From contig NZ_JAKZEY010000003.1 of NCBI RefSeq assembly GCF_022808955.1, positions 1 to 54,571 on the forward strand: DNA of 54,571 bases. Direction: 5' to 3'. Every line of letters starts with the position of its first letter. Within the stretch, counting starts at the first letter, position 1. This DNA is from Anaerococcus sp. AGMB09787. Its GTDB lineage: Bacteria; Bacillota; Clostridia; Tissierellales; Peptoniphilaceae. Made by a program: the position numbers and the translations under genes. Below the pieces are notes generated by a model. That model was not told the origin of the DNA, made no database searches, and saw only the letters and a program-made list of their open reading frames with translations. Positions 1 through 54,571 of the stretch are shown one piece after another.

Positions 1-236
1 TGCTATAACTTTATCTGCTTTTCCTTCATTTGTTTTTTCTGACCAGCTAAAGTCATTTTCGTCTTTATCTGCTTCAATTGCTATAACTTTATCTGCTTTT
101 CCTTCATTTGTTTTTTCTGACCAGCTAAAGTCATTTTCGTCTTTATCTGCTTCAATTGCTATAACTTTGTCCACTTTTCCTGCATGTGTTTTTTCTGACC
201 AGCTAAAGTCATTTTCGTCTTTGTCTGCCTCAACTA
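1..236 (-). repeat. 78-bp tandem repeats coding 26-residue units
   Basis: Three head-to-tail copies with a 78-bp period (phase marks at 1, 79 and 157) encode a charged 26-residue unit containing EADKDENDFSWSEKT. The two copies nearest the edge are almost identical; the innermost differs by a few residues (KTHAGKVDK instead of KTNEGKADK). The array continues past the window start, so copy number is unknown. The repeats sit after the lectin-like domain and probably form a stalk near the cell surface. Confidence 0.93.
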
Positions 237-3200
237 CTAAATCGCTATCTTTTATCTTTTCTAAATCTGATAATTCTAGTACTTCTAATTCATCATACGC
301 TAAAGCCTTATTTAGGATTTGGAATTTACCAAATCTACCATCGAAATTATCGTCAAAAAGTTTAACGTTGGATAAAGATATATTATCATAAATTTTGTTT
401 TCATCATAAGTTGAAGCTACTAGTTCATTATCTAGATAAATCTTTAGTAATCCATTAAGTTCTCTTACTAAATAAACCATATGGTTATTACCATCATTCA
501 CTACACCCAAAATTTCTTCATTAGTTGAAGTTGGTACATATTCATCACTATTAAATTTGCCATAAGCTTTTTCATTAACTGTAGTTACTTTATGTTTTGA
601 TGAGATGTTTTGACCGTTAAAATTAACATTTAAGAATCCATTTTCATCAACTCTTATATTTAGATTACCTGAGTCACTTTTGCCATCAAAAATATTAAAA
701 TCATTTGAATTAGTATTTATAGCAAAGCCTATAGTAAAATCTCCACTGGTTAAATAAGTTTGATCATTTAATGTTTCTAATTGTCTATTTTTTAGATCAA
801 ACCAGTACATTCCATCATTATTTTTATCTTTTAAAAGTGTAATATTGTTTTTATTATTTATAGAATCATAATCTTCTAATTCAGAGATACTTTCAACAAC
901 ATCTTCAAATATAGAATCTAAATTTATATTTAATTCTGAATTATTACCATAAGAATCAGAAATATTTAAACTTAGTATTCCATCAGCTATTTTATCTTCA
1001 TTATTTATAATTAAGGTTCTATAATCTTCTTTAACTTCCCAATTAACATCTTTTCCATTTATAGTTATTTTAGGAGTTGTTACTCTTTCATCAAATACAA
1101 CTTTTATTTGATTACCTTCAACAAACTTAGCACTTATAAGTTTTGGATTGGTTTGATCTTTTGATCCAAAGTGATAGATTATTGTTTGATGTGGTTGTAA
1201 ATCAACAGATATAGTATCTCCATAAGAGATTGGATTTAAATCACTATCTTCATAAGGCAATATTTTTACAGATGTTAAGTTAGATATACCATTTGTAACA
1301 CCTACAATATCATTGAAAGTAAATTCATAAGTTTGTTCTTCATCTAAAGGATTTGTAAATGATACAATTCCTTCACCATCATTCCAAGAAGAGTATCCAT
1401 ATACTCCTGATTTAGGATCATTACCAAACATTTTTGCATTTTTAAGAATTTCTTTATTATTTTCAGCAAAATCTAAAGCATCTTTTGTAACTTTCCATTT
1501 TTCATCATTCATAATACTTGGTGAGAAATATAATTCCCAGAAATATGTTCCTCTTACTGCATTTGCAAATAAAAATTCACGAAATACTTCTGTACTTGCA
1601 TCTGAATTATCACTCACTCCATATATCGGATCATGATTATAGATATTTTTTAGTGGAAATTGGAGTTTGTTTTGATTTAACATCTTATAATAGACATTAT
1701 CTCTATAATAAATTTTTTGTTGGTGTCTTTCGCCAGTTCCCAATTGTCCTGTATCACCGGAATCTTGTAACCAAATTGTATTTACCCATTGAAGAAGCCA
1801 TGGACTTAAATTTACATAGCAAGTTGCATTTATAAATAATCCTTTACCCTCTTCTGCTCTTTGTTTCCTTGCACTTTCAAATAGATCAATCCAAGCTTCC
1901 CAAAGATCTGATGTATAATATATATCATTATATCCACCAATCATATGATTATTATCAGGATCTTGATTTGGTCTTAGTGCAAAACCATCCCATTTCCAAT
2001 AGTCTATATCGAATCTATTTTGAAAATCTAAAACCATAGTTTCAAAGTTATTTAAGTAATTTCTATCAGCTACATCTATAGCATCCCAATATCCTGAGTT
2101 ATCACTTACTGATCCTGTTCCCATACTTTCCATATACTTTGCAAATCCTGTAAAATAATTGTAACCACCTTGTGGTCCTATCCATAGACCAAAATTAGAA
2201 TTAAGATTTTTAGCAAGTTCTTCAGATGTATAAAGTTCATTAGGGAACTTATGATTAAATTCCCAGAATCCTGTTCTATTAGGTTCTCTTCCTGATTGTT
2301 CATTTGAAGGGTTAAATTTGCCATCGTAGTAATTTATCCAACCATCATCCATTACATAAGTATCTAGAGGTCTTACTCCATTTTGACTTAAACCTTTCTC
2401 AGATCCGATAAATGATTTTTTAATACTTTCATCAGTTATGTTTAACATATTATCATACCATGAATTATAGTTAAGTCTGAAATCAGTAGGAGTTGAAATA
2501 TCTTCAATATATTCAAAGAAGCTTGTTTGAACTACTTCTGGATCTTTTCCTTTAGCTGTTCCAACCACATTATTCCAAGTTGTGAAAACTCCATCTTTTA
2601 ATTGGTTATCTTTATCTAACTTTTCAAAAGATTTACCAGAATAATATCTTACTTGAATTCTATTGTCTTTTATTCTTGTATCTGTTGCAGGAAATTCTGA
2701 ACCAAAGAACATACCTTCAGCATATACAGGTTGACCAAGCAATAATTCATAAGGTCTTATCCACATAGATGAAGCTTCATTTTCTTCAGGATGAGTCCAT
2801 TTTCCTTCAACATCTTCGTTTAAAACAAAACTATCCATTTCTATATAATCGATTATAGCTTTTTCAGGATCATCAGTAGAAATTTCCAAGAATTGTTTCA
2901 TATACTGACTTCTATTTTCAAGTTCATAAATACTAGAAATATGAAAGCTTACTTCTTGAGTAGTTGTATATGGTTTATAATTTATTCTTAGCCTTTTTCC
3001 ATTTTCAAAAGATTCTTCTATATAACTATCAAATTCTAAATCATTTGATGAAATTTTTTCATAATTTTCATCTGTATTAATCTTATTAGGGTCAATATTA
3101 TAATCAGTCCCTACATATTCATCCTTATATACATTAAATTCAGCAGAAGTAAATTCATTAGCAGAGCTTAATGCCGGACTTAATTGAATTAGAAATAAAT

Positions 3201-4161
3201 GTCTAGCAAGTATAGGTTCATAAAAGTTTGCATAGACAGTATCTCCTACATTAAATAAATTTCCTTCTTCATGTAAATTATAAGCTTCCTTAGTAAAATT
3301 TCCCTTTGCGGCAAGGATAGGTGCTTGATCTGTATCAGTAGAATAATAAAGTTCATACTCACCTAAAGTTCCATTAATACCATAAGCCTTATCTGAATAT
3401 CCTGGCCTTTTATTTATGGAGAATGATTTCAAATTATATTCATCACCCATATCAATTTCTACTACAAAAGGTCCTTGTTTTGTATAATCATCTGGATAGG
3501 TTTCTAAATCTCCATCAATTAATTTTTTTGACATCTCATCAGAAAACTTATCACCAGATATTGTACTTATACTAATATTCCAATTACTTTTGTCTATCTT
3601 TTGAGTTGGTTCTATAACTTCTGTTATTTCTTCATCTTTTTCTTCTTCTTGTTGAGCCTCTTTATACTTAATAGTATTTATAACAAAATCGCTACTTCCC
3701 TCACCAGGTTTTATAGAAGTGTTTATTTCTTTATTATTTATTTCTGTAGTGGTTATTTTTCCATCTACAATTTCGAAATCTCTCTCTATAAAATCATTTC
3801 CAATGCTTATATGATCATCTTCTACATTTATTGTAACTTGATCATTACTTTCGTGATCGTCTTCTACATTCTCTGCTTTTTCTGTATCACCATCATAATT
3901 TTCAATATTATTAAAGCTATCATCCTTAACACTATTATTTGCTGAAACTTCTGGTGATATATCATCTGAATTTAATTTATAAGATGAATTATTTTTTGTA
4001 GAAGAGTCGTCTAACGAATGAGAGTAAGTTTGAATATCGTTTTCATATGTGGTTTCGTAGATTTCTTCTATATCTGTACTAGCGAAAGAAATCTGACTAG
4101 GAAACAGAAATATAGATGGTATCAAAATTAAAGACCACAGCCGTTTTCTCGTAAATTTCAA
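1..4161 (-). CDS. Secreted multidomain GH36-like glycosidase (partial, C-terminus beyond window)
   Basis: The frame is open for 1387 codons from a TTG at 4161 to the edge. The TTG follows GAAAGGAG (4169-4176) and opens a signal peptide (positive MKFTRKR, hydrophobic core, FAS end), so the protein is exported. In order I see an acidic Ser/Asn-rich linker, a discoidin/CBM32-like domain (about 205-345), a clan GH-D-like catalytic region (about 345-1000), an Ig-like stretch (about 1000-1085), a laminin-G/lectin-like domain (about 1110-1300) and 26-residue repeats. Catalytic clues resemble GH36: SWYDN, DTYVMDDGW, DYWKWDG with candidate nucleophile D725, and WLQDSGD with candidate acid/base D800 or D803. 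A role in releasing alpha-galactose or alpha-GalNAc from host glycans is inferred; substrate is unknown. No cell-wall anchor is visible because the end is missing. Confidence 0.75.
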   Translation of the reverse strand, partial: MKFTRKRLWSLILIPSIFLFPSQISFASTDIEEIYETTYENDIQTYSHSLDDSSTKNNSSYKLNSDDISPEVSANNSVKDDSFNNIENYDGDTEKAENVEDDHESNDQVTINVEDDHISIGNDFIERDFEIVDGKITTTEINNKEINTSIKPGEGSSDFVINTIKYKEAQQEEEKDEEITEVIEPTQKIDKSNWNISISTISGDKFSDEMSKKLIDGDLETYPDDYTKQGPFVVEIDMGDEYNLKSFSINKRPGYSDKAYGINGTLGEYELYYSTDTDQAPILAAKGNFTKEAYNLHEEGNLFNVGDTVYANFYEPILARHLFLIQLSPALSSANEFTSAEFNVYKDEYVGTDYNIDPNKINTDENYEKISSNDLEFDSYIEESFENGKRLRINYKPYTTTQEVSFHISSIYELENRSQYMKQFLEISTDDPEKAIIDYIEMDSFVLNEDVEGKWTHPEENEASSMWIRPYELLLGQPVYAEGMFFGSEFPATDTRIKDNRIQVRYYSGKSFEKLDKDNQLKDGVFTTWNNVVGTAKGKDPEVVQTSFFEYIEDISTPTDFRLNYNSWYDNMLNITDESIKKSFIGSEKGLSQNGVRPLDTYVMDDGWINYYDGKFNPSNEQSGREPNRTGFWEFNHKFPNELYTSEELAKNLNSNFGLWIGPQGGYNYFTGFAKYMESMGTGSVSDNSGYWDAIDVADRNYLNNFETMVLDFQNRFDIDYWKWDGFALRPNQDPDNNHMIGGYNDIYYTSDLWEAWIDLFESARKQRAEEGKGLFINATCYVNLSPWLLQWVNTIWLQDSGDTGQLGTGERHQQKIYYRDNVYYKMLNQNKLQFPLKNIYNHDPIYGVSDNSDASTEVFREFLFANAVRGTYFWELYFSPSIMNDEKWKVTKDALDFAENNKEILKNAKMFGNDPKSGVYGYSSWNDGEGIVSFTNPLDEEQTYEFTFNDIVGVTNGISNLTSVKILPYEDSDLNPISYGDTISVDLQPHQTIIYHFGSKDQTNPKLISAKFVEGNQIKVVFDERVTTPKITINGKDVNWEVKEDYRTLIINNEDKIADGILSLNISDSYGNNSELNINLDSIFEDVVESISELEDYDSINNKNNITLLKDKNNDGMYWFDLKNRQLETLNDQTYLTSGDFTIGFAINTNSNDFNIFDGKSDSGNLNIRVDENGFLNVNFNGQNISSKHKVTTVNEKAYGKFNSDEYVPTSTNEEILGVVNDGNNHMVYLVRELNGLLKIYLDNELVASTYDENKIYDNISLSNVKLFDDNFDGRFGKFQILNKALAYDELEVLELSDLEKIKDSDLVVEADKDENDFSWSEKTHAGKVDKVIAIEADKDENDFSWSEKTNEGKADKVIAIEADKDENDFSWSEKTNEGKADKVIA

Positions 4162-4231
4162 ATTAAAACTCCTTTCTATTATATCATTATTTGTTTTACT
4201 TATTTACATATAACTATGCAGAAAATCCTTT

Positions 4232-4240
4232 ACCTCCTTT
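4232..4240 (-). promoter_or_regulatory. 5'-terminal Shine-Dalgarno-like site without a start codon
   Basis: AAAGGAGGT on the minus strand lies at the predicted mRNA 5' end, about 70 nt ahead of the true start and its own GAAAGGAG. No ATG, GTG or TTG follows at a usable distance. It resembles the STAB-SD elements known to stabilise some Firmicutes mRNAs by binding 30S subunits; that role is inferred here. Confidence 0.4.
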
Positions 4241-4245
4241 GTAAT

Positions 4246-4273
4246 ATTATAGCATATATTTAATAGTTTGCAA
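4246..4273 (-). promoter_or_regulatory. Promoter of the glycosidase gene
   Basis: Minus strand TTGCAA (4268-4273), a 16-nt spacer, then a perfect TATAAT (4246-4251). The -35 hexamer is one half of a palindrome, so a bound repressor would block it. Confidence 0.6.
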
Positions 4274-4283
4274 TATATTGCAA
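4268..4283. promoter_or_regulatory. 16-bp perfect palindrome, candidate operator
   Basis: TTGCAATATATTGCAA is a perfect inverted repeat covering the -35 of the minus-strand glycosidase promoter and lying upstream of the divergent GntR-type regulator gene. Control by that neighbouring regulator is the simplest guess, but the sequence does not prove it. Confidence 0.5.
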
Positions 4284-4346
4284 GTGAAATTCAAATTAAG
4301 AAACCATTATAATATACTATAACTTTTAAAAAGATGATTTTTATGA

Positions 4347-4352
4347 TATAAT
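4347..4352 (+). promoter_or_regulatory. Probable -10 box of the GntR-family gene
   Basis: A perfect TATAAT lies 36 bp before the start codon. No convincing -35 is present, as expected for a weak or activator-dependent promoter. Confidence 0.4.
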
Positions 4353-4388
4353 CATTAAATATAGATATAAAAAAGGATATTAGGAAGT

Positions 4389-5096
4389 ATGAACAAAGAT
4401 GAATTAAATACTAGTAAGATTAAAAGAGTATTCATAAAAGATGAAGCTTATGAAAGATTAAATAAGTTAATTATTACAGGAGAACTTGCTCCTATGGAAA
4501 AAATAAATATTAAAAAACTATCAGAAAAGCTTGGCATATCTAGAACTCCTCTCAGGGAAGCCCTACTTAGACTAGAAAATGATGGACTAATAATCTCCAA
4601 GGCGAATAGGTGGACTATGGTTGCTCCTATCAATATCAAACAGGCCTTAGATATTTACCCAATGATAGCGTCCCTAGAATGCTTGGCCCTTAGACATGCT
4701 TTTGATAATATGAGTGATGCAGATATCGATGAGCTAGATGATATAAATGAGCATATCAATGCTATAGATACCCACAAGGACTTATTAGAAAAAATCCAAC
4801 TAGACAATATTTTTCATAAAAAGATAATCGATATGTCAAAAAACAACGAGATTTATCCAGTCATAGAAAATCTAAAAACCAAGGTTCAAAGGATGGAAAT
4901 TTTCTATTATGCTCAAATCCAAGAAAACTCAAGAACCTACGATGCCCATAAGCTTATAATAGAAAATCTAAGAAAAAAGGACTTGAGAGCAAGCATTGAC
5001 GCCTTGTTAGCAAATTGGAAAGATACCCTAGAAATATTTAAGAAAATATACAAGGACGAAAAATTAAGAAGTGAAGATAAAAATGAAACGAACTAG
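4389..5096 (+). CDS. GntR family transcriptional regulator, FCD (FadR) subfamily
   Basis: A 235-residue DNA-binding regulator. The N-terminal winged helix-turn-helix (about 15-75) carries the family pattern around KLSEKLGISRTPLREALLRLENDGLI. The rest is an all-helical FCD ligand/metal-binding domain (about 85-220). Members usually sense small carboxylates, sugars or amino-sugar acids and regulate adjacent catabolic genes. It is divergent from the large glycosidase and convergent with the purine island, so its target could be either. The palindrome at 4268-4283 is a candidate site. It ends at a bidirectional terminator. The family call is secure; the effector is unknown. Confidence 0.9.
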   Translation: MNKDELNTSKIKRVFIKDEAYERLNKLIITGELAPMEKINIKKLSEKLGISRTPLREALLRLENDGLIISKANRWTMVAPINIKQALDIYPMIASLECLALRHAFDNMSDADIDELDDINEHINAIDTHKDLLEKIQLDNIFHKKIIDMSKNNEIYPVIENLKTKVQRMEIFYYAQIQENSRTYDAHKLIIENLRKKDLRASIDALLANWKDTLEIFKKIYKDEKLRSEDKNETN

Positions 5097-5114
5097 ATGG
5101 CTAGCTCGTTTTTT
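5087..5114. terminator. Bidirectional terminator between convergent genes
   Basis: AACGAACTAG and CTAGCTCGTT form an imperfect stem around an ATGG loop, followed by a T run on the plus strand; the left side is A-rich for the other direction. It overlaps the stop codons of both converging genes. Confidence 0.7.
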
Positions 5115-6282
5115 ATTTACCTTGTAAACCAAGAACAGCATTTACCAAGACTTGAGCAGAGGACTTGATAGCCTTATCTGATGCATAAAATTTCTTGGTA
5201 TGGAGAGGATTCTTAGAAAAACCATCTCCACTACTACCAAACCAATACATAAATGAAGGAACTCTTTGCATATAAAGTGAAAAATCCTCACTTGCCATAG
5301 TAGCTTCTATATCAACTAGCTTATCCCTTCCTACTATCTCTTCTGCAAAGCCCCTGGCAAGCTCATACATATCTTCACTATTGTAAACTAAATCTATATC
5401 ATCAGTATAGGTAATTTTTACCTCACAAGAGAAAGCCTTGGCTATATTTCTAATTAATTCCTTTGCCCTCTGTCTAGCTATGGCAAAGTTTTTCTTATCA
5501 AGGCTCCTAATAGTCGCAGTCATCTTGCAAGTATCAACTAGTAAATTATCTTCGCTTCCACCCCTTATGGAATTGATAGAAAGAAGGATAGGGGCCTTGG
5601 GATCTGTGTTTCTGCTTATAACTGTTTGGAGGCCAGTTATGATATGGCCAGCACAAACTATAGGATCTATATTTAGGTGGGGATCTGATCCATGACCTCC
5701 CCTACCAATAACTTCTATTATAAAATTGGTCTTGGCAGCCATAAGGGCTCCCTTTTTTACAATAACCTTACCTGCATCTACTAGGGGCCAATTGTGATAG
5801 CCTAAGAAGTAGTCAATATTAACCTTATCAAAGAGACCCTTATCAATTAATTCCTTGGCTCCCTTAGTAGTTTCTTCAGAATTTTGGAAGACAAATACTA
5901 CATCTCCCCTTAGCCTATCCCGATTTTTGCTAAGGATATTCATACATGCCATAAGGATACTTATATGCAGGTCGTGGCCACAGGCATGCATTATGCCTGG
6001 ACACTTTGACTTATAGGGAATATCCAAGTCTTCTTGCTGGCTTATAGCATCTATATCAGACCTTATGGCTATAGTTTTGCCTCCCTTATCACTCTTTAAT
6101 CTAAAGACTGCTCCACTAGCTATAGGTATAGATACTTCTTCTATATGGTCTAGGGATTTTGCAAAATCCTTTATAAGTTCTGTAGTCCTAATTTCTTTAC
6201 CAGATATCTCAGGATGAGCATGGATATCATGTCTTATATTTATAATTTCTTCTAAGTCTTTATCTTCTATCTCTAAGATCAT
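5113..6282 (-). CDS. M20D family amidohydrolase (N-acyl-amino-acid/hippurate hydrolase-like)
   Basis: A 389-residue cytosolic metallo-amidohydrolase of the M20D/IAL-like group, which removes acyl groups from amino acids or indole conjugates. Visible marks are the RHDIHAHPE N-terminal motif, the metal-binding PGIMHACGHDLH, the NSEETTKGA acidic pair and the downstream YHNWP motif; a dimerisation domain follows at about 185-295 (GRGGHGSDPH). It is the last gene of the minus-strand selenium/molybdenum hydroxylase block, 10 bp after the MPT-binding gene. That position suggests a step in cleaving an opened purine or hydantoin intermediate, which is inference; the true substrate could be any N-acyl amino acid. 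Confidence 0.8.
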   Translation of the reverse strand: MILEIEDKDLEEIINIRHDIHAHPEISGKEIRTTELIKDFAKSLDHIEEVSIPIASGAVFRLKSDKGGKTIAIRSDIDAISQQEDLDIPYKSKCPGIMHACGHDLHISILMACMNILSKNRDRLRGDVVFVFQNSEETTKGAKELIDKGLFDKVNIDYFLGYHNWPLVDAGKVIVKKGALMAAKTNFIIEVIGRGGHGSDPHLNIDPIVCAGHIITGLQTVISRNTDPKAPILLSINSIRGGSEDNLLVDTCKMTATIRSLDKKNFAIARQRAKELIRNIAKAFSCEVKITYTDDIDLVYNSEDMYELARGFAEEIVGRDKLVDIEATMASEDFSLYMQRVPSFMYWFGSSGDGFSKNPLHTKKFYASDKAIKSSAQVLVNAVLGLQGK

Positions 6283-6292
6283 ATCATTTTCC

Positions 6293-7276
6293 TTATCTTT
6301 TTAATAAGCCTCCCTCACCCATCTCGGTAAAGTCTGATTTTTTTAGCTCTATCCCTGCAAATATCCTAGGCAGAAATATATCAAAGCTTGTAAATTTGGC
6401 ATGGATAGATGCTCCTGGTACTCCTACTAGGTAGGCCTTATTTGCCCTTCCTACTGTGAGCATATTGCCTGGTTGGACTGGAAGACCTTGGATAATGAAG
6501 TCATCGCTGAGTTTCTTTATGACAGATGGAGTTAGGTCGTCTGGGTCTACACTCATACCCCCTGAAAACACAAGGAGATCGCAACCCTTATCCAAAAGGT
6601 CTCTGGCCTTGGCTTCTAGTATATTAATATCGTCAGGGCTTTTGGTAATTTCTAATAATTCGTGGTCATAGTCCTTTAGTTTTTCCCTAATAACTGGCTC
6701 GAACATATCCTTGATTCTTCCATAGTAGATTTCATTGCCAGTTATTATGACTCCAACCCTTAGGTTTTTATATGCCCTCACCCTAAAGCATGGGCCATAT
6801 TCCTTGCTAATGGCATTTATATATGCTACTTCATTCTCACTTGTGTAGAGAGGAACAATCCTCCCTCCTGCCAATATCTCACCTTTCTTGACCTGGGTGT
6901 AGGACTTGAGACTAGCAAAGGTGTAGATTCCTCTTTCGTTTAGTTTATTAAGTTCTTCCCTATTTATTTCAAAGAGTCCATCTATATCACTAATAAAGGA
7001 AATCTTCCCTTCAGATACTCCACTCAAAGATACATTTTCTCCAGCCAAGTCATGAGCCACTTCTCCTATAGCATCTTCTTCATGGACTAGACCCTTATCA
7101 AGGCTACCTACATAGATATTATCCTTACCTATATCCTTTAGCCTTTCTATGTCATCTTCTCCTATGACATGGCCTCTCTTAAACAAGACTCCCTTGAAGC
7201 CATCTTTCTTTATGGCTGTTATATCGTGGAGGAGGGGCTTACCTATGGCATCTTCTACTCTTACTTTTTTAATCAT
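6293..7276 (-). CDS. Molybdopterin-binding (MoCF/MogA-like) protein
   Basis: A 327-residue protein with a C-terminal MoCF_biosynth domain (about 170-310) showing GVIITGNEIYYGRI and the pterin-site FSGGMSVDPDDLTP loop. The N-terminal half is typical of the stand-alone MPT-binding proteins that accompany Se-dependent molybdenum hydroxylases, and it lacks the full MoeA layout. It probably binds or inserts the pterin cofactor during enzyme maturation. Its start overlaps the end of the XdhC-like gene by 8 bp, so the two are translationally coupled. No separate moeA is present in the window, so this protein could partly replace it; that is speculation. Confidence 0.8.
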   Translation of the reverse strand: MIKKVRVEDAIGKPLLHDITAIKKDGFKGVLFKRGHVIGEDDIERLKDIGKDNIYVGSLDKGLVHEEDAIGEVAHDLAGENVSLSGVSEGKISFISDIDGLFEINREELNKLNERGIYTFASLKSYTQVKKGEILAGGRIVPLYTSENEVAYINAISKEYGPCFRVRAYKNLRVGVIITGNEIYYGRIKDMFEPVIREKLKDYDHELLEITKSPDDINILEAKARDLLDKGCDLLVFSGGMSVDPDDLTPSVIKKLSDDFIIQGLPVQPGNMLTVGRANKAYLVGVPGASIHAKFTSFDIFLPRIFAGIELKKSDFTEMGEGGLLKR

Positions 7277-8054
7277 GGCTTACTCTTTCATACTTTCCAT
7301 TTTTTACAGCTAGGATTTCTGACATAATTGATATGGCAATCTCTTCGACACTTCCATCATCTATGTCTAGGCCCACTGGACTATGGATGGCATCAAAAGT
7401 TTTATCCTCTACTCCCTTTTCCCTTAGCTTATCAAATACGATTTTTATCTTTGCCCTTGATCCTATCATTCCTAGGTATTTGTAAGGCATATTTAGGATG
7501 TTTTCTAGGACTTCAAGGTCACTATTTGGTGTGCATACTACTATATAGGTGTCATCATTAGAAAAATTTATTTCTTCCTTGGCCTTTTTTATATCTGTAT
7601 AGAAATTTTTTATTCCTTCGAAATCTTCCCTATCTTTGAAGTCTTCCCTAGGGTCAATGACACTTACATCAAAATTAGTCCTTACTGCAATCCTTGCAAG
7701 TTTTGCCCCTACGTGGCCTGCCCCAAAGATTAAGAGCCTTGCCTTAGGATAAAAGACCTTGATATAGCCTTTGTTGGTCCCACCACATACCATATTTAGG
7801 TCAGATTTTTCAATTAGCTTATGCTCAAAGGTCATATCTTCTCCCTTTTCTATAGCCTCTAGGGCTTGTTTGGTAACCTCATATTCTACTGGCCCTCCTC
7901 CTATGGTTCCAAAGCTTGTCTTATCAGGAAAGACTGCCATCATGGAGTTTTTAGCCCCTGGAGTAGACCCCTTGGCTTCTGTTATAAATACTAGAGCTGC
8001 CCTGCCACCTTCTTCTATCCTTTCTATTACCTTAGTTAAGATTTCTGTCTGCAT
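7269..8054 (-). CDS. XdhC/CoxI-family maturation protein
   Basis: A 261-residue protein with the two XdhC regions. The N-terminal part has the conserved TEAKGSTPGAKNSMMAVFPD patch, including the small-residue turn before the cofactor site; the C-terminal half is a Rossmann-like domain beginning LLIFGAGHVGAKLARIA. XdhC proteins bind Mo-molybdopterin, help place the terminal sulfur or selenium ligand, and hand the cofactor to xanthine dehydrogenase-type apoenzymes. Here it overlaps yqeB by 23 bp upstream and the MPT-binding gene downstream, inside the maturation operon. It likely serves one or both molybdenum hydroxylases encoded further upstream. Confidence 0.87.
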   Translation of the reverse strand: MQTEILTKVIERIEEGGRAALVFITEAKGSTPGAKNSMMAVFPDKTSFGTIGGGPVEYEVTKQALEAIEKGEDMTFEHKLIEKSDLNMVCGGTNKGYIKVFYPKARLLIFGAGHVGAKLARIAVRTNFDVSVIDPREDFKDREDFEGIKNFYTDIKKAKEEINFSNDDTYIVVCTPNSDLEVLENILNMPYKYLGMIGSRAKIKIVFDKLREKGVEDKTFDAIHSPVGLDIDDGSVEEIAISIMSEILAVKNGKYERVSHD

Positions 8055-8850
8055 TATCTAGTCTCCTTTTTAAAATTAGAAGGGCTTCTAAGCATCCCCC
8101 ACCTATGGCACGAGCCTTATCTGATATAGTAATAGCGTTAGTCTTTATAACCCTTGGGTCAACATCACCAATTTTGAGACCCTCGAAGACTTCACTGCCA
8201 TCTGCTATCATGCCACGAACCATGCCAGTAAGGCCTGACTTAACCTCACTATCACCAACTATTGCAAGAACTTCGCCTTCTTCTACCCTAGATCCTATAT
8301 CCTTTAATATATGGATTTGACCACTAGCAGGAGCCCTTAGGATTCTTTGGCTGGTGTAGCCTTGAATATTGCCAGGAATCCCGGTATTTTCGCTAGGTCT
8401 TCCATCAAATATAACCCTCGCCAAGTCATGACCCCTATTGGTCTCAATTACTGCATCGACATCATTTCCTGCCTCAAAGCCTGGTCCAAGTCCTATAGTT
8501 ATCGGTGCCATAGACCTACTAGTGCCGAGATTTTTCTTAGCAAGTATTCCATCTATTACAGCCAAGGGTTTGAGTTTCTTTATATAAGCCCCCTCTTCAT
8601 CAACTACTATAGGAACTTCTCCTGCCTGTAACGCTTCCTCTATTTCTTCCATATTTTCTGCCCTTCTTATCCTAAGATCTTCTATCTCGGCGTAGCCTTC
8701 AGATATTGCCCTAGCTGCTGATACATACCTTCTGATACATAGGGGCTTGGCCTTTTCTAATATTAAAACCTTAAAGCCAACCCTATGAATTTTTTGGATA
8801 GAACCTGTTGCCACATCTCCTCCACCCCTAAAGATTACTAGATTATTCAT
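8032..8850 (-). CDS. yqeB: YqeB, Se-dependent molybdenum hydroxylase accessory protein (EF2563 family)
   Basis: A 272-residue family member recognised from the start MNNLVIFRGGGDVATGS, the RRYVSAARAISEG region and the biotinyl/lipoyl-like stretch near APASGQIHILKDIGSRVEEGE. YqeB is a genomic marker of organisms that put labile selenium into molybdenum hydroxylases; its biochemical step is unproven. An ATG 21 bp upstream (8871) is in frame, but the GAGGAG ribosome site lies inside those first codons, so I prefer 8850, which also leaves only a short overlap with mocA. It sits between mocA and the XdhC-like gene. Confidence 0.88.
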   Translation of the reverse strand: MNNLVIFRGGGDVATGSIQKIHRVGFKVLILEKAKPLCIRRYVSAARAISEGYAEIEDLRIRRAENMEEIEEALQAGEVPIVVDEEGAYIKKLKPLAVIDGILAKKNLGTSRSMAPITIGLGPGFEAGNDVDAVIETNRGHDLARVIFDGRPSENTGIPGNIQGYTSQRILRAPASGQIHILKDIGSRVEEGEVLAIVGDSEVKSGLTGMVRGMIADGSEVFEGLKIGDVDPRVIKTNAITISDKARAIGGGCLEALLILKRRLDNADRNLN

Positions 8851-9415
8851 ATTTTTCTCTAATCTCCTCAAGGTTATTGTAGGTATCTACATCCCAAAGT
8901 TCAGAAACATCTTCTATATATACTTCGTTTTTGTCTTCTCCTCCTACAAGCTTCATACCACCCTCGTCATACTTAAGTCCGAGTAGACCTTCCCTATATG
9001 AGTTTGGGAAGATAACAGGTGCTCCCCTTCTCTTATCTGTCCTTGGGTAGGTAATGATAGGGTTTTTCTCATAGGCATCTATTAGCTTATTTACTGTATC
9101 CGCTGTGAGGAGGGGTTGGTCTGCCACAAAGAACATCATTGCATTTTCTCCATCTACTGCATCGACCCCAAGTTTAATAGATGCGGACTTACCAACTTGG
9201 TTATTGTCATTAAAAATAGCCTTAAATCCTCTATTCTTAGCATCTTCTAGGATTTCCTCATAAGAACTTACTATAATCACTTCATCAAAGGCAACTTCTT
9301 CTAAGAGGTCAAAAGTCCATTGGTAAAGCTGTTTGCCCTTTAAGTCCATCAAAAGTTTATTGGTCCCCATCCTTTCAGATAGGCCACTTGCCATTACTAT
9401 TGCACTAATTTTCAT
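8843..9415 (-). CDS. mocA: MocA/MobA-like molybdenum cofactor nucleotidyltransferase
   Basis: A 190-residue single-domain NTP transferase. The nucleotide-binding signature is near the start (IVMASGLSERMGTNKLLMDL), followed by FFVADQPLL, which carries the metal-binding aspartate. MocA attaches CMP to Mo-molybdopterin to make the cytosine dinucleotide used by bacterial xanthine dehydrogenases and carbon-monoxide dehydrogenases. The location among xdhC, yqeB and yqeC genes supports MocA over the guanylyl enzyme MobA or a sugar nucleotidyltransferase. The 3' end overlaps yqeB by a few bases. Confidence 0.85.
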   Translation of the reverse strand: MKISAIVMASGLSERMGTNKLLMDLKGKQLYQWTFDLLEEVAFDEVIIVSSYEEILEDAKNRGFKAIFNDNNQVGKSASIKLGVDAVDGENAMMFFVADQPLLTADTVNKLIDAYEKNPIITYPRTDKRRGAPVIFPNSYREGLLGLKYDEGGMKLVGGEDKNEVYIEDVSELWDVDTYNNLEEIREKYE

Positions 9416-9441
9416 AGTCTTCCTCCTTTTATTTTTCTAAC

Positions 9442-10140
9442 TTACTTTAATAGTGATCCTGATAAAAATTCTATTCCCTCAGTCTTATCTCTTAAATAAG
9501 TAATAACTTTATCACTATCCATTTTTTCTTCAAAGGATTCTACCTGGTTGAAAAATACATACCTATCGCCTCCAAAATCCCCAAAGGGACCCGGCTTACT
9601 TCTAATTAGTTTTAGAAATACTTCTTCGTCTACATAATCTCTCTTTATTAATTTTTTGAAGTCTTCATAGTTATAGATAAAATCTTCTTCTACTTTTCTT
9701 CCTATTACCTTCGCAGAAAAAACACAAATTACCTTACTACTTATATTATATATGACTGGCTCATGTGATTTCCACATTTTTAATGGTAAATTCCTACACC
9801 CGTCTGCTTCTATAATTATATAGTCAAAGTCATCCCTGATTAATTCGATTTGCTCTTGGCTTATGGCATGGAACTTATTGGTATTCTTGTCTAGTTCGCC
9901 CATAGCTACGAGAACCTTGTCTTCTTTTATTTGCTTGTATTCTCCAAAAGAATCAAAAATATAGTCTATATGTTCATTTTGGGGTCTTCTTATTTTGGTA
10001 GATGAAGTTATCAGTACTCTCCCGTAATTTTTCAACTCTTCTCCCAAACTTTCCATTAGAGTAGTTTTTCCACCTGAGCCTGTAATAGAGATTATATCAG
10101 ATTTTTTTATTGAAAATTTTTTACTTAAGTCTTTACTCAT
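9442..10140 (-). CDS. yqeC: YqeC, putative Se-dependent hydroxylase accessory P-loop protein
   Basis: A 232-residue protein with a Walker A motif near the N-terminus (SITGSGGKTTLM) and the YqeC hallmark IIEADGCRNLPLKMW, followed by EPVIYN. The family co-occurs with yqeB and selD in genomes that use selenium in molybdenum hydroxylases; nucleotide hydrolysis is likely but the step is not established. It lies 27 bp before mocA and follows the fused xanthine dehydrogenase, with an intercistronic hairpin between. Confidence 0.87.
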   Translation of the reverse strand: MSKDLSKKFSIKKSDIISITGSGGKTTLMESLGEELKNYGRVLITSSTKIRRPQNEHIDYIFDSFGEYKQIKEDKVLVAMGELDKNTNKFHAISQEQIELIRDDFDYIIIEADGCRNLPLKMWKSHEPVIYNISSKVICVFSAKVIGRKVEEDFIYNYEDFKKLIKRDYVDEEVFLKLIRSKPGPFGDFGGDRYVFFNQVESFEEKMDSDKVITYLRDKTEGIEFLSGSLLK

Positions 10141-10154
10141 ATTTATCCAAAATA

Positions 10155-10181
10155 GGCTGTTGCAAGAAAATTACAACAGCC
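10155..10181. other. Intercistronic hairpin between xdh and yqeC
   Basis: GGCTGTTG (10155-10162) and CAACAGCC (10174-10181) form a perfect 8-bp stem with an 11-nt loop. The long T run follows on the plus strand, where no gene needs ending; on the coding (minus) strand only a weak TATTTT follows. It may tune expression of yqeC and later genes, protect the xdh mRNA 3' end, or stop antisense transcription. Confidence 0.6.
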
Positions 10182-10188
10182 ACGATTT

Positions 10189-12810
10189 TTATTTTTTTAA
10201 GGCCTTTTTAGGCTTATTATAGAAGGTATCTTCCATAGGAAGTTGTCTTCTTAGCTTTTTATCTAAGTTATAGTAGGCGCCTTGGACTGCTGGAGCTATT
10301 GGAATGGTAGAGATTTCCCCTATCCCCTTGGCCCCATAGGCTATATCTAGCAAGTCATCTTTTTCTATTAGGATAGGATGAATATTTGGTACATCAGGAG
10401 ATCTAAATAACCCAATTGTACCGTATTTTGCCTTGATAACTGAGTCTTTTATCTTGAGGTCTTCTGTAAGGGCATAGCCTAGTCCCATCACTACTCCACC
10501 TTCTATTTGCCCTTCTATGGTAGTTGGATTAACAACCTTACCTGAGTCATGGGCAGCATAGACATCTTTTATTTTGCCATCATCATCCAAGATAACAAGG
10601 TGGGTTGCAAAGCCGTAGGCTATATGAGACACTGGATTTTCTTTTGTTGATGTAATAGGATCTGTTGGGTCAAAGTACTCATAGAAGTATTCCTTGCCTT
10701 CAAGCTCTTCTAGAGATTTTTCCTTTAGGTCAGCTCCGAGTTGTTCTGCTGCCCTTCTTACGGCTTCACCACTTATCAAGGTTTGCCTTGATCCAGATGT
10801 TGTTCCTGAGTCAGGTGATGTTTCTGAATTTGGGTTCATAATTTTAATCTTATCATAAGGAAGCTTAGTTGCTTCTCCTGCTATTTGTAGGAGAACTGTT
10901 CCTACTCCCTGACCAATACCAGATGCTGCACAGTATATCTTGCAGAAGCCATCTTTTATGATTATCTTTGCTCGACCCTTATCGGGTAAGCCTACACCAA
11001 CTCCTGCATTTTTCATAGCACAGGCAATACCTGCCCTATCCTTGTTGGCTTCGTAGATATCCTTTACTGCTTCCAAGGTTTCTACTAGGGCTGTTGAGCA
11101 ATCTGCTATTTGACCATTAGGTAGGACTTGACCTGGTTTTATGGCATTTCTATACCTGATTTCCCAAGGTGAAATTCCTACCTTTTCAGCTAGTAGGTTT
11201 ATATTTGATTCCATGGCAAAGTTTGATTGGCAAACTCCAAATCCCCTGAAGGCTCCTGCTGGTGGGTTATTTGTATAGTAGCCATAGCCATGTATTTCTG
11301 TATTTTGGTAATTATAAGGACCTACTGAATGAGTACAGGCTCTTTCTAGGACTGGGCCACAAAGTGAAGCATAGGCACCAGTATCAAAGTATATTTCTGC
11401 TTCCATAGCTTTGAATATACCGTTTTCATCACAGCCAATAGTAAAAGTTCCCTCCATATAGTGGCGTTTTGGATGCCATCTCAATGATTCATCCCTTGTA
11501 AATTTATGTTTAACTGGTCTTTTGTAGAGGTAGGCTGCAAGGGCTGCTGGAGGTTGGACAGACATGTCTTCTTTTCCACCAAAACCTCCTCCTACCAGAG
11601 CGTTTTCTACAACTATTTTTTCTGGAGTATCTTGCCAATTAAACATTATAGCAAGTTCTTTTCTTGTATCATAGACACTTTGATCAGATGAGAAGACCTT
11701 TATCCCATCCTTATATGGCATAGCCACACAACACTCAGGTTCCAAGAAGGCATGTTCTGAAAATGGTGTTATATATGTTTCTTTTACTACATACTTACAT
11801 TCTTCTAGGGCTTTTTTGGCATTACCACGACTTACGTGTCTTTGTTGGCATAGGTTGCCACTTGGGTGAATTTGTGGAGCATCTTCTTTCATAGCCTCTG
11901 CAATGGATGTAACTGGCTTTAGCTCTTCAAGGTCGACTTTTACAAGTTTTTTAGCCTCTTCAAGGATTTCTGTACTCTCTGCTACTACAAAACAAAGGGC
12001 ATCTCCAAGAGACCTTGTTTCTGAGCCTTTTTCAATAAAAACATCCCAGTCTTGTTGGATATGGCCGACCTTGTTGTTTGGAACGTCTTCTGCTGTCAAA
12101 ACTCCAACTACCCCATCAAGCTCAAGGGCTTCACTATAGTCTATATCTATAAACTTAGCCCTAGGATACTTGGTTCTAACACAAGATCCATAGAGCATGC
12201 CTTCCATCTCTATATCATCTGCATATATTCCAGTACCCAGGATCTTTTCTTCAGCATCTATCCTATCTGCTCTAGCTCCTACCTTAGCTTCTGACTCTGT
12301 ATTATTTATAGCCATATCGCCTCTCAAGATAGCAGCTGCCATTTCAATACCCTCTACTATTTTCTTGTAACCTGTACAACGGCAGATATTTCCCTTAATA
12401 CCCTTTCTAATCTCTTCCTCACTAGGATTAGGATTTTTTCTAATCACAGCTAGACCACTCATAACCATACCAGGAGTACAGAAGCCACATTGGACAGCTC
12501 CTGCCTTGGTAAAGGCATAGGTAAAGGCTGTTTTCTCTTCCTCACTCAAGCCTTCATTAGTGAGAACTTCTGTACCATTAAGTTTTGATAGCTTAACTAC
12601 ACAAGACCTTTTATTTTCTTCTCCTACTAGTACAGTACAGGTACCACAAGCTCCCTGTGAACATCCGTCTTTCACTGATTTTATTTTAAGATCATCCCTC
12701 AAAAACCTAAGCAGACTCTTATCTTTATAGGTTTCATAAGTTTTCCCATTAACTTTTACTATATAAGGATTTGCATTTTCAATTTTCTGGCCTATTAAAA
12801 TATTTTCCAT
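10189..12810 (-). CDS. xdh: Selenium-dependent xanthine dehydrogenase, fused FeS + molybdopterin protein
   Basis: An 873-residue cytosolic molybdenum hydroxylase in which the 2Fe-2S unit and molybdenum-binding unit are one chain. FeS cysteines are C50, C55, C58, C70 and C108, C111, C143, C145. The catalytic part starts near residue 175 and shows VGGGFGGKED, PPAGAFRGFG, GSRQTLISG and AKGIGEIS, whose glutamate is the expected base. The layout and length match the Se-dependent xanthine dehydrogenase family found with yqeB/yqeC/selD. It likely oxidises hypoxanthine/xanthine or runs a related purine hydroxylation reversibly, with a labile Se ligand on Mo; selenium use is inferred from context. No FAD domain is fused, so electrons must go to a partner, perhaps YgfK or the FAD subunit of the neighbouring enzyme. 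Confidence 0.9.
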   Translation of the reverse strand: MENILIGQKIENANPYIVKVNGKTYETYKDKSLLRFLRDDLKIKSVKDGCSQGACGTCTVLVGEENKRSCVVKLSKLNGTEVLTNEGLSEEEKTAFTYAFTKAGAVQCGFCTPGMVMSGLAVIRKNPNPSEEEIRKGIKGNICRCTGYKKIVEGIEMAAAILRGDMAINNTESEAKVGARADRIDAEEKILGTGIYADDIEMEGMLYGSCVRTKYPRAKFIDIDYSEALELDGVVGVLTAEDVPNNKVGHIQQDWDVFIEKGSETRSLGDALCFVVAESTEILEEAKKLVKVDLEELKPVTSIAEAMKEDAPQIHPSGNLCQQRHVSRGNAKKALEECKYVVKETYITPFSEHAFLEPECCVAMPYKDGIKVFSSDQSVYDTRKELAIMFNWQDTPEKIVVENALVGGGFGGKEDMSVQPPAALAAYLYKRPVKHKFTRDESLRWHPKRHYMEGTFTIGCDENGIFKAMEAEIYFDTGAYASLCGPVLERACTHSVGPYNYQNTEIHGYGYYTNNPPAGAFRGFGVCQSNFAMESNINLLAEKVGISPWEIRYRNAIKPGQVLPNGQIADCSTALVETLEAVKDIYEANKDRAGIACAMKNAGVGVGLPDKGRAKIIIKDGFCKIYCAASGIGQGVGTVLLQIAGEATKLPYDKIKIMNPNSETSPDSGTTSGSRQTLISGEAVRRAAEQLGADLKEKSLEELEGKEYFYEYFDPTDPITSTKENPVSHIAYGFATHLVILDDDGKIKDVYAAHDSGKVVNPTTIEGQIEGGVVMGLGYALTEDLKIKDSVIKAKYGTIGLFRSPDVPNIHPILIEKDDLLDIAYGAKGIGEISTIPIAPAVQGAYYNLDKKLRRQLPMEDTFYNKPKKALKK

Positions 12811-12825
12811 CTTCTACTCCAATTT

Positions 12826-14199
12826 TTAAAATTTTCTATAAATAAATTTTCCTCGTCCTTCTTTAGCTGAGTACTTGCCATTAGTGAGTATTAACTCTCC
12901 CCTAGAGATAACTGTATGAACCTTATAATTGCTCACAAAACCCTCGTATGATGTATAGTCGCAATTTGAATGTCTATTTTCTTGACTAATAGTGTAAGGG
13001 TTATTGGCAAGTATTACGATGTCTGCATCAAAACCCTCTTTTATTTGTCCCTTTATATGACCCATTCCAAATATTTTTGCTGGATTGTAAGATAAGAGGT
13101 CTATAAGCTTTGCTAGGGGGATATTTCTCTTTAATCCTTCACTTATGACTACTTCCATTCGCTCTTCTACTCCAGGACCCCCACCAGGGCAGTCTAGGAA
13201 GTTATCCTTATAGGGACTTTTGTCCCTACCATAGTAGAATGGACAATGATCTGTTGCTATAACATCTACATCCCCATCAATTATTCCCTGCCACAAGGCT
13301 TCTATATCTTCTGTTTTTCTTAGGGGTGGAGCCATGATATACTTGATTCCTTCTGCATTACCATCTTTGTAGTAGTAAGACTCATCCAATGTTAAATATT
13401 GGGTGCAGGTCTCACAATAAAGGTTTTTGACCCCTCTTTTTCTTGCAAGTTTGATCTCTTCTAAGCCTTCCTTGGTAGAAGTATGGACTATATATAACTT
13501 AGGATATCCTGCTAGCTCACTAAGGTAGGCTAGTCTATTAATGGCTTCTGCCTCTGTAGCAGGGGGTCTAGTCTTTGCATGATAGATTGGATCTAGGTTC
13601 CCTTGCTCCTTTGCTTCTTTTCTAAGCTCCTCTATAGACTTATCGTTTTCACAATGGACGCATACTACTGTTCCAGTTTCCTTTGCCTTTTTTAGTACCC
13701 TAAGTATTTCATCATCATCAAGTTTTCCAGAATAAGTTGTGTAGATCTTAACAGATACAACTCCCTCATCCCGATAAAGACCAGCAATCTCGTCTATAAG
13801 CTCATCACTTACTTCATATAAGGCTCCATGAAAGGAATAGTCTATTACAGCCCTCCCATCAGCCAAATCATGGTAGTGGTCTATCATTTTTTTTAGGGAA
13901 GCTCCTTTTTCTAAGGCCCCTATATGGTCTACTATAGTTGTAGTTCCCCCATAACTTGCAGCTAGGCTGCCACTATAAAAATCATCAATAGATACATACT
14001 TTCCAAGATCGAGGTTCATATGGGTATGAACATCAACTCCGCCTGGTATAACAAGTTTATCTTTAGCATCAATAATTTCGTCTGCTGGATAGTCTATATT
14101 TTCATCAACTTCTTTTATTTTTTCATCTTCTATTAAAATATCACTTTTTTTAACTTGACCACCTGTAAGAACTTGGCCATTTCTAATTAAACAATGCAT
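12826..14199 (-). CDS. hydA: Dihydropyrimidinase / D-hydantoinase-type amidohydrolase
   Basis: A 457-residue zinc amidohydrolase of the D-hydantoinase family, which opens cyclic amide rings in the cytosol. Metal ligands H58 and H60 lie in GGVDVHTH, the carbamylated-lysine candidate is K151 in VSVKIY, and later ligands sit around VHCEND, YIVHTS and DVIATDHCPF. Homologues (YgeZ/HydA) are constant members of Se-linked purine clusters, and the likely substrate is a hydantoin- or dihydropyrimidine-like product of purine breakdown. It follows adenine deaminase by 4 bp with GAGG as ribosome site and precedes xdh by 15 bp, so these are cotranscribed. Confidence 0.9.
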   Translation of the reverse strand: MHCLIRNGQVLTGGQVKKSDILIEDEKIKEVDENIDYPADEIIDAKDKLVIPGGVDVHTHMNLDLGKYVSIDDFYSGSLAASYGGTTTIVDHIGALEKGASLKKMIDHYHDLADGRAVIDYSFHGALYEVSDELIDEIAGLYRDEGVVSVKIYTTYSGKLDDDEILRVLKKAKETGTVVCVHCENDKSIEELRKEAKEQGNLDPIYHAKTRPPATEAEAINRLAYLSELAGYPKLYIVHTSTKEGLEEIKLARKRGVKNLYCETCTQYLTLDESYYYKDGNAEGIKYIMAPPLRKTEDIEALWQGIIDGDVDVIATDHCPFYYGRDKSPYKDNFLDCPGGGPGVEERMEVVISEGLKRNIPLAKLIDLLSYNPAKIFGMGHIKGQIKEGFDADIVILANNPYTISQENRHSNCDYTSYEGFVSNYKVHTVISRGELILTNGKYSAKEGRGKFIYRKF

Positions 14200-14203
14200 A
14201 TAT

Positions 14204-15916
14204 TTAAGCCTCTATATCAATAAATTCATAGTTTTCGACATCAAAAAGTCCCTTATCGGTTAGCTTTATTTGAGGTATAACTGGTAGGGACATAAAACCT
14301 AGGGTTATAATAGGATCTAGTCCATCATCTCTTAATCCCAAGTTGACCCTGGCTGCTTCTAGGATTTCCCTTATATTTAAAGAAGTTTCATACAGGGAAG
14401 AGTTAGTCATAAGTCCAGCTATTTCTAGTGGTAAAGATTTAAGGATCTTTTCGCCTTGGACTACAACTATCCCACCATTCATCTTTTCAATCTCTTTCAT
14501 AGCAAAATAAATATCCCTATCATTATCTCCTATAATTATAATATTATGGGAATCGTGGGCTATGGTGGATCCTATAGCACCATTTTTTAATCCAAAACCC
14601 TTAACAATGGCCTTACCCATAGTATTAAGTCCCCTATGCCTCTCAATTACACAAAGTTTTTGATAGGTTTCATCAGCCACAAAGATACCATCTTCTACCC
14701 TAACTTCTTCAACCAATTTTTTAGTTAGTAGCTCATTAGGTAAAATTTCAATAATATTTGCCTTATTTGACTCTAGTCTTATTTTAAAATCTTCCAATTT
14801 CCTGTCAAAAACCTTTACATTACCAAAAGATTCTTTTCTAGTATTACTACCAATATCTACTAAAAGCTTATCCTTCTTAGAATATTGTTTGCCCTTTATA
14901 TAAACGCTATCTATGGTGAAGTTATTAAGATCATCTAGGACTATAAAGGAAGCTTCGTAGCCTGGAGCTAGGGCAGCCTTGTTTTTTAAGCCGTAGCAAG
15001 TTGCTGCATTTATACTACCAATCCTTATCGCATCTATTGGGTCTACTCCATTTTTTATAGCTATTCTTATATTTTCATTTATAGATCCATCTCTTAGTAG
15101 ATCTTCTGGATGTTTATCATCAGTACAAAATAAGATCCTTGATAAGTTATCCTTGGTAATTCCCTTAGTTAAGGCTTTAGCATTCTTAGCTGAAGTTCCC
15201 TGTCTAATTTGAACATAAAAACCTCTCGCTATTCTATCATTCATCTCACTAATAGTAACACATTCATGGTCTGTAACAACGTTTGCAAGACGGTAAGCAT
15301 TAAGACCCTTTCCACTTAATCCTGGTGCATGGCCATCTATGATCTTATCTTCAAAGCCCTTAATCTTATCTAATACTTCCTTGTTGGTATTTATTAGACC
15401 CACATAGTTCATCATCTCTCCAAGTCCAAGTACTCTTTGATCATCCTTTAATTCTACTAGGTCTTCATAGAGAAGTTTGGCTCCAGAGTCTTCGAAATCT
15501 GTAGAAGGTACACATGAAGGAAGCATAATTCTTACATCTATAGGCAAATCTTTGGAAGCATTAAGGATATACTTAACCCCATCCATCCCCATAACATTAG
15601 CTATTTCATGAGGATCTGCTATTATGGTACTTACTCCATTTACAAGAAGAACCTTAGATAGTTCTGCCGGTGTAACCATAGATGATTCAATATGTACATG
15701 GCTATCTATCAAAGTCGGAGATATAAATTTCCCTCCTAAGTCTATTTCTTCTCTACCCTCATAAGTGCCTATGCCTAGAATAATTCCATCTGCAAGAGCT
15801 AGATCACCTTCAATTAGACTTCCAGAAAATACATCAACAATCCTTGCATTTTTAAATACTAAGTCTGCCTTCTCTCTTCCGCTGGCTTTGAGTATTTTTT
15901 CTTCTAGATTTTTCAT
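14204..15916 (-). CDS. ade: Adenine deaminase (AdeC type)
   Basis: A 570-residue bimetal amidohydrolase that converts adenine to hypoxanthine and ammonia. Diagnostic features are SPTLIDSHVHIESSM (metal histidines), STIIADPHEIANVMG, DGHAPGLSGK and, late in the protein, GAIGSTIAHDSHNIIIIG, which is specific to the AdeC family. Length is normal for AdeC. It feeds the downstream xanthine dehydrogenases with hypoxanthine. A 165-nt gap containing a long-range inverted repeat separates it from the FeS-subunit gene upstream, so it may have extra regulation within the operon. Confidence 0.95.
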   Translation of the reverse strand: MKNLEEKILKASGREKADLVFKNARIVDVFSGSLIEGDLALADGIILGIGTYEGREEIDLGGKFISPTLIDSHVHIESSMVTPAELSKVLLVNGVSTIIADPHEIANVMGMDGVKYILNASKDLPIDVRIMLPSCVPSTDFEDSGAKLLYEDLVELKDDQRVLGLGEMMNYVGLINTNKEVLDKIKGFEDKIIDGHAPGLSGKGLNAYRLANVVTDHECVTISEMNDRIARGFYVQIRQGTSAKNAKALTKGITKDNLSRILFCTDDKHPEDLLRDGSINENIRIAIKNGVDPIDAIRIGSINAATCYGLKNKAALAPGYEASFIVLDDLNNFTIDSVYIKGKQYSKKDKLLVDIGSNTRKESFGNVKVFDRKLEDFKIRLESNKANIIEILPNELLTKKLVEEVRVEDGIFVADETYQKLCVIERHRGLNTMGKAIVKGFGLKNGAIGSTIAHDSHNIIIIGDNDRDIYFAMKEIEKMNGGIVVVQGEKILKSLPLEIAGLMTNSSLYETSLNIREILEAARVNLGLRDDGLDPIITLGFMSLPVIPQIKLTDKGLFDVENYEFIDIEA

Positions 15917-15937
15917 AAAATCTCCTTATAATAAAGA

Positions 15938-16057
15938 GACTGTACTTAGCAAATTTATTATCCTTAGACCAAGTATCAAAATCTTGCCATGACTTTTAGA
16001 TTTATTAACCTGTAAATTAGCCTTCTAATGAATATAAATTTGTATTATAGTACAGTC
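15938..16057. repeat. Long-range inverted repeat in the ade leader
   Basis: GACTGTACT (15938-15946) and AGTACAGTC (16049-16057) are perfect complements enclosing about 100 nt, and the similarity extends outward with one mismatch or gap (AGAGACTGTACT versus AGGGACTGTACT). Inside on the coding strand is a smaller ATTAG-AAGG-CTAAT hairpin. It could be a structured leader ending just before the ade ribosome site, or the ends of a small non-autonomous mobile element; no clear target duplication is seen. Confidence 0.55.
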
Positions 16058-16081
16058 CCTTATCATTTATAATTTATAATA

Positions 16082-16681
16082 TTAAATATAGTCTTTAATA
16101 TTATCTTTGTTGATTCTATTTACTTTATGGTCAGCTTCTAGTTCAAATCCATTGGCTATATTGTTCGCCTTTTGAACTGCTATTAGTATATTTTCATATC
16201 CGGTACACCTACACATATGGTTGGATAACTCTTTACGTAATTCATCTATAGTGTAGTATTTTTTTCTTGATATTATCTCAGTTGCACCAACTATAAATCC
16301 TGGTGTACAAAAACCACATTGAACTGCAGCTTCATCTACAAAAGCTTCTTGTATTATTGAAAGGCTTCCATCTCTTAGGCTCAAGCCTTCGGTTGTCCAT
16401 ATATCCTTACCCTCTGCCCAGATAGCAAGATATATACAAGAATTGAACTCTACTCCATCTATAAGGACTGCACATGCTCCACACTCTCCGACCTCACATC
16501 CTTTTTTAACAGATGTTAGTGAAAAATCATTTCTCAAAAAGTCAGTAAGTGAAGCTCTCATATCTACCATCTTGGCAACAGGAACGCCATTTACCCTACA
16601 CTTTAAGAATTTGTATTGAGGTTCATAGTGTAAAACCGCTTCTTCCCTATCACCATAAGGACCATGTTCATTAGTGTGCAT
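16082..16681 (-). CDS. xdhC: Xanthine dehydrogenase-type 2Fe-2S subunit
   Basis: A 199-residue electron-transfer subunit with two 2Fe-2S clusters: C62, C67, C70, C82 and C122, C125, C157, C159. About 25 extra N-terminal residues precede the usual start of the ferredoxin fold. An in-frame TTG at 16696 exists, but the perfect AAGGAGGT site lies just before the ATG at 16681, which I choose. That leaves an 11-bp overlap with the FAD-subunit gene, so translation is coupled. It is named by analogy to the E. coli XdhABC order and must not be confused with the XdhC maturation factor at 7269. Confidence 0.9.
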   Translation of the reverse strand: MHTNEHGPYGDREEAVLHYEPQYKFLKCRVNGVPVAKMVDMRASLTDFLRNDFSLTSVKKGCEVGECGACAVLIDGVEFNSCIYLAIWAEGKDIWTTEGLSLRDGSLSIIQEAFVDEAAVQCGFCTPGFIVGATEIISRKKYYTIDELRKELSNHMCRCTGYENILIAVQKANNIANGFELEADHKVNRINKDNIKDYI

Positions 16682-17558
16682 TTTGACCTCCTTCAAATTT
16701 TTCTTTGATGCTCTTTAGACTTCTATAGGCTATTTCATATAATAATTGGATTCTAAATTCCTTAGATGCTCTCCAAGAATCACGTGGTGAAAGTTCTTCC
16801 AGGGCTTTTTTAGCAAATTCTTTCATATTATCATCACTAAATTCTTTGCCCTTGAACCATTCTTCTGCCTTAAAAACTCTAAGAGGGGTAGGACCTGCAA
16901 CACCGTAGGCTACTCTAATATCTTCAACTATATTTCCATCTTTAAGCTTAACATTAGCTGAACATGATGAAGTTGCTATATCCATAGCGTTTCTCATAGC
17001 ATATTTGAAATAATGCCCCTTATATCCTTCATAAGATTCTTTTCTTATTTTGACTGCTGTAACAATTTCTGTATCTCTAATATCTACCTTGCCAAATCCT
17101 AGGTTAAAGTCGCGAGCCTTAACTTCACGAACTCCACCTTCACCTTGTAGTTCAATAATTGCATCATAGGCTTGGATGCTTGTAGCTGAATCTGCTGAAG
17201 GAACACCGTTGCTTATGTTTCCTCCGATTGTTGCTATATTTCTTAATTGAGGTCCCCCTGCTGTATCTACAGCTTCACCTAGGGTTGGGCAATATTTTTG
17301 AACAAGGTCGTTGTTAGTAATATCTGTAAAGGAAGTGAGTGATCCAATTCTTAGGGTTCCATCATCTTCTAGGCTTATGCCTCTGAGGTCATCACAAAGA
17401 TAGATTGAAATAAGCTCACAGCCTGCCATGCTTCCATCACGGATACTAATCAATACATCTGAACCTCCACCTATAATATGGGCTTCAGGATGTTCTTTTC
17501 TTAATTTTATAGCTTCTTCTATAGTATAAGCTTCATAAATTGCTTTTATATCATACAT
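16671..17558 (-). CDS. xdhB: Xanthine dehydrogenase-type FAD-binding subunit
   Basis: A 295-residue FAD subunit of a heterotrimeric molybdenum hydroxylase. The FAD-binding motifs are HIIGGGSDVLI (about 30-40) and NIATIGGNISNGVPSADS (about 107-124), the second typical of CO-dehydrogenase/xanthine-dehydrogenase flavoproteins; a CO_deh_flav_C domain follows at about 185-290. It passes electrons from the FeS subunit to NAD or another acceptor. It lies 14 bp after the catalytic subunit gene and overlaps the FeS gene. As the fused xdh in this operon has no FAD domain, sharing of this subunit is possible but untested. Confidence 0.92.
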   Translation of the reverse strand: MYDIKAIYEAYTIEEAIKLRKEHPEAHIIGGGSDVLISIRDGSMAGCELISIYLCDDLRGISLEDDGTLRIGSLTSFTDITNNDLVQKYCPTLGEAVDTAGGPQLRNIATIGGNISNGVPSADSATSIQAYDAIIELQGEGGVREVKARDFNLGFGKVDIRDTEIVTAVKIRKESYEGYKGHYFKYAMRNAMDIATSSCSANVKLKDGNIVEDIRVAYGVAGPTPLRVFKAEEWFKGKEFSDDNMKEFAKKALEELSPRDSWRASKEFRIQLLYEIAYRSLKSIKEKFEGGQNAH

Positions 17559-17572
17559 AATCTTCCACCTTT

Positions 17573-19864
17573 TTATAGATCATTATCGATTAGTCCTGCT
17601 TCCTTAAATAGAGGGAACAAGACATGTGGGGTCATAGGAGCTTTATTTGCTGCAACTCCTGTTGCATTTAGGATAGCATTTCTAATTGCTGGAGCCGGTG
17701 AGCAAGTAGGAGGTTCTCCCAAAGACTTAGTATGGAATGGTGAAGTTGGCTCTGGATTTTCGATAAAGTAAACTTCAAATCTTGGATGATCCATAGTAGT
17801 GCTTAGTTTGTAGTCTAACAAGTTATCATTTAGGATCCTACCATACTTATCATATTTCAGTTCTTCAGAAAGTGCATAACCTACTGCCATAGACATACCT
17901 CCGTGGACTTGAGCTTCTGCAAGTCTTGGGTTTATTAGCTCTCCACAGTCATGAACATTTACTAGTCTCAAAATATTAACCTTACCTAGGTTAATATCGA
18001 CTTCTACTTCAGCGAATGAGCAGCCAAATGAATAAGCATTATTTCTTATAGTATAGGTTGCTTCTGCAGTAAAATGCTCACTATCATTATTATCATAAAG
18101 AGATTTAGTAGCTAAGTCTGCTAGGGAAATTAGAATCCTACCATCGACTTTTCTAACTATATTTCCAGCTATCAAATCTAGATTAACTGGGCTTTGCTCC
18201 ATATATTTTGCTGCCCTATAAAGTATCTTTTCTCTTAAGATATTGGCAGTTTTTGTTATAGAGAAACTTGCCATATAAGTTTGTCTAGAAGCATAAGCAC
18301 CAAGTCCAAATGGTGTTACGTCTGTATCTTGTTGGCTAATAATATGAACATCTTTGAGGTCAACACCAACTGCATCAGCTGCCATTTGTGAGAAGGCTGT
18401 ATCCCCACCTTGACCAATTTCTGTTTCCCCTAATTGAACTTGTAAGGAACCATCTTGGTTAACAACCATCCTACATGATGATGTTTCAAGTGATATAGGA
18501 TAAACTCCTGTATTATACCAGAAAGTAGCAGCTCCTATTCCCCTTCTAATTTGACCAGATTGGTTTTTATATTCTTCACGTTTTTTATCATAGTCGATTG
18601 CTTTTCTTCCTACAGCTAGACATTCCCTATAGGTATCATAGTAGTTTTCATTGTGAGAGAATCCATCGACATATCCCTTTGGCATGATGTATTTCATTCT
18701 ATATTCCAAAGGATCAAAGCCAAGAGCTGTACATATATCTTCTATATGGCTTTCACCAGCAAACATGGCTTGAGGTATACCATATCCCCTCATAGCACCT
18801 GATACTGGTAGGTTGGTATATACTGTATAGGCATCAGCTTCTACATTATCGCAAGGATATTGTTGGTGGAAACAGTTCATAGCTTTTGATGCTATAGAGT
18901 GTCCATGGGAAGCATAGCCCCCATTACCAGCGAAAACTTCTATCTTTCTTGCAGCAAAGGAACCATCTTTTCTAACATGAGATATTATATGTATCTTCAT
19001 AGGGTGGCGAGTTCTATTTGATGTAAAGGTCTCTTCTCTAGAAGTATCTAGTTTGACTGGGTGACCTCCAACTTGGGTTGTTAAGTAGGCACATAGAGGT
19101 TCATATAGGGCATCTTGCTTATTACCAAAACCTCCACCTATATATGGTTTTATAATTCTAATGTCTCCCCAAGGAATTCCTAGGGCTTGACCACAAACAC
19201 GTCTAACAATATGAGGTATTTGAGTAGAAGCTACAACTACTACCTTACCAGCCTCTTGGTAGGCACATGCTATACCATTTTCTATATGAGCGTGTTGTAC
19301 CATAGGGGTTTCATACCAACCTTCTACCCTAGTAAGGCCCTCTTCCTTGATTGCCTCTTGGTAGTCACCTTTATAATTAGTAGTGTGTCCCAAGATATTA
19401 TCTGGGCATTCCTCATGAATTGGAACTTTAGTTCCATTTATAGACTCTATTGGATCCAGTGCATATTCATATTCTTCATATTCCACTTGTATTTTTGATA
19501 AGGCCTCACTACATACCACCTCATCACTACCAATAACTACAGCTACATCATCACCGTAGTATCTTACGTGGGTATTTAATAACCTTCTATCAGCCTTGTC
19601 TTGGTGGCTTGGATCTAATGACCAAGGGTGCCCTGCTGTAGGGAAACCCCATTCAGGAACATCAAAACAAGTAATAATCTTTATTACTCCATCAATTTTT
19701 TCGGCTTCAGATGTATCAATTGAAACAACTCTACCGTGTGCTATAGTTGAGTGTAAAATTTTTGCAACATATGCATTATGGGGTATCATGTCTTCTGTGT
19801 ACTTGGCTCTACCAGTTACTTTGTCATACGCATCTACCCTATTAACGTTTTTTCCAACATACAT
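17573..19864 (-). CDS. xdhA: Xanthine dehydrogenase-type molybdopterin subunit
   Basis: A 763-residue catalytic subunit. The N-terminal segment VNRVDAYDKVTGRAKYTEDM is the usual start of the a/b hammerhead domain; molybdopterin-domain motifs are YIGGGFGNKQD, SGAMRGYG, GAYASRQTY and, near the end, KSLGEPPTCSPAPAI with the catalytic glutamate. Substrate is probably a purine, given adenine deaminase downstream and permeases upstream, but homologues also act on nicotinate or other heterocycles. It is first in a 19864-to-5113 gene string with a good promoter upstream and a GGAGG site before its ATG. Confidence 0.92.
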   Translation of the reverse strand: MYVGKNVNRVDAYDKVTGRAKYTEDMIPHNAYVAKILHSTIAHGRVVSIDTSEAEKIDGVIKIITCFDVPEWGFPTAGHPWSLDPSHQDKADRRLLNTHVRYYGDDVAVVIGSDEVVCSEALSKIQVEYEEYEYALDPIESINGTKVPIHEECPDNILGHTTNYKGDYQEAIKEEGLTRVEGWYETPMVQHAHIENGIACAYQEAGKVVVVASTQIPHIVRRVCGQALGIPWGDIRIIKPYIGGGFGNKQDALYEPLCAYLTTQVGGHPVKLDTSREETFTSNRTRHPMKIHIISHVRKDGSFAARKIEVFAGNGGYASHGHSIASKAMNCFHQQYPCDNVEADAYTVYTNLPVSGAMRGYGIPQAMFAGESHIEDICTALGFDPLEYRMKYIMPKGYVDGFSHNENYYDTYRECLAVGRKAIDYDKKREEYKNQSGQIRRGIGAATFWYNTGVYPISLETSSCRMVVNQDGSLQVQLGETEIGQGGDTAFSQMAADAVGVDLKDVHIISQQDTDVTPFGLGAYASRQTYMASFSITKTANILREKILYRAAKYMEQSPVNLDLIAGNIVRKVDGRILISLADLATKSLYDNNDSEHFTAEATYTIRNNAYSFGCSFAEVEVDINLGKVNILRLVNVHDCGELINPRLAEAQVHGGMSMAVGYALSEELKYDKYGRILNDNLLDYKLSTTMDHPRFEVYFIENPEPTSPFHTKSLGEPPTCSPAPAIRNAILNATGVAANKAPMTPHVLFPLFKEAGLIDNDL

Positions 19865-19918
19865 AGTTAACCTCCTAACTCTTAATTAACCTACAAGTTT
19901 TTAAGCTAATTATTGTTT

Positions 19919-19946
19919 AATATATAATATATCACTCAAAAGTAAA
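19919..19946 (-). promoter_or_regulatory. Promoter of the xdhABC-ade-hydA-xdh operon
   Basis: Minus-strand TTTACT (19941-19946), 16-nt spacer and TATATT (19919-19924), about 55 bp upstream of the xdhA start. The spacer carries a degenerate copy of the GTAAYATATTAC palindrome. Confidence 0.55.
19924..19935. promoter_or_regulatory. Degenerate copy of the GTAAYATATTAC palindrome
   Basis: Minus strand GTGATATATTAT matches 10 of 12 positions of the reverse complement of the site at 32619-32630 (GTGATATGTTAC) and lies inside the xdhA promoter spacer. It is AT-rich and could be chance, but its placement fits a shared repressor. Confidence 0.35.
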
Positions 19947-20093
19947 GACAATCCTTAGCTAGTTCCTATGTAATAAATATCTATTTCCTTACTTTATATA
20001 ATACCATTAAAAAGGAGAAAGCAAAAGGATTATTTATACCTAATTTACTATAATATCAACTATTTTTATATTTATTTTTAGATGAAATCTAAA
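19947..20093. other. Intergenic remainder upstream of the xdh promoter
   Basis: AT-rich sequence between the 3' end of the interrupted permease and the xdhA promoter. I see no ORF and no strong hairpin, so no clear terminator for the permease. Confidence 0.5.
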
Positions 20094-21497
20094 TTAATTC
20101 TCTATTTCTTCGTATACTTCTTCTAATTTACTATCTATAGCCTTATCTTCTTCTTTTTCAGGAATTAATTTATTCATAAGAACAGCGAAGATTGCCGCTA
20201 GGACTACTGGAGATGATCCTATAGCTATAGCAAGTTCTTGTGGCATAAATACTACCCCTGCATTAGCAGCGGCTTCTGCTACTGAAGTAAAACCGATACC
20301 AATAGCAACTGAAATTCCTACTATAGAAGCATTCCTAGATGTAAGTGGTTGGGAAGTAATCATCCTTATGCCATTCATTGTTATAGCTGCAAATACTGAA
20401 AGAGTTGCACCACCTAAAACAGGATAAGGGATTGTTGTTAATATTGATGATAGCTTTGGAAATAGTCCAGCAACCAAAATAATTATTGATGCTTGAACAA
20501 ATACTTTCCTATTAACTACTTTGTTGGTTGATACAATACCAGCATTTTGAGAGAAAGTTGCTGTTGGCATACAATTTAGCAAGGCTCCAAAGATGTTTGC
20601 TATTCCGTAGCCTACTATTCCTCCCTTTAATTCTTCATCACTAGGTACCCTATCCATACCACCGACTGTTGTAGATGTCATATCCCCTATGGCCTCTATT
20701 GCAGTTACTATAAAGATAATTCCTATAGAAACTACAGCAGATAAGTCAAACTTTATTCCAAAGTGTAGAGGTTTTATCAAGGTAAACCAAGTAGCATCAC
20801 TCACAGGAGATAGGTCTATCATACCAAAGAAAAAGGCTAAAATATATCCACATACCATAGAGAATAATACACTAGATAAGCTTATCATTCCCTTACCGAA
20901 GTTTGAAGCTATAATACCTATGACCAGGGTTATTCCACCGACCTAGAAATTTTGCCAGCTTCCCCATCCTGCCATAGTAACATCTCCACCTCCACCTATA
21001 TAGTTCATAGCAACTGGATATAATGAAAGTCCTATTACTAGAACAACTGTACCAGAAACAAGAGGTGGGAATAAAGGTAATATGTATTTTAGAGACATAC
21101 CAAAAAATACTGATAGGAGGGCTCCAACTATCTGTGCACCAAATATTATTGCTATAATATCTTTAGGATCGAGGCTATTAAATTGGCCTGCTATAGCTAT
21201 CATTGATGGCACATAGGCAAATGAAACCCCAAATATAATCGGTAACTTAGCTCCAATTTTCTTGATTGGATATAACATTATTAAGGTTGTAAGTGCTGAT
21301 CCAACCAAGGACATTTGCACAAGGATGATCAAATCTTCAGGAGAAAGTCCTGCTGCTGATCCAACCAAAATAGCTGGACTTATACAACCTGCAACCATGG
21401 CAATAACGTGCTGGATTGCAAGAGGTAGGGATTCGTTTAGACTAACTTTAGCATAAAAGTCGAAAAGCCCCTTATGTTTTTGATTATTTTCTGTCAT
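20094..21497 (-). pseudogene. NCS2 (uracil-xanthine) permease interrupted by in-frame TAG
   Basis: The first 184 codons (21497 to 20946) encode the N-terminal half of an NCS2 nucleobase permease, ending WGSWQNF. A TAG at 20943-20945 follows, and the same frame continues VGGITLVIGIIASNFGKG into the remaining half to 20094. There is no frameshift: codon 185 alone is wrong. Without the stop it would be about 467 residues, matching the intact paralogue at 21901-23283 (460). Key features remain, including QNAGIVSTNKV, PYPVLGGAT and a dozen or so membrane helices. An internal ATG at 20888 could start the second half, but half a transporter is unlikely to work. It is a recent nonsense mutation, a sequencing error, or suppressed; the strong coding preservation on both sides argues it happened recently. 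Confidence 0.85.
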
Positions 21498-21723
21498 ATT
21501 ATTTTCCTTTTTTTAATTGATATTATAATAAATTATTTACTTTACTTATATTTTGAGGTAATCAGCTTTGTACTTAAGGTCAATGTCTGTTATTATTTTA
21601 ATTATTATGAAATCCTTATCAATAAAAAGCTGAATGGTTAAATTTTTAACTTTTCCTTATATAGTTATAGATCTACAAGGATTATTAGCTTGGCCAAAGT
21701 TAAAATAGGATATACCTTATACT
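21498..21723 (-). promoter_or_regulatory. Long structured leader of the interrupted permease
   Basis: Two stem systems lie in tandem on the coding strand. The first (21644-21705) pairs TTTTAACTTT with AAAGTTAAAA around a 42-nt inside that itself folds (CCTTGTA with TATAAGG), leaving an asymmetric 15-nt loop. The second (21562-21633) pairs TCAGCTTT with AAAGCTGA and has an inner TAAGG/CCTTA helix. No ORF is present. A nucleobase permease preceded by nested conserved-looking helices suggests an RNA switch, but I cannot match it to a known class by eye. Confidence 0.4.
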
Positions 21724-21760
21724 AATAAAAGCCTGCTAATTTTTCTAACAGACTTTTATT
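21724..21760 (-). terminator. Terminator after the ssnA-permease operon
   Basis: AATAAAAG and CTTTTATT (21724-21731, 21753-21760) form the base of a long hairpin. Apparent mismatches become G-U pairs when read on the minus strand, so it is built for minus-strand RNA. It lies about 140 bp past the permease stop. The rest of the gap (21761-21900) shows nothing else. Confidence 0.6.
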
Positions 21761-21900
21761 TTAGAATTAATTTATATATAAGTAGCACTTTAAACAAAGT
21801 CGATCATAGAAAGATAGGTCTTATATGCTTGTACTTTGGTGTTTCTAATTTTAAATCTTGTCTAGGTATTAATAATAAGCTAGATTATTAAGGTTAGACA

Positions 21901-23283
21901 TTACTCATTTTCCATCATTTTTCTTTCAGCTTCTTCTTCTGCCACAGTTTTTTTAGGTACGATTAGGTTTAGTAAGAATACTACAACAGTAGCAAGAACA
22001 ACAGGTGATGATGTGAACACCATTCTGAACCATTCAGGGAATTGCGCCACTGCTTGATCACCAAGTTGAACTATTCCCATACCCAAGGCTATTCCTAGGC
22101 CGACAATAGTTACATTTCTACTAGACATTTCATCTGATGTTATTAGTTTCATACCAGACATGGTTATTTGAGCAAATACCGTAATTGTTGCTCCTCCTAT
22201 AACTGCTTGAGGTACTGATAGCATTATAGCACCGAATTTAGGGATGAAGCCTGAGATTAGGATTAGGATGGCCGTAAACTTAAATACATGTTTGGTAACA
22301 ACTTTTGTAAGTGAAACTATTCCTACGTTTTGGCTGTATGTTGCTGTTGGAAGCCCACCTATAACCGATCCAATAATTGAAGCCACACCATTAGCCTTTA
22401 TTCCACCCTCTAGCTCCTCACCAGTTGGAGTTCTATTAAATCCACCAGCTGTAGTAGATGATAAGTCCCCTACTGCTTGTATGGAGTTTACTACAAACAT
22501 TACAGACATTGTAATAACGGCATCTATAGGAAATTCTAATTTGAATGGCATAATCCTTGGTATGCTAATCCAAGCTGCATCAGATATTCCGCCCAAGTCT
22601 ACAAGTCCCATAGCTAGGGAAGCAATATAGCCAACAACTATACCTATAAGGATTGCTGCTAGTTTTAATAGTCCCTTAGTAAACATATTACAGAAAAGAA
22701 CTACAAGTAGAGTTAGTACGGCTACTGCCCAATATCTTATATCCCCTTGCATAGGGTTTCCATTACCACCAGCCATATAATTTAGGGCTACTGGATAAAG
22801 GGATAGGCCTATTGTCAAGACTACAGTTCCTGTAACCATTGGTGGGAAGTACTTATAAATCCTTTTTATGTTCATACCTACTATAAAGGCAACAATACCT
22901 CCTACTAATTGGGATCCATATACTGCTCCAATTCCATACTTGACTCCAATACTGGTAAGAACTGGTATGTAGGCAAATGATACTCCCATTATTACTGGAA
23001 GCTTTGCTCCGACTTTCATAACCGGATAAATTTGTAGGAAAGTAGCAATAGCTGCTATAAACATACCTGCCTGAATCAAATACAGTGATTCTTCAGGGCT
23101 TAGGGCATATTGAGTATTTGCAAGTTGTCCTGTAAGTACGATAGCTGGTAGGGTATTACCAACTATCATTGCTAACAGGTGTTGCAAGGCTATGGGCATC
23201 GATTTCTTAAAGCCTGGATCTCCTTCAAAATCAAATAATGATTTGCTTGCGCTTTTACTTTGTGGTTTTGTTTCCATCTTCAC
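21901..23283 (-). CDS. NCS2 family nucleobase (xanthine/uric acid/uracil) permease
   Basis: A 460-residue proton symporter of the NCS2 family with about 14 membrane segments. Recognisable are LQHLLAMIVGNTLPAIV near the N-terminus, the QLVGGIVAF and FPPMVTGTVVLTIGLSLYPVALNYMAGG helices, and the family motif region TYSQNVGIVSLTKV in the second half. A short charged N-terminal tail and an EEEAERKMMENE C-terminal tail are cytoplasmic. Placed directly after ssnA (12 bp), it is likely the main importer of xanthine or urate for the island. It is intact, in contrast to its neighbour at 20094-21497, so transport is probably not lost in this strain. Confidence 0.9.
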   Translation of the reverse strand: MKMETKPQSKSASKSLFDFEGDPGFKKSMPIALQHLLAMIVGNTLPAIVLTGQLANTQYALSPEESLYLIQAGMFIAAIATFLQIYPVMKVGAKLPVIMGVSFAYIPVLTSIGVKYGIGAVYGSQLVGGIVAFIVGMNIKRIYKYFPPMVTGTVVLTIGLSLYPVALNYMAGGNGNPMQGDIRYWAVAVLTLLVVLFCNMFTKGLLKLAAILIGIVVGYIASLAMGLVDLGGISDAAWISIPRIMPFKLEFPIDAVITMSVMFVVNSIQAVGDLSSTTAGGFNRTPTGEELEGGIKANGVASIIGSVIGGLPTATYSQNVGIVSLTKVVTKHVFKFTAILILISGFIPKFGAIMLSVPQAVIGGATITVFAQITMSGMKLITSDEMSSRNVTIVGLGIALGMGIVQLGDQAVAQFPEWFRMVFTSSPVVLATVVVFLLNLIVPKKTVAEEEAERKMMENE

Positions 23284-23294
23284 CTCTTATTATT

Positions 23295-24620
23295 TTATAC
23301 ATTTTTCCAAATTTCTTTGGCCCTTTCAATTGACTTAGCGTGAATTTCGTGTTGATCGACCTTTAAGATTATCTTATCTTTCATAACAAATTCACCATTT
23401 ATTATTGTATCATTAACGAGTCTTCCTGTCAGTCCAAATAAGGCATGACCACCCCAATTATCTTTGTTGAGTGGTGTATATGGATCATAATTAAAGGTTA
23501 TTAGGTCAGCATAGGCTCCCTTTTCTAAAACTCCGATTTTCTTATCGAAATATTTGGAAACAATTTGTGGAGTATTTGTAAATTGAATTTCTAGTGCTTC
23601 TCCAAAGCCCTTGGTAGGGTCACAGGCATTGTGGGAGAGTAGGACGTTGGCTACTTTTAGTGAGTCAAACATATCGTTGGTATAAGCATCTGTACCCATA
23701 CCTACCTTGATTCCCTTCTCCATTGCCCTTATGATTGGAGGACATCCTACGGCATTGTTCATATTTGATTCAGGGTTAAAGATTAGTGGAGTATTGTGTT
23801 TCTTTAATATATCCATTTCTCTTTCGCTCATATGAACTCCATGGATTGCCAAGGTGTTTTCTGTAATCATTCCAAAGTCATCTAGTCTTTCTACAACTCT
23901 TTTTCCATGTTTTCTAATGGTTTCCCACTCATCCTCTATACCTTCAGCTATATGAACATGGTATCCATCATAGACTTCTTCCATGGCTTCCCTTGCCTTA
24001 TCAAGAGTTTCATCTGATAAGGTAAAGGATGCGTGGAGGCCAAATAGGCCCTTTAACATATCTCCGTTATCATCTTTTTGGCAGGCTTTGATCCAGTCAA
24101 TATTCTCTTTTATTTCCTTATCTCTAATTTCTTTGCCATCCCTATCTGATAGTTCATAGCAAAGAGAGGTTCTTATACCTAGCTCTTTTGCAGCTTCACC
24201 TATAGCAAATAGGGATCCTTCTACTGAGTTTGGACCTGAATGGTGGTCTACTAGGGTTGTAACTCCATTTTGGATAGATTCCATATAGGTTGTTAGAGCA
24301 TTTAGCTTAACGTCTTCTAGGCTTAGATTTCTATCTAGGGTCCACCATTGGTTTTCTAAAACATTAAAGAAGTTATCGGTTGGTTTTGATACGCTCATGC
24401 CCCTAGCATAGGCAGAGTAGATATGTGAGTGAGCACATATCATACCTGGCATTACTAGTTTTCCTTTTAGATCGACTTTTTCTTCCTTAGGATATTTTTC
24501 TAAAATATCTGACCTATCTCCTATATCAGCAATTACATTACCATCTATATAGATAGCTCCATCTTCATAGAAGTTGTTCTTGTCATCATTGGTTATAATT
24601 ACACAATTTGTTAAGATCAT
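23295..24620 (-). CDS. ssnA: SsnA family putative aminohydrolase
   Basis: A 441-residue amidohydrolase of the chlorohydrolase/guanine-deaminase-like superfamily. Metal-binding motifs are PGMICAHSHIYSAYARG, a central HVHIAEG, LAIHGVHM, and GMGTDAYTNDMFDS. SsnA is a fixed companion of YgfK and Se-linked hydroxylases; the substrate has not been firmly set and may be a purine ring-opening intermediate. Its gene is 16 bp after ygfK and 12 bp before the permease, so the three are cotranscribed. A role as ordinary guanine deaminase is less likely because a dedicated guaD is encoded at 38559. Confidence 0.92.
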   Translation of the reverse strand: MILTNCVIITNDDKNNFYEDGAIYIDGNVIADIGDRSDILEKYPKEEKVDLKGKLVMPGMICAHSHIYSAYARGMSVSKPTDNFFNVLENQWWTLDRNLSLEDVKLNALTTYMESIQNGVTTLVDHHSGPNSVEGSLFAIGEAAKELGIRTSLCYELSDRDGKEIRDKEIKENIDWIKACQKDDNGDMLKGLFGLHASFTLSDETLDKAREAMEEVYDGYHVHIAEGIEDEWETIRKHGKRVVERLDDFGMITENTLAIHGVHMSEREMDILKKHNTPLIFNPESNMNNAVGCPPIIRAMEKGIKVGMGTDAYTNDMFDSLKVANVLLSHNACDPTKGFGEALEIQFTNTPQIVSKYFDKKIGVLEKGAYADLITFNYDPYTPLNKDNWGGHALFGLTGRLVNDTIINGEFVMKDKIILKVDQHEIHAKSIERAKEIWKNV

Positions 24621-24636
24621 ATATTCTCCTTGAATA

Positions 24637-27600
24637 TTACTTTAGGTTAAAGGCTGGCTCTAGATAATGGCTATAATTTTTTTCTATAGCTTCTATAAGG
24701 TTGATCATATTCTCTGATAGGTCAACTCTTATGTCAGATGTTTTGATTACCTTGCCATTTTCAAGTCTAACCTTATAAGATCCATCTTCATTCTTTAAGA
24801 TTCCTGTATTTGTTGAGTCTTCAAAATCTTCTTCAGTCCAGAATACTGTGAATTTATCCTTGTAAGGGTTGCCTGCATGAGGACAGAATACTCCACAGTT
24901 ACCACATTCGTTACACATACCATCAATATGGATTATTTGGTTGAGGTTGTCATAGCCTTCAACTTTTATAGCAACATTTGCTCTATTTGGACAAACTTCG
25001 GTACAAACTTCGCAAATTTGATCGCATTTTAGACATCTTTGGCCTTCTGCCCTGCCTTCTTTGATATCTTCTAATAAGCCTCTCTTAGCGTAAATTTGTT
25101 CCTTATCTTCTTCTACTTCGAATTTTTTGAAATCATTGTCAAGATTTTCTTTTGCTAAGATATCTAGGCAAACTTTCTTAGCATCCCCCATAGCCTTAAC
25201 TATTGTTGATGCACCAAGTCTACAATCTCCTACCACATATACATTTTCAACATTTGTTTCTAAATTATCTAAGGTCTTAACCCTATTTCTATCATCTAGG
25301 TTAATTCCATTTTCCTCAAAGGCCTTAGTATCAACTCTAGCACCTGTTGCACCTATTACAGTATCAAATTCAAGAGCAATATCTTCTCCTGTTTCTTCAA
25401 TTGATCTTCTCTTGCTTTGGTCAAAATCTCCAAGTTGCATTTTTTTGCACTTGAGTGTTTGGCCATCGTATGAATATGGAGCAAGAAGTTCATAAATCTT
25501 GTGTCCTTCTGCCTTAACATCATTTACTTCTTCTTGGGTGGCTGGCATGTAGGCTTCTGTTCTCCTATAAACTAGGCTTACTTCTTCAACCCCTTCTTGT
25601 CTTGCTGCAGTTCTTACACAGTCCATAGCAACATCTCCAGCACCTACAACTGCTACCCTCTTGCCAAGTCTTGCTTCATTGTTATTTCTAACGTTCCACA
25701 AGAATTCTAAAGAATCTAGGATATTTTCGCTACCTTCTTTTACAGGAGATATGCCCTTCTTCCAAGCGCCTGTAGCAACAATTATATAATCAAAGCTATT
25801 CTTTAACTCTTCATAAAACCCCGTAACTTCACTATTAAACTCAAATTTGACACCAGTTTTGACTGCAATCTTGTAATCTCTCTCTATATCAGCATCTGAA
25901 ATTCTAAATTCTGGTATAACATGACTAACTATTCCATAAGGTTTAGCTAATTTTTCCCTAACCACTACATCCATACCATTTCTTCTTAGGTAAGTTGCAG
26001 CTGCGATTCCACCAGGTCCCGCTCCTATAACTAGGACTTTCTTGTCAGATCTAATTTTGCTTTCACTAATCTTATCTAGGTAAGCTTCTTGAGCCTCATT
26101 AGCTGCTATTAGTTTCATATCCCTAATTTGTAGGCTCTTTTCGTAGTCAACCCTTGTACAATGCTCTTGGCAGTGGTGGGCACAGATCTTACCCAAAATT
26201 GTTGGTGCTGTATTATCATTAGCTATAACTTCAATAGCTTCATCATATCTTTCTTCTGCAACTAACTTTAGATATTCTGGGATTTGTTGGTTAATTGGAC
26301 ATCCACCATCCTTACATGGTGCCTTGAAACAATCCACTAGAGGTAGGTCAGAGGCAGTCTTTCTTGAGCCAACCTTTTCTCTATAGAGCTTATTATTATC
26401 CCAATCAGCTATGATAGCATCTCTAAGTTTAATAATCTTTTCAACATCGATTCCCCTATATTCTCTATCAAGAAGATCTTCAGTTAAATTAGCTAGTTGG
26501 TTAAACCTTTCATATCCACCTGGTTTAAGAATTGTAGTAGCTACTGTAATTGGTTGGCCGATTGCATCAAAGATCTCTCTTATATTTCCTGCATCTGCAC
26601 CACCAGAATAAGATAATGGAAGTTTACCATCAAACTCTTCAGAAAGCTTAGCAGCCATAGAAATTGTTAGTGGAAGAAGGGATCTTCCTGACATATACAT
26701 CTCTTCTGATGGTAGCTCATCTCTCTTAACATCCACTGGGAAAGTATTTGACAACTTCAAGCCAAACTTAAGCTCATTTTCTTCAGCAAGTTTCAATAAC
26801 TTATCAAACATTACAATAGCATCTTCATATTGGAGGTCATCCTTAAAGTGGAAATCTGTAAAGGCAATATAGTCAAATCCCATCTTGTCAAGAGTTTCTC
26901 TAGCGTACTCATAACCTAATATAGTAGGATTACACTTAATAAAAGTATTTAACTTCTTCTCTGTCAAAAGATATCTTGCAATAGCTTCTATTTCATCAGC
27001 AGGACAACCATGTAGGGTTGATAGGGTTATAGAATTACAAACTTTAGGATCAATATTTCCTAAGTCTTCTTCATTAAAGCTATCAAACCTATCTAAATTA
27101 TCCTCTAAATAAGCCTTGCATTCCTTGAAAACATCAGTATTAGAAGCATCCTTTAGGTTTTCGATATAGGTGTCGACCTTTTTAGATTTGATACCTTCAA
27201 GATCATATCCACAAGACATATTGTAAGCAAAGTCCTTACCTTCAGCTAGGGAAAACTCCTTAGCTAGAACATGGATTAGGAAATATGCCTTAATATATTC
27301 ATCAAAAGCTTCTTCTACTGTAAGCTCTGTTGACCATTCACAGTTATAACACTCATCCTCGGCATTGATACAAGGTTTATTAACAGCCTTTTGGATCTCC
27401 TCACCATCCATAACTTGAACAGTCTTAAGCTCAATAAACCTTGCTCCTGCGAGATAAGCAGTTACAATATTTTGAGCAAGTTGTGATTGTGGACCGGCAG
27501 CAGGTCCCACACATGAAGAAATCTCATCTCCAAAAATAGTCCTTAATTTTGTATTAGATTCATTCTTATAAAAAGCTTCTTTTCTAAGTCCAAAAACCTT

Positions 27601-27675
27601 GCCCTCATTCTTATACTCTTCCATAGCCCAATTCAGTAAGTCAGCAAAGGCTATAGGTCTCATAAATTCACTCAT
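24637..27675 (-). CDS. ygfK: YgfK, flavin/iron-sulfur oxidoreductase (putative selenate reductase subunit family)
   Basis: A 1012-residue cytosolic redox protein. The first 430 residues are a dihydroorotate-dehydrogenase-like region; a cysteine-rich glutamate-synthase-type domain follows (DCFKAPCKDGGCPINQQIPEYL, then AHHCQEHCTR); next come FAD binding (VLVIGAGPGGIAAATYLRR) and NAD(P) binding (VAVVGAGDVAMDC). The C-terminal region carries ferredoxin-like clusters (CLKCDQICEVCTEVCP and CNECGNCGVFCPH). The annotated selenate-reductase name comes from E. coli; in anaerobes homologues sit in purine/urate degradation clusters, where reductive or electron-transfer roles fit better. It is preceded by a 101-bp gap and followed closely by ssnA. 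Confidence 0.93.
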   Translation of the reverse strand: MSEFMRPIAFADLLNWAMEEYKNEGKVFGLRKEAFYKNESNTKLRTIFGDEISSCVGPAAGPQSQLAQNIVTAYLAGARFIELKTVQVMDGEEIQKAVNKPCINAEDECYNCEWSTELTVEEAFDEYIKAYFLIHVLAKEFSLAEGKDFAYNMSCGYDLEGIKSKKVDTYIENLKDASNTDVFKECKAYLEDNLDRFDSFNEEDLGNIDPKVCNSITLSTLHGCPADEIEAIARYLLTEKKLNTFIKCNPTILGYEYARETLDKMGFDYIAFTDFHFKDDLQYEDAIVMFDKLLKLAEENELKFGLKLSNTFPVDVKRDELPSEEMYMSGRSLLPLTISMAAKLSEEFDGKLPLSYSGGADAGNIREIFDAIGQPITVATTILKPGGYERFNQLANLTEDLLDREYRGIDVEKIIKLRDAIIADWDNNKLYREKVGSRKTASDLPLVDCFKAPCKDGGCPINQQIPEYLKLVAEERYDEAIEVIANDNTAPTILGKICAHHCQEHCTRVDYEKSLQIRDMKLIAANEAQEAYLDKISESKIRSDKKVLVIGAGPGGIAAATYLRRNGMDVVVREKLAKPYGIVSHVIPEFRISDADIERDYKIAVKTGVKFEFNSEVTGFYEELKNSFDYIIVATGAWKKGISPVKEGSENILDSLEFLWNVRNNNEARLGKRVAVVGAGDVAMDCVRTAARQEGVEEVSLVYRRTEAYMPATQEEVNDVKAEGHKIYELLAPYSYDGQTLKCKKMQLGDFDQSKRRSIEETGEDIALEFDTVIGATGARVDTKAFEENGINLDDRNRVKTLDNLETNVENVYVVGDCRLGASTIVKAMGDAKKVCLDILAKENLDNDFKKFEVEEDKEQIYAKRGLLEDIKEGRAEGQRCLKCDQICEVCTEVCPNRANVAIKVEGYDNLNQIIHIDGMCNECGNCGVFCPHAGNPYKDKFTVFWTEEDFEDSTNTGILKNEDGSYKVRLENGKVIKTSDIRVDLSENMINLIEAIEKNYSHYLEPAFNLK

Positions 27676-27776
27676 ATTTCCTCCCCATTATAATAAAAGC
27701 AAATTACAAATTAACAATATCATTATTAAATTTAGTTTTAAATCCAATCTAACTTAACCTAAGAAAGATTGATCTA

Positions 27777-28709
27777 TTATTCTATCCAAGTTCCAGTCTC
27801 TCCTGCCAAGGCATCATCTGCTTTTTCTAGTGATGTTATTAAGGCTTTTCTGCCTGCTTTTGATTTTACAAATTTCATTGCAGCTTCTACTTTTGGAAGC
27901 ATGGATCCTTTGGCAAAATGTCCTTCTTCTATGTATCTTTCACAATCATCGATTGTCATTTTTGATAACCATTCTTCATTTTCTTTTCCAAAGTTAATTG
28001 CTACTTTTTCTACTGCTGTAAGTATTACTAGGATGTCTGCATCCATTAGTTCTGCCATTTTTGCACATGAGAAGTCTTTATCTATTACGGCTGGCACTCC
28101 AATGTATTGACCGTCTTCTTCTATTACTGGAATTCCACCGCCACCACAGGCTATGATAACGTTTTTTGCATCATATAAGTTATTTAGTGATTCTTTTTCG
28201 ATTATATCTAATGGTTTTGGACTAGCAACGACTCTCCTATATCCCCTACCAGCATCTTCTTTAAATTCATAGCCTGTTTGTAAAGCTATTGCTTCAGCTT
28301 GTTCTTTTGTGTAGAATGATCCTATTGGTTTTGTAGGGTTTGAGAAGGCCTCGTCATTTTTGTCAACTAGGACTTGTGTTATTACTGTAACTACAGGTAC
28401 CTGCCTACCTACTAGTTTGAATTCATGTCTTATGGCATTTTGTAGGTGGTAGCCTATATATCCTTGGCTCATAGCTCCACATTCTGGAAATGGCATTAGA
28501 GGAATTGAAGGATCTGCTTGGTGTCCCTTTTCCATAGCAAGGTTTATCATTCCTACTTGAGGTCCGTTTCCATGACCAACTATAATTTTGTTGCCATCTT
28601 GGACTAGTTTAACTAGACTTTTTGCTGTTGTTTTTACAGCTTCTTTTTGTTCTTCAGGAGTATTGCCTAGTGCATTGCCTCCCAAAGCAATTACAATTTT
28701 ATTACCCAT
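27777..28709 (-). CDS. arcC: Carbamate kinase
   Basis: A 310-residue amino-acid-kinase-fold enzyme that transfers phosphate from carbamoyl phosphate to ADP, giving ATP, CO2 and ammonia. Motifs are the N-terminal IVIALGGNALGN, IIVGHGNGPQVG, the carbamate-kinase insert region (TPTKPIGSFYT-type segment, here NPTKPIGSFYTKEQA), ACGGGGIPVI and DKDFSCAKMAELMDADILVILTAVE. Within this cluster it would harvest ATP from carbamoyl phosphate made by YgeW. It corresponds to E. coli YqeA. A hairpin separates it from ygeY upstream. Confidence 0.95.
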   Translation of the reverse strand: MGNKIVIALGGNALGNTPEEQKEAVKTTAKSLVKLVQDGNKIIVGHGNGPQVGMINLAMEKGHQADPSIPLMPFPECGAMSQGYIGYHLQNAIRHEFKLVGRQVPVVTVITQVLVDKNDEAFSNPTKPIGSFYTKEQAEAIALQTGYEFKEDAGRGYRRVVASPKPLDIIEKESLNNLYDAKNVIIACGGGGIPVIEEDGQYIGVPAVIDKDFSCAKMAELMDADILVILTAVEKVAINFGKENEEWLSKMTIDDCERYIEEGHFAKGSMLPKVEAAMKFVKSKAGRKALITSLEKADDALAGETGTWIE

Positions 28710-28730
28710 TGGTTTTCCCTCACTTTATTT

Positions 28731-28766
28731 AATACCAAGAAAAGCTCTAAGGCCTTTCTTGATATT
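28731..28766. other. Intercistronic hairpin between ygeY and arcC
   Basis: AATACCAAGAAAAG (28731-28744) pairs with CCTTTCTTGATATT (28753-28766) through about 14 positions including G-U pairs. The T run lies on the plus strand only, so it is a poor terminator for the operon mRNA and more likely a processing, stability or partial-attenuation element. Confidence 0.55.
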
Positions 28767-28773
28767 TAGTTTT

Positions 28774-30093
28774 TTATTTTGTATATTCTAATGGTAGTAA
28801 AGCATATGTTGCAGCACATGTTACTAGGTCTTGTTTGAATGTTACTTCGTTTGGTGCGTGTGCTTGGTCTTCTGCTCCTGGTCCAAAGCCTATAACTGGG
28901 ATATTATGTCTTCCCATTATAGCAACCCCATTTGTTGAGAATGTCCATTTGTCAACAAGAGGAAGATCTTTTCTCTTTTGGATTTCTTTTTCTACATTTG
29001 GTGCTATTCTCTTATCTCCATAAAGTGAAGTATAAGCTCTTTCTAAAGCCTTTGTTACAGGATGATCTTCAGAAATTACCCAAGTTGGGAAATAAGCTTC
29101 TTGCTTATAAGCAAGTCCTCTCCAAGATTCTCTTTCGTAATCATACATTGTTACTTTGGCATTGTATTTTTTAGCTGATGGTAGGTTTTCTATTTCTTCT
29201 ATACAAGATTCCCATGTTTCACCAGCTGTCATCCTTCTATCAAGTGAGATTGCACATGAGTCTGCTACTGCACATCTTGATGGTGATGTGAAGAATATTT
29301 GTGAAGTTGTTACTGTTCCTCTGCCCAAGAAATTAGCTTCTTTATATTCAGGATTGTATTTTTCATCTAGCATCTTAACTAATCCTTTGATTTCTACTGA
29401 GTCGTCTGCAGGATTTTCGTTAAGTTGTTCGATTTCATTTAAGATTTTTGCCATTTTATAAATAGCATTATCTCCTCTTTCTGGAGCTGAACCATGACTT
29501 GAGATTCCATCAACTTCAACTCTAATCTCCATACGACCTCTTTGGCCCCTATAGATTCCACCATCTGTTGGTTCTGTTGATACGACGAATTCTGGTTTGA
29601 TTCCTTCTTGTTCAATCATATATAACCAGCAGTTTCCATCACAGTCTTCTTCTTGAACTGTTCCTGTTACTAGGACTCTGTATTTATCATTTAGGAAGCC
29701 TAGTTCTTTCATAATCTTAGCTCCGTATACAGCAGAAACTATTCCACCTAGTTGGTCAGAACCACCACGTCCACCGATGAAGTTTTCGTCTTCAAAGCCT
29801 TCGTATGGATCAAATTTCCAATTATCTATATTTCCTATTCCCACTGTATCAATATGAGCGTCAAAACCGATTTGTTTTTCACCTGTTCCCATCTCACCAA
29901 GAACATTTCCTTGTTTGTCTATCCAAGCCTTGTTAAATCCAACTTTTTCCATTTCTTCCTTTATTCTATTAGCCTTGTCACCCTCTTCAGATGATTCACC
30001 CTTTAGTAGGATTAGGTCTCTTAAGAAAGCATTCATAGCTTCTGAATAACTTTGAGCTGTTTCTTTAACTAAATCGTAATTAATTTCTACCAC
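28774..30093 (-). CDS. ygeY: YgeY family selenium-metabolism-linked M20 hydrolase
   Basis: A 439-residue zinc aminoacylase/carboxypeptidase-like enzyme. Metal and catalytic motifs are [21 protein letters not shown] (second-shell Asp), [11 protein letters not shown] (Glu pair) and [15 protein letters not shown]; the dimerisation domain follows, with [14 protein letters not shown]. YgeY is restricted largely to genomes with Se-dependent molybdenum hydroxylases. It probably cleaves a ureido or amide bond in the purine pathway, feeding YgeW and YgeX; that order is inferred from conserved neighbourhood. It lies 30 bp after ygeW. Confidence 0.92.
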
Positions 30094-30123
30094 TGTGTCC
30101 TCCTCATTTTTTATTTATATATA

Positions 30124-31323
30124 TTATTTATCGTTTACTCTTGGTTGGTCCTTATTCCATAGCTCTTCTAATTTAGCCTTTGGATCTGCTACTCTTTGTA
30201 GGAAGATCATAGCTGCAATTATATATGGTTTGAAGCTTGCTTCTTTGTATAGGTCTTTTCTATATCTATCAAATACAGATGCTTCTACTTCTCCATGTTC
30301 ACAAGATACTCCTGTGATATCTGCTGGTAGTGGGTGGCAGTATAGAGCCTTGCCGTCTTTTGTAGTAGCCATAAGTTCTTCTGTTACTGTCCAGTCCATG
30401 TGTTCTTTGTTTTGTTCTAGAAGTTCTTTTTCTAGTTTATCTATACCATCAAAGTCGCCTTCTGAGTAAAGTTTTGTTCTTTTTTCCATAGCTGCAAAAG
30501 GAGCCCATGATTTTGGATAAACTATATCAGCATCCTTGAAGGCTTCAGCTATATCATTTGTTACTGTAAATGATCCACCTGATTCTTCTGCTTGTTTCTT
30601 AGACATTTCGACAATGTCTTCCATTACTTCGTATCCTTCTGGGTGAGCTAGGACTACATCCATACCAAGTCTTGTCCATAGTCCTATACCACCTTGTGGA
30701 CATGATAGAGGTTTACCATAAGAAGGTGAGTAAGCCCATGTTAGAGCAACTTTTTTGCCCTTTAGAGATTCAACTCCATCAAAGTAATGGTTAAAGTGTG
30801 CTGTATCGGCCATCATTTGTGTTGGGTGATCCCTATCACATTGGAGAGAAACAAGAGTTGGTCTTTGTTCTAGAGTTCCATCTTCATATCCTCTTTGAAC
30901 TGATTTAGAGAATTCTTCTTGGTATTCGTGACCTTTTCCGATGTACATATCATCTCTTATACCTACAACATCTGCCATAAATGAAACCATGTTAGCTGTT
31001 TCTAGTAGTGTTTCTCCGTGGGCTACTTGAGATTTCTTTTCATCTAAGTCTTGAACTTCAAGTCCTAATAAGTTACAAGCTGAAGCAAAGGAAAATCTTG
31101 TTCTTGTTGAGTTGTCTCTAAAGATAGAGATTCCAAGTCCTGAATCAAATATCTTAGCTGACTTATTATTCTCTCTTAGTTCTCTAATAGCATCTGCTAC
31201 TGCCCAAACTGCCTTTAATTCATCTTCACTCTTATCCCATGTTAATAGGAAGTCATCTTGGTATAATTTTTTGAAATCTAAATTATCTAATTGGTTAATT
31301 ATATCTTGGAATTTATCGCTCAT
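30124..31323 (-). CDS. ygeW: YgeW, knotted carbamoyltransferase
   Basis: A 399-residue aspartate/ornithine carbamoyltransferase-fold protein. The carbamoyl-phosphate motif is FRDNSTRTRFSFASA; the second-substrate region includes HPTQMMADTAHF and YCHPLPADITGVSCEHGEV. The extra length and sequence fit the YgeW group, whose natural acceptor is not known. Running in the phosphorolytic direction it would turn a ureido compound into carbamoyl phosphate for carbamate kinase, giving substrate-level ATP. It sits 10 bp after ygeX. Confidence 0.94.
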   Translation of the reverse strand: MSDKFQDIINQLDNLDFKKLYQDDFLLTWDKSEDELKAVWAVADAIRELRENNKSAKIFDSGLGISIFRDNSTRTRFSFASACNLLGLEVQDLDEKKSQVAHGETLLETANMVSFMADVVGIRDDMYIGKGHEYQEEFSKSVQRGYEDGTLEQRPTLVSLQCDRDHPTQMMADTAHFNHYFDGVESLKGKKVALTWAYSPSYGKPLSCPQGGIGLWTRLGMDVVLAHPEGYEVMEDIVEMSKKQAEESGGSFTVTNDIAEAFKDADIVYPKSWAPFAAMEKRTKLYSEGDFDGIDKLEKELLEQNKEHMDWTVTEELMATTKDGKALYCHPLPADITGVSCEHGEVEASVFDRYRKDLYKEASFKPYIIAAMIFLQRVADPKAKLEELWNKDQPRVNDK

Positions 31324-31333
31324 ATTTATCTCC

Positions 31334-32575
31334 TTATCTCATTATTTTATATTGATAGTCTTCATCATTTGTGTAGTAGCCGTCCCACACAACTTTTCTA
31401 TAGTGGGCAAAGTCTGTATCTCCCTCAGTTGATATAAGTAAAATCACTGAATTTTCATCTAAGTGAAGTTTATTTTTAATCTCTTCCAAATCTTTTCTTT
31501 GAAGAATCTCACTTAAAGCTCCCATTGTAGCTGCTCCAGATTCTCCAGAGATTATCCTTGTATCATCCTTTAGAGGGTTACCGTAAATTCTCATTCCTCT
31601 TGCTGCTGCGCTATCTGGTATTGATAAGAAAGCATCAGCATAAGATTTAAGTACTGGCCAACCTACTGTAACAGGCTCTCCACAAGCAAGCCCTGCCATT
31701 ATAGTATCCATCTTGCCTGTTACATTATGTATCTTTCCATCATTAGCTTCTGCGGTTATGAAATTGCAATTTGCTTTTTCAGGTTCTACCAAGCCCATAA
31801 ATGGCTTTTTGTCACCTTTGTAGCTTGAAGCAAAGTATCCAGTTACCCCTGTTGCAAAAGATCCAACTCCTGCTTGAAGGAAAATATGAGTAGGAAGTTG
31901 ATTTTTATCTTCCAATTGTTCCTTCGCTTCCTTAGCTAGGGTAGAGTATCCTTGAATAATCCATGTAGGAATTTCTTCATATCCATCCCAAGCTGTATCT
32001 TGAACCATGACCCAATCGTTTTCTTCTGCGTATTTATTAGCAAGTCTAACACATTCATCATAGTTTAGATCATCCATTATATCACATTTAGCACCCAAGG
32101 CCCTAATATTATCACGCCTTTCTAAGGCTGATCCACTTGGCATGATAACCACACAATTTTGTTGAAGTTCATGGGCTGCCCAAGCTACTCCTCTACCATG
32201 GTTACCATCTGTTGCTGTAATAAAAGTTATATCGCCTAGCTTATCCTTTACTTCTTTAGAAATTAATTTTTCGTAAGGAAGATCGTCTATATCAAGACCT
32301 AGTTTTTCGGCTATATATTTTCCAATAGCAAAAGATCCTCCTAAAACCTTGAAAGCATTTAGTCCAAACCTATAAGATTCATCCTTTACAAAAATATCCT
32401 TTACCCCAAACATAGTCGCTAAATTCTTTAACTCAACTAGTGGTGTGGGATTGTATTGAGGAAAACTAGAGTGAAATTTGTAAGCCTTTTCTGTAACTTC
32501 TTCATTAATAAAATCCAAATCTACTTTTTCTTCGTCATTAGTAGAATTTGTAACTATTTTATATGACTCTGTCAT
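31334..32575 (-). CDS. ygeX: Diaminopropionate ammonia-lyase
   Basis: A 413-residue PLP fold-type II lyase that converts 2,3-diaminopropionate to pyruvate and two ammonia. The PLP lysine is K76 in RFGLNAFKVLGG; TATDGNHGRGVAWAAHE and GESGAATMGAL (phosphate-binding loop) are both typical. In purine-degrading anaerobes it probably handles a diaminopropionate-like carbon skeleton left from the ring. It is the first gene of the operon running to the permease at 21901. The start is set by GGAAAGGAG, and its promoter carries two copies of the GTAACATATTAC palindrome. Confidence 0.94.
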   Translation of the reverse strand: MTESYKIVTNSTNDEEKVDLDFINEEVTEKAYKFHSSFPQYNPTPLVELKNLATMFGVKDIFVKDESYRFGLNAFKVLGGSFAIGKYIAEKLGLDIDDLPYEKLISKEVKDKLGDITFITATDGNHGRGVAWAAHELQQNCVVIMPSGSALERRDNIRALGAKCDIMDDLNYDECVRLANKYAEENDWVMVQDTAWDGYEEIPTWIIQGYSTLAKEAKEQLEDKNQLPTHIFLQAGVGSFATGVTGYFASSYKGDKKPFMGLVEPEKANCNFITAEANDGKIHNVTGKMDTIMAGLACGEPVTVGWPVLKSYADAFLSIPDSAAARGMRIYGNPLKDDTRIISGESGAATMGALSEILQRKDLEEIKNKLHLDENSVILLISTEGDTDFAHYRKVVWDGYYTNDEDYQYKIMR

Positions 32576-32618
32576 TTAAACTCCTTTCCGTCTTAATACC
32601 CCTTGCCTGGTATTTAAT

Positions 32619-32630
32619 GTAACATATCAC
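32619..32630. promoter_or_regulatory. Palindromic site, copy 1
   Basis: GTAACATATCAC, a one-base variant of the palindrome, lies just downstream of the predicted ygeX transcription start. It is exactly 22 bp from copy 2, about two DNA turns, so bound dimers would face the same side. Confidence 0.6.
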
Positions 32631-32637
32631 TAATTTT

Positions 32638-32666
32638 AGTGTAACATATTACTCCACATATGTAAA
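32638..32666 (-). promoter_or_regulatory. Promoter of ygeX operon
   Basis: Minus-strand TTTACA (32661-32666), 17-nt spacer, TACACT (32638-32643). Palindrome copy 2 covers the spacer and -10, as expected for repression. Confidence 0.5.
32641..32652. promoter_or_regulatory. Palindromic site, copy 2
   Basis: GTAACATATTAC, inside the ygeX promoter. The same 12 bases recur at 32754-32765 and, with one change, at 41473-41484. Confidence 0.65.
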
Positions 32667-32753
32667 GCTTTTTTAATTACTTTTTTTATACTCTTAGTAT
32701 TGTTTTTGATATAGATGGCTATTTAATTTAAAAGCTTTTCATAGTTATCGTAT

Positions 32754-32765
32754 GTAACATATTAC
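32754..32765. promoter_or_regulatory. Palindromic site, copy 3
   Basis: GTAACATATTAC again, flanked by AT on the left and TAC on the right, on the selD side of the divergent gap. The 32576-32890 gap also contains a TATAAT at 32857-32862 for selD but no ORF. Confidence 0.6.
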
Positions 32766-32856
32766 TACTTCCAGTTTAGCATATAAATTTGAATATGTAA
32801 AGACTTATTTATATTTTTTATTACTTGCTTACTTTAAGTTAGGAACTAATATGTGA

Positions 32857-32862
32857 TATAAT
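32857..32862 (+). promoter_or_regulatory. Probable -10 box of selD
   Basis: TATAAT about 29 bp before the selD ATG. The -35 match is poor (TTAAGT at 17-bp spacing). An alternative promoter overlapping palindrome copy 3 would give a longer leader. Confidence 0.4.
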
Positions 32863-32890
32863 AGCTTTAGAAAATAATTTAGGAGGTAAT

Positions 32891-33910
32891 ATGACAGATT
32901 TTGAATTAGAAGTCTGCGGTGGTTGCAATGCCAAGATTCCTGCAGGGAGTTTGGATGAGATCTTGGAAGCTATTCCAAAATTTAAGAGGGATGATATCCT
33001 TGTTGGGTTTGATTCCAAGGATGACAGCGCAGTTATAAAAATAAGTGATGATGTAGCTATCATATCTAGCCTTGATTTCTTCCCTCCTATGGTTAGTGAT
33101 CCCTATGTTTTTGGTCAAATAGCAGCAGCCAATGCCCTATCTGACATCTATGCTATGGGAGCAGATCCAATATGTGCTCTTAATATAGTAGCCTTTCCAG
33201 AAGAAGGTAAGATAAGTAGTCTTGAGAAAATTCTTCAGGGTGGAGCTAGCAAGGTTAATGAAGCTCACGCATCCCTGGTTGGAGGTCATTCTATCCACGA
33301 TCCTAAGGTAAAATATGGACTTAGTGTAATAGGCAAGGCCAATCCAAAAAAGATTTGGCAAAATTCTACCCCAAGGGTTGGAGATAAGTTAATCCTAACA
33401 AAGCCCCTTGGAGTAACCCTGGTAGTCAATGCCTATAATGTAAAGCTTGCAAGTCTTGAGCAATTTAATAAGGCGATTTCTTCTATGATTAGCTTAAATA
33501 AGTATGCCAAGGATATTTTAATCGACTATGATATTTCTTCTGCTACAGATATAACTGGCTTTTCTCTCATGGGTCATCTGGGAGAGATGGTAGCAGATAA
33601 GTATACAGCAATCTTAAAGGCAGATGAGATCCCTATCTTAGATGGAGCCAAGGAGGCTGCGAGCGAATTTGTCTTTACAAAGGGTGGTCAAAGAAATAGG
33701 ATGTTTATGGAGGGCAAGGTAGAATTCCAAGTTGATGATTTTGCCTTGGAAGAAGTCCTCTACGACCCACAGACATCAGGTGGCCTCTTGGTCGCCATAG
33801 ATCCAAATGAAGCTACCGAAGCCCTAGCTAGGTTAGTAGAAGAAGGCCTTGAGGCTAGGATAATAGGTGAAGTTCACAAGAAATTTGATAAAGCAATATT
33901 TATAATATAG
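32891..33910 (+). CDS. selD: Selenide, water dikinase (selenophosphate synthase)
   Basis: A 339-residue cytosolic enzyme making selenophosphate from selenide and ATP. The catalytic N-terminal loop reads EVCGGCNAKIPAG, with C12 and K15 at the spacing of the essential Cys/Lys of E. coli SelD; cysteine replaces selenocysteine found in some homologues. AIRS-type motifs follow (SSLDFFPPMVSDPYVFG, GGHSIHDPKVKYGLSV, DPQTSGGLL). The start has a perfect AGGAGG. It leads a four-gene plus-strand operon with yedF, a DUF3343 gene and a desulfurase-like gene. No selA, selB or selC is in the window, so selenium here probably serves the molybdenum hydroxylases. Confidence 0.95.
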   Translation: MTDFELEVCGGCNAKIPAGSLDEILEAIPKFKRDDILVGFDSKDDSAVIKISDDVAIISSLDFFPPMVSDPYVFGQIAAANALSDIYAMGADPICALNIVAFPEEGKISSLEKILQGGASKVNEAHASLVGGHSIHDPKVKYGLSVIGKANPKKIWQNSTPRVGDKLILTKPLGVTLVVNAYNVKLASLEQFNKAISSMISLNKYAKDILIDYDISSATDITGFSLMGHLGEMVADKYTAILKADEIPILDGAKEAASEFVFTKGGQRNRMFMEGKVEFQVDDFALEEVLYDPQTSGGLLVAIDPNEATEALARLVEEGLEARIIGEVHKKFDKAIFII

Positions 33911-33918
33911 GAGGAAGT

Positions 33919-34512
33919 ATGAAAGAAGTAGATGCCAGAGGAATAGAATGTCCAATGCCAGTTATTATGGCAAAAAGAGTAGTAAATGAAGGCGAGAAGG
34001 AATTTAGAGTCCTGGTTAGTGAAGAAATAGCTGTAAATAACCTAAAGAAGATGGCAAGCCAAGTAGGTTTTAAGATAAGTGTAAGTGAAAATGATGGTGA
34101 ATATGAAGTAATTTTCAATAAGGAAGATGATTTGATGGCAGATAATAAGACAGACCTCCCTTCATCTTGTGAAAACCCAAATGACTATGTGGTAGTCTTT
34201 GATGATGACAAAATTGGTGATGGGGATATTGGCTTCTCTCAAAAACTAATCGAAAGCTTCATCCTTGCCCTAAGTGAGCAAGAAGTCCTACCAAAATATG
34301 TTATCTGCTACAACAAGGGAGTTCTCTTGACAAGTCAAAGGGAAAATACTGTAGAAGATTTGAAAAAACTAGAAGATGCTGGTGTTAAAATCTTCTCCTG
34401 TGGCCTTTGCCTAGACTTCTATGGAGTAAAAAAAGAACTCAAGGTTGGAACAGTTACCAATATGTATGAAATAATTAATATGATGAGATCACATAGGGTG
34501 GTTAGACCTTAA
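33919..34512 (+). CDS. yedF: YedF, selenium-metabolism protein (TusA + DsrE-like domains)
   Basis: A 197-residue protein with an N-terminal TusA-like sulfur/selenium-carrier domain (VDARGIECPMPVIMAKR, conserved C11 in the CPxP motif) and a C-terminal DsrE/DsrF-like domain (about 90-197) with candidate thiol residues in GVKIFSCGLCLDFYG. The family is restricted to selenium users and is thought to deliver selenium to SelD or the hydroxylase machinery; direct evidence is limited. It starts 8 bp after selD, and its stop overlaps the next ATG by one base (TTAATGG context), so the genes are coupled. Confidence 0.92.
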   Translation: MKEVDARGIECPMPVIMAKRVVNEGEKEFRVLVSEEIAVNNLKKMASQVGFKISVSENDGEYEVIFNKEDDLMADNKTDLPSSCENPNDYVVVFDDDKIGDGDIGFSQKLIESFILALSEQEVLPKYVICYNKGVLLTSQRENTVEDLKKLEDAGVKIFSCGLCLDFYGVKKELKVGTVTNMYEIINMMRSHRVVRP

Positions 34513-34784
34513 TGGATGAGTATTTACTTATAACTTTTGACTCCACAACTGATGCCATGGTCAGTGAAACAAAGGTAAATGAGGCTGGGATTAAGGCTAG
34601 GCTTGTCCCACTCCTTCCTGAAATTGATGCAGGCTGTGGTCTTGCTCTAAGGGTCAAAAGAGATGAGGATGAGAGGCTAATGGAGATCTTAAGGGGAAAA
34701 GACCTTCCCTTCAAAGACTGCTATATCCTAATTTATAGGAAAAATGAAAGACATCCCGAGGTCAAAGCCTATGATTTACCTTGA
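34512..34784 (+). CDS. DUF3343 protein of the selenium cluster
   Basis: A 90-residue protein matching the DUF3343 family: YLLITFDSTTDAMVSE at the N-terminus and the conserved PLLPEIDAGCGLALRV with a single central cysteine. Members are putative Se/S-transfer partners almost always next to YedF and a cysteine-desulfurase-like gene. The cysteine could carry a persulfide or perselenide from the downstream PLP enzyme; this is inference. It overlaps both neighbours. Confidence 0.82.
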   Translation: MDEYLLITFDSTTDAMVSETKVNEAGIKARLVPLLPEIDAGCGLALRVKRDEDERLMEILRGKDLPFKDCYILIYRKNERHPEVKAYDLP

Positions 34785-35901
34785 TAATGCCGCAACAAGT
34801 ATAGATAAAGAAGAAAGGGTGGCAGATGCAATTTACCATGTCCTTATGGATAAGTCTTATGCCAACCCATCCCGCTCTTCCCACAAATTAAGTATAAATG
34901 CCTTAAGAAAGGTCCTAGAAATAAGGGAAAATATTGGTGAATTTTTTGATTTTCATGATCCAAGTAGGGTAATCCTCACACCCAATATTACCTATGCCCT
35001 AAATTATATTATAAAGTCCTTGTTTAAGGAAAATGACCATATCATTACAAGCCTTAGTGAGCATAACTCAGTCCTAAGGCCCCTTTATGATTATAGAAAT
35101 CATGGTGGCAAGGTCTCCTTTATAGGAATAGACGATAACTTTAACCTAAGGCTTGATGAGATTGAGCCATTAATAAACAATTCCACAAGGGCCGTTATAA
35201 TTACAGGAGCTAGTAATATTTCTGGCAAGGTAACAGACCTTAAGAAAATCCATTCCATCTGCAAAAAGCACGGACTAAGCCTCATCATAGATGGGGCCCA
35301 ACTAGCAGGGTGCGTGCCTTTTTCTATGAAAGATTTTGACAATACTATCTTTGCCTTCACAGGCCACAAGGGCCTCCACGGCCCCCAAGGAAGTGGTGGA
35401 TTTATAGTAAATGGGAACTTTGACTTTAAGCAGGTCTTTTCTGGTGGATCAGGTTTTTCTTCATTTTTGGAAAGTCAGCCTAATAACCTCCCCGACCTAT
35501 TTGAGGTCGGCACAATGAACCTGCCTTCCTTTGTAGGATTAAGTGAATCCGTCAAATTTTTAAAGGACAATCCACCCTACCAAAGGCTCGATTACCTAAC
35601 AAGGTATATGTATAAGAAACTCAAAGAAAATGATAGACTAGAATTTTACACTAAACTTGAGGAGACCAATGCCCCTATAGTTTCCTTTAATATCAAAGGC
35701 TATGATGCTGATACAGTAGGCTACATCCTAGATGATAAGTACGATATATGTGTAAGGACAGGTGCCCACTGTGCTCCCCTCTTCCACAAGAGATTTAAAA
35801 CAGAGAAAAGATCCATAGTAAGGGCCTCCTTATCAACCTACACTACAATAGAAGAAATTGATAAGTTTGTTGAAGCAATAGATCAAATATCACAAAAATA
35901 A
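34771..35901 (+). CDS. Cysteine desulfurase-like aminotransferase class V (EF2568 family)
   Basis: A PLP enzyme of about 376 residues that likely mobilises sulfur or selenium from cysteine/selenocysteine. PLP features: MIYLDNAATS start, SLSEHNSVLRPL, IDGAQLAGCVP (Asp for the ring nitrogen) and the Schiff-base lysine in AFTGHKGLHGPQG; the active-site cysteine candidate lies in CVRTGAHCAPLFHK. It matches the Enterococcus EF2568-type group found with YedF/SelD. An in-frame ATG at 34744 exists; I prefer 34771 because GAGG sits about 10 bp before it and the protein then begins exactly at the family consensus. It ends at a hairpin shared with modC. Confidence 0.88.
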   Translation: MIYLDNAATSIDKEERVADAIYHVLMDKSYANPSRSSHKLSINALRKVLEIRENIGEFFDFHDPSRVILTPNITYALNYIIKSLFKENDHIITSLSEHNSVLRPLYDYRNHGGKVSFIGIDDNFNLRLDEIEPLINNSTRAVIITGASNISGKVTDLKKIHSICKKHGLSLIIDGAQLAGCVPFSMKDFDNTIFAFTGHKGLHGPQGSGGFIVNGNFDFKQVFSGGSGFSSFLESQPNNLPDLFEVGTMNLPSFVGLSESVKFLKDNPPYQRLDYLTRYMYKKLKENDRLEFYTKLEETNAPIVSFNIKGYDADTVGYILDDKYDICVRTGAHCAPLFHKRFKTEKRSIVRASLSTYTTIEEIDKFVEAIDQISQK

Positions 35902-35955
35902 ACCGTCTATCCACTAAGACTATTTCTATGATTAGTTTTAGTAGGTTACGGTTTA
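35899..35955. terminator. Bidirectional terminator between the selenium operon and modC
   Basis: TAAACCGT (35899-35906) pairs with ACGGTTTA (35948-35955), and inner ACTAA/TTAGT segments extend the hairpin. T runs lie on both sides for the two converging operons. Confidence 0.65.
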
Positions 35956-36993
35956 CTTTTTTAGATATAATAAGTCTTTCTCATCTATATGAAAGTATAG
36001 ATTTTCTTTGCCTTTTAATCTATTCCATTCATCTTTGTCTATATCTACCCTAAGACTTCCTTGGTGGTTAGAATTTTTGGGTCTAACTATTAGGGAATAC
36101 TTATAGATCTCCTCTATTTCCTTGATTAGGTCTAAGGGGTAGGTGTTTTCTCTGCTATTCTCTTCTACTATTCTAATCGAATGGCTTCTTATTCCAAGAA
36201 AATCACTCTTCCTATAAGCCCCTATATCAAGATCAATCCCCCAATCACAAGCACGATATTTGCCTTCCCATTCTTCTATCCTTGAGAAGTTCCTACAGCC
36301 AGATATTTCCGCAGCTGAAAGAGTTTCGGGATTGGTAAAGAGATCCTTGGTCTTCTTGATGGCTTCTCCCTTCCCCTTATTTATAGTAACTAGGCTATCA
36401 CACATCCTATAGACTTCATCCATATTGTGGGATACAAAGAGGGTGGGTATCTTATATTTTTCTATAGTTTCCTTAATATCAACTTCTATTTTCCACCTCA
36501 AGTATTCATCAATAGCAGAATAGGGTTCGTCTAGCAAGAGAAGGTCAGCATCATTTACTAAGATTCTAGCTAGGGCTGTCCTCTGTTTTTCTCCACCAGA
36601 TATTTCGCTAGGCTTTTTGTTCCTAATATGACTAAGGCCTAGCTCTTCAAGTTTTTTATTGATGATTGCCTTATGGTTAGCCTTCTTATCTCTAATCCCT
36701 GCCCTTATGTTGTCATAGACACTCATATTAGGAAAGAGAGCATAGTCTTGGAAGAAGTAGCCTATCCTTCTATCTTGGGCTTTTAGATTTATATTTTTCT
36801 TAGAGTCAAAGACTACTCTATCATTTATAACAATCCTTCCCCTATCAGGCTTTATTATTCCTGCTAGGCACTTTAGGGTAAGGCTCTTGCCCGATCCAGA
36901 TGGGCCAAGGATCCCAACTACCTGATCCGAGCTAGTAAAAGCAATATCTAATTTAAAACTTCCAAAGTCTTTATAAATATCTAAATCAATCAT
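35953..36993 (-). CDS. modC: Molybdate ABC transporter ATP-binding protein
   Basis: A 346-residue ATPase. Walker A GPSGSGKSLTLKCLAG, Q-loop in YFFQDYALFP, signature EISGGEKQRTALARIL and Walker B LLLLDEPYSAID are all intact; the last 110 residues form a short TOBE-like molybdate-sensing part. An in-frame TTG at 37011 is possible, but AAGGAAG lies 8 bp before the ATG at 36993, which I choose; this gives an 8-bp overlap with modB. It energises molybdate uptake for the hydroxylases. Confidence 0.92.
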   Translation of the reverse strand: MIDLDIYKDFGSFKLDIAFTSSDQVVGILGPSGSGKSLTLKCLAGIIKPDRGRIVINDRVVFDSKKNINLKAQDRRIGYFFQDYALFPNMSVYDNIRAGIRDKKANHKAIINKKLEELGLSHIRNKKPSEISGGEKQRTALARILVNDADLLLLDEPYSAIDEYLRWKIEVDIKETIEKYKIPTLFVSHNMDEVYRMCDSLVTINKGKGEAIKKTKDLFTNPETLSAAEISGCRNFSRIEEWEGKYRACDWGIDLDIGAYRKSDFLGIRSHSIRIVEENSRENTYPLDLIKEIEEIYKYSLIVRPKNSNHQGSLRVDIDKDEWNRLKGKENLYFHIDEKDLLYLKK

Positions 36994-37654
36994 GAGTTTT
37001 TCTTCCTTCAATAAGGTTAATTAGTAAAAGTATGGCAAGAGATAGACCTATATTAATAAGGACCCACTTATAAGCCAAATCGTCTTGACCTATTCTCCAA
37101 AATTGATAAACACTAGTGGAAATTGTAGCGGTCTTTCCTGGTATATAGCCACTTACCATAGAGGTCGCTCCATATTCTCCAAGGGCCCTAGCAAATGTTA
37201 GGATGAAGCCGGCTATAATTCCTTTCTTGCAATTGGGTAAGACTATCCTCCAAAAGATCCAACTATCAGACTTACCCAAGGTCTCTCCTGCATATTTTAA
37301 GTTCATATCAAAGGCCTCAAAGGCCCCCCTGCTTGTTCTATACATAAGAGGAAAGGTCACGATAGATGTTGCGATTATTGATGAGTACCACTTCATCATT
37401 AGGGAAATATCAAAGATGTCTACAAGCTTTGATCCTATTAAACTATTGGGCCCCAGGGTTTTTATTATAAAAAATCCTATGACTGTTGGTGGTAGGACCA
37501 AGGGCAGGGTCAACACCACATCCCATATTCCCTTAAAGAGGGGTTTTAATTTTTTTACTTGGTAGGCAAAAAATATCCCAGTAAAAAATGTTATAAGAGA
37601 CGATATGGCTGCTACTCTTATGGAATTATAGAGGGGAAATAGATCGATATTCAT
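36986..37654 (-). CDS. modB: Molybdate ABC transporter permease
   Basis: A 222-residue inner-membrane permease with five or six hydrophobic helices and the EAA-type loop region AGETLGKSDSWIFWRIVLPNCKKGIIAGFILTFARALGEYGAT, here spanning about 140-182. The binding-protein-dependent transport pattern and length are normal for ModB rather than the sulfate permease CysT. It lies 2 bp after modA and overlaps modC. Confidence 0.92.
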   Translation of the reverse strand: MNIDLFPLYNSIRVAAISSLITFFTGIFFAYQVKKLKPLFKGIWDVVLTLPLVLPPTVIGFFIIKTLGPNSLIGSKLVDIFDISLMMKWYSSIIATSIVTFPLMYRTSRGAFEAFDMNLKYAGETLGKSDSWIFWRIVLPNCKKGIIAGFILTFARALGEYGATSMVSGYIPGKTATISTSVYQFWRIGQDDLAYKWVLINIGLSLAILLLINLIEGRKTHD

Positions 37655-37656
37655 GG

Positions 37657-38472
37657 CTAGCTAAGGGGACTAAAGCCAAATTTTTTCAAAATCTCCGAAG
37701 ACTTCTCCCCTTGTAAGAAATCTAGAAATTTTTGGCCCTGATCTTTCTTTTTACTATCAGCAAGGAGTCCACCTGGATAGATAATCTTGTTATCAAGTAT
37801 AGAATCATCAGCCTCATCGACTACTTCTAAGTCAAATATCTTTGCATCTGTTGCATAGATTATTCCAGCATCCACAAGGCCTTCATCAACCCAAGAAGTA
37901 ACTTCCCTTACATTAGATCCGAGGCTTAGTTTATCTTTGATGTCTTCATAAATTCCCAGGTTATTCAGGATTTCTAGAGAATATTGGCCTACTGGTACAT
38001 CTTCGTTTCCTATAGCGAGGCTCTTTACCTTACCACTTACTATGTCTTCAAATTTTGAGATTTTATTTTTATTGCCTTCTCCTACGACTAGAGTCACTTT
38101 ATTTTCAAGCAAGTCTCTTCTTGAATCTTTTTCTATAGAAACACTACCCTTATAGGCTTCATTGGATGGGTCTAGCTCATTCATTTGCTTTTGTGCCGCT
38201 GAAATAAAGACATCACACTCTGCCCCCTCTATGATTTGACTTTTTAAGGTTCCTGATGAATCAAAGTTATATAAAAGGTTTATTTCAGGATTTTCCTTCT
38301 CATAACTTATCTTAATTTCTTCTAAAACATCAGTCATGGATGCAGCCGCAAATACTACTAGGTCTTCTTTTTGATTGACTTTAACTTCCCCATTTTCCTT
38401 CCCCCCACAAGCTCTAAGACCTGCAATTAATGAAAGTGAAGCTAAAGCTAAAATAATTTTTTGAAATTTCAT
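37657..38472 (-). CDS. modA: Molybdate-binding lipoprotein
   Basis: A 271-residue extracellular binding protein. The signal peptide ends in a slightly unusual lipobox, GLRAC, with C22 as lipid attachment site (Arg at -2 is uncommon). The mature protein begins DLVVFAAASMTDVLEEI, the canonical ModA oxyanion start, followed by FDSSGTLKSQI and ending DFLQGEKSSEILKKFGFSPLS, as in molybdate rather than sulfate binders. It is first of modABC with its own promoter. Confidence 0.93.
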   Translation of the reverse strand: MKFQKIILALASLSLIAGLRACGGKENGEVKVNQKEDLVVFAAASMTDVLEEIKISYEKENPEINLLYNFDSSGTLKSQIIEGAECDVFISAAQKQMNELDPSNEAYKGSVSIEKDSRRDLLENKVTLVVGEGNKNKISKFEDIVSGKVKSLAIGNEDVPVGQYSLEILNNLGIYEDIKDKLSLGSNVREVTSWVDEGLVDAGIIYATDAKIFDLEVVDEADDSILDNKIIYPGGLLADSKKKDQGQKFLDFLQGEKSSEILKKFGFSPLS

Positions 38473-38521
38473 AAGAATAAACCCTCCTCATTAAACTTTA
38501 TTAAGCCATCAATATTATTCA

Positions 38522-38550
38522 ACTATAGCATATTTAGTGAATTTTTTCAA
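38522..38550 (-). promoter_or_regulatory. Promoter of modABC
   Basis: Minus-strand TTGAAA (38545-38550), 17-nt spacer, TATAGT (38522-38527), about 50 bp before modA and right after the guaD stop. No ModE-type box is obvious. Confidence 0.65.
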
Positions 38551-38558
38551 AATAAGAA

Positions 38559-39830
38559 CTAAAATATTTCCTTACCACTAACCCATTTATGTCTAACATG
38601 CCTAGGCTCTGACATATAAATAGTCCTCTCCAGTCTCTCCTCAATACTTAGATTTTCATTCTTATAATCAGCATCATCAATTACCAGTGCATCAAATTCG
38701 TAACCCTTATCTAAGGATCCCACCTTACCAAAAAACTTGCCACCACCAAGAGTTGCTAGGTAGAAGCCCTCTTCTATGCTAAGAGGCTTACATCTTTGAT
38801 CAATATACCTCCAGTACATCTTAGATACTTGGATGGCATCTGATACTTGTCTAAAAATCGATAGGTGACTGCCTGCTGCTATATCACTGCCTAGACCTAT
38901 ATTTTGTCCTTGGTCAAGATACTTTCTAATAGGCGCTATACCCGAAGCTAGGTTGAGATTTGAATTTGGGCAGTGGGCAATAAAGACTCCCCTATCCTTA
39001 AGGAGCCTTTGCTCTCTCTCATCTGACCAAACACAATGGGCCATTATAGTTTTAGTTAAACTTCCAAATAACTTATACCTATCATAGCTATCTCCATAAC
39101 ACTTGGCCCACGGACATAATTCTTTAACCCATTCGATTTCACCTGGATTTTCTGATAGGTGGGATTGGACAGGAAGGCAATATTCCTCGACCATACCTCC
39201 AAGACCCTCCATCAATTCATCACTACATGATGGGGTAAACCTAGGAGTTATAATAGGAAAAGTCCTTTTGTAGGTATCTTTTATAGAATCTAGCCAGGCC
39301 CTAGTGGCACTTAGGCTCTCCTTAGCATCATCTTCCTCTAAATCTTCTATGGCATTCCTATCCATATTAACTTTTCCAACGTAGCTAATAAGACCAGACT
39401 TCTCTAATAGATTCATCAATAGGATAGTAGAATCTACGTGGAGGCTAGCGAAGACACAGGCTCTAGTAGTTGAACTATACTTAAGGTCCTCTACAAATCT
39501 TTCATAGGCCCTGCTGGCATAGCTAAGGTCCTTATACTTAGACTCTTCTGGGAAGGTGTAGGTATTTAACCAGTCCAAGAGTTCTAAATCCATCCCCATA
39601 CCCCTAAAAGTATATTGGGGAGCATGGACATGAAGGTCGATTAGACCAGGCAAAATTAGCTTACCTGAGTAATCATAAAGCTTAAAATCCTTGTAGGATT
39701 CAGGGATTTTATCATACACACCTCTAGAATATCCATCTTCACATACCAGGTACTTATCCTTACCTGTTATCAACTCATCCTTATTTTTGCTATAGCAAAT
39801 ATCTCCTTTAATTATAAAATTATAAGTCAT
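38559..39830 (-). CDS. guaD: Guanine deaminase
   Basis: A 423-residue zinc amidohydrolase converting guanine to xanthine and ammonia. Metal and substrate motifs: PGLIDLHVHAPQYTFRGMGMD, the QSHLSENPGEIEWV helix, IMAHCVWSDE, FIAHCPNSNLNLASG and GLGSDIAAGSH, all matching the GuaD family. A longer frame begins at 39860, but AAGGAGGG stands 7 bp before the ATG at 39830, so the shorter start is right and leaves an 11-bp gap after the permease. Coupling with a purine permease under a guanine-type riboswitch makes a guanine import and deamination unit. Confidence 0.94.
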   Translation of the reverse strand: MTYNFIIKGDICYSKNKDELITGKDKYLVCEDGYSRGVYDKIPESYKDFKLYDYSGKLILPGLIDLHVHAPQYTFRGMGMDLELLDWLNTYTFPEESKYKDLSYASRAYERFVEDLKYSSTTRACVFASLHVDSTILLMNLLEKSGLISYVGKVNMDRNAIEDLEEDDAKESLSATRAWLDSIKDTYKRTFPIITPRFTPSCSDELMEGLGGMVEEYCLPVQSHLSENPGEIEWVKELCPWAKCYGDSYDRYKLFGSLTKTIMAHCVWSDEREQRLLKDRGVFIAHCPNSNLNLASGIAPIRKYLDQGQNIGLGSDIAAGSHLSIFRQVSDAIQVSKMYWRYIDQRCKPLSIEEGFYLATLGGGKFFGKVGSLDKGYEFDALVIDDADYKNENLSIEERLERTIYMSEPRHVRHKWVSGKEIF

Positions 39831-39841
39831 CTTATCCCTCC

Positions 39842-41275
39842 TTAACCTGTAGTTATACAAAAATATCTTAACACAAAGATCATGGCAATTATAGCTGTAA
39901 GTGGACTAATTTCTTTTACCTTGCCAGAAAATGCTTTCAATAAACAATAGCTTATAAGCCCCATAGCAATACCATTTGCTATAGAATATGTAAATGGCAT
40001 AAAGGTTATAGTTATAAATGCTGGTATCACATCAGTAGGATTAGAAAAATCTACGTCTTTAATATTTGACATCATAAGGATTCCAACATAAATCAAAGCT
40101 GGTGCTGTAGCTGCCAAGGGTATTATATTTACAAATGGAGCAAATACCAATGCCAATAAAAATAACATAGCTGTGGTAAATGAAGTTAGTCCGCTTCTAC
40201 CTCCCTCTGCAATTCCAGCACTCGACTCTACAACTGTCGTAACTGTGGAAGTTCCTATCAAGGCGCCAATACTTGTAGCGATAGCATCCGACATCAAAGC
40301 CTTTCTTAAGTTTTTAACATTTCCATTTTCATCTAACATATTTCCTTGCTTAGAAGCTCCGAGTAAGGTTCCTAAAGAATCAAACATATGAACCAAAGAA
40401 AAACTAATTACAAGCATGAAAATCGTAAAGAGATTTCTAAAAATATCTCCCCCACTAAACAAGGATCTAAAATCCAGGTTAAAAAATGATACATCAAAGA
40501 AATCTTTAAATTTAACCTCAATATTAAAGTCAAAAGCCTCTATATTAGTAAGACCTAAAGGAATTCCTATAATAGTTGTAATAACTATACCAATTAGGAT
40601 AGATCCCCTAATATTCTTATAGTTTAGAACTCCGATTATTATTAGTCCAATAAAAGCTATCAGGGCAGACTTAACTAAGGTAGTATCTATATTTGGATCA
40701 GACCATTTTGAAAAGTCGACCATAGCTAGCAAAGTTGCGTCATTACCTACAATTATGCCTGCACTCTTTAAACCTATTATTGTTATGAACAAGCCAATAC
40801 CTGGAGTCATAGCATTTTTAATTGATGTGGGTATAGCATCTATGATGGCTTCCCTAAGTCCTATTGCTGTCAAAAATATAAATAATATTCCTGAAATAAA
40901 TACAATAACAAGAGCTTGGTTATAAGTATAACCCATCCCCAAGATTACAGTATAAGCTAAAAAAGCACTAAGTCCCATTCCTGGAGCCAAGGCAAATGGT
41001 AGCTTTGCATATATGGATACCAAAAAAGTTCCTACAAAGGCAGCCAGGCATGTTCCTATAAAAGAAGCATTGGCTACTTTTTCTGCCATTGCCCCATCAC
41101 CCATAATCGCATAGGGTTCAGAAATTGTAAGTGGTATTATTATAAGTATGTAAGCCATGGTTATAAATGTCGTAATACCTGCTATAATTTCTGTCCTAGA
41201 GCTAGTCTTACTTGTCATCCCAAATAAATTTTTCATTAATCCCTGTTGTTTTTCACTAAAAATTTTATCTTTCAT
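39842..41275 (-). CDS. pbuG: AzgA/PbuG-type guanine-hypoxanthine permease
   Basis: A 477-residue membrane transporter of the AzgA branch of NCS2-like purine permeases, with about 12 to 14 hydrophobic segments. Marks are TEIIAGITTFITMAYILIIIP, ALAPGMGLSAFLAYTV, MTPGIGLFITIIGLKSAGI, and GTSTVTTVVESSAGIAEGGRSG near the middle-to-end, which is highly diagnostic. It brings in guanine or hypoxanthine. It heads an operon with guaD. Expression is likely under double control: a palindromic operator on the promoter -10 (41473-41484) and a purine riboswitch with terminator between 41309 and 41445. Confidence 0.93.
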   Translation of the reverse strand: MKDKIFSEKQQGLMKNLFGMTSKTSSRTEIIAGITTFITMAYILIIIPLTISEPYAIMGDGAMAEKVANASFIGTCLAAFVGTFLVSIYAKLPFALAPGMGLSAFLAYTVILGMGYTYNQALVIVFISGILFIFLTAIGLREAIIDAIPTSIKNAMTPGIGLFITIIGLKSAGIIVGNDATLLAMVDFSKWSDPNIDTTLVKSALIAFIGLIIIGVLNYKNIRGSILIGIVITTIIGIPLGLTNIEAFDFNIEVKFKDFFDVSFFNLDFRSLFSGGDIFRNLFTIFMLVISFSLVHMFDSLGTLLGASKQGNMLDENGNVKNLRKALMSDAIATSIGALIGTSTVTTVVESSAGIAEGGRSGLTSFTTAMLFLLALVFAPFVNIIPLAATAPALIYVGILMMSNIKDVDFSNPTDVIPAFITITFMPFTYSIANGIAMGLISYCLLKAFSGKVKEISPLTAIIAMIFVLRYFCITTG

Positions 41276-41308
41276 ATTCGCCTCCTTTATTTTTAGAAAA
41301 ACGCAATT

Positions 41309-41402
41309 AAAAAACCTACAATCTAGCTAATTCATATACTTCCAAAACTACAGAGATACAGGCATAATAAGTATATGTTTTAATTTATAGCTAGACTATA
41401 GG
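41309..41402 (-). terminator. Riboswitch-controlled intrinsic terminator ahead of pbuG
   Basis: On the coding strand the 5' arm (41382-41402, containing TCTAGCTA) pairs with the 3' arm AATTAGCTAGATTGTAGG (41315-41332), followed by six U (41309-41314). Between them a second hairpin, CATATACTT with AAGTATATG, brings the arms together. The 5' arm is the P3-right/J3-1/P1-right part of the aptamer, so the two folds exclude each other. Confidence 0.7.
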
Positions 41403-41445
41403 TAGTCAATAGATACGTCCACCCCTTATGTGAACTTATATAAAT
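41383..41445 (-). promoter_or_regulatory. Guanine-type purine riboswitch aptamer
   Basis: A three-way junction fits the purine riboswitch plan. P1 pairs ATTTATA (41439-41445) with TATAAAT (41383-41389). J1/2 is TAA. P2 pairs GTTCAC with GTGGAC around a 7-nt loop ATAAGGG that contains the GG used in loop kissing. J2/3 is GTATCTA, matching the conserved U-N-U-C-U-A core. P3 (GACT/AGTC with one extra mismatched step) has a loop with CC. The C at 41390 (minus strand), just before P1, takes the place of C74, which pairs with guanine, hypoxanthine or xanthine. P3 is shorter than usual and the residue before C74 is G instead of A, so ligand preference may differ. Confidence 0.72.
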
Positions 41446-41472
41446 ATTTTACAAAGCGTTTTCCTCTGTTAT

Positions 41473-41484
41473 GTAATATATTAC
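41473..41484. promoter_or_regulatory. Palindromic site, copy 4 (pbuG promoter)
   Basis: GTAATATATTAC, a perfect palindrome differing by one base from the copies at 32641 and 32754, overlapping the pbuG -10. Confidence 0.6.
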
Positions 41485-41506
41485 TATATAGATTTTATTC
41501 TGTTAA
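41478..41506 (-). promoter_or_regulatory. Promoter of pbuG-guaD
   Basis: Minus-strand TTAACA (41501-41506), exact 17-nt spacer, TAATAT (41478-41483). Transcription would begin about 25 nt ahead of the aptamer. The rest of the 41276-41632 gap is leader RNA plus the terminator of the next operon. Confidence 0.6.
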
Positions 41507-41561
41507 GGTCTATTACCTTATTTTATATTTTTATTTGACTAGATATATTATTGGACAAAAA

Positions 41562-41594
41562 AAGCTTAATGAACAATATTTATCCATTAAGCTT
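41562..41594 (-). terminator. Terminator of the moaA-MOSC operon
   Basis: AAGCTTAATG and CATTAAGCTT form a perfect 10-bp stem, followed on the minus strand by a run of seven T. About 40 bp after the MOSC gene stop. Confidence 0.88.
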
Positions 41595-41632
41595 ACTCAT
41601 TAAAAATGCTTAGTAATTTCTAAGATATGTTT

Positions 41633-42064
41633 CTATTCTATTATTTCTATCTCATCTCCGACTTTTATTAGGCCACCCTTTTTTACTACTGTAAATATTC
41701 CTTCATTGGGCATGATGCATTCTCCTACCTTTTGTTTGATAGCGCATCCCTTGTGGCAGGTTTTGCCTATTTGGCTTACTTCTTGGATGGTTTCTCCTAT
41801 TTTGAGTCTTGTGCCGACTGGTAGGGTGTAGAGGCTTATGCCTTCTGTTGTTATATTTTCAGCGAAGTCTCCTTCCTTGAGATCTGGGATAGCTTTTTTC
41901 ATCTTGGCTATGGATTCTTCAGCCAAGAGACTTACTTGCCTATGCCATTTGCCAGCATGGGCATCATCTTTTAGGCCAAAATCCTCTATAAATAATCCTT
42001 CTTCTTGGGGGATTTTTACTACCCCCTTGGTATCAGACCTGTTAATTGATGTAACTTTTGCCAT
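41633..42064 (-). CDS. MOSC domain protein
   Basis: A 143-residue single MOSC domain (MAKVTSINRS at the start; the conserved cysteine lies in QIGKTCHKGCAIKQKVGECIMP). MOSC proteins carry sulfur in molybdenum-cofactor chemistry or detoxify with the cofactor. The start is the ATG in TAATG, overlapping the moaC-mogA stop by one base, with AAAGGTGG 8 bp upstream; a GTG four codons earlier is less likely. Last gene of a three-gene molybdopterin operon. The CxxxC pair suggests transfer of S (or Se) to Mo, but that is inference. Confidence 0.87.
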   Translation of the reverse strand: MAKVTSINRSDTKGVVKIPQEEGLFIEDFGLKDDAHAGKWHRQVSLLAEESIAKMKKAIPDLKEGDFAENITTEGISLYTLPVGTRLKIGETIQEVSQIGKTCHKGCAIKQKVGECIMPNEGIFTVVKKGGLIKVGDEIEIIE

Positions 42065-43017
42065 TAGTGGTCCCACCTTTCATTTGTTAGCACATCAAGA
42101 CCATGTCCTAGACTTGTTATGATTGCATAGATGCTTTCTTTAACAGCCTTAGGACTTCCCGGGAGGTTTATTATAAGGCTATCCTTTCTTATGCCAGATG
42201 TGGCCCTTGATAGCATCCAAGCATTGGTGATTTCCTTAGAATAAAGTCTTATGGCATCTGATATCGACCTAGCTTCTCTATCAAATACTTCTTTACTTGC
42301 TTCAGGTGTTACATCTCTTTTGCTAAAGCCTGTCCCACCGGAGGTAAAGATTAATGGGATTTTCTTATCGGAGAGCCTTATAAGCTCTTCTTTTATTTTT
42401 TCTTTGTCATCAGGGACAATATTTGTGTAGACCAAGTTATAGGTATCTGGCATAACTTCCCTAAATACGTCTATGCACTTATCTCGGTTTTCTCCAGAAG
42501 ACCTGGTGTCGCTAGCTATGACAACTGCATAGTCATAGGTTTTTTCTTCTTTTTTGTCATGGTGGAAGTGGCCAGACTTGCCTCCAGTTTTTTCAACTAG
42601 GTGGATATTCTCTATAGTCATTGACCTATCCATAGCCTTACACATGTCATAGACTGTAAGGAGACCTGCACTAACTCCTGTCAAGGCTTCCATCTCAACT
42701 CCAGTCTTTCCTTGACACTTTACCTCAACCTCACAATTTAAGAGATTATCTTCAAAATAAAAATTTACATGGATGCCATTTAGCAAGAGTGGGTGGGCCA
42801 TAGGAATAAGGGTTGAAGTAGATTTAACCCCATTTATGGCTGCTACTTGGGCTATGGCTAGGACATCTCCCTTTTTTATTTTTTCGTTTTTTATTGCTTC
42901 TATTGTTTCTTCTTTTAGTCTAATAGCTCCCCTGGCTACAGCCTTTCTAATTGTAACACTTTTTTGTGATATATCTACCATTTGGCCTCTGCCATTTTCA
43001 TCAAGATGTGTAAACAT
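42064..43017 (-). CDS. moaC: MoaC-MogA/MoaB fusion, molybdopterin biosynthesis
   Basis: A 317-residue bifunctional protein. Residues 1-150 are MoaC (cyclic pyranopterin monophosphate synthase): MVDISQKSVTIRKAVARG, IPMAHPLLLNG, EVKCQGKTGVEMEALTGVS and YDMCKAMDRSM. Residues 165-317 are a MogA/MoaB domain: YAVVIASDTRSSGENRDKC and FTSGGTGFSKRDVTPEA, ending with the INLPGSPKAVKE motif. So one chain makes cPMP and adenylylates molybdopterin, steps that are not consecutive. It begins immediately after the moaA stop, whose last codons supply the GGAGGA ribosome site. Confidence 0.93.
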   Translation of the reverse strand: MFTHLDENGRGQMVDISQKSVTIRKAVARGAIRLKEETIEAIKNEKIKKGDVLAIAQVAAINGVKSTSTLIPMAHPLLLNGIHVNFYFEDNLLNCEVEVKCQGKTGVEMEALTGVSAGLLTVYDMCKAMDRSMTIENIHLVEKTGGKSGHFHHDKKEEKTYDYAVVIASDTRSSGENRDKCIDVFREVMPDTYNLVYTNIVPDDKEKIKEELIRLSDKKIPLIFTSGGTGFSKRDVTPEASKEVFDREARSISDAIRLYSKEITNAWMLSRATSGIRKDSLIINLPGSPKAVKESIYAIITSLGHGLDVLTNERWDH

Positions 43018-43965
43018 TTATCCTCCTATTCTATTCATAGATCTTTTTATGCTCTTGCCTTCCAAAAGCTTATGGTCGTAGGGCTTTATCTCCAAGGCCT
43101 TTTTTATATAAGGCCTTATATCTTCTCCCCTTCTTAGAGGGGTTTTGATATCAACTTGCTTGTCGCTATGAAGACATGGCTTTAAGTAGCCATCTGCCGT
43201 TAGCCTAATCCTATTGCAATCTCCACAAAACTTGTGGGACATGGCCTTTATAAAGCCAATCCTACCCAGACCTCCATCAATTTTATAAAGGTCAGCAGGA
43301 GAATTTGGATCATCTTTTTCAGTTTTTCTAAGATCATAGGTCTCTATAATTTCATCACCACTCAAGAACTTATCCCTTGCATAGGACGCTGTTGGCCCTA
43401 TAGGCATAAGTTCTATAAACCTTATATCTATAGGATACTTCTTGCTTAAGTCAATAAAATCATATATTTCATCATCATTAACGCCCTTAAGGAGAACTGT
43501 ATTTATCTTTATTCCTAGGCCAGCATCACTTGCTGCCTTTATTCCTTGGATAACATCATCCAAATTTCCACCAGATATTGCCTGAAATTTTTCTTTATCT
43601 AGGGTATCTAGAGAAATATTAAGTCTATCAAGACCAGACTTCTTTAGCTTGACTGCCTTATCAGAAAGGAGAGAGGCATTTGTTGTCATGGATAAGTCCT
43701 TTACAGATTCAAGCTGACCCAAGGACTCGACTAGGTTTACTAGCCCCTTTCTAAGTAAAGGTTCTCCACCTGTTATCCTTATCTTATCTACCCCTTCTTC
43801 TACAAAGATATGGCTAATATAGTATATCTCTTCTAAGCTTAAAAGGTCACTCCTACCCTTTTTGGTAACTCCATCTTCTGGCATACAGTACTTACATCTA
43901 TAATTGCAAAGATCAGTAACAGATATTCTAAGGTAGTTTATTCTTCTGCCAAAGCTATCTTTCAT
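43018..43965 (-). CDS. moaA: GTP 3',8-cyclase
   Basis: A 315-residue radical-SAM enzyme that starts molybdopterin synthesis from GTP. The N-terminal 4Fe-4S motif reads ISVTDLCNYRCKYCMPEDG (CxxxCxxC); RITGGEPLLRKG is the SAM-binding loop; the second cluster cysteines are in SHKFCGDCNRIRLTADGYLKPCLHS. The C-terminal arginine/glycine tail ends NRIGG, the conserved GG that completes the active site. moaD, moaE and moeA are not in the window and must be elsewhere. Confidence 0.95.
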   Translation of the reverse strand: MKDSFGRRINYLRISVTDLCNYRCKYCMPEDGVTKKGRSDLLSLEEIYYISHIFVEEGVDKIRITGGEPLLRKGLVNLVESLGQLESVKDLSMTTNASLLSDKAVKLKKSGLDRLNISLDTLDKEKFQAISGGNLDDVIQGIKAASDAGLGIKINTVLLKGVNDDEIYDFIDLSKKYPIDIRFIELMPIGPTASYARDKFLSGDEIIETYDLRKTEKDDPNSPADLYKIDGGLGRIGFIKAMSHKFCGDCNRIRLTADGYLKPCLHSDKQVDIKTPLRRGEDIRPYIKKALEIKPYDHKLLEGKSIKRSMNRIGG

Positions 43966-43996
43966 TATTTCACCTCACCCGCTTAAATAATTTTAT

Positions 43997-44034
43997 AAAA
44001 AATCCCCATAGGATAAGTTAATGATCCTACGGGG
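43997..44034 (-). terminator. Terminator after the PC4-like gene
   Basis: CCCC.TAGGAT (44024-44034 strand-reversed) and ATCCTA.GGGG (44004-44014) form a GC-rich stem with one mismatch, followed by a T run on the minus strand. Confidence 0.85.
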
Positions 44035-44043
44035 CAATCATTC

Positions 44044-44268
44044 CTACTTATTGAATTCGTCAATTAAGATATTTTTCAAAATTTCAGCTTCTTCACTTGT
44101 TAGGGTAATACCCTTGCGCATCCTGGAATGATCGTCATTCCAATCACGGATATCATATTTGGGTTCCCTTTCATTCCAAGAAACTAGGTTTAGCTCCTTT
44201 GTCCAACCCTTACCATTATCTGATAAGATTCCTAAGTTTTCTACAATTTCATATTTGAATTCTGCCAT
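44044..44268 (-). CDS. YdbC-like PC4 family nucleic-acid-binding protein
   Basis: A 74-residue protein matching the bacterial YdbC/PC4 (p15) fold: a beta-rich first half with NGKGWTKELNLVSWNEREPKYDIRDW and a helix at the end (TSEEAEILKNILIDEF). Homologues bind single-stranded DNA or RNA as dimers and may help transcription or repair; the cellular role is unclear. Single gene with its own terminator. Confidence 0.87.
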   Translation of the reverse strand: MAEFKYEIVENLGILSDNGKGWTKELNLVSWNEREPKYDIRDWNDDHSRMRKGITLTSEEAEILKNILIDEFNK

Positions 44269-44346
44269 AACATCTCCTAAAGTATTTGAATTATATTATA
44301 AATTGTATAATTTTTATAAAAATATGCAAGTTTAAAATCACCTGTC

Positions 44347-45411
44347 CTATATTTTATCTGCCTTTACTAACTTATCTACCATAGCTTGGACTATATTGTA
44401 GTCATAACCGGCATAGGTTAGAGCCTTTCTTCTAGCCTTACCATTTCCCCACTTGCCTTCTATAACTTCTCTTGCGATTTTTAGGTAGGTATTCTTGCTA
44501 GTTCCCTTTATCATCAAAGGATAGTCCCTAAAGAGAATTGACTTGTCAATATCATAGTTATAGCCCTTAATACCACCCTTGGAGCTATATTGCCAGCTAT
44601 CATATGAAGTTGTATTATAGCTAGGCCTTGGCTCGCCGTTCCAATCAGCTATCCAAAATTCATTTTCCTCTCTGACTTCTTCGCTCAAGTAGGTATCAGC
44701 AAACCAAGGATAAGAATATATTCCTCCAACAAAGCCATTTCTTCTCATGGCCATGGAAAAGGTCTTTGCAACTTCGGATATATCTTCCCTTGTAGCCTTG
44801 GCCTGTCTATCATTATCCTCTATATCAATATAAACTGGAAGAGATACATTTTTATTTCTAATAATATTTAGGACAAAGTCTGCTTCCTCCAAGGCTTCTA
44901 GCCTATTTACAGCCCTTGAATAGTGGTAGAAGCCTATAGGTACATTTCTTTTGTTTAGCTCTTCGTAATGCTTTTCTATTTCCTTATCCTTGCTTAGGGT
45001 CGTATCCTTTTCCCTTATGCTAGTCCTAATTATGGCTCCCCCTATTTCAGAAGAGAGGGCATCGTAGTCTATGGCAACAGGATTTTGGTATTCACTTATA
45101 TCTACTACCTTGTCATATACCTCAACTTTGGGAACTTCATTCACAATTTCTTCCTCTTTATTTTCAAGTACTTCTTTTTCATCATTTAGACTTTCTTTAA
45201 GGTTAACCTCATCTTCACCCTCTAATAGTCCTTCCAAGTGTTCTTTTTTTCTTTCTAAAACCTCTGCCCTATCATAGTCCATACCAGCCTCAGTAATCAC
45301 CTTGTCCAGGTCCTCCATATTATAATAAACTACATCAGAAGATCCATAGGATACACCTGGCAAGAGAAGTCCTCCCACTAGTAGACACAATATTTTTTTC
45401 GTATTTTTCAT
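44347..45411 (-). CDS. Secreted GH25 lysozyme with CW_7-like C-terminal repeat
   Basis: A 354-residue exported muramidase. A signal peptide (KKILCLLVGGLLLPGVSYG) is followed by a charged, coiled-coil-like stretch to about residue 95, rich in Glu/Lys. The GH25 barrel (about 98-300) begins VVDISEYQNPVAID, with catalytic-type acids in FYHYSRA and VYIDIEDND, and SWQYSSKGGIKGYNYDIDKS near the end. The last 50 residues (IAREVIEGKWGNGKARRKALTYAGYDYN) resemble the CW_7 peptidoglycan-binding motif of the Cpl-7 lysozyme. No phage genes flank it, so it is likely a housekeeping cell-wall remodelling enzyme. Confidence 0.88.
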   Translation of the reverse strand: MKNTKKILCLLVGGLLLPGVSYGSSDVVYYNMEDLDKVITEAGMDYDRAEVLERKKEHLEGLLEGEDEVNLKESLNDEKEVLENKEEEIVNEVPKVEVYDKVVDISEYQNPVAIDYDALSSEIGGAIIRTSIREKDTTLSKDKEIEKHYEELNKRNVPIGFYHYSRAVNRLEALEEADFVLNIIRNKNVSLPVYIDIEDNDRQAKATREDISEVAKTFSMAMRRNGFVGGIYSYPWFADTYLSEEVREENEFWIADWNGEPRPSYNTTSYDSWQYSSKGGIKGYNYDIDKSILFRDYPLMIKGTSKNTYLKIAREVIEGKWGNGKARRKALTYAGYDYNIVQAMVDKLVKADKI

Positions 45412-45477
45412 AAGCCTTCCTTTATCTTTATCATTAATTAATTATAAATTAAAAAGCAAAATTTTAAAAGTCCCTAT

Positions 45478-45507
45478 CAAAAAATCCCCCAGCCGTAGCC
45501 AAGGGAT
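45478..45507 (-). terminator. Terminator of the DUF308 gene
   Basis: On the minus strand ATCCCTTGGC and GCTGGGGGAT pair through 10 positions (with G-U pairs) around TACG, then T6. Confidence 0.82.
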
Positions 45508-45515
45508 AAGTCCTT

Positions 45516-46040
45516 CTAGAATGCAAAGATAATATTTCTAATTCCTGCAAGGAAAAAGTAAAATCCAATTAGTGTTGATATTGTAAAGAATGATGCAAGT
45601 GGGTTCTTAATTAATAACATAACTCCTAGGACTATTCCCAAGATATTAAGGATAACTTGAGCCCAGAAAACACCATTTGATACTTCCTTTATTGCAAAAG
45701 ATCTTATAATTGAAGTAACTGATGTAAAGATAAGATAAATTGCAAAGGCCCAAGGTAGGGCTATTACTGAAGATGTAAAGTTAAATAAGATTAATGCTGC
45801 AAGAATCAAGTTTACTATTCCTGTAAATAGCAAAAATCCTCCACCCCTACCGAAATATTTATTAATCCTATTCCTTAGGGCTATTTCAAAAATTCCATCA
45901 AAAATTGCTGTCATAACTATAAGTCCAACCAAAAAGGCATTTGATGCTAGGGGATTTCTTATTGACAAGAAGCCTGCAAATAGATACAAGATACCTAATA
46001 TGAGTGAACCTAGTGAAAATCCGTCATTTGTTTTATTCAT
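45516..46040 (-). CDS. HdeD-like DUF308 membrane protein
   Basis: A 174-residue integral membrane protein with six hydrophobic helices and short charged loops, and the DUF308/HdeD pattern of paired helices (ILGILYLFAGFLSIRNP, ILNILGIVLGVMLLIKNPL with the recurrent NP(L)AS turn). In enterobacteria HdeD supports acid resistance; in Firmicutes the role is unknown. Single gene. Confidence 0.8.
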   Translation of the reverse strand: MNKTNDGFSLGSLILGILYLFAGFLSIRNPLASNAFLVGLIVMTAIFDGIFEIALRNRINKYFGRGGGFLLFTGIVNLILAALILFNFTSSVIALPWAFAIYLIFTSVTSIIRSFAIKEVSNGVFWAQVILNILGIVLGVMLLIKNPLASFFTISTLIGFYFFLAGIRNIIFAF

Positions 46041-46135
46041 TATAACTCCTTCCTTAAATAATATTTATTTTAAATATAATACTATATACATATATATACC
46101 CGAATAAGTCTCTAAGAAACAATTTTATAAAAGAA

Positions 46136-46157
46136 AATCTGCCCCCAAGGACAGATT
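46136..46157 (-). terminator. Terminator after malic enzyme gene
   Basis: Minus strand AATCTGTCC.. pairs with GGGCAGATT, followed by TTCTTTT, just past the malic enzyme stop. Confidence 0.75.
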
Positions 46158-46164
46158 CTCCATA

Positions 46165-47346
46165 TTAATCACGTGTTAGCTTTTCTTCTTTAGCTTTTTG
46201 AGCTACAGCCATTGATACAACATCTGCAACTCTTGGGTCAAATGGTGAAGGGATTACATAATCTTCAGCCAATTCTTCATCTGATATTAGTGAAGCGATG
46301 GCAGATGCTGCCGCAAACTTCATTGACTCAGATATTTTCTTTGAATGAACATCCAAGGCACCCTTAAATAATCCTGGAAAGGCAAGGACATTGTTGACTT
46401 GGTTAGGAAAATCGCTCCTACCAGTTCCCACAACTCTAGCTCCTGCCTCCTTAGCATCGTCATAGGTTATTTCTGGATCAGGATTTGCCATGGCAAAAAT
46501 TATAGGGTCAGTTCTCATTGATTTGACCATTTCCTTGGTAATTTTGTTAGGAACGCTTACTCCTACAAATATATCAGCCTTGGTCATAGCTTCTTCTAGG
46601 CTAAGATCTTCTGAATCCTTGTTGGTAACCATAGCTAATTCCTTGTAGAGGTCGTTCTTGTATTCGTCCTTGTGGGCCCTATTAATAACTCCCCTAGAGT
46701 TAAAGGCATAGATATTATTAATACCTAAGTCATTTAACATATTAATTATAGAAGATCCTGCAGCTCCTGCTCCAGAGATTACTACATTACAATCTTCTGC
46801 CTTCTTGCCTACTAGTTTTAGGGAATTGATTAGGGCAGCTATGGTCACTATAGCAGTACCGTGTTGGTCATCATGGAAGACTGGTATGTCAAGCTCTTCC
46901 TTGAGTCTTCTTTCGATTTCGATACATTCTGGGGCCTTGATATCTTCTAGGTTAACTCCACCTAATCCAGGAGATACAAGTTTTACAAAATTAATTATTT
47001 CATCAACATCCTTAGTATTTATTACTAAAGGAATAGCATTTAATCCACCAAATTTCTTAAAGAGGCAGCATTTACCCTCCATAACTGGAAGAGCTGCTTC
47101 TGGGCCAATATCCCCTAGCCCTAAGACTGCTGTACCATTTGATACTACAGCAATAGTATTGGCCTTGCCTGTGTACTTGTAGACATTATCTACATTAGCT
47201 GCAATCTTCCTACAAGGCTCAGCAACCCCTGGTGAATATACCAATGATAGGTCTTCCTTTGACTTTAGTTCTGTTTTTAATTCTGTTGATAATTTTCCTT
47301 CTAGCTCCTCATGTAATTTAAGAGCTTCTTCAAATACATTTTTCAT
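46165..47346 (-). CDS. NAD(P)-dependent malic enzyme (decarboxylating)
   Basis: A 393-residue short-form bacterial malic enzyme converting malate to pyruvate, CO2 and NAD(P)H. Characteristic are LVYSPGVAEPCRKIA, VLGLGDIGPEAALPVMEGK, FHDDQHGTAIVTIAAL and the nucleotide fold VVISGAGAAGSSIINML; FAMANPDPEI follows. It lacks the phosphotransacetylase-like domain of MaeB. Cofactor choice cannot be read by eye. It lies 8 bp after fumC, so the aspartase-fumarase-malic enzyme route is encoded together. Confidence 0.93.
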   Translation of the reverse strand: MKNVFEEALKLHEELEGKLSTELKTELKSKEDLSLVYSPGVAEPCRKIAANVDNVYKYTGKANTIAVVSNGTAVLGLGDIGPEAALPVMEGKCCLFKKFGGLNAIPLVINTKDVDEIINFVKLVSPGLGGVNLEDIKAPECIEIERRLKEELDIPVFHDDQHGTAIVTIAALINSLKLVGKKAEDCNVVISGAGAAGSSIINMLNDLGINNIYAFNSRGVINRAHKDEYKNDLYKELAMVTNKDSEDLSLEEAMTKADIFVGVSVPNKITKEMVKSMRTDPIIFAMANPDPEITYDDAKEAGARVVGTGRSDFPNQVNNVLAFPGLFKGALDVHSKKISESMKFAAASAIASLISDEELAEDYVIPSPFDPRVADVVSMAVAQKAKEEKLTRD

Positions 47347-47354
47347 AATACCTC

Positions 47355-48719
47355 CTATATCATATCTTCAATTTTCATAAATTTATCAAAGTCTTCCTCT
47401 GTTAAATATCCAAGCTCAAGGGTAGATTCCTTGAGGGTCATGTTCTTCTTGTAGGCGTTTTTGGCTATTTGTGAGGCCTTATCGTAGCCTATGTGAGGTG
47501 ATAGGACTGTTACTAGCATCAAGGACTTCTCCAAATTTTTCTCAATGTTAGTCTTATTTGCCTTTAGGCCCACTAAGAGCTTTTCTGTAAAGCAAACCAT
47601 GGATTTTGCTAATAATTTAATGGATTGGTCCATCTTGTAAATAATTAGTGGCATATAGACATTTAGTTGCATTTGGCCTTGGGTATTTGCCATTGCTATG
47701 GCTAGGTCATTTGCTATGACTTCTATACATACCATTGTCAAAGACTCAACCTGGGTAGGGTTTACCTTACCAGGCATAATTGATGAACCAGGTTCATTAG
47801 CTGGAATTGTTAGCTCTCCTATCCCACACCTAGGTCCACAAGATGAAAACCTAATGTCAGATGCGATTTTATAAAGGTCGCTAGCCAATGTCTTGATACT
47901 GCTATGGACAATAACCAAGGCAGATTTAGAAGCTAGTTGATAAAATTTGTTAGTATCAGAAGTAAATTCAAGGCCAGTAAATTCACTTAACTTCTCAGCT
48001 ACCCTACCACCAAAGTCCTTCTCGGTATTAACACCAGTTCCGACAGCAGTGCCTCCTATGGCAAGTCTATGTAGGTGGCTTTCTGCACCTCTTATCATTT
48101 CATAGTCCCTCTGAACCATTGTAAGCCAACCAGATATTTCTTGGCCTAAGGTAAGGGGAGTTGCATCTTGAAGGTGGGTCCTACCAGTTTTTATTATATC
48201 TCTATTTTCTTTTTCTAGAATTTTAAGTTGGTCTATAAATTTCTCAATTGCCGGATACAATTTTTCTCTAAGATTAATTACAGTGGATATATGCATAGCA
48301 GTTGGGAAGGTATCATTTGATGATTGACCCATATTTACGTGGTCATTTGGGTGAAGTAGATTTCCCCCTTGCTTTTTATTTCCTATGTGGGCTATGACTT
48401 CATTTACATTCATATTGGTCTGAGTACCAGAGCCTGTTTGCCAGACAGATAGGGGGAATTGATCGTCATACTTACCTGCTAGTATTTCATCAGCTCCATA
48501 GACTATTAGATCTCTTCTTTCTTTATCTATTTTATTTAAGTCAAAATTAGTAAGGGCTGCAGCTTTTTTTAATAAAACCAGGGCCTTTATTTGACTATCA
48601 GGCATTAGTTCAGAATCTTTTGGGAAATTCTCTAAAGATCTTTGAGTTTGTGCTCCCCAATAGGCCTTACTAGGCACATCTACATAACCCAAAGAGTCTT
48701 TTTCCTGTCTATAATCCAT
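47355..48719 (-). CDS. fumC: Class II fumarate hydratase
   Basis: A 454-residue aspartase/fumarase-superfamily enzyme hydrating fumarate to malate. WQTGSGTQTNMNVNEVIA, HPNDHVNMGQSSNDTFPTAMH, TGRTHLQDATPLTLGQE and the signature GSSIMPGKVNPTQ identify fumarase rather than aspartase (a second superfamily member, aspA, lies upstream and differs at these points). A longer frame begins at 48752, but AAAGGAGG stands just before the ATG at 48719. That ribosome site lies in the last codons of the LysR gene, suggesting coupling. Confidence 0.93.
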   Translation of the reverse strand: MDYRQEKDSLGYVDVPSKAYWGAQTQRSLENFPKDSELMPDSQIKALVLLKKAAALTNFDLNKIDKERRDLIVYGADEILAGKYDDQFPLSVWQTGSGTQTNMNVNEVIAHIGNKKQGGNLLHPNDHVNMGQSSNDTFPTAMHISTVINLREKLYPAIEKFIDQLKILEKENRDIIKTGRTHLQDATPLTLGQEISGWLTMVQRDYEMIRGAESHLHRLAIGGTAVGTGVNTEKDFGGRVAEKLSEFTGLEFTSDTNKFYQLASKSALVIVHSSIKTLASDLYKIASDIRFSSCGPRCGIGELTIPANEPGSSIMPGKVNPTQVESLTMVCIEVIANDLAIAMANTQGQMQLNVYMPLIIYKMDQSIKLLAKSMVCFTEKLLVGLKANKTNIEKNLEKSLMLVTVLSPHIGYDKASQIAKNAYKKNMTLKESTLELGYLTEEDFDKFMKIEDMI

Positions 48720-49653
48720 TTCTTCCTCCTTTATCAAAATTTTCCTTAGCATAATTTATTAGCATATCAATTAATATTTTGGCTGGCTTTTTGAGCCTTC
48801 TTGTAGCATTGTAATGGATCATTATGGTTCTTTTATTTAGTTGAGGTGAGATTTTTACAAAAACACATTCCTCGAGGGTATTATCCCTTGCCATATTGGC
48901 AGGAACTAGGGAGATTCCCAGGTCCTCTGCTACAAATTTTTTGGCCAAGTACATAGAATCAGTTTCTAGGATGGTCTCCAAGGTATTGTCTGTGTACTTA
49001 TTAATTTGGGAGAAAATATAGCGGAGATTTTGCCCCTTCTTGGTCCCTATTATCTTGTTGTATTTTAATTTTTTAGCATCTATAGTTGGTATTCCTACTT
49101 GAGGATAGGCTATATCCATGTCAGCTACAGCAGGATTATTGCGATTTAGGGCTACATATACCTCTTCTTCATATAACTTGATATTGGTAAGTTCGTTCTT
49201 GGGTGAAGCTGCATAGGAGATAGAGAAATCACACTTACCCACTAGGGCCGCCTGGTTAATCTCTGAGGTCTTACCCTCCAAAAGCTTTATGGATATGCCT
49301 GGGTAGGTCTTATTGAAGCCCTTTAGGACCTTGGATAGGAGGCTGTACTCCAAATAATCAGTACAACCTACTACTATCTCACCCTTTTGCAATTTATTTA
49401 ACTCTTCAATTTGATTCAAGGCTTCTTCTTCAATAGAGGCTATCTCTTCCAAACTCTCATAGAAAATTTCTCCTGCCTCTGTTAGTCTTAGTGGAGAATA
49501 ATCCCTATCTATAATCTCTATCCCAAATTTTCCTTCAATCCTTTTTATATATTGACTCAAGGCACTTTGTGAAATAAAGAGCTTCTTAGCTGCCTTGGTT
49601 ATATTTCCTGCCTCAAGTATTGCCGTTATATATTCATAATCAGTATCTGCCAT
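48709..49653 (-). CDS. LysR family transcriptional regulator
   Basis: A 314-residue regulator. The N-terminal helix-turn-helix is clear (ITAILEAGNITKAAKKLFISQSALSQYIKRIEGKFG); residues about 90-300 form the periplasmic-binding-protein-like effector domain. A GTG three codons upstream (49662) is possible; the ATG at 49653 is closer to the family norm. Sandwiched between aspA and fumC on the same strand, it probably controls this dicarboxylate route, with fumarate, malate or aspartate as candidate effectors. Confidence 0.9.
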   Translation of the reverse strand: MADTDYEYITAILEAGNITKAAKKLFISQSALSQYIKRIEGKFGIEIIDRDYSPLRLTEAGEIFYESLEEIASIEEEALNQIEELNKLQKGEIVVGCTDYLEYSLLSKVLKGFNKTYPGISIKLLEGKTSEINQAALVGKCDFSISYAASPKNELTNIKLYEEEVYVALNRNNPAVADMDIAYPQVGIPTIDAKKLKYNKIIGTKKGQNLRYIFSQINKYTDNTLETILETDSMYLAKKFVAEDLGISLVPANMARDNTLEECVFVKISPQLNKRTIMIHYNATRRLKKPAKILIDMLINYAKENFDKGGRNGL

Positions 49654-49760
49654 AGATCCCACCCCTACTATTAATTAAGCCTTATATGCTTATACAAATT
49701 CTAAATATTATAATCACTTTACTAAAATTATACTCCTAGGAGATTACAATTAATAAGTCT

Positions 49761-51191
49761 TTATTTTGACCTATCTTTTTTGCTTAAATGCTCCTCATCG
49801 ATTATGCCAGGCTTAGTCATTTCCTTGAAGTTTAATATCTTATTTAACTCATCTTCACTTAATAAATTCTTCTCAAGAACAAGCTCCCTTACACTCTTGC
49901 CAGTCCTTTGGGCTTCGTGGGCTATATATGAACAAGCTTCATAGCCTATGTGAGGAGCTATGGCTGTTACTAATCCAATATTTTGCTCAACTCTCCTTTG
50001 CAAGCTTTCCCTATTAGCCTCAATACCATCAAGACAATTAACCCTCAAGGTATAAATAGCTCCTTTTAAGGTTTTAAGTGATTCAAATAACTTATAAAAA
50101 ATAACTGGCTCGAAGGCGTTAAGCTCCAATTGGCCACCCTCAACTGCAATAGCAACTGTCATATCATTTCCGATAACTGAGAAGGCAACTTGGTTAACTA
50201 CCTCAGGTATAACAGGATTAACCTTACCTGGCATAATAGAAGATCCTGCTTGCCTAGCTGGAAGCTTGATATCGCCGACACCTGATTGAGGGCCTGATGA
50301 CATAAGCCTTAAATCATTAGAAATCTTAGATAAGTCTACGGCAAAAGTCTTCAAAATAGAAGATGCATAGACAAAACAATCCAAATTTTGAGTTCCATCT
50401 ATCAAATCATCATTTTGAACAAGATTTATACCAGTAATCTCACTTAATAAGCCTACAATCTCCTTAACATACCTAATATCCGCATTAAGACCAGTACCAA
50501 TAGCTGTACCACCGAGATTTACAGAAGATAAGCTCTTAATAGCAAAATCCAATCTATTGATATCCCTCCTAATAACTTGGCTATAGGCCCTAAACTCTTG
50601 ACCTAGGCTAATAGGAATAGCATCTTGGAGTTGAGTACGGCCCATCTTGATAACATCAGCAAACTCTTCAGCCTTCTTTTCAAAAGAAGCCAGAAGCCTT
50701 TCACTTTCAGCCTTCAACTCTTCGAAATATCTAATAAGGGCAATCTTTCCAGAAGTAGGAATAACATCATTGGTAGATTGGCCCTTATTAACATCATCAT
50801 TAGGATGAACATGGTCATAGACCCCAAGCTCTCCTCCCAAAGACACATTTGCAATATTAGCTAAAATCTCGTTAATATTCATATTAAAAGATGTTCCAGC
50901 TCCACCTTGAATAGGATCTACAATAACGTTTTCTATATACTTGCCCTCAAGCATCTCATCACAAGCTTCAACGATAGCATCCTTAGTTTCCTCAGATATA
51001 AGTCCCACCTTCTCATTTTCTATAGCACAGGCCTTCTTAACCTCTACAATAGCATCACGGAACTTACTATCCATCTTATAACCAGTAATTCGGAAATTCT
51101 CCCTAGCCCTTACAGCATTTGCACCATAATAAGCATCCTTACTAACCTGAATCTCTCCTATACTATCGTGTTCTAATCTATAATCACTCAT
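49761..51191 (-). CDS. aspA: Aspartate ammonia-lyase
   Basis: A 476-residue enzyme deaminating aspartate to fumarate. AspA-type motifs: RLEHDSIGEIQVSKDAYYGANAVRARENF at the start, QGGAGTSFNMNINEILAN, HPNDDVNKGQSTNDVIPTSGK, and the signature GSSIMPGKVNPVIPEVVNQV. The GAGTSFNMN sequence separates it from FumC (GSGTQTNMN). The tail KDRSK is short and basic. It has a good promoter and may be read through into the LysR gene. Confidence 0.94.
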   Translation of the reverse strand: MSDYRLEHDSIGEIQVSKDAYYGANAVRARENFRITGYKMDSKFRDAIVEVKKACAIENEKVGLISEETKDAIVEACDEMLEGKYIENVIVDPIQGGAGTSFNMNINEILANIANVSLGGELGVYDHVHPNDDVNKGQSTNDVIPTSGKIALIRYFEELKAESERLLASFEKKAEEFADVIKMGRTQLQDAIPISLGQEFRAYSQVIRRDINRLDFAIKSLSSVNLGGTAIGTGLNADIRYVKEIVGLLSEITGINLVQNDDLIDGTQNLDCFVYASSILKTFAVDLSKISNDLRLMSSGPQSGVGDIKLPARQAGSSIMPGKVNPVIPEVVNQVAFSVIGNDMTVAIAVEGGQLELNAFEPVIFYKLFESLKTLKGAIYTLRVNCLDGIEANRESLQRRVEQNIGLVTAIAPHIGYEACSYIAHEAQRTGKSVRELVLEKNLLSEDELNKILNFKEMTKPGIIDEEHLSKKDRSK

Positions 51192-51222
51192 TACGACTCC
51201 TTTGATTTCTATCTATATTAAT

Positions 51223-51251
51223 AATATAAAACAGACCTTATAAAAAGTAAA
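51223..51251 (-). promoter_or_regulatory. Promoter of aspA
   Basis: Minus-strand TTTACT (51246-51251), 17-nt spacer, TATATT (51223-51228), about 30 bp before the start codon. Confidence 0.55.
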
Positions 51252-51273
51252 ATAATAAAATTTTATGGTACTT

Positions 51274-51289
51274 ATAAGTTTAGACTTAT
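51274..51289. promoter_or_regulatory. Inverted repeat upstream of aspA
   Basis: ATAAGT-TTAG-ACTTAT, a perfect 6-4-6 repeat about 25 bp upstream of the aspA -35, in the divergent gap (51192-51563). It is well placed for an activator such as the LysR regulator, though it lacks the classic T-N11-A form. Confidence 0.4.
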
Positions 51290-51415
51290 GTCTTGTTTAT
51301 TATTAATCTATTTACTTCTTTACTTATTGACTTATTAAATAAAATAACTTATTATACTATATTTTAAGATTTATTTACTATTATATAGCCATTAATTGAT
51401 AATTAATATCAATAT

Positions 51416-51444
51416 TTGTCAAAATTTTGTTTTTATTATATAAT
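51416..51444 (+). promoter_or_regulatory. Promoter of the carrier-pepT operon
   Basis: TTGTCA (51416-51421), 17-nt spacer, TATAAT (51439-51444): close to consensus. Confidence 0.75.
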
Positions 51445-51456
51445 AGACAAGTCTTC

Positions 51457-51464
51457 AAGGAGGT
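51457..51464 (+). promoter_or_regulatory. 5'-terminal Shine-Dalgarno-like site without start codon
   Basis: AAGGAGGT lies a few bases after the predicted transcript start and about 100 nt before the real ATG. The only near start, GTG, overlaps it. Same arrangement as at 4232-4240. Confidence 0.4.
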
Positions 51465-51489
51465 GAATAAAGACAATAATCTATACAAT

Positions 51490-51514
51490 AATTATCCCAA
51501 AAAATCGGATAATT
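51490..51514 (+). other. Leader hairpin ahead of the YfcC-type gene
   Basis: AATTATCC and GGATAATT form a perfect 8-bp stem with a 9-nt A-rich loop in the 5' UTR. No U run follows, so it is not a terminator. Confidence 0.55.
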
Positions 51515-51563
51515 AGCTAAATATAGCATTTAAAATTAAATAATTTATATACAAGGAGGTTAT

Positions 51564-53080
51564 ATGAAAAAATCCAAGCAAAAGAAGGGTTTTACTTTCC
51601 CTTCAGCATCCACAGTGCTTTTTATAGTTTTAATATTTGCTGCACTATTAACATTTATTATTCCAGCAGGTATTTATAGTCGTCTTACTTATAATGATGA
51701 TAACACTTTCACTATTGTTGACCATGAGGGAACAGAAACCCAAGTCGATGCTTCAGAGGAATTCCTAAAGGAAAATAATATTTCGATACCCTTAGAGAGT
51801 TTTAAGAATGGTTCAATCAAAAAGCCTATTGCTATTCCTAATACTTACGAGAAGATTGAGCAAAATCCTCAAGGACCAAAAGAGATTATTCTAGCGTCTA
51901 TTCAAGGTGTCGAAGATAGTGTCGATATAATAGTTTTCGTATTAATTATAGGTGGAATTATAGGACTTCTTAATGAAACTGGTACATTAAATGCTGGTAT
52001 GTCAGCCTTATCTAAAAAGACCAAGGGTAAAGAATTCCTAATGATAGTAGTAGTATTTTCTCTAATAGCTTTGGGTGGTACTACCTATGGACTAGCAGAG
52101 GAAAGTATAGCACTATATCCAATTTTATTACCTATCTTCTTACTAGCTGGATATGATGCGATTGTTGTTATAGGAACAATTTATCTAGCATCTTGTATAG
52201 GTACCATGTACTCAACTGTAAATCCCTTCTCTGTAGTAATTGCATCAAATGCTGCAGGAATTAGTTTTACATCAGGACAACTTTATAGGGTACTTGGTTT
52301 AGTATTAACTTCTGTAGTTGCATTAATCTACATTGGATCATATGCCAAGAAAGTTAAAAAAGATCCGTCTAAATCAATAATTGCAGAAGATATGCCTAGA
52401 ATTAAAAAGAAATTTTTAACTGACTATGATGATAATTATCAAGAAGACTTTTCACTAAATAAAAAACTTACACTTGTAGTCTTTGTACTAACCTTCGTTG
52501 TAATGATTTGGGGAGTTCAAAGTCAAGGTTGGTGGTTTGAAGAAATGAGTGGAATATTCCTACTTACTGCCATTATCATAATGTTCTTATCTGGAATGGG
52601 AGAAAAACAAGCTGTCTCAACCTTTATGCAAGGAGCATCAGACTTAGTTAGCGTTGCTTTAATAATAGGACTTGCTAGAGGTATAAACATTATCCTAGAT
52701 AATGGTTATATATCAGATACCTTGTATACTATGCTACAAATCTAGTATCAGGTATGAGTGGTGTCGTATTTTCATGGGTTCAAATGGCAATCTACTCAGT
52801 ATTAGGTATTTTCATACCATCATCTTCTGGACTAGCTGCCCTATCAATGCCTATTATGGCACCTCTTGCAGATGCAGTTAATATTGGCCGTGATGTAGTC
52901 GTATCAGCATACAACTATGGTCAAGGCTGGATGGCCTTTATTACACCTACAGGATTGATTATTGCAACTCTTGAAATGATAGGAGTAACATATGACAAAT
53001 GGTTTAAGTGGGTTATCAAACTACTACTCTTAACAATAATCATAAGTTTAGGAGTTTTATCTTTACAAGTTATATTATAA
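51564..53080 (+). pseudogene. YfcC/ArcD-like carrier, frameshifted near 52730
   Basis: The first part (51564-52745, 393 codons) encodes the start and most helices of a YfcC-family (C4-dicarboxylate/basic amino acid antiporter-like) membrane protein. The reading frame then hits TAG, while the other frame carries on as YATNLVSGMSGVVFSWVQ to 53080 (last ~117 residues, including IPSSSGLAALSMPIMAPLAD). Joining at about 52725-52732, where one base seems missing after DTLY, restores a normal protein of about 505 residues. The shift could be real, recent, or a sequence error. The rest is well preserved. Substrate is unknown; pairing with peptidase T suggests amino-acid exchange or peptide use. Confidence 0.85.
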
Positions 53081-53090
53081 AGGAGTAAAA

Positions 53091-54293
53091 ATGGACATAG
53101 TAGAAAGATTTTTAGAATATGTAAAAATAGATACACAATCAGATGACAAAAGCGAAACTACACCATCTACAGATAAACAATTTAACCTTGCTAAGCTTCT
53201 AGTAAAGCAACTAGATGAAATGGGAATCAAGGCTGAAATGGATGACAAAGCATATATATACGGTGAAATTCCAGCAAATACCGATAAAGACATACCTACA
53301 GTAGGTTTCATAGCTCATATGGATACTGCACTAGAAGTTAGTGGAGCAAATGTAAATCCTCAAATAATAAACTACGAGGGTGGCGACATCAAACTAACAG
53401 ATCGATATTCAATAAAAGTTGATGATAATCCTGATTTAAAAAATCTAGAAGGTCAAAAAATAATTACGACTGACGGATCTACCTTATTAGGGGCAGATGA
53501 CAAAGCAGGAATTGCAATAATTATGGATATGGCAGAAAAAATATCTCAAAGTGATATAGAACATGGACCAATCAAAATTGGCTTTACACCAGATGAAGAA
53601 ATAGGAAGAGGAGCAGATTTCTTTGATGTTAATAAATTTGCTGCTGACTTTGCTTACACTATAGATGGTGGACCAATAGGAGAACTTGAATATGAAAACT
53701 TTAACGCTGCTTCTGTTACTATTGATATAGATGGAATCAACGTCCATCCTGGAAGTGCAAAAAATATGATGGTAAATTCCCTACTAATTGCTACAGAATT
53801 AGCCAATATGCTCCCACCTAGTCAAAGACCAGAGCATACTGAGGGCTATGAGGGATTTTACCTCTTAGATGAACTTAATGGAAATGTAGAACATAGCCAT
53901 ATTGAGCTTATTATAAGAGAATTCGATAAAAAAGAATTTGAAAACAAAAAAGAATTCATAAAAAGCATAGTAGACTTCTTGAACAAAAAATATGGTAATG
54001 CAATTGAGCTTAAAATTGAAGATTCTTACTATAACATGCTAGAAAAATTAGAAGATCATATGGACATAGTAAAACTAGCAAAAAAATCTATGGAAGATAT
54101 AGGAATCACTCCAAAAGTACAACCAATAAGAGGTGGAACAGATGGAGCCAGATTATCATATATGGGACTTCCTTGCCCTAACCTATTTGCTGGTGGATAT
54201 AACTTCCACTCAAGGTTAGAATTCATCCCAGTAAATGCTTTATATAAAGGAAGCGACCTACTAGAAAAAATAATAGAAAATCTATCAAAATAA
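53091..54293 (+). CDS. pepT: Peptidase T (tripeptide aminopeptidase)
   Basis: A 400-residue cytosolic M20B metallopeptidase removing the N-terminal residue from tripeptides. PepT marks: MDIVERFLEYVKIDTQSD, VGFIAHMDTALE (metal His/Asp), LLGADDKAGIAIIM, FTPDEEIGRGADFFD, DGGPIGELEYENFNAA, NVHPGSAKNMMVNS and PIRGGTDGARLSYMGLPCPNLFAGGYNFHS near the end. It is 10 bp after the carrier and cotranscribed. Peptide-derived amino acids, including aspartate for the aspA route, would be a fuel source. Confidence 0.95.
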   Translation: MDIVERFLEYVKIDTQSDDKSETTPSTDKQFNLAKLLVKQLDEMGIKAEMDDKAYIYGEIPANTDKDIPTVGFIAHMDTALEVSGANVNPQIINYEGGDIKLTDRYSIKVDDNPDLKNLEGQKIITTDGSTLLGADDKAGIAIIMDMAEKISQSDIEHGPIKIGFTPDEEIGRGADFFDVNKFAADFAYTIDGGPIGELEYENFNAASVTIDIDGINVHPGSAKNMMVNSLLIATELANMLPPSQRPEHTEGYEGFYLLDELNGNVEHSHIELIIREFDKKEFENKKEFIKSIVDFLNKKYGNAIELKIEDSYYNMLEKLEDHMDIVKLAKKSMEDIGITPKVQPIRGGTDGARLSYMGLPCPNLFAGGYNFHSRLEFIPVNALYKGSDLLEKIIENLSK

Positions 54294-54320
54294 ACAAAAC
54301 ATTTTGATTAGAAATTACCT

Positions 54321-54356
54321 TACCCCCACATATCCGATATAAGTATTCTGGGGGTA
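54321..54356 (+). terminator. Terminator after pepT
   Basis: TACCCCC (54321-54327) and GGGGGTA (54350-54356) form a 7-bp stem with a 22-nt loop, followed by a short T-rich tail (TTCTTAT). Moderate quality. Between 54357 and 54436 I see only AT-rich sequence. Confidence 0.55.
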
Positions 54357-54436
54357 TTCTTATAATAATTAAACTAAGCTAATACTTAATAAAATCAACA
54401 AACAATAAATTAAAATATAAAGACAAAAATAGACAT

Positions 54437-54460
54437 AAAAAAAGACTGATTACCCAGTCT
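54437..54460 (-). terminator. Terminator after the 5S-like segment
   Basis: AGACTG-ATTACC-CAGTCT with a seven-base T run on the minus strand, placed directly after the 5S-like sequence as in rRNA operons. Confidence 0.75.
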
Positions 54461-54465
54461 AATCT

Positions 54466-54530
54466 GTTAATAGCATCCTACTCTGCCTCCGAGTACCATC
54501 GGCACTCATAGGCTTAACTTTATAGCCCTA
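54466..54530 (-). rRNA. 5S rRNA-like segment, degenerate or partial
   Basis: The minus strand carries AAGTTAAGCC, GCCGATGGTACT and AGAGTAGGA in the right order for the 3' half of 5S rRNA, then a terminator. But ATAGGG is followed at once by CTATAAAGTTAAGCC, so the helix III/loop C arm (normally about 30 nt including CCGAAC) is missing, and the helix IV hairpin is shorter too. Sequence upstream to the edge does not match a 5S 5' end by eye. A 5S pseudogene or chimeric repeat copy is more likely than a working gene. Confidence 0.4.
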
Positions 54531-54571
54531 TCCAATTTACGTAGTGAATTCTGGAAGGTCTTACTTAGCGC

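Follow-up and report, generated by a model that had tools for sequence, protein, structure and literature searches.

The 54,571-nt stretch of Anaerococcus sp. AGMB09787 DNA analyzed here over its full length (the window) carries on its (-) strand a purine riboswitch whose pocket is of guanine type and which, judging from its sequence, is probably joined in ON orientation to an intrinsic terminator. The riboswitch heads a permease-guaD operon that adjoins a purine-degradation cluster. An apparent guanine-type ON switch had been proposed at this place by the first-pass annotation, and the proposal is supported by the Rfam match of the aptamer, by the mutually exclusive pairing of aptamer and terminator, by the recurrence of this arrangement with different sequences in relatives, and by the gene context.

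Rfam covariance-model search, which had been suggested as a check, matches the purine riboswitch family RF00167 at 41463-41368 (-) with 41.2 bits; a score at or above the gathering score of 37 bits places a sequence in the class. The E-value is 0.0021 in the window search and 1.8e-5 in the genome search, where this aptamer is the sole RF00167 match found in its own genome (E up to 1). Its score is the third from the bottom among 22 family matches. The P1-P2-P3 core occupies 41445-41383, as had been annotated. P1 pairs 41445-41439 with 41389-41383 through seven pairs, all A-U. Sequence reading and the Rfam alignment agree on the elements reported earlier, namely a UAA J1/2 (41438-41436), the loop-loop GG of L2 (near 41425-41424) and CC of a short L3 (41402-41401), and, within J3/1 (41390..41391), C74, the guanine-type base, at 41390, next to G73 (usually A) at 41391. 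J2/3 is GUAUCUAU (41409..41416), with U51 at 41411; at 41409 it has U53, where C is usual. For the window, the Rfam alignment instead shows position 53 as a gap and lets P3 begin with UU; the 8-nt J2/3 with U53 is our own reading, which agrees with the MAFFT alignment and with the Rfam alignments of leaders L050 and L012.

A likely sigma-70 promoter, TTAACA-N17-TAATAT, lies at 41478..41506 (-). It is called by consensus match only; the stretch holds 7 such promoter-like matches, against a mean of 3.4 in shuffles; in the near relative L010 its -35 element is TTGACA. A terminator-like site at 41594-41562 parts the riboswitch transcript from the upstream MOSC gene. To note, a GAAAACGTT-like box, which we take to resemble a cre site from its consensus, follows the promoter closely in several leaders, the best examples being in L012, 32 nt ahead of P1, and in L007, 42 nt ahead of it; such a box before the aptamer is not convincing in the window itself.

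The terminator comprises a 16-bp outer stem, 41403-41388 pairing with 41329-41314, and a 9-bp inner stem, 41377-41369 pairing with 41341-41333, all on the (-) strand, and closes with a U6 tract at 41314-41309. The U6 terminator ending at 41309 had been recognized before, and is larger than described. Its 5' arm had been equated with the right half of the aptamer, 41382-41402: the overlap holds, while the extent does not, since the arm spans 41403-41388 and takes in L3, P3', J3/1 and just the first two bases of P1'. The 41450-41309 (-) segment folds into this long hairpin ending in U6 with an MFE of -34.9 kcal/mol (z -3.21; 1 of 200 shuffles did equally well), as compared to -18.6 when the aptamer is enforced. 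In the classic ON case, the pbuE adenine riboswitch of Bacillus subtilis, the 5' arm of the terminator falls within P3', J3/1 and P1', and this is also its place in the window. As the arm shares its bases with the aptamer, the two folds cannot coexist, and bound ligand should prevent termination, which would make this an ON switch of the pbuE type.

In the proposed mechanism, the weak all-A-U P1 would fail to hold without ligand; the 3' arm 41329-41314 would then pair with L3, P3' and J3/1, and transcription would stop at U6. Binding of guanine (or of hypoxanthine, and possibly of xanthine) would lock the L3, P3' and J3/1 bases in the aptamer; the terminator could then not close, and permease-guaD would be transcribed. 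Guanine would in this way induce its own uptake and its deamination into the purine-degradation pathway, if the direction in vivo is the one that we infer. The terminator exceeds the aptamer fold in stability by 16 kcal/mol, and the ligand may fail to outrun it; control would presumably be kinetic.

The first gene of the operon (39842..41275, (-)) encodes a purine permease of the Xan_ur_permease family (PF00860, E 3.1e-39), which we take to be PbuG/AzgA-like; an NCBIfam search of this protein returned no match, and none was found for it in viral contigs. The second, guaD (38559..39860, (-)), overlaps the permease end and encodes a guanine deaminase that matches TIGR02967 with 347 bits, under the curated cut-off of 375.4. 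Downstream, between guaD and modA, a promoter-like site with a TG extension is seen at 38522-38550, and no terminator-like site was found in 38400-38600. Around the two genes lie modABC, moaA, moaCB, the MOSC gene, xdhA, ygfK, ssnA and a pbuX-type permease, as well as ygeW, ygeY, arcC, diaminopropionate ammonia-lyase and selD; the cluster encodes a xanthine dehydrogenase and putative urate-pathway genes. It resembles the reductive urate-degradation clusters of anaerobes, reported in the accessible text of PMC12507026 for Anaerococcus prevotii among others; a term search of the main text of that paper did not find the word riboswitch. Induction of purine uptake and deamination by their substrate would be the natural logic for such a cluster.

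RF00167 matches are present in 9 of the 31 genus genomes and 22 of the 130 family genomes. All 14 family permeases at 63-100% identity, the window's included, are preceded by a purine-riboswitch leader: 12 were identified by RF00167, that of G106 by a separate Rfam search, and that of G107 by eye only, its aptamer being partly N and without Rfam match. The gene following the permease is guaD in 13 of these 14 cases, again counting the window, and selD in a MAG of the same genus (G019). In that MAG, the permease match stops at residue 461 and selD follows (L129, 7570-8484), which may reflect a rearrangement or a misassembly. Fold reading reveals an aptamer-overlapping terminator in eight of the 14 leaders (L001, L008, L009, L025, L026, L027/L050, L051, L052), although in L026 a longer stem further downstream outscored the overlapping one. 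The other six (L002-L007, all in the genus) have the aptamer without a clear terminator, just stems reaching into the gene start. In the permease tree (midpoint root, three forks open), the eight family ON leaders are close together and the six terminator-less ones form one fully supported group.

Beyond these, no riboswitch leader was seen for the 16 next permeases with an upstream stretch that was read (46-51% identity, L083-L098; the L083 stretch is still coding), while the G091 permease (44%, leader L021) has a riboswitch for which no terminator was found. Other family leaders carry autonomous terminators (L016-L020, L022, L023). In L022 (G088), the purine riboswitch immediately precedes a guanine deaminase homologue (44% identity to the window's). 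Outside the family, a Hespellia (Lachnospiraceae) MAG leader, L013, displays a 59.7-bit aptamer with the same overlap before permease-guaD-xdhA. In total, the overlap layout recurs with different letters in eight leaders besides the window.

A strict rule was applied to this layout: any autonomous terminator had to stay at -9 or above, and an aptamer-overlapping one had to reach -15 or lower. It holds for 7 of 25 family-side leaders. L008 passes with the stretch limited to 130 nt, a longer stretch failing through a stem far downstream; L052, counted above from its fold reading, fails the scripted rule because its 102-nt hairpin exceeds the script limit; L102 and L108 do not pass. L028 (G066) just fails, with -19.0 for the overlapping and -9.1 for the autonomous structure, and possibly has an aptamer-overlapping terminator; the product of its gene exhibits a lipoprotein-like start and has no NCBIfam match at 1e-10. 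Among 70 class leaders (the 30 best matches and 40 hand-picked among the matches listed, not a random sample), the rule holds soundly for L159 alone. This leader carries U74, lies before a partial adenine deaminase gene, and is the known adenine ON type; the rule thus recovers a known ON switch. In two further class leaders, L154 and L182, the overlapping stems are better by 8.6 and 9.4 kcal, yet autonomous terminators of -15.1 and -11.8 are present. In this class sample, not drawn at random, the overlap layout is rare among guanine-type aptamers.

The pairing of the 26 nt before the U tract with the leader's own aptamer was also compared with 2000 shuffles. In nine chosen leaders (the eight family ones with the overlap, and L013), of which L001 and L009 are near-copies, the value was reached by 4, 10, 92, 26, 56, 31, 2, 17 and 7 of the 2000. 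With the best T-run taken for each leader, the 0.05 level is attained by 9/9 chosen, 4/15 other family-side and 17/53 class leaders possessing a T-run, and the 0.01 level by 7/9, 3/15 and 10/53, respectively. The test alone is not specific, as 21 of the 68 other leaders also reach 0.05, and the ON argument therefore rests on the layout and not on the shuffles.

Turning to the ligand, the contact positions named in the accessible text of PMC9295807 are U22, U51 and C74, and all three carry the guanine-type base in the window (41438, 41411 and 41390). The C53/A73 junction consensus of guanine-I is absent, with G73 and either U53 or a gap; this lowers typicality more than it affects the class, neither base being a named ligand contact in that text. 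C74 takes the place of the U74 of adenine riboswitches. The window has neither the one-nucleotide J2/3 insertion and the J3/1 insertion of guanine-II nor the U51G with insertions of xanthine-II: it retains U51, and its two junctions are free of insertions. Guanine or hypoxanthine is the favored candidate ligand, and xanthine would be possible.

A short P3 and the G before C74 had been suggested earlier as a possible mark of a ligand variant, an idea that proves weak. In a MAFFT alignment of 91 aptamers (a set without L102, L108 and L114, at contig ends, and L052, partly N), G73 occurs in 13, including four class leaders (L125, L126, L176, L179) whose terminators are autonomous and do not overlap the aptamer, and is too common to indicate a changed ligand reliably. 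Position 53 is more informative, since C53 takes part in the A23-G46-C53 base triple at the pocket's upper end, according to the part of PMC3764141 that was available, and U53 occurs in 6 of the 91 aptamers, all six in this ON clade. A switch turned on by some other purine (xanthine, urate, 2'-deoxyguanosine or a nucleoside), its pocket changed at position 53 and by G73, could also draw on the xanthine dehydrogenase and putative urate-pathway genes of the cluster, on the xanthine response of a guanine-type riboswitch in C. difficile (accessible text of PMC11477304), and on the listing of 2'-dG-I (RF01510) at 35.7 bits by clan competition in a short stretch. This score is far under the RF01510 gathering score of 51 bits, however, and the guanine-sensor identity of U22, U51 and C74, the lack of the J2/3 insertion and U51G of xanthine-II, and the guanine deaminase encoded in the operon make another purine rather unlikely.

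The proposed guanine-type ON switch contains a further element, absent from the first-pass annotation: a conserved 25-nt loop, UUAUGCCUGUAUCUCUGUAGUUUUG (41343..41367, (-)), borne by the inner hairpin of the terminator (arms 41369..41377 and 41333..41341). Pattern searches and leader comparison found it nearly invariant in six genomes of two genera, within a covarying stem. In five distinct leaders, 46 of 50 inner-stem cells pair and 9 of 10 positions exhibit compensatory change, as compared to 91 of 200 cells for exchanged arms and 9/35 to 20/40 for slid registers, the sample being small and the arms aligned by hand. A near-invariant loop on a stem that is rewritten and still pairs suggests that it is the sequence that is constrained in the loop, and chiefly the pairing in the stem. 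The final base of the loop is U and not G in L008, and the loop is lacking in L025 and L026, the latter retaining UUAUG only.

A 23-nt version of the loop (A or G at one place) is found exactly in 6 of 249 order genomes, all six times in these leaders. With up to 3 mismatches it is found in 10 of 249, the additional four copies (3 mismatches each) being inside long open frames, a distribution that does not fit a dispersed repeat. In the class sample of 391 genomes, with up to 2 mismatches, the sole copy is the window's own. A shorter 17-nt pattern with up to 2 mismatches hits 32 places, and among six of these read beyond the true ones no purine leader was seen. Several roles of the loop were considered and rejected. 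As a leader peptide, it would read AUG CCU GUA UCU CUG UAG, the GUG of the G106 variant being synonymous; translation was discarded because no ribosome-binding site was seen upstream in five leaders. Pairing of the loop with the aptamer is no better than that of shuffled loops in 5/5 leaders, 328-445 of 500 shuffles reaching the value. Rfam models up to E 10 gave only sub-gathering, chance-like overlaps (two miRNA models and a leader model, E 3.7-6.8). Tentatively, the platform may have a second input, an unknown protein or small molecule that would recognize the loop and be combined with guanine sensing in one terminator.

The loop also bears on the view that the aptamer has decayed, so that the terminator works while ligand goes unsensed, or that another factor acting on the loop sets antitermination. 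The loop is indeed conserved far better than its surrounding stem, and the weak Rfam score, position 53 and G73 could be signs of decay; but relatives with the same layout and the same loop (L051, L050) keep A73 and score 44.0 and 47.8 bits, and the window itself keeps P1, the pocket bases and the loop-loop GG/CC, which makes decay improbable. An ordinary OFF riboswitch with an incidental terminator overlap, for which one could invoke the four C. difficile guanine riboswitches, all OFF and two of them before permeases (accessible text of PMC11477304), the autonomous terminators of the seven family leaders cited above, and some aptamer pairing before a U tract that leaders with such terminators also show, is very improbable given that no autonomous terminator in the window comes near the overlapping one in strength (-8.4 versus -28.3) and that the layout recurs with different letters in the eight other leaders.

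The guanine-type ON switch proposed here shares with guanine-I riboswitches (RF00167, xpt type) the three-way junction, U22/U51/C74, a J2/3 without insertion and a 2-nt J3/1, and differs from them by its ON instead of OFF layout, U53 (or gap), G73, short L3 and catabolic permease-guaD operon. With pbuE and L159 it has in common the placement of the terminator 5' arm, but it possesses C74 instead of U74, and its long terminator bears a conserved loop on the inner hairpin. The 2'-dG-I riboswitch of Mesoplasma florum (RF01510) has a similar L2 and short L3 (ACCUAU), whereas the window is below its gathering score and has a J2/3 of guanine type. Guanine-II, xanthine-II and 2'-dG-III, as described in the accessible text of PMC9295807, share the scaffold, are predicted ON and occur in Firmicutes, and xanthine-II precedes purine-degradation genes; the window is devoid of their J2/3 or J3/1 insertions and of U51G. 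The earlier statement that guanine and xanthine sensors usually switch genes off is fair, yet passes over the ON variants sensing guanine, xanthine and 2'-dG already predicted in print in that paper. A term search of its main text, outside which the figures lie, did not find the words deaminase, permease or transporter. In the open literature, outside which most subscription papers lie, no description was found of an ON switch with a guanine-I pocket before permease-guaD, nor, searching by topic and not by its letters, of the conserved loop. As a kind, ON guanine-sensing variants are thus already predicted, and the window would differ from them by its guanine-I pocket, its permease-guaD operon and its conserved loop.

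If this reading is true, a guanine-type riboswitch would act as the substrate-induced ON switch of a catabolic operon, the reverse of its usual sparing role, and would link anaerobic purine degradation to control by RNA. In the conserved terminator loop there is a definite puzzle that lends itself to testing. Since leaders with autonomous terminators (OFF-like), leaders of ON type and leaders devoid of a terminator all occur in one family, the change of direction should be traceable by evolution and by experiment.
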